Source: a virus. Taken from it: a DNA stretch of 23,407 nt. The translations under genes and the position numbers were made by a program. Below are positions 1 to 23,407 of the stretch, in pieces; position 1 is the first letter of the stretch; each line of letters starts with the position of its first letter. Where the stretch lies: positions 1-23,407 of IMG/VR virus record IMGVR_UViG_3300032046_000224; one strand, 5' to 3'. A model generated the notes under the pieces. That model had not been told where the DNA came from, ran no database searches, and saw nothing but the letters and a program-made list of their open reading frames with translations.

Positions 1-15
1 TAATTGATTAAAGTT

Positions 16-408
16 ATGGACACAATAAACTATCTAGATAGCCGAACAAAAGAGGAAAGAGAAAAAGATAGTAAAATAGAATCTATTACAACTACATCAG
101 AACAACTAAAACAAAAAGCATTGAAGGAATTTGAGAATTTATTTGGCGAAACTCGTGGCTTAACAGGACTTGGTTATCAGGATTTTAGTTTAGTTGAGAG
201 AGATGGTGAAAAAGCAAGAGTATTTGTGCTTTGCCACAAAGACGTTAAATCCTTCCTTCTCTCCAAACTCAACGAACTTGAAAAAGCGGTGAGGGAGGAA
301 ACCATAGAAGAATGCTTGGAAATACTTAATCATTCTATCGGCAAAGACGACGCTTATAAGGAGATTTTAGATTTATTAAAGGTCGGCAAACTTAAAAGAG
401 TAAAGTAA
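16..408 (+). CDS. hypothetical phage protein, 130 aa
   Basis: The protein is Lys/Glu-rich and predicted helical, with no motif I recognise. The reading frame opens just after an in-frame stop at 1-3. A TTG at position 4 is possible, but the ATG at 16 (MDTINYLDSR...) is the more natural start. The middle (roughly residues 45-75) has the alternating pattern of a small alpha/beta unit, and the last 50 residues are charged helices (NELEKAVREETIEECLEIL). The gene ends 4 bases before the start of the next small gene, so the two are probably co-transcribed. Its place at the window edge, upstream of a phage packaging module, suggests an early accessory or regulatory gene, but no function can be assigned. 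Confidence 0.6.
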   Translation: MDTINYLDSRTKEEREKDSKIESITTTSEQLKQKALKEFENLFGETRGLTGLGYQDFSLVERDGEKARVFVLCHKDVKSFLLSKLNELEKAVREETIEECLEILNHSIGKDDAYKEILDLLKVGKLKRVK

Positions 409-412
409 TAGT

Positions 413-565
413 ATGGAAAATAAAATAAGTGAAATAAAATTAGAAATTGTAGTTAATGACGAAAGGAAAGTTGCTATCTTTATTGAACCAGAGAAAATTG
501 ACGAAATTATGGTCAGCAATAAATTGATAAGTGAATTTGTTAAAGATTTAATGGTAGCGGAATAA
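413..565 (+). CDS. hypothetical small protein, 50 aa
   Basis: This short ORF starts at an ATG 4 bases after the previous stop and runs 50 codons to TAA. The product (MENKISEIKLEIVVNDERKV...) has an alternating beta-strand pattern followed by an acidic helix, and reads like a real small soluble protein rather than random sequence. The tight spacing to the upstream gene supports translation in the same transcript. No family is recognised. It is the last gene before a 200-base noncoding stretch. Confidence 0.5.
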   Translation: MENKISEIKLEIVVNDERKVAIFIEPEKIDEIMVSNKLISEFVKDLMVAE

Positions 566-594
566 AGTTGCCTCTGAAGTGGATTCTAGGAGAT

Positions 595-637
595 AGTGGA
601 TAACTCTATTGCAAGAAGGATAAAATTATGCTAGTAT
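595..637 (+). promoter_or_regulatory. candidate sigma70-type promoter with adjacent DnaA-box-like element
   Basis: A -35-like TTGCAA (609-614) is followed after 17 bases by TAGTAT (632-637), which is preceded by TG one base away (629-630), an extended -10. Directly upstream, AGTGGATAA (595-603) is one base from the DnaA-box consensus TGTGGATAA. Sixteen bases here (596-611) recur exactly on the minus strand at 20301-20316, beside another promoter candidate. Transcription would start near 644 and give a leader of about 130 bases before the gene at 776. Confidence 0.45.
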
Positions 638-671
638 GGAATTGCTACAGGTGCTCTGACGATTCTATTTT

Positions 672-763
672 GGAGCGGGGATATAAATGAGAGTTTTGCC
701 ATAATACAAACACTCTACAAGCCGGGCATCCCCAACTTCGTTTGCAATTTACATCCCGGCTCC
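672..763 (+). ncRNA. candidate structured 5' leader RNA
   Basis: The stretch from 566 to 775 has no convincing gene. Within it, 672-688 can pair with 747-763 (15 base pairs with two single mismatches), enclosing a hairpin 690-698/707-716 (9 pairs, one bulged C, 8-base loop). A second helix, AGCCGGG 720-726 with CCCGGCT 755-761, uses the same 3' strand and so competes with the long helix. The 3' strand ends directly before the only good ribosome-binding site seen in this part (AAGGTGG at 764-770) for the ATG at 776. This looks like a regulatory leader or a small structured RNA. No known riboswitch class is recognised. Confidence 0.35.
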
Positions 764-775
764 AAGGTGGAATAT

Positions 776-991
776 ATGAAAATCTTAATTTTTATAATTC
801 TTATAATAATTGCTCTTTTAAGCTCAAGGTTTTATTACTTAGCCATTAAAGACAGAGAAGCCGTCCAAAAAGCCCGCCAGCAGTTAAAGGAATTAAAAAC
901 CCAGAATGAACCTATCACAAAACCTTATGTGTTGCCGGAACAGCCCTGCGTTTTGCCGGAATGCAATCCTGATAGTATGAAAAAAATATAA
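776..991 (+). CDS. small single-pass membrane protein, 71 aa
   Basis: I chose the ATG at 776 over the upstream GTG at 767 because AAGGTGG sits about 6 bases before it. Residues 3-18 (ILIFIILIIIALLSSR) are a strong transmembrane or uncleaved signal-anchor segment. They are followed by a short charged helix (residues 25-45) and a Pro-rich tail with a repeated VLPE motif and two cysteines (PCVLPEC). The topology, an N-terminal anchor followed by a coiled stretch, resembles phage inner-membrane spanins or small membrane accessory proteins, but neither role is proven. The gene is the first after the structured leader and starts the tightly packed run that leads into terminase. Confidence 0.6.
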   Translation: MKILIFIILIIIALLSSRFYYLAIKDREAVQKARQQLKELKTQNEPITKPYVLPEQPCVLPECNPDSMKKI

Positions 992-994
992 ATT

Positions 995-1264
995 ATGAAA
1001 ATTCCACGACAAATAAGAGGATTTGGATTTATCTATCCAGTTATTCAAAGGAAAAATCATAAATGGTTGGGGACAATAAATCATCGAAAGGGATTCATTA
1101 TCTTGGATAAAAGCGCCCATCATAATAGGAAAGAATCATCTTTAATCCACGAATTGATACATTTTGTTAATGCCCAATATATTCTGAAATTAAATGAACA
1201 TAAAGTAGATTTACTTGAAACGGGATTATACACTCTTTTAAAAGAAAATAAACTCTTGCGTTAA
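995..1264 (+). CDS. small HExxH zinc metallopeptidase-like protein, 89 aa
   Basis: Residues 52-56 are HELIH within the helix SSLIHELIHFVNAQY, the classic HExxH zinc-binding and catalytic motif. E68 in LNEHKVDLLETGL is a plausible third zinc ligand of the gluzincin type. At 89 residues this is a minimal domain, similar in arrangement to the small phage-encoded SprT/ImmA-like metallopeptidases, whose roles include cleaving regulators or preparing the virion. The start ATG lies 3 bases after the upstream stop, and the next gene starts 1 base after this one ends, so the cluster is co-translated. Substrate unknown. A second, unrelated HExxH protein lies 700 bases downstream. Confidence 0.65.
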   Translation: MKIPRQIRGFGFIYPVIQRKNHKWLGTINHRKGFIILDKSAHHNRKESSLIHELIHFVNAQYILKLNEHKVDLLETGLYTLLKENKLLR

Positions 1265-1265
1265 T

Positions 1266-1598
1266 ATGTTAGATTATAAAACTCCAAATCTTGATACAGA
1301 AAGTAAAATCCAACTTATCGTAATTGAGTTGGACAAAATAAACGAAGCCCTATTGCTATCACGATTTCTTAACTGCAAAAAAATTGATAAATGGGGAACA
1401 GAAATGGAAAAGATAGTGGGTGATTTTTCGGCGCGTTTAAGAATCTTAGAAGGCCAAAAACTCCCGCAAGCCATAAACATTTTAGAAAGCGAGGTAAGGG
1501 AATTAAAAAAGGCAAATCAAATTTCCGAAAGTATTTGGTTGCCAAAGGAAGGAAAGGAATTAAAAAAGAAATTTAATTTAAGGGACTTATTCAAGTGA
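1266..1598 (+). CDS. hypothetical coiled-coil protein, 110 aa
   Basis: The product is almost entirely helical with heptad-like Leu/Ile spacing (SKIQLIVIELDKINEALLL and LPQAINILESEVRELKKA) and a basic C-terminus, suggesting an oligomeric or scaffold-type helper. No family is recognised. It begins 1 base after the metallopeptidase gene and its TGA overlaps the GTG start of the following gene (GTGA at 1595-1598), indicating translational coupling. Confidence 0.6.
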   Translation: MLDYKTPNLDTESKIQLIVIELDKINEALLLSRFLNCKKIDKWGTEMEKIVGDFSARLRILEGQKLPQAINILESEVRELKKANQISESIWLPKEGKELKKKFNLRDLFK

Positions 1599-1999
1599 AC
1601 AAAGAAATAGAAAGGTTAGAATTTTTTGTTAGCTGGCCTGCAATACAAGGGATGAAAGGAAAAGATGCCGATAAGGCGTTTGTCAATTATTCAGAAAGAG
1701 GTATAAAACCTGAATTAAATGAACTGCAAAATCCTATAAGATATAAACAATTATGCCGAGCAAAGCGGTGGCAAGGAATACAATTACAAATGTGGGAAGA
1801 TGGAATTTTAGATGGGAGTATGCCCTATTGGGTAATTCTTGGAGGATTAAGTCTAAAAGAAATCCTACCGAGAAATATAGTTGATTTTATGAAAAAGGAA
1901 ATGTTTAGGGGAATTGATAATGAACAGATAGAAGAATGTTATCAGGAAATTTTGAAACATTATGAAGATTTTAAATTGTCCGCCACCGAACTGGAATGA
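1595..1999 (+). CDS. hypothetical protein, 134 aa
   Basis: The frame starts with GTG in a GTGA overlap with the upstream stop. The protein is mixed alpha/beta with aromatic clusters (FFVSWPAIQG, KRWQGIQLQMWEDG) and acidic helices towards the end. No catalytic motif is evident. Its last 38 bases overlap the next gene, so the reading frames are tightly nested, which is typical of a compact phage accessory cluster before terminase. Confidence 0.6.
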   Translation: MNKEIERLEFFVSWPAIQGMKGKDADKAFVNYSERGIKPELNELQNPIRYKQLCRAKRWQGIQLQMWEDGILDGSMPYWVILGGLSLKEILPRNIVDFMKKEMFRGIDNEQIEECYQEILKHYEDFKLSATELE

Positions 2000-2354
2000 A
2001 ATAAAAAGATTCAATCCGCCGGAAAAAGCGTTCTTCCCTTATTACCCGGATATTTATAACCCATCAGGAGTGGAAATATCGGAAGACATTTTATATCACG
2101 AAATTGTCCATTTAAAACAACAACAAAAGTTTCCAAGTCCCGATATTTGGTGGACAAAATGGATTTTTGATAAGAATTTCCGCCAAGAACAGGAAATTGA
2201 AGCTTTCGCCAACCAGTGCCGATTTATTAAAAAGCACATAAACGATAAAGCATACAAGGATTGTTTAAATGAGTGTGCGGAGAATCTTTCAAGGAATTAC
2301 AAATTGGGAATAACAAAAAGTGAAGCCGAAACATTGATTAGAAAATATGTATAA
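1962..2354 (+). CDS. HExxH zinc metallopeptidase-like protein, 130 aa
   Basis: Residues 46-50 are HEIVH within ILYHEIVHLKQQQ, a zinc-metallopeptidase signature. About 28 residues on, QEQEIEAFANQ supplies the third-ligand glutamate (E78 or E80), the spacing seen in small phage and bacterial metallopeptidases of unknown substrate. Before the motif lies a Pro/Tyr-rich stretch (FFPYYPDIYNPSG) that may form a substrate strand. The only good start is the ATG at 1962 inside the previous gene. It is sequence-distinct from the 89-residue HExxH protein at 995-1264, so this is not a simple duplication. Confidence 0.65.
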   Translation: MKILNCPPPNWNEIKRFNPPEKAFFPYYPDIYNPSGVEISEDILYHEIVHLKQQQKFPSPDIWWTKWIFDKNFRQEQEIEAFANQCRFIKKHINDKAYKDCLNECAENLSRNYKLGITKSEAETLIRKYV

Positions 2355-2553
2355 ATATTACACAAAAGCATTTTATAGAGAAGAAGATAATATAGACGAA
2401 TGGTTAAATTCTTTCATAGATAAAGACAAACCATTTGTAGAATCCAATTATGAAGTAATTGGTTATGCTTCTTTTAGGGATGGAATAATTATTACGATTA
2501 AGAAGTTCGAAAAAATACTTTTGCAAATAGATGAAACAAGTAAAAGCAAGTAA
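2347..2553 (+). CDS. hypothetical protein, 68 aa
   Basis: A small acidic protein (MYKYYTKAFYREEDNIDEWL...) whose start overlaps the metallopeptidase stop by 8 bases and whose end overlaps the TerS-like gene by 23 bases. The second half (YASFRDGIIITIKKFEKILLQI) looks like two beta strands. No family is recognised. Its position suggests co-expression with terminase. Confidence 0.55.
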   Translation: MYKYYTKAFYREEDNIDEWLNSFIDKDKPFVESNYEVIGYASFRDGIIITIKKFEKILLQIDETSKSK

Positions 2554-2908
2554 TAACAAGCCGCAAAGAGATAAAAAAGGTAGATTATTGCCCGGTAGCA
2601 CAGCAAATCCAAATGGTAGAAGGAAAGAAACGCCTGAAACGAAAGCAATAAAAAAAGTTCAAAAAGAATTGATAGCAGATTATAGACAGAAACTTGCCGA
2701 AGCATTGCCGCAGATTTCTCCTGTTTTAATAGCAAAAGCAATCTCTGGGGACATTCAGGCGATTAAAGAAGTTCATGATAGAATTATGGGAAGACCACCG
2801 GAAGATATAAGTTTAAAGGCGGAAATAAAAACCGAAAATACTTTATCCGAAGAACAAATCAATGAGCTTCTCAAAAGAAGAACAAAAACAGATAGCGCAG
2901 ATAGGTAA
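2531..2908 (+). CDS. putative terminase small subunit, DUF5681-like N-terminus, 125 aa
   Basis: The N-terminus (GRLLPGSTANPNGRRKETPET, about residues 18-38) matches the pattern of the DUF5681 family, F/L-x-P-G-x-S/T-x-N-P-x-G-R, found in proteins encoded just before phage large terminases. The rest is helical (residues 40-90) and ends in a charged tail, consistent with a small DNA-binding, oligomerising terminase subunit that recognises the packaging site and hands DNA to TerL. The gene overlaps TerL by 47 bases in another frame, the usual tight pairing. The assignment rests on this motif and on position; no catalytic site is expected. Confidence 0.65.
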   Translation: MKQVKASNNKPQRDKKGRLLPGSTANPNGRRKETPETKAIKKVQKELIADYRQKLAEALPQISPVLIAKAISGDIQAIKEVHDRIMGRPPEDISLKAEIKTENTLSEEQINELLKRRTKTDSADR

Positions 2909-4277
2909 GTATCACCTGATTGATTTCGCCATAGTTGTAAATCCGAAATACAAACCTGCGCCTTTTCACGAACAGATAGCGAATGAATTGGAGAACATAG
3001 AGCAGAATGGCGACAAGGATTATAAAGTTCTTTTAATCGTGTTGCCGCCCCGGCACGGAAAATCAGAACTTTGCTCAATCCTTTTCCCTGCATGGTATCT
3101 TGGAAGAAACCCCGACAAAGAGATAATCACAATCAGTTATTCAGGCGAACTAGCGCAGGACTTCGGCGGAAAGACAAGAAGTTTGATAAACGACGAGGCT
3201 TATAAGTTAATTTTTAATATTAAGTTAAAAGAAGATGAACAAGCAAAAGCAAAATGGAAAACACAAGCAGGAGGTAGTTATACAAGCACGGGAGTTGGAG
3301 GAGCTATTACCGGACGAGGGGCTAACATTCTCTTATTTGATGACCCTATTAAAAATCGAGAAGAAGCCGAATCAGAAGTGTATCGAAATAAAGTGTGGCA
3401 GTTCTTTACGTCAACGGCTTTCACTCGTCTTGAGCCAAAGGGGGTTGTCATCGTTATCCTCACGAGGTGGCACATTGATGATTTGGCCGGACGAATACTC
3501 GAAAATGAAGAACTTAAAAACAAGTGTAAAGTAATCCATTTTCCCGCGATAAAAGACGGAAAGGCATTATGGCCCGAAAGATATGATTTAAGCGTGCTGG
3601 AGGGCATTAGAGGCACAATAGGACCATATGATTTTGCTTCACTTTATATGGGTTCGCCTATTCTTACCGAAAAACAAGAGTTCAAGCCCGAATGGTATAA
3701 ATACATAACCGAAGAAGAATTGGAGAGATTGAATACGAATAAATATCTGACCATAGACACGGCACTTTCAAAACGAGACCAAGCTGACTACTGCGGATTT
3801 TGCGACAATGAAGTGGATAGGGAGAATTTTTGGAATTTGAGGGCTTGGCGGTCAAGACTTAACGCCGATGAGTTGGTTGACAACATTTTTACGCTTTACA
3901 GGAAGAGAAAATACATAACTATCGGAATTGAAAAGACGGCATACACGGATGGATTGAAACCTTTTCTTGACGCGGAGCAGAGGAAGCGGGGCGTTTTTCT
4001 TCCGATTAAAGAACTTCTGCACAAGCAGACAAATAAAGAAGTGAGAATAAGGGGATTGATACCAAGATACGCAAGCGGTTCGGTCAGACACGTGAGAGGA
4101 CAATGCGTGTCTTTGGAAGAGGAACAATTTAATTTTCCTTTCGGAAAGAATGACGATACATTGGACGCGGTCGCTTATCAACTTCAAATTTTTCAGGAAG
4201 ATATTGGAATGGCGGAAAAGCAGGAACAGCAATTTACGCGAAATATGAGCAGAATGAAATTAAATGAAACAAAATGA
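2862..4277 (+). CDS. terL: terminase large subunit (packaging ATPase and nuclease), 471 aa
   Basis: The phage DNA-packaging motor, which translocates DNA through the portal and cuts concatemers. The ATPase domain shows Walker A PPRHGKSE (residues 62-69), Walker B LLFDD with the catalytic acidic pair (157-161), and the coupling motif TRWH (201-204). The C-terminal RNase-H-like nuclease has D299 (YLTIDT), E357 (IGIEKT) and the D432/D435 pair (NDDTLDA), the three acidic clusters expected of Terminase_6C-type nucleases. Length is normal for the family and nothing appears broken. The start ATG lies inside the TerS-like gene, and the TGA overlaps the next ATG (ATGA at 4274-4277). Confidence 0.95.
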   Translation: MSFSKEEQKQIAQIGKYHLIDFAIVVNPKYKPAPFHEQIANELENIEQNGDKDYKVLLIVLPPRHGKSELCSILFPAWYLGRNPDKEIITISYSGELAQDFGGKTRSLINDEAYKLIFNIKLKEDEQAKAKWKTQAGGSYTSTGVGGAITGRGANILLFDDPIKNREEAESEVYRNKVWQFFTSTAFTRLEPKGVVIVILTRWHIDDLAGRILENEELKNKCKVIHFPAIKDGKALWPERYDLSVLEGIRGTIGPYDFASLYMGSPILTEKQEFKPEWYKYITEEELERLNTNKYLTIDTALSKRDQADYCGFCDNEVDRENFWNLRAWRSRLNADELVDNIFTLYRKRKYITIGIEKTAYTDGLKPFLDAEQRKRGVFLPIKELLHKQTNKEVRIRGLIPRYASGSVRHVRGQCVSLEEEQFNFPFGKNDDTLDAVAYQLQIFQEDIGMAEKQEQQFTRNMSRMKLNETK

Positions 4278-4438
4278 AATATAAAAGGGATAGCAAACAT
4301 TTAAGGAATAGAAAAATAGAAAAAGAATTGGAGCAGAGAAAACCTATTTCAAAAGAGGAAAAGAAGATACAAAGACGGCAAATTTTACAATCAATGGGTG
4401 AAAATCCGAAACGAATTGAAGAATTATTAAATTATTGA
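4274..4438 (+). CDS. hypothetical basic small protein, 54 aa
   Basis: This short ORF begins in an ATGA overlap with the terL stop and runs 54 codons to TGA. The product (MKYKRDSKHLRNRKIEKELE...) is very rich in Lys, Arg and Glu and fully helical, ending GENPKRIEELLNY. The overlap geometry matches real junctions elsewhere here (5507, 6394, 12460, 21045), supporting genuine translation. A nucleic-acid-binding or packaging-accessory role is possible but unsupported. Confidence 0.55.
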   Translation: MKYKRDSKHLRNRKIEKELEQRKPISKEEKKIQRRQILQSMGENPKRIEELLNY

Positions 4439-4571
4439 CCGTTAGAGGCTTTATCTAAACCTGAATGCTGGCGAGCATAGAAGAACAGGGACTTAAATTG
4501 ACAACAGATAAAGAGTAGACGGTAAAAGCAGGATACAAAAACCATAAGACGCGTGGGCAACAAAACCTGCT
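4439..4571 (+). ncRNA. candidate structured RNA or leader before the glycosyltransferase gene
   Basis: This gene-free interval contains a nested set of perfect helices: CCGT 4439-4442 with ACGG 4519-4522; CTTTATCT 4449-4456 with AGATAAAG 4506-4513; CCTG 4460-4463 with CAGG 4486-4489; and ATGCT 4465-4469 with AGCAT 4474-4478 around a GGCG loop. A separate helix, AGCAGG 4527-4532 with CCTGCT 4566-4571 (33-base loop), ends 9 bases before the ATG at 4581. Four concentric helices in 84 bases are unlikely by chance in AT-rich DNA. No known RNA family is recognised, and there is no clear promoter or Shine-Dalgarno. Confidence 0.35.
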
Positions 4572-4580
4572 AAACAAAAA

Positions 4581-5510
4581 ATGAAACTTTCAATACTCAT
4601 CCCGGCTCGTAATGAGGAATACTTACAACAGACGATAGAAGATATTAACATCCATGCAGAAGGTGATGTCGAAATTTCAGTTGGATTAGATGGATGTGAG
4701 CAAAAGTTGATATGCCTAACGGATAAAAAAGAGTGTTTACCAGCAAGAATTTTAAGAAGTGAGAAATCTATCGGTCAACGGGCGATGACAAATATATTGG
4801 CAAATTGTTCGACGGGCGACTACTTACTCAAATGCGATGCCCATATTTCTTTTTCGCAAGGATTCGACGTGGAACTTCTAAAACTCGCTAAAGAAGCGAC
4901 CGTAGTTGTGCCGGCCTTGACCAATCTTCACTGCTACGACTGGGTCTGTCCTAAAGGACACAGAAAGAACGGAAGACAATTCGAGGACAAAGAAATGAAA
5001 TGTGAACAATGCGGAGGCGAGATGAAAAAAGAGTTAATCTGGCGGCCAATACCAAAACCGGTGATGACGAATTATTATTTTGACACCAATCTCAATTTTC
5101 AATACTGCGAAGAACAGGATGAGGAGCATTTTGAAACCGAAACTATGAGCATACAGGGTTCTTGTTTTATGATTTCCAAAGAAGACTACTTCAGGCTTAA
5201 TGTCTGCGACGAGAAGTTCGGGAATTGGGGTCAGCAAGGGACAGAAATTGCTTGCAAGGCGTGGCTTTCCGGCGGAAGAATTATAAGCACCCGGAATTGT
5301 TTTTACTCCCACTGGTTCAGGACTTTTCCTTATGAGAATCCGGTAGATAAGATTCTTGAGGTTCAAAAGCATTCAAGGGAGTTGTTCTTAAATAATAAGT
5401 GGCCATTACAGAAATATCCTATACAATGGCTGATAGAAAAGTTTGATTATCCGGGAGATTGGTCGGCGGCCAAAGTTAAGGAATTGTGCGCGAAATGGGA
5501 AAAGCAATGA
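4581..5510 (+). CDS. GT2-like (GT-A fold) glycosyltransferase with zinc-ribbon insert, 309 aa
   Basis: The N-terminus MKLSILIPARNEE is the typical opening strand and nucleotide-sugar loop of family 2 glycosyltransferases. DAH at residues 86-88 (LLKCDAHIS) is a metal-binding DxH like that of polypeptide GalNAc-transferase-type enzymes. GNWGQQGTEIACKAWLSGG (about 214-232) corresponds to the acceptor-side region with the catalytic acidic residue. Between them an inserted zinc-ribbon-like unit is visible (C123, H127, C141, C144). It would transfer a sugar from a nucleotide donor to an acceptor, perhaps a virion protein or host glycan. It has no signal or membrane segment, so it acts in the cytoplasm. 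It lies between terminase and portal; the next gene overlaps by ATGA. Confidence 0.8.
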   Translation: MKLSILIPARNEEYLQQTIEDINIHAEGDVEISVGLDGCEQKLICLTDKKECLPARILRSEKSIGQRAMTNILANCSTGDYLLKCDAHISFSQGFDVELLKLAKEATVVVPALTNLHCYDWVCPKGHRKNGRQFEDKEMKCEQCGGEMKKELIWRPIPKPVMTNYYFDTNLNFQYCEEQDEEHFETETMSIQGSCFMISKEDYFRLNVCDEKFGNWGQQGTEIACKAWLSGGRIISTRNCFYSHWFRTFPYENPVDKILEVQKHSRELFLNNKWPLQKYPIQWLIEKFDYPGDWSAAKVKELCAKWEKQ

Positions 5511-5686
5511 TAGAACTCGATGAAGATGAGCAAAGATTATTTATCGAACTCCGCAGGATAGCGATGAAGAACGGTTCTGTTCATTTAAATTATGACAAGA
5601 GGGGAAAGATAAAAAGCATAGACGAATACCATCATCGGGAATTAAACATACCTCCTGTGGATAACTCAACTCAATTTGCCTATTGA
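5507..5686 (+). CDS. hypothetical small acidic protein, 59 aa
   Basis: I place the start at the ATG at 5507, which overlaps the glycosyltransferase TGA in an ATGA junction. In-frame GTG 5486 and ATG 5495 are alternatives inside the previous gene. The product (MIELDEDEQRLFIELRRIAM...) has an acidic helix, then a short hairpin-like stretch (GSVHLNYDKRGKIKSI). No family is recognised. Its 3' end contains the DnaA-box-like TGTGGATAA (5656-5664) and its TGA lies within the -35 of the next promoter. Confidence 0.5.
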   Translation: MIELDEDEQRLFIELRRIAMKNGSVHLNYDKRGKIKSIDEYHHRELNIPPVDNSTQFAY

Positions 5687-5710
5687 CAAGATTCACAGGT
5701 TTGCTATACT
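5656..5710 (+). promoter_or_regulatory. near-consensus sigma70 promoter with upstream DnaA box
   Basis: TTGACA (5683-5688, perfect -35) is followed after 16 bases by TATACT (5705-5710, one base from TATAAT). A perfect DnaA-box sequence TGTGGATAA occupies 5656-5664, 18 bases before the -35. Transcription should start near 5717 and run into the terminator-like hairpin at 5750-5771. This is the strongest promoter seen in the window. Confidence 0.7.
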
Positions 5711-5716
5711 GGAAAT

Positions 5717-5785
5717 AATTGAATAAATAGGCTCACTCCGAACACACGGAAAGCCACTGAAAGGTGGCTTTTATTTGTTTTAATA
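5717..5785 (+). ncRNA. candidate short promoter-proximal RNA or attenuated leader
   Basis: If transcription starts about 7 bases after the -10, the RNA would be only about 65 nt before the terminator. Upstream of the terminator, GGCT 5730-5733 with AGCC 5752-5755, together with TCCG 5737-5740 and CGGA 5747-5750, forms a hairpin that shares bases with the terminator stem. The two folds are therefore mutually exclusive, like an antiterminator and terminator pair. It may be a small noncoding RNA or an attenuator controlling the HNH-portal operon. No ORF lies inside it. Confidence 0.4.
5750..5781 (+). terminator. intrinsic terminator
   Basis: AAAGCCACT (5750-5758) pairs with GGTGGCTTT (5763-5771) around a GAAA tetraloop, giving 9 pairs with one G-T closing pair. 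It is followed by a T-rich run (TTATTTGTTTT). It lies about 40 bases downstream of the -10 at 5705-5710 and only 10-20 bases before the HNH start codon, so it would limit transcription into the HNH and portal genes unless antitermination occurs. Confidence 0.65.
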
Positions 5786-5788
5786 ATT

Positions 5789-5799
5789 TTATGCCATTT
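5789..5799 (+). repeat. direct repeat, left copy, at HNH start
   Basis: TTATGCCATTT here is identical to 6270-6280. Both copies contain the start codon and first three codons (MPF) of a gene: the HNH endonuclease here, the 41-residue basic protein at the right copy. The HNH coding region lies between them, so the pair looks like a target-site duplication or start-site capture during insertion of the HNH element. Confidence 0.5.
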
Positions 5800-6285
5800 A
5801 AGAAATGCCTGAATTGTGGCAAAGAAATTGAGATGAAGATTGCAAGAGATGCAAAAAGAAAAAAATTTTGCAGTCATAATTGTCGTGCTAAATATTATGT
5901 TAAAAATGGGACGATAAAATTACATAGAAATTCAAAAGGGCAAGGTAATCCCAATCCTCCAAAGGGGAAATTGCACCATTTTTGGAAAGGAGGAGTAGTT
6001 CAAAAGAATGGATATAAATATATTAAAGTTAAATCAGGGAAAGATGGATATTTAGCAGAACACCGAAAAATAATTGAAGAATTTTTAGGAAGAAAATTAA
6101 AAAAAGATGAACTTATTCATCATATTGATGGGAATCGATTAAATAATAATATTGAAAATTTAATCTTATGCTCATTAAAGGAACATTTTGTAATACATAA
6201 TTCTTTAATGAAAATAGGATATATGTTAGTTCAAAAGGGTCAAATTAAATTTAATAAACAAACAAAAACTTATGCCATTTCGTAA
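5791..6285 (+). CDS. HNH homing-type endonuclease, 164 aa
   Basis: A free-standing phage HNH nuclease that probably cuts alleles lacking it and spreads by recombination. Near the N-terminus C-x2-C and C-x3-C pairs (CLNC, FCSHNC) form a zinc-finger-like unit. The catalytic core is ELIHHIDGNRLNNNIENLILC followed by KEHFVIH, matching the HNH_3 pattern (HH, N, and a trailing His). I use the ATG at 5791; the in-frame GTG at 5764 lies inside the terminator stem. No Shine-Dalgarno is present. The gene is visibly more AT-rich and uses A-ending codons more than its neighbours, consistent with lateral arrival between terminase and portal, a favoured site for such elements. It is flanked by an 11-base direct repeat. 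Confidence 0.9.
   Translation: MPFKKCLNCGKEIEMKIARDAKRKKFCSHNCRAKYYVKNGTIKLHRNSKGQGNPNPPKGKLHHFWKGGVVQKNGYKYIKVKSGKDGYLAEHRKIIEEFLGRKLKKDELIHHIDGNRLNNNIENLILCSLKEHFVIHNSLMKIGYMLVQKGQIKFNKQTKTYAIS
6270..6280 (+). repeat. direct repeat, right copy, at the basic-protein start
   Basis: This is the second copy of TTATGCCATTT (other copy 5789-5799). It overlaps the last codons of the HNH gene and provides the start codon of the 41-residue protein at 6272. Confidence 0.5.
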
Positions 6286-6397
6286 GCGGGGTCGTTTTTA
6301 TTATCATAAAGGAAAAAAATATACTGCTCGTCAAGTTCGTTTTTACTACGCAAGTAAGGGGACTTTTAAGTATGGACGGGGCAGAAAACGCAAATGA
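6272..6397 (+). CDS. very basic 41-aa protein before portal
   Basis: The ORF begins at ATG 6272, 14 bases before the HNH stop codon finishes, and ends in an ATGA overlap with the portal start. The product (MPFRKRGRFYYHKGKKYTAR...) has about 16 Arg/Lys in 41 residues plus several Tyr/Phe, with a repeated RFYY motif, suggesting nucleic-acid or portal-ring contact. It contains no zinc ligands. It shares the first residues MPF with the HNH gene through the direct repeat, so it may be the gene that the HNH element invaded. No family is recognised. Confidence 0.5.
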   Translation: MPFRKRGRFYYHKGKKYTARQVRFYYASKGTFKYGRGRKRK

Positions 6398-8205
6398 TTA
6401 AAGAAACAGTTCCACAAATCGTCAGACGTGGTGAAGAAAACTATCAAATTGGCCAGACTCAACTGGGTGAGTTTGTTTCTTTTTCTCACAGGGACACGAT
6501 TGAGCGCATAATCGCCTATCTTAATTCAAGGCACACGACCGGCGATAAAGATTCTCTAGGAAGAGACAAGCCGTTTTTCAATATCATCACGGCCGCCGTT
6601 AATATCTGGTATCGGGCTACGGATTTAGACCGCAAGGATGTAATTATCAGACCTACCAAAAACTCCGATACCATCGCTTGTTTTTTCGCTACCGTGAAAC
6701 TTCAGGAATGGATGAACAAGAGCAAATTCGGAATCTTCCTGAACGAATGGGGGCGCGTTCTCGCTCAATATGGTTCGGCGATAGTGAAGTTCGTTGAAAA
6801 AGACGGAGAACTGATTCCTTCCGTTATTCCTTGGAACCGCATGATAACCGATGCTGTTGACTTTGAAGCTTTGCCGAGAATAGAAAGGATTTATAAAACT
6901 CCCGCGCAGTTGCTTAAAATGCCGGAGATAAACAAAGACGAAGCGGAAAATCTTATTAATTCTCTTGTAGCTCGCAAGAACGACAAAACAACGAAGAAAG
7001 ATAATCTTGCCGAATTTATAGAACTCTTTGAGGTGACGGGAGAATTGCCCGTGGCGCTGTTGAAAGACAAGCCGACTGACGATGATTGGAATAATTATCG
7101 CTGGCAAAAACATATAATCTCTTTTACAAAAAACAAAGAAACCAAGACTTTTGACGATTTCACTCTTTATAAAGGCAGATTAAAAGGCGACCAGTATCTT
7201 CTGACTCATCTCATCAAGGAGGAAGGACGGATTATGTCTATCGGAGCCGTCGAGTATCTGTTTGACCCTCAATGGATGCAGAACCACTCTATGAAAAATA
7301 TGAAAGATACTTTGGATATAACTTCTAAACTTATTCTTCAGACCGCCGATGGTTCGTTTTTGGGAAGAAATGTTTTAAACGCGATAGAAACGGGCGAGAT
7401 ACTGATTCACAAAGAGAATATGCCTCTTACGCAGGCGAATCTTTACAAAGCCGACATTACGCAGTTGCAGAACTTCGCCGGTCAATGGAAAGCGCTAGCG
7501 ATGGAAATCACCTCAACTCCCGATTCTTTGAGGGGAAATACTATGCCTTCCGGAACTCCTTATTCTCTTGGCGCGTTTCTGGGAGCGCAGGCTGGGTCTT
7601 TATTCGAAATAATGACCGAAAGCAAAGGTTTGTATCTTGAAGAAATGTTGAGGCGGTTCGTCATCCCTTATTTGAAAACGAAACTCAATACCAAAGAAGA
7701 AGTGATGGCCGTCTTAAAAGACAGCGACATCAAAAAGATAGACGCGATGTATATTCCAAACCAGGCAATCAGGAATTACAACCAGAAAGCGAAAGAAAAA
7801 ATTCTAAACGGCGAGATTCCCGAAATGTTTAACCAGCAGATTGAAGAACAGAAAGTTCAACAGGGACTTGCTCCTATGGGAAATATGCGGAGTTTCAGTC
7901 CTGACAAGGTTTCGTGGAAAGAAGTTTTTAAAGATATTGAGTGGGATGTAGAAGTCGGTATAACCAATGAACCTGCCGACAAACAAGCAGTTTTGACGAC
8001 ATTGACTTCACTTTTGCAAGTATTTAAAGAAGTATTCGCGGGAAATCCCGAAGCGTTAAAAATGATTATGGGTAAAGTATTAAATATGTCGGGAGTAATC
8101 TCGCCTGTTGAAATGTCTACTTTATCATTTAATCAACCAATAGCCGCTCAATCTTCGCCAGTTTTAGGTGCTCGGGCTGCGGGGGTCGAAAAAATAACAA
8201 AATAA
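6394..8205 (+). CDS. portal protein, 603 aa
   Basis: Assigned as portal, the dodecameric head vertex through which DNA passes, from its size (603 aa), position after terminase and before scaffold and capsid, and general character. The protein is mixed alpha/beta without transmembrane segments. The N-terminal half has the portal-like clip and wing pattern (NIWYRATDLDRKDVIIRP, VLAQYGSAIVKFVEKDGELIPSVIPWNRMITD), and a long helical part around residues 300-430 (MKDTLDITSKLILQ, ANLYKADITQLQNFAGQWKALAMEI) fits the stem and crown helices. The N-terminal Trp-rich segment and mid-protein SLRG are seen in portals of uncultured phages. No single diagnostic motif exists, so the call leans on synteny. Confidence 0.8.
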   Translation: MIKETVPQIVRRGEENYQIGQTQLGEFVSFSHRDTIERIIAYLNSRHTTGDKDSLGRDKPFFNIITAAVNIWYRATDLDRKDVIIRPTKNSDTIACFFATVKLQEWMNKSKFGIFLNEWGRVLAQYGSAIVKFVEKDGELIPSVIPWNRMITDAVDFEALPRIERIYKTPAQLLKMPEINKDEAENLINSLVARKNDKTTKKDNLAEFIELFEVTGELPVALLKDKPTDDDWNNYRWQKHIISFTKNKETKTFDDFTLYKGRLKGDQYLLTHLIKEEGRIMSIGAVEYLFDPQWMQNHSMKNMKDTLDITSKLILQTADGSFLGRNVLNAIETGEILIHKENMPLTQANLYKADITQLQNFAGQWKALAMEITSTPDSLRGNTMPSGTPYSLGAFLGAQAGSLFEIMTESKGLYLEEMLRRFVIPYLKTKLNTKEEVMAVLKDSDIKKIDAMYIPNQAIRNYNQKAKEKILNGEIPEMFNQQIEEQKVQQGLAPMGNMRSFSPDKVSWKEVFKDIEWDVEVGITNEPADKQAVLTTLTSLLQVFKEVFAGNPEALKMIMGKVLNMSGVISPVEMSTLSFNQPIAAQSSPVLGARAAGVEKITK

Positions 8206-8209
8206 AATT

Positions 8210-8566
8210 ATGGATGAAATAAAAAGACAATTCGAAATGAACGCTCAACAGCCGAGATTTACCGAAGATGAAGTCAGAGAACTGAAAGTGATGTTTAAAG
8301 ACAACGATTACCGCCTGAAATTGATGAGGAAGTTTTTTCTCCCGCCGATGGATTATAACGCCCCGATGGGATTCCTACAGGATATTTACGGAATGATTCA
8401 AGCCGACAATATGCCCGACCAGCAAGTGGCTAATCTGGTGCGGTCAAGAAACCTGATGGTCAACCACATGAACAGGATGTTCGTAGAATTGCAGAGTATC
8501 GCCAACATGAAAGAAGAAACTGCGGCGGAGAAGAAAGCTCGTTTACAAAAAGACAGCGTAAAATAG
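8210..8566 (+). CDS. hypothetical protein between portal and scaffold, 118 aa
   Basis: A short, mostly helical protein (MDEIKRQFEMNAQQPRFTED...) with many Met residues (about 14) and charged helices, beginning 4 bases after the portal stop. Its place between portal and scaffold is typical of small head-assembly helpers or head-completion proteins. No recognised motif. No Shine-Dalgarno is visible before its ATG. Confidence 0.6.
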   Translation: MDEIKRQFEMNAQQPRFTEDEVRELKVMFKDNDYRLKLMRKFFLPPMDYNAPMGFLQDIYGMIQADNMPDQQVANLVRSRNLMVNHMNRMFVELQSIANMKEETAAEKKARLQKDSVK

Positions 8567-8606
8567 TTAATTTATTAAATAACCGGTTTGTCATTTTTCC
8601 TTAAAA

Positions 8607-9176
8607 ATGAACTATATGGAAACAAAAACTTGGGCTGAGTTCGGGGCCTTAACCGACGAGGAACGGAGTTCCTTAACTCCAGAGGAAATGGAAACTCTTA
8701 GAACATCCATAACAGAGAACGAGGCGAAATTGGCCGGAGATAGAAAGGCAAAAGACGAGGAATTGGTGAAAGCCAAAGAACTCGCCGAGAATTACAAAAT
8801 CCGCGCCGAAAAGGCCGAGAAAGGCAAGAAAGAGGATAAAGAACTTCCTAAACCGGAATACTCTTTATCCGATATTCGCGCCTTATCTGATGTCCCCGAC
8901 GAAGATGTCGAAGAAGTTGTTGGTTGGGCGAAATTTAAAAATATAACAGTCGCCGAAGCCAAAAAGACGTCTGAAATGCAGAGTATTCTGAAACTCCGAC
9001 TGGAAGAAAGACGGTCAGCCGCCGCTTCCAATACCGGAGGTTCAAGAGCTTCTACGACAATAACGGGAGCTACCTTGATTCAAAGAGCGAAACAAGGACA
9101 ATTTCCCGAAAAAGACGAGGACATCGAAAAGTTAGCGGAAGCAAGAATGGCGGAAAAACTTAATAAGAGAAAGTAA
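8607..9176 (+). CDS. putative capsid scaffolding protein, 189 aa
   Basis: Highly charged and helical, with a long Lys/Glu/Ala coiled-coil segment (roughly residues 30-80, KAKDEELVKAKELAENYKIR), an acidic middle (SDIRALSDVPDEDVEEVVGWAKF) and a basic C-terminus (ARMAEKLNKRK). This composition, and the position directly before the capsid gene, are the usual signs of a phage scaffolding protein, which nucleates prohead assembly and binds coat through a basic C-terminal helix. Starts at 8607 and 8616 are both possible (MNYMETK); I keep the first. No protease motif is seen, so scaffold removal must rely on another factor or exit. Confidence 0.65.
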   Translation: MNYMETKTWAEFGALTDEERSSLTPEEMETLRTSITENEAKLAGDRKAKDEELVKAKELAENYKIRAEKAEKGKKEDKELPKPEYSLSDIRALSDVPDEDVEEVVGWAKFKNITVAEAKKTSEMQSILKLRLEERRSAAASNTGGSRASTTITGATLIQRAKQGQFPEKDEDIEKLAEARMAEKLNKRK

Positions 9177-9271
9177 TTTCCGAGAATGGTGAATTATTAT
9201 TAACTAGGTTCTTTGAAACTTTTGCGGTTATATAACAAATAATCGTAAAAGGGGAAAAAGAATTTACTACT

Positions 9272-10126
9272 TTGAACACACAGGCAACACAACAGTGGAG
9301 GATTAAGTATTTTTCTTCCACGATGCAGCAGATTCTTCGCAACTCGTTAGTTGCCGAGAAAGTCTGCCAGCACGACACCTCGGATTTGTTCTACATCTAC
9401 AATCCCTATACCGGGCAGAATACCGCGACCATAGCGACGATAGTTGGAACTTATTCGACTTCAGCTTGGACTAACATGAATGACGCTTTGACGGTTGTAG
9501 ACCAAATAACTTGCGCCAATCATGTCTACGAATTTGAGCAGACAATGGCAACTTACGACATGATGGCCACAAGGATGGATGAACTGGCCTACGCAGTGGC
9601 TTACGGAGTGGACAAATATGTTCTTAACGGTTTATGCGAGGATGCGACAGATACTCCTTACAACACCCCGGCTGGCGGATTCACGACAGCCGCGAACATC
9701 CCGATAATCTTTTCTGAACTCATCTCCAAAGTCGCGGGATACGCGGATGTTTATAAAGGTCTTTATGTAATCGTAGAAAATACGGATGTTCCGGGAATCA
9801 TTCAGGCGGGCGCGGCTTCGGGATTCTCATTCGCCGACGCGGTCTTGAACAACGGACTTATCGGAAACTTTATGGGAGTTGACATCTATGTCGTCCGGTC
9901 AGGGACTTTCGTCACGGAGACACTAGGCGCGATTACCGCGACCAATTCAGGACACCGCGTATTCGGAGTCGCAGGTGTAGCTACCTTTGCGACACCGGGC
10001 GGTTCGCACTACGAAGAGAAATCAGTTCCGTCAAAGACAGGAAAGGAAATTGTCGCTTGGTTGAATGTAGGATTTAAGCTCTGGGCGCAAAAGGTCGCCT
10101 TAACCATCGACATTACACTTGCATAG
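9272..10126 (+). CDS. major capsid protein (HK97-fold-like), 284 aa, TTG start
   Basis: The product, at 284 residues and following scaffold, fits an HK97-fold coat protein. The N-terminal arm (QATQQWRIKYFSSTMQQILR) precedes an A-domain-like beta region. FEQTMATYDMMATRMDELAYAVAYGVDKYVLNGL (about 88-122) is the long spine helix. GLYVIVENTDVPGIIQAGAASGFSFADAVLNNGLIGNFMGVDIYVV (about 162-206) is the typical P-domain and A-domain stretch of coat proteins. The frame opens with TTG at 9272; no ATG or GTG lies between it and the upstream in-frame stop, and the next ATG (9323) would remove 17 residues of the arm. A purine-rich AAAAGGGGAAAAAG lies upstream at about 20 bases. Confidence 0.82.
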   Translation: MNTQATQQWRIKYFSSTMQQILRNSLVAEKVCQHDTSDLFYIYNPYTGQNTATIATIVGTYSTSAWTNMNDALTVVDQITCANHVYEFEQTMATYDMMATRMDELAYAVAYGVDKYVLNGLCEDATDTPYNTPAGGFTTAANIPIIFSELISKVAGYADVYKGLYVIVENTDVPGIIQAGAASGFSFADAVLNNGLIGNFMGVDIYVVRSGTFVTETLGAITATNSGHRVFGVAGVATFATPGGSHYEEKSVPSKTGKEIVAWLNVGFKLWAQKVALTIDITLA

Positions 10127-10128
10127 CA

Positions 10129-10154
10129 GTTAATCGGCTTTTGGGCCGATTAAC
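10129..10154 (+). terminator. hairpin after capsid gene, terminator-like but no T-run
   Basis: GTTAATCGGC (10129-10138) pairs perfectly with GCCGATTAAC (10145-10154) around a 6-base loop, starting 3 bases after the capsid stop. It is followed by GGAGGG rather than a run of T, so it may act as an RNA-stability or partial terminator element rather than a classic intrinsic terminator. A third copy of TAATCGGC (10187-10194) could compete for the same 3' strand. Confidence 0.4.
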
Positions 10155-10184
10155 GGAGGGCAGCCAGCACCATTCCTGCCTTCC
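10155..10184 (+). other. second hairpin in capsid downstream region
   Basis: GGAGGGCAG (10155-10163) pairs with CTGCCTTCC (10176-10184), 9 pairs including one G-T, around a 12-base loop. It abuts the preceding hairpin with no spacer, making a stacked pair of helices. The gene-free interval 10127-10211 holds these two hairpins and a small GGCT/AGCC hairpin (10192-10204). Confidence 0.35.
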
Positions 10185-10211
10185 TCTAATCGGCTCAAGA
10201 AGCCAAAACTT

Positions 10212-10388
10212 ATGAAAACAAAAAAACAACCAGTAAAAATAGAATTGACGATTGAAGGCAAACCAAAGAATCGTCAGACAAAAGAAACATTCCGTGAACT
10301 GATGAAAACTTACAAGCTTAAAAATCCCGTCAAATACGAGCATAAGAAGGCCGCTTTGGAAAAGCAACTCGCGGCATTATCAGATTAA
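10212..10388 (+). CDS. hypothetical basic protein, 58 aa
   Basis: A short ORF of 58 codons (MKTKKQPVKIELTIEGKPKN...) starting just after the double hairpin. It is strongly Lys-rich, with a beta-like first third and an amphipathic helical rest (KETFRELMKTYKLKNPVKYEHKKAALEKQLAAL). Codon use and composition match its neighbours. It ends 10 bases before the next gene. No family is recognised; a small basic virion or assembly protein is plausible from its place after the coat gene. Confidence 0.55.
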   Translation: MKTKKQPVKIELTIEGKPKNRQTKETFRELMKTYKLKNPVKYEHKKAALEKQLAALSD

Positions 10389-10398
10389 CTTAAACGCA

Positions 10399-10950
10399 AT
10401 GAATAAAATTTTGATAACTGTCTCCGTGATTGCCGTAGCCGCCCTGATAGTGGCCGGCTTGGCTCTCGTGAGACCGGTTAATGTAAAAGTCGAATTGCCG
10501 ACATCTGAACTTGGAGCATTGAGCGGCCCCGATGTGATATTCCCGATGAGGTTCCATAAAACTATTACTTGGAATCAACCGGTATTAGCTACCTCGACAT
10601 CCGGAACCGCCACGACATTGAAGGCTTCTGATATGAATTCTTATGGAACTATTGACTTAATGTCCAATGTCGCCGCGTTTACCTATACACTTCCCGCCAC
10701 CAGCACGATGTTGGGATTTCTTCCGAATGACGGAGATACGAGGGAATGGATATTCCACAACGCGACATCCACCGCCGTCACTCTCACTATTGTCAAGGGA
10801 ACAGGAATGTATTTAGTCGGCGATTCTGCTAACGATGATATTATTGATAACGATGAATACGCGGTATTGACTTGTTGGAACGCTTACTACAGAACCGCCC
10901 TTAATGTGGACATCGTTTGCGCTATAAGGGAATTAAATGACGCTGACTAA
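10399..10950 (+). CDS. Thr/Ser-rich protein with N-terminal membrane anchor, 183 aa
   Basis: MNKILITVSVIAVAALIVAG (residues 1-20) is a clear signal-anchor or transmembrane helix. The remaining 155 residues are beta-rich and Thr/Ser-rich with repeated ATST motifs (LATSTSG, LPATSTM, FHNATSTAV) and an acidic patch (GDSANDDIIDNDEY). The pattern suits an extracytoplasmic jelly-roll or Ig-like domain, for example a head decoration or surface protein. A phage virion protein with a membrane anchor is unusual; similar ATST-rich anchored proteins are common in Patescibacteria. It overlaps the next frame by 14 bases if that gene is read from its first ATG. Confidence 0.6.
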   Translation: MNKILITVSVIAVAALIVAGLALVRPVNVKVELPTSELGALSGPDVIFPMRFHKTITWNQPVLATSTSGTATTLKASDMNSYGTIDLMSNVAAFTYTLPATSTMLGFLPNDGDTREWIFHNATSTAVTLTIVKGTGMYLVGDSANDDIIDNDEYAVLTCWNAYYRTALNVDIVCAIRELNDAD

Positions 10951-10951
10951 A

Positions 10952-11476
10952 ATGAACAAAAAACTAACAATAGGAATAGCGGTCGTCATACTTGGGTTAG
11001 TATTGTTCAGTTTAGACCGCTTCGCGTTCGGGAACATCGCCAAACAGATTGCCGTTCCTTCCAGCGATTACCAGAATTATACTTTCTTCGCCACTTCCAC
11101 GAACCAGACTTATTATTCGACGACCACTGACGCTTATTCCACCAGCATTACGCCGTGGATTGACGGCAACGGCCGGGTAGATAAAGGAATGTTTATTACC
11201 GCGGGAGCGGAAGAAGTAACATTCTTCTTCACGACCACGGGAACCACGACTTTCAGCGTTGATTTATCTGACGATGGAACGAATTGGTATGACTACAATC
11301 ATCTTCTGGCGAACAACGCTTCCCTTACGGCGACTACGACTGTTACTTTGGACGGACTTACATCGGCTGGCGCCACGGCAATATACTTTATGCAGGAAGT
11401 TCCTTACGCCGTCAGATGTTCTGTTACGACTTTAGTCGCCGGAACAAAAAGTTGCCGGGCTTCGGCTAAATGGTAG
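10952..11476 (+). CDS. second Thr-rich membrane-anchored protein, 174 aa
   Basis: I take the ATG at 10952, one base after the preceding stop, rather than 10937. It gives MNKKLTIGIAVVILGLVLFS, a short basic N-terminus and a hydrophobic helix (about residues 6-22). The following domain is rich in Thr/Ser and aromatic residues (FFATSTNQTYYSTTTDAYSTSI) with a beta-sandwich-like second half (TTTFSVDLSDDGTNWYDY). It resembles the upstream protein in layout (anchor plus Thr-rich beta domain) but not obviously in sequence. Two cysteines near the end (RCSVTTLVAGTKSC) may form a disulfide. Function is unknown; surface or virion decoration is the best guess. Confidence 0.6.
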   Translation: MNKKLTIGIAVVILGLVLFSLDRFAFGNIAKQIAVPSSDYQNYTFFATSTNQTYYSTTTDAYSTSITPWIDGNGRVDKGMFITAGAEEVTFFFTTTGTTTFSVDLSDDGTNWYDYNHLLANNASLTATTTVTLDGLTSAGATAIYFMQEVPYAVRCSVTTLVAGTKSCRASAKW

Positions 11477-11486
11477 ATTTTTCAAA

Positions 11487-11513
11487 CAGAGTCTTGCTTG
11501 TAACAGGGCTCTG
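11487..11513 (+). other. intergenic hairpin
   Basis: CAGAGTCTTG (11487-11496) pairs with CAGGGCTCTG (11504-11513), 10 pairs including two G-T, around a 7-base loop. It lies in the 68-base gap between the Thr-rich and adaptor genes. There is no following T-run on the plus strand, so it is more likely a processing or stability element than an intrinsic terminator. Confidence 0.35.
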
Positions 11514-11544
11514 AAACGAGAAATTTATTATTAAATAAATCAAA

Positions 11545-12270
11545 ATGAATGTCGGACAAATAGCACAAGAAGCAAGAGATTTAGTTGACGCGGATTCAAC
11601 GAGTTATCCTGATACCTCGCTTCTTCGGCGTCTTAATTCCGCGATAGAAACCTTAGTAAGCAAAATTATAGAAGTCTGCCGGACTTATCCTTATGACGAT
11701 GATAATCAAGCGGATTTAGCGGAAGGAACTATCACTTTAGAGGAGGGAATATCAAAATATACTATAACTGATAAATTTCTGACTATTTTAGAAATTAAAG
11801 TTAAAAATACCAGTGGAGTTTATTCTATCGTCAGATTGGAAACTCAAACAGAAGATTCAAATATCATAGAAACAACCGAGGCAACAATAGGTTTGCCGAC
11901 AAAATACAGAATGACAGGAAGAACGATATTTTTAAGACCCGCTCCAACGGCAGGTTCAGTTACTTTAGCCGCCGGAATGCTTTTCAAATACACAAGAGTT
12001 CATACTATTACTTGTGATACTTATGTTAATAATGCTTGTACTGCCGGAGAATTTTACACAGGAACTTTAATCCCCGGTATCGTTTCGCCTTTTCATCCTT
12101 TGATAGCGAAAATGGTGGCTTTGCCTTACGCTAAATCCTATAAAAAAGACCGTGTAGTTCAACTTCAGCAGGATATTTATATTGAAACTGAAGATTGTAT
12201 CCGTTTTTATGCTGGAAGATTAAAAGATAAAAGAAATAGATTATCAGTTAGTAATGAGAGTAATAAATAA
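11545..12270 (+). CDS. phage adaptor / head-closure protein (short-tail type), 241 aa
   Basis: The N-terminus (MNVGQIAQEARDLVDADSTS, then DTSLLRRLNSAIETLVSKIIE) is the helical opening typical of the SU10/P22 gp4-like adaptor family, which docks beneath the portal and connects it to the nozzle of short-tailed phages. The middle (TITLEEGISKYTITDKFLTILEIKVKN, LPTKYRMTGRTIFLRPAP) is a beta domain also seen in that family. The C-terminal helices (HPLIAKMVALPYAKSYKKDR, then a Lys/Arg-rich end) fit the portal-binding part. About 240 residues is usual. Two extra cysteines (ITCDTYVNNACTAG) sit in a loop insertion. Its presence supports a podovirus-like virion. Confidence 0.72.
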   Translation: MNVGQIAQEARDLVDADSTSYPDTSLLRRLNSAIETLVSKIIEVCRTYPYDDDNQADLAEGTITLEEGISKYTITDKFLTILEIKVKNTSGVYSIVRLETQTEDSNIIETTEATIGLPTKYRMTGRTIFLRPAPTAGSVTLAAGMLFKYTRVHTITCDTYVNNACTAGEFYTGTLIPGIVSPFHPLIAKMVALPYAKSYKKDRVVQLQQDIYIETEDCIRFYAGRLKDKRNRLSVSNESNK

Positions 12271-12271
12271 A

Positions 12272-12463
12272 ATGCCATCTATAACACCAAATTCAATAAA
12301 TGAAAAATCCCTGACCAATTTAAGTAGCGCGGGAGATATTTTAGTTGACGAGGCAACAATGACGGTTAATGAGGCCGAACAACCGGTGGATTCCGTAGGT
12401 CATCCCATCACAAAATTATCAATAAACGAAAAGTCGTTATCAAATTTGGCGGAAAATACATGA
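12272..12463 (+). CDS. hypothetical protein with internal repeat, 63 aa
   Basis: I choose the ATG at 12272, 2 bases after the adaptor stop; an in-frame ATG at 12254 lies inside that gene. The product has a repeated motif at its two ends, NSINEKSLTNLSSAG and LSINEKSLSNLAENT, around a short acidic middle (ILVDEATMTVNEAEQPVD). The repeat suggests a pair of equivalent binding arms. No family is recognised. Its stop overlaps the next start in an ATGA junction, so it is co-translated with the glycine-rich adhesin. Confidence 0.55.
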   Translation: MPSITPNSINEKSLTNLSSAGDILVDEATMTVNEAEQPVDSVGHPITKLSINEKSLSNLAENT

Positions 12464-13812
12464 AAAAATTATTTATAATTTTACTTCTTTCGCTAACCCT
12501 TACCGCAAACGCTGTTGAATTGCAAACGATTCAAATAAAACCCACTCTATGGGAAAAAATTACTATCTGCAAATGGCATATTTCCTGTTATTTTTCCAAA
12601 AATTTAGGAACAACCTTAACGACTATCACGGGAACAGAAACAGTGTCTTATGCCTTAAAAACAACTACCAACAATAACTTCACCGCCCTCAACAACGGCA
12701 AGATAGAGGTTTCCACCACTACGCTTCCTTTGATTACCACTTTGGCGGGGCTGACGACAGCCGCAAGCCTTTCTACGGTAGGAACTATCACTACAGGCGT
12801 TTGGAACGCTTCCACGCTCACCGTAAGCAAGGGAGGCACAGGTTCAACCACTTTATCCGCTTATCAGGTGCTTCTAGGCAACGGAACTTCCGGCATAACC
12901 GTTCCTTCGGGTTGGGGAACTACTGGGCAATTCTTGACTTCAAACGGCGCTGGAGCTTATCCGAGTTGGCAAAGTGCGTCGGTGAATCAAGGGATTCCTT
13001 ACACTTGGACTGCCCAACATACTTTTTCTTCTTTATTCGCCACTATCGCTTCAACCACAAACGCGACAACTACGAATCTGACGGTTACGGGAAATGTTAT
13101 ATTTTCGGGAACTATGACTGGTGTCGCAAATGTCGCTTCAACTTCCGTGTGGACTTCCAGCGGGACTTGGACTAAACCGGCTGGAGCGAAAAAAGTTTTC
13201 GTTCAGATGTGGGGAGGAGGCGGAAGCGGTCAGAATTCGGCGGCAACTGCCGGCGCCGGAGGCGGTGGAGGAGGAGAATATAGAGAAACGTGGTTAGATT
13301 CTGCCGATTTAACGGCAACTGTAGTGGTTACCGTTGGAGCTGGAGGAGCCGCGGTTACTACTACGAATAACGGCATTGCTGGTGCGGAAACTACATTCGG
13401 TTCTTATGCTTCAGCTGGTGCAGGTGGTGAAGGATATAATAATACTAATAATGGTTTTGGGGGAGAGAGTGGAAGTTTAATGGGAACTGTAGCTATATTC
13501 TGGGGAAAGGGAGCAGTAACTGCGGCCGTGGGCGGAAGTGGCATTTATTCTGCTGGTGGGGGATATGCCGCAAATGGTGGAACTGCTTATGCGGGAGGTA
13601 ATTCATATTATGGAGGTGCTGGCGGTGGAGGAGCCGCAAACGCAGGAGGTGATGGTGGAACTTCTACAAAAGGTGGTAATGGAGGGGCAGGAGCATACAA
13701 TAATAACGCAACGGCAGGTTCAGTTCCTGGTGGAGGAGGAGGTGCGAATAGTGGAACTGGTAATTCTGGGGCTGGAGGAAATGGAAAAATGATAATAACT
13801 ACATTTTTTTGA
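12460..13812 (+). CDS. secreted glycine-rich tail adhesin / receptor-binding protein, 450 aa
   Basis: A Sec signal peptide is evident: MKKLFIILLLSLTLTANA with likely cleavage after residue 18. A Thr/Ser-rich shaft follows, with a KGGTGSTTLSAYQVLLGNG motif near residue 123 typical of phage tail-fibre stalks. From about residue 230 a TSSGTWTKPAGAKKVFVQMW opening leads into a glycine-rich domain (GGGGSGQNSA, AGAGGGGGGEY, many GG-x-G runs, ending GGNGKMIITTFF). This fits the Gly_rich family tip domain, which packs polyglycine-II helices into a receptor-binding sandwich. It probably recognises a host surface receptor. The signal peptide is unusual for a phage fibre. It starts in an ATGA overlap. 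Confidence 0.72.
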   Translation: MKKLFIILLLSLTLTANAVELQTIQIKPTLWEKITICKWHISCYFSKNLGTTLTTITGTETVSYALKTTTNNNFTALNNGKIEVSTTTLPLITTLAGLTTAASLSTVGTITTGVWNASTLTVSKGGTGSTTLSAYQVLLGNGTSGITVPSGWGTTGQFLTSNGAGAYPSWQSASVNQGIPYTWTAQHTFSSLFATIASTTNATTTNLTVTGNVIFSGTMTGVANVASTSVWTSSGTWTKPAGAKKVFVQMWGGGGSGQNSAATAGAGGGGGGEYRETWLDSADLTATVVVTVGAGGAAVTTTNNGIAGAETTFGSYASAGAGGEGYNNTNNGFGGESGSLMGTVAIFWGKGAVTAAVGGSGIYSAGGGYAANGGTAYAGGNSYYGGAGGGGAANAGGDGGTSTKGGNGGAGAYNNNATAGSVPGGGGGANSGTGNSGAGGNGKMIITTFF

Positions 13813-13814
13813 AT

Positions 13815-15308
13815 ATGTCAAAACAAATCACGACTATTATAAGAGATTTTTCGGGGGGGATGACGAACGACTTCAGGAGCGAAATCGCCAATGTCTATGC
13901 TCTTTCCTATCACTTCAGTCTTGCCGAAAAAAAACTTATTCCAAAAAGGGCTTATACGATTTTAACGGATGGAAGCGAAAAAATAACAAGATTCGCTTAT
14001 GCGAAAAATGATGGAGGAGCGACTTATGTGATTTACGGATTGGGTCAGACCGCTGAAGGATGTCCCAAGGTATTCAAGAAAACTCCCAATGCTACCGTTT
14101 GGACTAGCATCACTGAAGGTTCAACGGGCGACGTGGCTCAAAATGTATTTTTTCATTACAAAAATTATCTGTATTGCTGGGAAGCGGGAACGAAACTTTC
14201 AAGATTAGGTCCCTTAATCACTTCTCCGACTTTTGCAAATTACCAATCAATAAATTATACGAATGTCGCTCAACCCATTCATCATCCGGCCGATGATTGT
14301 GCCTACTTTTTTCAGGATAATTGCGTTCATAGATTAAACAACGCGACTTTTGACGGAGGTGGAACTACACCCGTTCTTACGTTTCCTGACAATATGAAAA
14401 TTATCGGCGGTGCGCCTTATGGAGATTATTTGGGGATATTGTGTTCTCCTGTTTCTGCGGGAACAACTGAAACTATTTTATATCTTTGGGACAGGGACAG
14501 TTCACTCTCAACCATTTCGGCTAAAATAAATCTTGGCTATGGGGAAGGAAAATATATCGGGAACGATAATATGGGCGTTTTTGTAGTTCAGATAATAAAT
14601 TCCCTTTCATCTCTTGGAGGATATAACAACGGTATGATAGTGAAGTATTATAATGGTTCTCTTATAGAAAAGAGGATAAGTGATGATTCCACTAATGCTT
14701 ATTTTTACGATATAAACGCCGATGTGGTTCCTCCTATCGGAAATTCCGTAAGCGTGAATAACGCGTTTTATTTTCCAGTCAGAATGGTGACTACAAAAGA
14801 TGTCATTACTTATCATTTCATTTTGAAAGCGCAGATTGCAGATGGTCGGATTATTCTGACGGCAAATCAGAATATCGAAGATGTCGTCATAAACCAACAT
14901 ATAAACGGAATATTTGAATTGACCGAATTTTGGCTTGTTTCCCATTCGGCTTTTGTCAATTTACAAACTAAAAGCACGGGTGCTTGTCAGGAAGCGGCAG
15001 TAGAAACTATTATTTATTCTCTCGGCGATAGTTCGGTTAAAAAGAAACTTATTGGAGTTACGGTTATGACATCTCCTTTAGTTGGTCAGATAGTTTTGAA
15101 ATACCGTAAAGATGAAGAAACTGCTTGGATTGCGATTTTTACAAACGCAACAGCAAATTCAATTTCTCATTCCGCCATAAATATAGAAAGTTCAGGGGCA
15201 ACCTTGCCGGAATTCAAAGAAATTCAATTTAGAATTGAAAGCACAAACGGCGCGGAGATTATAGGATTAAAATTCAAATGTGAATCGCTGGAAAAGGACG
15301 CTTATTAA
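13815..15308 (+). CDS. putative tail nozzle (beta-propeller-like) protein, 497 aa
   Basis: The N-terminus (RDFSGGMTNDFRSEIANVYALSYHFSLAEKKLIPKRA) contains the FSGGM/L-N pattern frequent in nozzle and tail-tube-type proteins of short-tailed phages. The rest is repeated beta segments with aromatic-rich strands (YVIYGLGQT, HYKNYLYCWE, CAYFFQDNCVHRL, DYLGILC), as in a beta-propeller such as T7-like gp12 nozzles. A C-terminal beta sandwich follows (LIGVTVMTSPLVGQIVLKYR). About 500 residues fits. The ATG at 13815 follows the adhesin stop by 2 bases; a TTG at 13809 is less likely. The position after the adaptor and adhesin supports a tail role. The call is by pattern and order, not a diagnostic site. 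Confidence 0.55.
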   Translation: MSKQITTIIRDFSGGMTNDFRSEIANVYALSYHFSLAEKKLIPKRAYTILTDGSEKITRFAYAKNDGGATYVIYGLGQTAEGCPKVFKKTPNATVWTSITEGSTGDVAQNVFFHYKNYLYCWEAGTKLSRLGPLITSPTFANYQSINYTNVAQPIHHPADDCAYFFQDNCVHRLNNATFDGGGTTPVLTFPDNMKIIGGAPYGDYLGILCSPVSAGTTETILYLWDRDSSLSTISAKINLGYGEGKYIGNDNMGVFVVQIINSLSSLGGYNNGMIVKYYNGSLIEKRISDDSTNAYFYDINADVVPPIGNSVSVNNAFYFPVRMVTTKDVITYHFILKAQIADGRIILTANQNIEDVVINQHINGIFELTEFWLVSHSAFVNLQTKSTGACQEAAVETIIYSLGDSSVKKKLIGVTVMTSPLVGQIVLKYRKDEETAWIAIFTNATANSISHSAINIESSGATLPEFKEIQFRIESTNGAEIIGLKFKCESLEKDAY

Positions 15309-15322
15309 AGATATTTATTGAT

Positions 15323-15616
15323 ATGACGGAAGAACAAATCAAGGAGTTAATAAAAAAAGAATTACAGGCACATTTTGGTTTTGACAAATATATCTTTTCC
15401 AAGTTGATTCAAATTATGGATGGAAGAAATATAGTTGTTGGAAAGGGAGTAGGCACGAAATTCGGCACGGAAACAACCCAGAAACTCGGATTCTTCGGAA
15501 AAACTCCAATCGTTCAAGTATCCGCCATTGGTTCGCCTTCCGCGGATGTAAATTCATTAAAAACAGCTGTAGATTTAATTAGAACGGCATTAACTAATTT
15601 GGGCTTGAGTGCCTAA
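15323..15616 (+). CDS. tail-fibre tip or trimerisation domain protein, 97 aa
   Basis: Residues about 40-66 (VGKGVGTKFGTETTQKLGFFGKTPIVQ) match a short module, GTKxGTxTTQKLGFxGxTPVVQ, found at the ends of many phage tail fibres, usually followed by a small helical segment like NSLKTAVDLIRTALTNLGL here. In long fibres it follows a beta shaft; here it is a stand-alone protein with a basic N-terminal helix (EEQIKELIKKELQAHFG) that could assemble with another fibre. Length is short for a fibre, so it may be a fibre-associated or assembly protein. Confidence 0.65.
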   Translation: MTEEQIKELIKKELQAHFGFDKYIFSKLIQIMDGRNIVVGKGVGTKFGTETTQKLGFFGKTPIVQVSAIGSPSADVNSLKTAVDLIRTALTNLGLSA

Positions 15617-15621
15617 AAAAT

Positions 15622-17100
15622 ATGGCTCGCTATCAAAATCCAACGACAGGTCTGGTCGAAGAAGTAGGAAATCCAAATCTTAATCCTGATTTGATTAAAG
15701 GAAAAACTTTAGTATCGGATACTACTCCTTTAGGTTATCCTCAAACTTATAATCCAACCACTCCGACTATTATTACGCCGGCTTCCCTTGAACCTATTAG
15801 CGGTTTGCCGTATGTGAATCCGAACCAATCAATGTTCTCTTTGCCCAATGAGCCTGAACCTCTTACCGCCACTACACAAGAAACGCAACAATCAGATTTA
15901 ATTAAACAACTTCAAGATTTATCCAATCAAGAAGTGGGAAAATCCGCTTATCGGACGGAACAGGAAACCGCGCGGGGAATACCGGAACTTCAGAAAACTA
16001 AAACTGATTTAACTTCACAATATAAATCGCTTCAAAATGAATTACAAGCCGCGCAATTAGCTTATAACTATACTATACCGAATCAAATGCAGGTAGGGGC
16101 GGAGGGACGAGGAATTACGGTTGGAGGATTACAACCCCTTACTGCCTCCGAACTTAGAAAAAATCAAATATATCAAGGTGGTATCACTTCAAGAGCATTA
16201 GGTGTTTCCGCTCTATTAGATGCCACTAACGGATTACTTACTTCTGCCCAAGATAAAGCAGACAGGGCTGTTGCGGCCAAATATGACCCAATAACGGAAA
16301 AGATAAACGCTTTAACAGCGAATCTTAATTTGATTCTTAAAGACCCCGCGACTACTCTGGCGGAAAAGAACCGCGCGCAGGCCCAACTGGATATTCAGAC
16401 TAAAGCAAAAGAAGCAAATGATTTGGCTAAAACAAACGCGACAGAAGTTTGGAATGTGGCAACTTCCGCCGCTTCTTATATCGCAAATTTCACCCCCACG
16501 CCGGATTATCCGACCGCTTCGGTTGCTTTGGATAAAATAAGCAAGGCCAAGACGAAAGAAGAGGCCTTGAGGATTGCTACGGAAACGGGGTTAACAATAA
16601 AACCGACGGAGCAATGGTCTACTCCTTATCTGATGGGCGGGGATTATGTGCAGAAGAATACGAAAACAGGAGAAATAAGGACGGCGGCGGGGGCGGGAAC
16701 TGAAACTAACCCTTTAAGTGTGCTTGATATTGCAAGATACAATGAACTCTATCCTGATGCCGGTGTGATCGCGGGAGATACTGAAACGCAAGCTAATCAG
16801 AAAGTTATTAAATCAACCCAACCAAGAGATTTTACTGATGATGAAATAAGAAGTTTGGTAAGCGATGATAAAACAAAAGATAAAACTTATGAAGAAGTGG
16901 TTGCGGCCATTAACGCATTTCCGACTTTGAAAAATAAGGAAAGAGCTTTACTGATTGCCGCAGAATTATACGGTAAAGCTCCTAAAGTTCCCAAGGTAGA
17001 ATTAAAATCAAAAACAGGCGGTTCAACTACACCTATGGGTTATGTTCCTGAACAAAAAACGGAAGAAATTTATAAATTTTTATTTAGCCCGACAGGATAA
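15622..17100 (+). CDS. putative internal virion protein, 492 aa
   Basis: A long protein with a Pro/Thr/Asn-rich N-terminal part (residues 1-80) and a long Gln/Ala/Lys coiled coil (about residues 95-280). Within it the stretch AEGRGITVGGLQPLTASELRKN, then LGVSALLDATNGLLTSAQDKADRAVAAKYDPI, recalls a family of phage proteins of unknown role found near internal and ejection proteins. The C-terminal third is Lys/Glu-rich. No transmembrane segment or enzyme motif is visible. It abuts the following 886-residue gene (TAATG junction, 1-base overlap). The role as a core or ejected protein is inferred from position and composition. Confidence 0.45.
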   Translation: MARYQNPTTGLVEEVGNPNLNPDLIKGKTLVSDTTPLGYPQTYNPTTPTIITPASLEPISGLPYVNPNQSMFSLPNEPEPLTATTQETQQSDLIKQLQDLSNQEVGKSAYRTEQETARGIPELQKTKTDLTSQYKSLQNELQAAQLAYNYTIPNQMQVGAEGRGITVGGLQPLTASELRKNQIYQGGITSRALGVSALLDATNGLLTSAQDKADRAVAAKYDPITEKINALTANLNLILKDPATTLAEKNRAQAQLDIQTKAKEANDLAKTNATEVWNVATSAASYIANFTPTPDYPTASVALDKISKAKTKEEALRIATETGLTIKPTEQWSTPYLMGGDYVQKNTKTGEIRTAAGAGTETNPLSVLDIARYNELYPDAGVIAGDTETQANQKVIKSTQPRDFTDDEIRSLVSDDKTKDKTYEEVVAAINAFPTLKNKERALLIAAELYGKAPKVPKVELKSKTGGSTTPMGYVPEQKTEEIYKFLFSPTG

Positions 17101-19760
17101 TGGGATTCACAACAACAATTAAAAAACCATCTATAGGATTCACGGGAGGATTTACGGCGCCGAAACCGAAATTAAGCGCTGATTTGGGAACTCTTGAAGG
17201 ATTAAGAGTTAAAGCCGAAGAAGTTGGCTTGGGCGCGGAAGCCGCGAAGATAGTTGATACTGCTCCAAAACTTTCTTTTCTTCAGCGACTTGGAAAAGGA
17301 CTCGGAGCTTTTAATCCCGCCGAAGCTATTTTAACCGGCGCTGAAGAAGGAATCGGTAAAGGGCTTTTGGAATATCCTAAAAACATTTTACAAGGCATCG
17401 GTTCGGCAATTACCGGTAAAGAATTGGAAAAAGGACGGAGAGGATTTAAAGAAGTGGCTAAAGAAATAGGTATTGAAAATAAAATTCTGCAATTCGGCAT
17501 AGGATTTGTCGGAGATGTTCTACTTGACCCGACAACTTATTTCGGCGGGGCGATAGCCAAAGGTTTGGGGTTCGGAGTAAAAGGAGTAAGTAAAGTCGCG
17601 TTAAAAGGAGTAGGCAAAGTCGCGCCAGAGGTTGAAACAGGATTAAAACTTGTAGGCACGGGTTTGCAGGATGCTTTAGGCAGGGCTTTTCAATATGGAT
17701 ATAAAGCGACTAAAGGAGCAAAAGAAGATGTTTTATCTTTTCTTTCCAAAACACAAAAGGCGAGATTAGGTTTGGCTTCTTCAAACTTGGACAGATTGGG
17801 AACAGGAGTATTAACTCAAGCGCAAAGAGAAGAATTGGCTCTTAAAATGATTGCGGGAAAAAGGGCGGAGTTTGCGGCGAGAGAAGCCGGAAAAAGCGCG
17901 GATGAAATTGCAAATCTAGCCAGACAAGCGGCTGAATCTACCGACCCGCTGGTTAAAAAAACCATAGAAGAACAAATCGCCCGTTCTAAAAAAATTGGCG
18001 AGCAGATAGGATTGGAAAATCCTTATGAAACTTATTTTCCCTTTATCAAAAAAAATAAAGTTCAGAAATTCTTGAATGAAACTTCCGGTTTGAAAATAGG
18101 AAGTGAGGGTTATAAAAAACAATTCAAGAATCTTTTGACCAATGAGAATTTAGAACTTGACCCCGCTAAAGCGTTTTTTACCCGCGAGGCGCAGGTTGTT
18201 ACGGACAATATGACTCGTGATTTCCTTTCCGGTTATGTGAAAAAATACGGAAAAGAATTAAGTGAGTTTAAAAATTCAGATGAGGCGATTAAATCCGGCT
18301 ATCAGTTCATAAAGGAAAAAGGAATTTTTGGCAAAGAAGTGGGTTATGTTTCAAAATATGACGCGGCTCTGATAAGGGATTCCATTAGTCCGGAATTTCA
18401 AACGATAAATATGCTGGCGAAAGCAACGGGATTTGACGCTTTGACTTCACTTTTCAAGCGTTCAGTTACGGGATTATTCGCGCCATTCCACATAAGAAAC
18501 TATGTATCGGGACATATTCAGAATTTTGAAACTCTTGGAGTTGAAGCATTAAACCCAAAAAATATCGCTATAGGAAAAAAGATTGCTTACTTAATGGGTA
18601 AAGGAGAAAAGATACCGGCCGGAGAAATAACTTTAGCCGGAAAAACAACAAAATTCAGTGATATAATGAAACCATTTGTGGATAGATTTTCCGGCGATAC
18701 TTTTTATAATGCCGATTTTGACTTGGCTTTAAAAGCGGGTGGTGAATTAAAAAATGCCTCTAAAGTTTTTTCAATGGTAAGAATAAAAGAAACCGTTAAG
18801 ACATTGGGTTTGGGACAACAGGCAATACCTTTTAAAATCGGGCGGGGAATAGGTCAGTTCATAGAACATCAGCAAAAAGCGACCGCCTATATCACGGCTT
18901 TGGGACAAGGAAAGAATATAGATGACGCGTTGAGATTGGCTGAAGCCGCGGGGTTTGATTATCGGGCTTTGACAAGATTTGAAAGTCAGGTGATGAGGCG
19001 TATTATTCCTTTCTACTCGTTTACTCGTAAGAATATAGAACTTCAACTTAAAACTTTAGGTGAAAATCCACAAAGAATAAATCAAGTGCTTAAATTTTTT
19101 GAAAACCTTGGCGAACCATTCTCGGAAGCGGAAAAGAAATATCTGCCGGACTTCATAAGAGAATCAATCGGTGTGAAATTAGAAGACACGCCAGAGGGGT
19201 TAAAACAATACATTTCTTCTTTTGGAACGCCTATTGAAGCATTTACCCAGTTATTCGGGAAAAATCCGATATTAAGAGTCATAAGCACTACTAACCCTAT
19301 CCTGAAAGTTCCGGTCGAAATCGGGATAGGCAAAGATAGTTTCAGGCAAAGGGATTTAAAAGATGTTTATTCGGCTAATGAATACAAATTCGCTCCACAA
19401 GTAATCAAGGATTTGTTAGATATTAAAGAGGTTGAAAAACCTATCTATAAAAGGGATAAAAATAACAAGTTAATAAAAGTTGGAACAAAAACGCAATATA
19501 ATGCCGACCCTGTAAAATTGCTTATTGCCCGTTCATTATTCACTTCTCGCGGAGTAACTTATCTTGACCAATTATTCGGCGGAGATTTAAAAGGATTTGT
19601 GAAAGTATTAAAAACCACAACCGGAATTAAACCCCAACAAATAGATATTGAATCGCAAAAATACTTTAAGGAAAAAGACCAGATGAGAGAACTTGAAGAT
19701 TTGCTGTTAAGAACCGGCGATATTAAAAAGTTTGAAAAAGTTTATGAACCGAAAAATTAA
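17100..19760 (+). CDS. large internal/ejection-type virion protein, 886 aa
   Basis: This is the longest gene. The N-terminus has Gly-rich amphipathic or hydrophobic stretches (LEYPKNILQGIGSAITGKE near residue 90, QFGIGFVGDVLLDPTTYFGGAIAKGL near 140) of the type that insert in membranes. The centre is Lys/Ala/Gln-rich helix. Around residues 630-650, VMRRIIPFYSFTRKNIELQL is a motif seen in large phage internal proteins. No protease, lysozyme or polymerase motif is seen. In podoviruses a protein of this size next to the tail genes is ejected to form a conduit across the envelope; I infer that here. Its TAA overlaps the stop codon of a minus-strand ORF. Confidence 0.5.
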   Translation: MGFTTTIKKPSIGFTGGFTAPKPKLSADLGTLEGLRVKAEEVGLGAEAAKIVDTAPKLSFLQRLGKGLGAFNPAEAILTGAEEGIGKGLLEYPKNILQGIGSAITGKELEKGRRGFKEVAKEIGIENKILQFGIGFVGDVLLDPTTYFGGAIAKGLGFGVKGVSKVALKGVGKVAPEVETGLKLVGTGLQDALGRAFQYGYKATKGAKEDVLSFLSKTQKARLGLASSNLDRLGTGVLTQAQREELALKMIAGKRAEFAAREAGKSADEIANLARQAAESTDPLVKKTIEEQIARSKKIGEQIGLENPYETYFPFIKKNKVQKFLNETSGLKIGSEGYKKQFKNLLTNENLELDPAKAFFTREAQVVTDNMTRDFLSGYVKKYGKELSEFKNSDEAIKSGYQFIKEKGIFGKEVGYVSKYDAALIRDSISPEFQTINMLAKATGFDALTSLFKRSVTGLFAPFHIRNYVSGHIQNFETLGVEALNPKNIAIGKKIAYLMGKGEKIPAGEITLAGKTTKFSDIMKPFVDRFSGDTFYNADFDLALKAGGELKNASKVFSMVRIKETVKTLGLGQQAIPFKIGRGIGQFIEHQQKATAYITALGQGKNIDDALRLAEAAGFDYRALTRFESQVMRRIIPFYSFTRKNIELQLKTLGENPQRINQVLKFFENLGEPFSEAEKKYLPDFIRESIGVKLEDTPEGLKQYISSFGTPIEAFTQLFGKNPILRVISTTNPILKVPVEIGIGKDSFRQRDLKDVYSANEYKFAPQVIKDLLDIKEVEKPIYKRDKNNKLIKVGTKTQYNADPVKLLIARSLFTSRGVTYLDQLFGGDLKGFVKVLKTTTGIKPQQIDIESQKYFKEKDQMRELEDLLLRTGDIKKFEKVYEPKN

Positions 19761-19870
19761 CAAATAGGTGTCCAGCCGTTGCAACCGCTTATGTATTGCA
19801 GAATAATCCAACCCCAAAATAAGACGGCAAAAGGAATTAGAAAGGTGTAGTAAAGTATAGTTTTAATCAT
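19757..19870 (-). CDS. small leftward transmembrane protein, 37 aa
   Basis: On the minus strand an ATG at 19870 opens a 37-codon frame ending at a TAA that overlaps the plus-strand stop (19758-19760). The peptide has a basic start (MIK), a hydrophobic segment about residues 5-28 with aromatic residues (YYTFLIPFAVLFWGWIIL), and a cysteine-bounded tail (SGCNGWTPIC). It reads as a single-pass membrane peptide and its coherence argues for coding. It lies downstream of a leftward promoter candidate. Its role is unknown; holin-like, superinfection-exclusion or small membrane regulator are all possible. Confidence 0.42.
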   Translation of the reverse strand: MIKTILYYTFLIPFAVLFWGWIILQYISGCNGWTPIC

Positions 19871-19878
19871 AGTTCTTT

Positions 19879-19902
19879 AAATTAGTTAATAAATTAGTTA
19901 AT
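19879..19902 (+). repeat. tandem 12-base repeat, two copies
   Basis: AAATTAGTTAAT occurs twice in direct succession (19879-19890, 19891-19902). It lies just upstream of the leftward 37-aa ORF, where it could be an operator or merely a slippage product. No other copy was noticed in the window. Confidence 0.5.
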
Positions 19903-19964
19903 AAGATTCCGGCAAAGCACTTGATTTACGCCTTTTCCTCCCTACATTGAAAGAGGTTAAGAAA

Positions 19965-20126
19965 TTAAATATGACGGATTGATTTTGGAAAAACGAGGTC
20001 GGAGTTGCGGTTAACCTCATAAAGCATATCCTCTTTCCTTTCGGAACAACTCGGTCGCTGGTTGATAGGCGTAATCAGCGCCAGCACATCTTTAAATTTC
20101 AGGATAATTGATTCCGTATAAAGCAC
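19965..20126 (-). CDS. hypothetical leftward protein, 53 aa (GTG start)
   Basis: On the minus strand a 53-codon ORF runs from GTG at 20126 to TAA at 19965. The peptide (VLYTESIILKFKDVLALITP...) begins with a hydrophobic or beta segment and then becomes polar with RKEDMLYEVNRNSDLVFPKS. There is no visible Shine-Dalgarno at the GTG and no family is recognised. Support comes from its place about 140 bases downstream of a leftward promoter candidate and upstream of a second leftward small ORF. It could be chance in a noncoding gap. Confidence 0.28.
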   Translation of the reverse strand: MLYTESIILKFKDVLALITPINQRPSCSERKEDMLYEVNRNSDLVFPKSIRHI

Positions 20127-20198
20127 AGACTTTACGTTAGTCTAAAACGATAACCTTATGCCGTAGTCCTTTCAAAAGAGCAATCGTTTAAAAGGAAA

Positions 20199-20240
20199 TC
20201 GCCAGAAATTCGGGAGAAAAACTGGCGACTTCCCGAATTT
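20199..20240. other. interlocking inverted repeats, attenuator-like
   Basis: Two perfect inverted repeats overlap: TCGCCAG (20199-20205) with CTGGCGA (20222-20228), and AAATTCGGGA (20206-20215) with TCCCGAATTT (20231-20240). In RNA from either strand only one of the two hairpins can fully form. On the plus strand the 10-pair hairpin is followed by TTCTTTATT. On the minus strand the 7-pair hairpin is followed by TTTCCTTTT. Either would resemble a terminator controlled by the other. A full pseudoknot is unlikely because the connecting loops are too short. Confidence 0.5.
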
Positions 20241-20275
20241 TCTTTATTAAGTTTCCCTAATAAGAAATTATTATC

Positions 20276-20317
20276 AATATAGCACCCCCACAAAATAAGT
20301 CAATAGAGTTATCCACA
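20276..20317 (-). promoter_or_regulatory. leftward promoter with DnaA box
   Basis: On the minus strand a -35 TTGACT (20303-20298) and a -10 TATATT (20281-20276) are separated by 16 bases. A perfect DnaA box (TTATCCACA on the plus strand, 20309-20317) lies immediately upstream, and the 16 bases GTGGATAACTCTATTG are identical to those at 596-611. It points into the gap 19757-20268 and would transcribe the interlocking hairpins and two small ORFs. Confidence 0.5.
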
Positions 20318-20325
20318 GCATAAAA

Positions 20326-21048
20326 ATGAACGACAAACTTAAAAAATTAGAAGAAATGATGAAACTTCTGAACGAGGGTTTAACCAGAGAGGAGTTTCTT
20401 GACGCTTTCAAAAAGGTTCTAGAGATTATCGTTCAGATTAAAAACCGGAACGAACAGGCGGTTGAGATGGTTGAAAAGACCTATTCCAACCTTCTCGGAA
20501 AAGTTGATACCGAGAAAAATTCCACCCTCGCCGAAATCAGAAACGAAGCCAAAAAGAAACTGGACGAACTTCTGAAAACCTCGCAGGAGAAATTCTGGTC
20601 TTTGGATTTGAACTTCAGCACGCAGAAAGAACAGATAATTGCCGAAGCCATTAAGGAAACCGAATTTCAGCCAGAAGAATTAAGAGATAAACTTGAAATT
20701 TTAAAAGGAAAGGAACGCCTTGATATTAAAGCCATAGACGGATTGGATGAACTGATTAAGGAATTAGAAGATAAGATTGTGAAGTCAAGAAAACTGGGTG
20801 GCGGCGGATTTAATTATGGGACTATGAATATACATTTTCTTGACGATATTACGCCTACGGGATTAGTGAATGGAATTAATAAAGATTTTGTTTTGCCTCA
20901 CGCTCCTTCTCCCGCAAGCTCGTTAAAGGTTTATAAAAGCGGCGCGAGACAACGGATAACCGAAGATTACACACTTTCAAATTTGACTATTACTTTTAAC
21001 ACCGCTCCGCAAACGGGTGAGATAATTTTATGCGATTTAAGAATATGA
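20326..21048 (+). CDS. tail-fibre protein with N-terminal coiled coil, 240 aa
   Basis: The first 155 residues are a continuous Lys/Glu/Leu coiled coil (LKKLEEMMKLLNEGLTREEFLD ... ELIKELEDKI). After a GGGGFNYG linker the C-terminal 75 residues form a small beta domain (PTGLVNGINKDFVLPHAPSP, LKVYKSGARQRITEDYTLSN, ITFNTAPQTGEIILCDLRI). This beta module is common in phage fibres and baseplate-attached proteins. It probably trimerises as a shaft and head for host contact or fibre attachment. The gene follows the noncoding gap and its TGA overlaps the next ATG (ATGA at 21045-21048). No signal peptide, unlike its neighbour. Confidence 0.65.
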   Translation: MNDKLKKLEEMMKLLNEGLTREEFLDAFKKVLEIIVQIKNRNEQAVEMVEKTYSNLLGKVDTEKNSTLAEIRNEAKKKLDELLKTSQEKFWSLDLNFSTQKEQIIAEAIKETEFQPEELRDKLEILKGKERLDIKAIDGLDELIKELEDKIVKSRKLGGGGFNYGTMNIHFLDDITPTGLVNGINKDFVLPHAPSPASSLKVYKSGARQRITEDYTLSNLTITFNTAPQTGEIILCDLRI

Positions 21049-23174
21049 TGAAAAAACAATTTTTAATTTTAGCAATTCTCGCGGGACTCTTCGGCTTTGC
21101 AATTTCAGCGTATGCGGGAATGTTTGACCGACTTTCGGATTTCTTCCAACAGAAAGAACAAACTTTTGGCGGGACAACACTTTTCCCCGGAGGCGGCGGC
21201 ACCGGAACTTCCACTCCGCCCACTTACGGGAAACTTCTAGTCGGAAACTCCGGCGGAACTTATACTTTAACTGCAACTTCCTCATTAGGAATTAGCGGCA
21301 CAACCTACACCGCCACCTACCCCATAACCCTTACAGGAACGGCGTTTGGTATAGTCGCCACTTCTTCAATGGCGATAAAAACTTCGGATTTAGTTGAAAG
21401 CGGAAGTCTATTTTACACCGACGCCCGCTCAAGAGCCGCGATTTCTTCTTCGGCTACCGGTTTGACTTACACTTCCGCTACCGGAGATTTCTCTTTAACT
21501 TCGGGATATAACATTCCGACTACTGCCAATGAAACATTATGGAACAATAAATGGGACTTGGCTAGCTCAACGATTCCCGTGAACAAAGGTGGCACGGGAG
21601 CAATTACAATAACAGGTTGTCTTACGGGAAATGGAACGGGAGCGATTACCGGTTCGGGAACTTGCAATGTTTCTAACGCGACAGTTTCTTCAATTACGGC
21701 CGGCGCGGGACTTATGGGAGGAGTTATAACCACTTCGGGAACTCTTTATGGACAAGTCAGCACTTCTTCAATTCCAACTATAAATCCTGCGAATCTCGCT
21801 TATTGGACTGGGGTGGGAAACGGGACAACTCCGGCTAAATTGGGGTCAGTTGCCACGACAACTCTTACCGGAACAGCCCCGATAGTTTTCTCAAATGCAA
21901 TTTCAGTTATTGGAGGAACTGCTTCTGCGGTTTCTTGCACGGCCGCTTCTCTTTCCGTAACTGGTTGTCTGGCAAATACGGATTTCCAAACTTTCAATAA
22001 TAAGATAGGCACTTCTTCAAACGCGACAGCGGGCCGTCTGGCATATTTCACGACTACCAACGGAGTTCCCGCGTTAATCGGAGACGTGGCGACTTCCTCT
22101 CTTACTTCTTCAAATAGTTTAATTTCAATTTCCAACAGTCCTTCAATAATCGGGTCAGCATCAGCCATCACTCTTCCTCTTACTAAAGGTTGGTTCATCG
22201 TCGGCGACGACTCTAACGCGGCCCAAGCCACTTCCACTATTTTTATATCTTCAACCGGCAACGTCGGCATCGGGACGACGAGTCCTTATGCTCTTTTGTC
22301 TATTTCAAATTCTCGCACTACAACTGCTAATACTCCACTTTTGACTATTGCCTCAACAACCGCTGGCACAGCGACTTCAACCTTGCTGACGGTATTGGCG
22401 AACGGCAACGTCGGCATCGGGACGACGGGGCCAGCTTCTTCTCTTGATATTAGAACATCAACAAATCTAGAAGGACTTATCGTTATAAACAGTAAAACAT
22501 CTGGGACTAAATACGGAATTGATATTGGGGTTACTGGTACAGGAGATTCAAATAATGCTGCATACTTTGATGCTTATGGTGGAACTATAAACAATGCCCT
22601 AGTTACATATAGAGGAAACGTACTGCTCGTATCAAATAGCGGCAACGTCGGCATCGGGAATTCTAATCCTCTTGTAAAATTAGACGTTGAGGGAACGGCG
22701 GAATGCGATGGCTCCGGATGTTGGGCGGTGGAATCGGATATAGTTTATAAAAAGAACATAGTAGATTTGGATTACGGCTTAAATGAAATTTTACAGATAA
22801 AGCCGAAAAGATACGTCTTGAAAGAAACTGACGAAAATAGTTTTGGCTTAATCGCGCAGGATTTGGAAAAAATTATTCCTGAATTGGTGCGCGGAGAAGA
22901 GGGCAATAAAAGCATAGGGTATGACGGTTTAACGCCAGTTCTAGTTAAGGCGATACAGGAACAGCAGAAGCAGATTGACGCATTGAAAGGAATGAAACTC
23001 GGTTCAATAAACCCACAGGGAGGTTATGTATCAAATGAACAGTTGAAGGCGGAAATAAAATCGGAACTAAAAGCCGAACTAAAGCCAGAAATTAAACAAA
23101 TGATTGATGAAGCGATAAACGAAAAAATCAACTCTATGAGTTTTACAGAAAAAATTAAATTATTATGGAAATAA
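21045..23174 (+). CDS. secreted tail-fibre protein with S74 intramolecular chaperone, 709 aa
   Basis: I use the ATG at 21045 (ATGA overlap with the previous stop). MMKKQFLILAILAGLFGFAI then SAYA is a strong Sec signal peptide, with cleavage expected after residue 24. The body (about residues 50-530) is Thr/Ser/Gly-rich beta shaft with KGGTGA and three GNVGIG motifs at 405, 454 and 533. The C-terminus is a peptidase S74 chaperone domain: VESDIVYKKNIVDL (S564, with K569/K570), then GLIAQDLEKIIPELV and a terminal coiled coil. In the family it trimerises the shaft and then cuts itself off before the Ser. A signal peptide plus S74 occurs in Patescibacteria surface proteins, so this may be a host-adhesion protein as well as a fibre. 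Confidence 0.8.
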   Translation: MMKKQFLILAILAGLFGFAISAYAGMFDRLSDFFQQKEQTFGGTTLFPGGGGTGTSTPPTYGKLLVGNSGGTYTLTATSSLGISGTTYTATYPITLTGTAFGIVATSSMAIKTSDLVESGSLFYTDARSRAAISSSATGLTYTSATGDFSLTSGYNIPTTANETLWNNKWDLASSTIPVNKGGTGAITITGCLTGNGTGAITGSGTCNVSNATVSSITAGAGLMGGVITTSGTLYGQVSTSSIPTINPANLAYWTGVGNGTTPAKLGSVATTTLTGTAPIVFSNAISVIGGTASAVSCTAASLSVTGCLANTDFQTFNNKIGTSSNATAGRLAYFTTTNGVPALIGDVATSSLTSSNSLISISNSPSIIGSASAITLPLTKGWFIVGDDSNAAQATSTIFISSTGNVGIGTTSPYALLSISNSRTTTANTPLLTIASTTAGTATSTLLTVLANGNVGIGTTGPASSLDIRTSTNLEGLIVINSKTSGTKYGIDIGVTGTGDSNNAAYFDAYGGTINNALVTYRGNVLLVSNSGNVGIGNSNPLVKLDVEGTAECDGSGCWAVESDIVYKKNIVDLDYGLNEILQIKPKRYVLKETDENSFGLIAQDLEKIIPELVRGEEGNKSIGYDGLTPVLVKAIQEQQKQIDALKGMKLGSINPQGGYVSNEQLKAEIKSELKAELKPEIKQMIDEAINEKINSMSFTEKIKLLWK
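22257..22280 (+). repeat. coding repeat, copy 1 of GNVGIG unit
   Basis: These 24 bases, beginning GGCAACGTCGGCATCGGG and ending ACGACG, recur identically at 22404-22427; the first 18 also recur at 22641-22658. They encode GNVGIGTT. Identity at the DNA level, with GC-rich codons in an AT-leaning gene, points to recent duplication or recombination. Confidence 0.7.
22404..22427 (+). repeat. coding repeat, copy 2 of GNVGIG unit
   Basis: Identical over 24 bases to 22257-22280, encoding GNVGIGTT at residues 454-461. The spacing between copies 1 and 2 is 147 bases (49 codons). Confidence 0.7.
22641..22658 (+). repeat. coding repeat, copy 3 (18 bases)
   Basis: GGCAACGTCGGCATCGGG here matches the first 18 bases of the two upstream copies, encoding GNVGIG at residues 533-538. 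It lies 237 bases (79 codons) after copy 2 and diverges after the shared segment. Confidence 0.65.
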
Positions 23175-23245
23175 TTGATTTAATAACTTGGCTTCCGCTT
23201 CAGATTTTGAAAGGAATCGCCAAAATAATAGAGAAAATTATATGA
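23165..23245 (+). CDS. 26-aa amphipathic peptide
   Basis: A 26-codon ORF overlaps the end of the S74 gene (ATG at 23165) and ends in an ATGA overlap with the next gene. The peptide (MEIIDLITWLPLQILKGIAK then IIEKII) has Ile/Leu faces and charged or polar positions that could form an amphipathic helix, reminiscent of small lytic or holin-like peptides. It has no cysteines and no cleavable signal. Coupling to the downstream membrane protein raises the chance of a lysis or membrane role. A chance ORF is possible because of the short length. Confidence 0.4.
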   Translation: MEIIDLITWLPLQILKGIAKIIEKII

Positions 23246-23407
23246 ACGACAAAACAAAAAAAGGGCAAACATTACTTTCCGTGGTTTTATGGGGCGTGGG
23301 AATATCCGCATCTATGCTGGCCGGCGGATACGCTTTAATCTCGGGAAAATTCACCAATGTTAATACCGATATAAAAACCAATGCCGTGAATATCGCCGTA
23401 GTCCAAC
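23242..23407 (+). CDS. N-terminal part of a membrane protein (runs off the window)
   Basis: ATG at 23242 in an ATGA junction opens a frame that reaches the window end without a stop. The visible 55 residues start basic (MNDKTKKGQ), followed by a hydrophobic helix about residues 10-34 (LLSVVLWGVGISASMLAGGYALI), then a polar Asn/Thr-rich region. A single transmembrane segment is clear. The position after tail fibres could fit a holin or a membrane-anchored virion protein; only the remainder would tell. The gene is truncated by the window edge, not broken. Confidence 0.55.
   Translation, partial: MNDKTKKGQTLLSVVLWGVGISASMLAGGYALISGKFTNVNTDIKTNAVNIAVVQ

Follow-up and report, generated by a model that had tools for sequence, protein, structure and literature searches.

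Does the gap of 565 bases that interrupts the plus-strand genes of an uncultured phage carry a gene of its own and, if so, what might that gene do? The stretch of DNA analysed here (the window) comprises 23,407 bases of an IMG/VR virus record and carries a plus-strand operon with genes for the large terminase (2862-4277), for an adaptor protein of the SU10 type (11545-12270) and, downstream of the latter, three consecutive proteins of 97, 492 and 886 aa whose run ends at 19760. The next gene of the operon codes a 240-aa protein (20326-21048) and is followed by that of a fibre with an S74 chaperone domain; fibre-like proteins are also encoded in this operon. The 97/492/886-aa run, the fibre-like genes and the adaptor together resemble a podovirus ejection-protein cassette, and the source phage resembles short-tailed, podovirus-like phages. 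By gene order and size, the large virion protein of 886 aa (17100-19760, plus strand) is a probable ejection protein. It had no match in PHROG, Pfam or PDB. Its AlphaFold model is poor (pLDDT 55), and a fold search with this low-confidence structure returned no match. About twenty relatives of the protein (34-78% identity) were found in viral contigs. A record search based on the terminase gave no result.

The gap measures exactly 565 nt (19761-20325), the length given in the first-pass annotation, and plus-strand genes of at least 60 aa are absent from it. That annotation described on the opposite strand a leftward islet with a promoter and DnaA box, an attenuator-like element, two ORFs and a tandem repeat; all of these elements were found in the sequence. 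The analysis confirms that the islet is real and that the gap holds a genuine gene for a small, predicted membrane protein. This gene is the 37-codon ORF at 19757-19870 (minus strand), which codes a peptide with a single transmembrane (TM) segment and a C-terminal C-x6-C. As initially reported, its stop codon overlaps that of the 886-aa gene; the overlap is 4 nt, and an equally good TM ORF at the neighbour's stop was found in only 25 of 10,000 shuffles. Just upstream of its ATG lies the expected 12-base tandem repeat (2 x TTAACTAATTTA; 19878-19901, minus strand), a feature present in none of 3000 shuffles. The second ORF, of 53 codons and starting with GTG (19965-20126, minus strand), exists in the sequence but is probably not a gene: 27% of shuffles contain one as long and a search for its relatives found none. 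Conservation of the two ORFs in related phages had been proposed as a check, and of the two only the 37-codon ORF was found to be kept.

The TM gene is considered real because it is kept at the same spot in related phages. A minus-strand ORF of 37-72 aa with a single TM segment is found at the stop of the large virion gene at 13 loci (the window and its 12 relatives L002, L003, L012, L014-L020, L033 and L074, the last a short contig binned as Paceibacterota). The ORFs of the relatives have 42-72 aa and one strong N-terminal TM segment. The two stop codons abut in six of the 13 minus-strand copies, overlap by 4 nt in six others (five relatives and the window) and overlap by 7 nt in L033. When 126 large genes of these loci were scanned uniformly, with thresholds that left the window and L033 just outside, a convergent small TM ORF was detected ten times, in all ten cases at this locus. 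The gene is absent in L021. The encoded proteins share a layout of N-terminal TM helix and short polar tail, often with two cysteines near the end, and every member has one strong TM segment (KD17 about 2.0-3.2). They are predicted to be integral membrane proteins, presumably with the tail outside. Their tails mostly finish in C-x(4-11)-C or HPLW; a C-terminal C-x(4,11)-C occurs in 9 of 16 members and, among 594 other proteins from the same phages, in 2. The TM peptides tested against Pfam and PHROG had no match below E 0.01. The peptide of the window is the shortest and least hydrophobic of the family (KD17 1.97), and no KPD/TEP-like motif follows its TM segment. BLAST gave no significant match between it and other members, and it is assigned to the family by its place, strand, TM segment and C-x6-C end.

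The same gene is also found on the plus strand. In L030 and L013 a matching gene comes immediately after the large gene, with a start that overlaps the stop of the latter, and the more distant L107 has a plus-strand copy at the same spot with a C-x10-C end (DCQYAPSKGGFTDC). The plus-strand protein of L030 (..TVGHPLWND) is 42% identical to the minus-strand protein of L018 (..FNHPLWND; E 7e-11 in a 14-sequence set), and both share the HPLWND end. The L013 protein ends with NCDHKGCY (C-x4-CY), similar to CTMYGDCY of L016 and CTAYGDCY of L015. In the tree of the large proteins L030 falls within a clade of minus-strand loci (support 0.999), and the sister of L013 is the minus-strand L017 (1.000). 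These positions support at least two changes of strand in place. Phase variation by inversion through repeats flanking the gene was also considered and rejected since no inverted repeats above the level of shuffles were found. The plus-strand members, being coupled to a late gene, would be made late, a poor fit to a strictly early role. What the comparison shows is a real gene whose product is a small single-pass membrane protein; the gene is linked to the 886-aa virion gene and can occupy either strand.

The islet had been considered a small independent unit, or moron, within the late operon. Its own promoter, predicted at 20303-20276 (minus strand), agrees with this view, as do the opposite strand and the variable cargo found between the conserved genes in several relatives. 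The cargo of the relatives shares the strand of the TM gene and lies upstream of it. In L018 it consists of two more small TM ORFs and a 298-aa exported protein with a PG_binding_1 domain, which has endolysin-like PHROG matches. A minus-strand gene in L014 codes a 209-aa protein with a signal peptide and one in L072 a lipoprotein-like protein of 165 aa; L003 has a 94-aa ORF and an HNH-like gene, and L020 a DNA-methyltransferase-like gene. The gap of L002, L012 and L015-L017 contains the TM gene alone. The 240-aa neighbour is common to L014 and the window, so that between the same two genes one phage has a secreted protein and the other a promoter, a leader and an RNA-like element. Classical morons, however, can be dispensed with and occur sporadically. 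In the present case only the distal cargo is sporadic, while the TM gene itself (13 minus-strand and three plus-strand copies, one absence) is near fixed and fused by its stop to that of its neighbour. This overlap leaves no room for a terminator after the gene, and the terminator-like hairpin precedes it. The earlier interpretation is supported in part, as to an independent leftward unit with a promoter, a real gene for a small membrane protein and cargo that varies as in morons.

A link to lysogeny, which had been suggested as well, is not indicated for the group because a search of 15 viral records, many being fragmentary, detected no tyrosine integrase, resolvase or HTH_3 repressor, although one relative lies in an Ignavibacteriae contig that bears an integrase-like gene. 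Host assignment is based on GTDB scans (none with query A1, three with query A3) in which relatives were found in one contig each of Paceibacterota and Ignavibacteriae and in one small contig of Cloacimonadota. The exported PG_binding protein of L018 and the GIGTT-type fibres recall Patescibacteria, which are a reasonable, if weak, guess for the host.

The leftward promoter (TTGACT-16-TATATT with an extended −10 (TG); 20303-20276) is the second-best sigma70-like site of the window according to a weight matrix, and none of 300 gap shuffles contained one as good. It is preceded by the box CTGTGGATAACTCT (20305-20318, minus strand), which includes a DnaA box reading TTATCCACA on the plus strand (20309-20317). 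The initial description of a good minus-strand promoter with a DnaA box is therefore correct. The box CTGTGGATAACTC of this promoter has a second, perfect copy (13/13) at 5655-5667 on the plus strand, in front of the promoter that ranks first in the window (5683, plus strand) and with which CTGTGGATAACTCT has its first 13 bases in common. This sister unit (5655-5782, plus strand) is composed of the DnaA-box promoter TTGACA-16-TATACT (5683-5710) and a terminator hairpin (5749-5772), and is located in front of an HNH endonuclease gene. Across 13 records, 6 of 15 TGTGGATAA boxes have a strong promoter within the next 70 nt, as compared to 1.5% of random positions. The combination of box, TTGAC and TATA is frequent in viral contigs at large (at least 118 matches). 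Among the matches listed, the spacing between box and promoter at 69 distinct sites is bimodal, with 24 sites at 4-6 nt, 25 at 13-18 nt and 6 at 7-12 nt; the two DnaA-box promoters of the window have spacings of 4 and 17. A protein, perhaps DnaA, that binds upstream in phase with the helix would explain the two preferred spacings. Overall, the TM genes of the family are not preceded by stronger promoters than controls (p 0.18). DnaA-box promoters were detected in candidate host MAGs in numbers that are small (Paceibacterota 2, Cloacimonadota 1, Ignavibacteriae 0).

The RNA expected from the leftward promoter begins with 85 nt, from its putative start to a U run (20269-20185, minus strand), that fold into two hairpins (-32 kcal/mol, z -5.8; matched by 0 of 200 shuffles). 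Within this structured leader (20188-20269; z -5.2 to -5.8), hairpin 1 extends over about 20267-20239 and hairpin 2 over about 20234-20193. The latter has a 13-bp stem followed by UUUU, which is suggestive of a terminator-like attenuator or of the end of a small RNA. The attenuator-like element announced for this strand is thus supported. The first-pass annotation had also offered an antisense RNA as an alternative product of the islet; the strong structure of the first 85 nt makes an RNA element plausible, while the hairpin region is much less structured on the plus strand (z -2.1, or -1.4 for a shorter piece). An alternative inverted repeat with perfect 10-nt arms, AAATTCGGGA/TCCCGAATTT (20206-20240), interleaves with hairpin 2, the two structures being mutually exclusive, and TTTTCTTTATT comes next on the plus strand; 13 of 500 gap shuffles have such a repeat. 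The gap does not behave as one long structured RNA, either strand being similar to shuffles (z about -1.3). Searches with Rfam and for tRNA/tmRNA gave nothing above threshold and no relatives of the leader were found; eight exact matches of a 16-mer of the hairpin in viral contigs lack the second half and are attributed to chance. Structured leaders after DnaA-box promoters are not a general rule of phages and were found only in this phage group, in which such a promoter unit of G001 ends in an intrinsic-terminator-like hairpin within a non-coding stretch.

The function proposed for the TM peptide is superinfection exclusion. The small membrane-protein gene behind the earlier proposal of an exclusion gene is real, and the exclusion role is a best guess by analogy. 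It appears plausible, if somewhat short of an even chance, that an inner-membrane peptide interferes with DNA entry of superinfecting relatives in the manner of P22 SieA or HK97 gp15. A convergent, separately promoted membrane peptide next to a large virion protein in a podovirus-like phage is best accommodated by exclusion at the step of DNA entry. In the window, leftward transcription of the TM gene would start at its own sigma70-like promoter with DnaA box, giving a transcript whose 85-nt leader might serve for attenuation or be set free as a small RNA. Host RNA polymerase would allow synthesis of the protein before the late operon is expressed or independently of it, and strong rightward late transcription over the convergent junction would then oppose the leftward unit. 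The peptide would be inserted in the cytoplasmic membrane, its tail facing outwards, and may disturb the conduit that the virion's large protein would form once ejected, so that the infected cell would exclude related phages. Such an action would explain why the TM gene stays beside the gene of the ejection protein.

P22 SieA, an inner-membrane protein active in superinfection exclusion against short-tailed phages, provides a precedent as it acts on ejection proteins (PMC10883804). The likeness lies in a phage-encoded inner-membrane protein, in the proposed target, the conduit of large ejected virion proteins, and in strongly diverging sequence types. SieA differs by its length of about 162 aa, three TM segments and expression from the prophage, whereas the family described here has 37-72 aa and one TM segment, adjoins a large virion gene and occurs in phages where no lysogeny genes were seen. 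The HK97 gp15 moron (Cumby et al. 2012, cited in PMC10883804) belongs to a long-tailed temperate phage, while the gene studied here is near fixed and found on either strand; family searches recognised no kinship between gp15 and the TM peptides. The peptides tested gave no Pfam or PHROG tie to a known exclusion family (E 0.01).

Other readings of the locus were weighed against exclusion. The TM protein might instead assist lysis as an antiholin, a small holin or an inner-membrane component of spanin type, produced at a low level from the opposite strand or late in phages with the gene on the plus strand, an option that we regard as unlikely. Small N-terminal TM proteins with an outside tail and cysteines recall the topology of i-spanins and small holins, plus-strand small TM proteins, some with a coiled coil, are found behind the large gene in the distant L106, L135, L137, L146 and L170, and the islet of L018 codes the exported peptidoglycan-binding protein. 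However, the tail, at about 14-30 aa, falls short of the length needed to cross the periplasm and the opposite orientation of most members would be odd for a lysis gene. In G008, lysis-type genes (SLT-domain, XhlA-like and weakly holin-like proteins) are located elsewhere on the late strand, which argues against the TM gene as the only holin there, and in that genome the TM gene does not stand with an endolysin in a lysis cassette. A similarly low probability is given to a membrane-targeted peptide for early host takeover or envelope modification that is not specific to superinfection and lies in a hot spot for exported cargo. The frequently exported or membrane-bound products of the neighbouring minus-strand genes (L018, L014 and L072) favour this idea, but this cargo varies beside a nearly fixed TM gene, so it may say little about that gene.

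Slightly less probable still is that in the window the 85-nt RNA is the functional product, as a small RNA or through antisense regulation of the late operon, the 37-aa ORF being a decayed member of its family. The strong fold lies directly behind the promoter, the sister unit and that of G001 have a similar composition of promoter and terminator-like hairpin, and no other member is as short as the window peptide, which is devoid of the KPD/TEP-like motif. Against decay, its ATG, TM segment, exact stop position and C-x6-C are all intact in an arrangement rarely reached by shuffles, and the RNA itself yielded no relative. Antisense ORFs and promoter-like sequences that arose by chance and have no function, as the 53-codon ORF well illustrates, are a very improbable account of the islet as a whole: the TM ORF is found at the same position at 13 loci and nowhere else among 126 large genes, and its plus- and minus-strand copies are clearly similar. 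For the TM family, this conservation refutes chance.

Within the exclusion hypothesis, a broader and more doubtful picture can be drawn. Single-TM exclusion peptides of phages infecting uncultured, perhaps ultra-small, bacteria would be locked beside their presumed target and repeatedly turn round in place, so that one and the same gene would be expressed early and leftward in some phages and be tied by translational coupling to the late ejection gene in others. Its control in the window would involve a DnaA-box promoter and a structured RNA leader, a combination that also precedes another accessory gene. The apparently empty gap of 565 bases has in any case led to a conserved gene family, whose peptides should form matched pairs with the adjoining large virion proteins. 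A fixed place combined with at least two changes of strand is unusual and offers a natural comparison between early-type and late-type expression of one product. The class of DnaA-box promoters with two spacings is searchable at scale and would show how such phages may read the state of their host.

Promoters with the DnaA box CTGTGGATAAC ahead of them are common as a class in viral contigs from the environment (loci L182–L261), and the window has such a unit at positions 5655–5782 of the plus strand. Among the matches listed in viral contigs, the distance between box and promoter has two preferred ranges, 4–6 nt and 13–18 nt. No description of a DnaA-box promoter class with these two spacings was found in the literature searched. 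In a related phage (L045, positions 12776–12937) such a promoter is followed by a long hairpin and then by an intrinsic-terminator-like hairpin that ends in a run of seven T. The surrounding stretch is non-coding, and this segment is a candidate small RNA gene of ~110 nt. Most plus-strand genes of the window lack a clear Shine-Dalgarno sequence, and A/T-rich stretches precede the starts of the plus-strand genes. A glycosyltransferase family 2-like gene (4581–5510, plus strand) sits between the terminase and portal-like genes.

In L018 the islet (9429–10695, minus strand) encodes an exported protein with PG_binding_1 as well as two more small transmembrane proteins, which together may serve to modify the envelope. 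A 445 kb Ignavibacteriae contig (L072, 7980–17876) contains a gene related to the large virion gene, together with a lipoprotein-like gene on the minus strand, a methyltransferase-like gene and an integrase-like gene; this region is probably a prophage. In a Paceibacterota-binned contig (L074, 198–5027) the phage large gene and minus-strand transmembrane gene are joined to a pyruvate-phosphate-dikinase-like gene, which could represent either a prophage end or a metabolic gene carried by a phage. The 886-aa protein (17100–19760) retains 50–78% identity among relatives whose portal-like protein is divergent (603 aa in the window, 6394–8205; only ~20% identity among those same relatives). Because of this disparity, the large virion gene and the islet may move together as a module.
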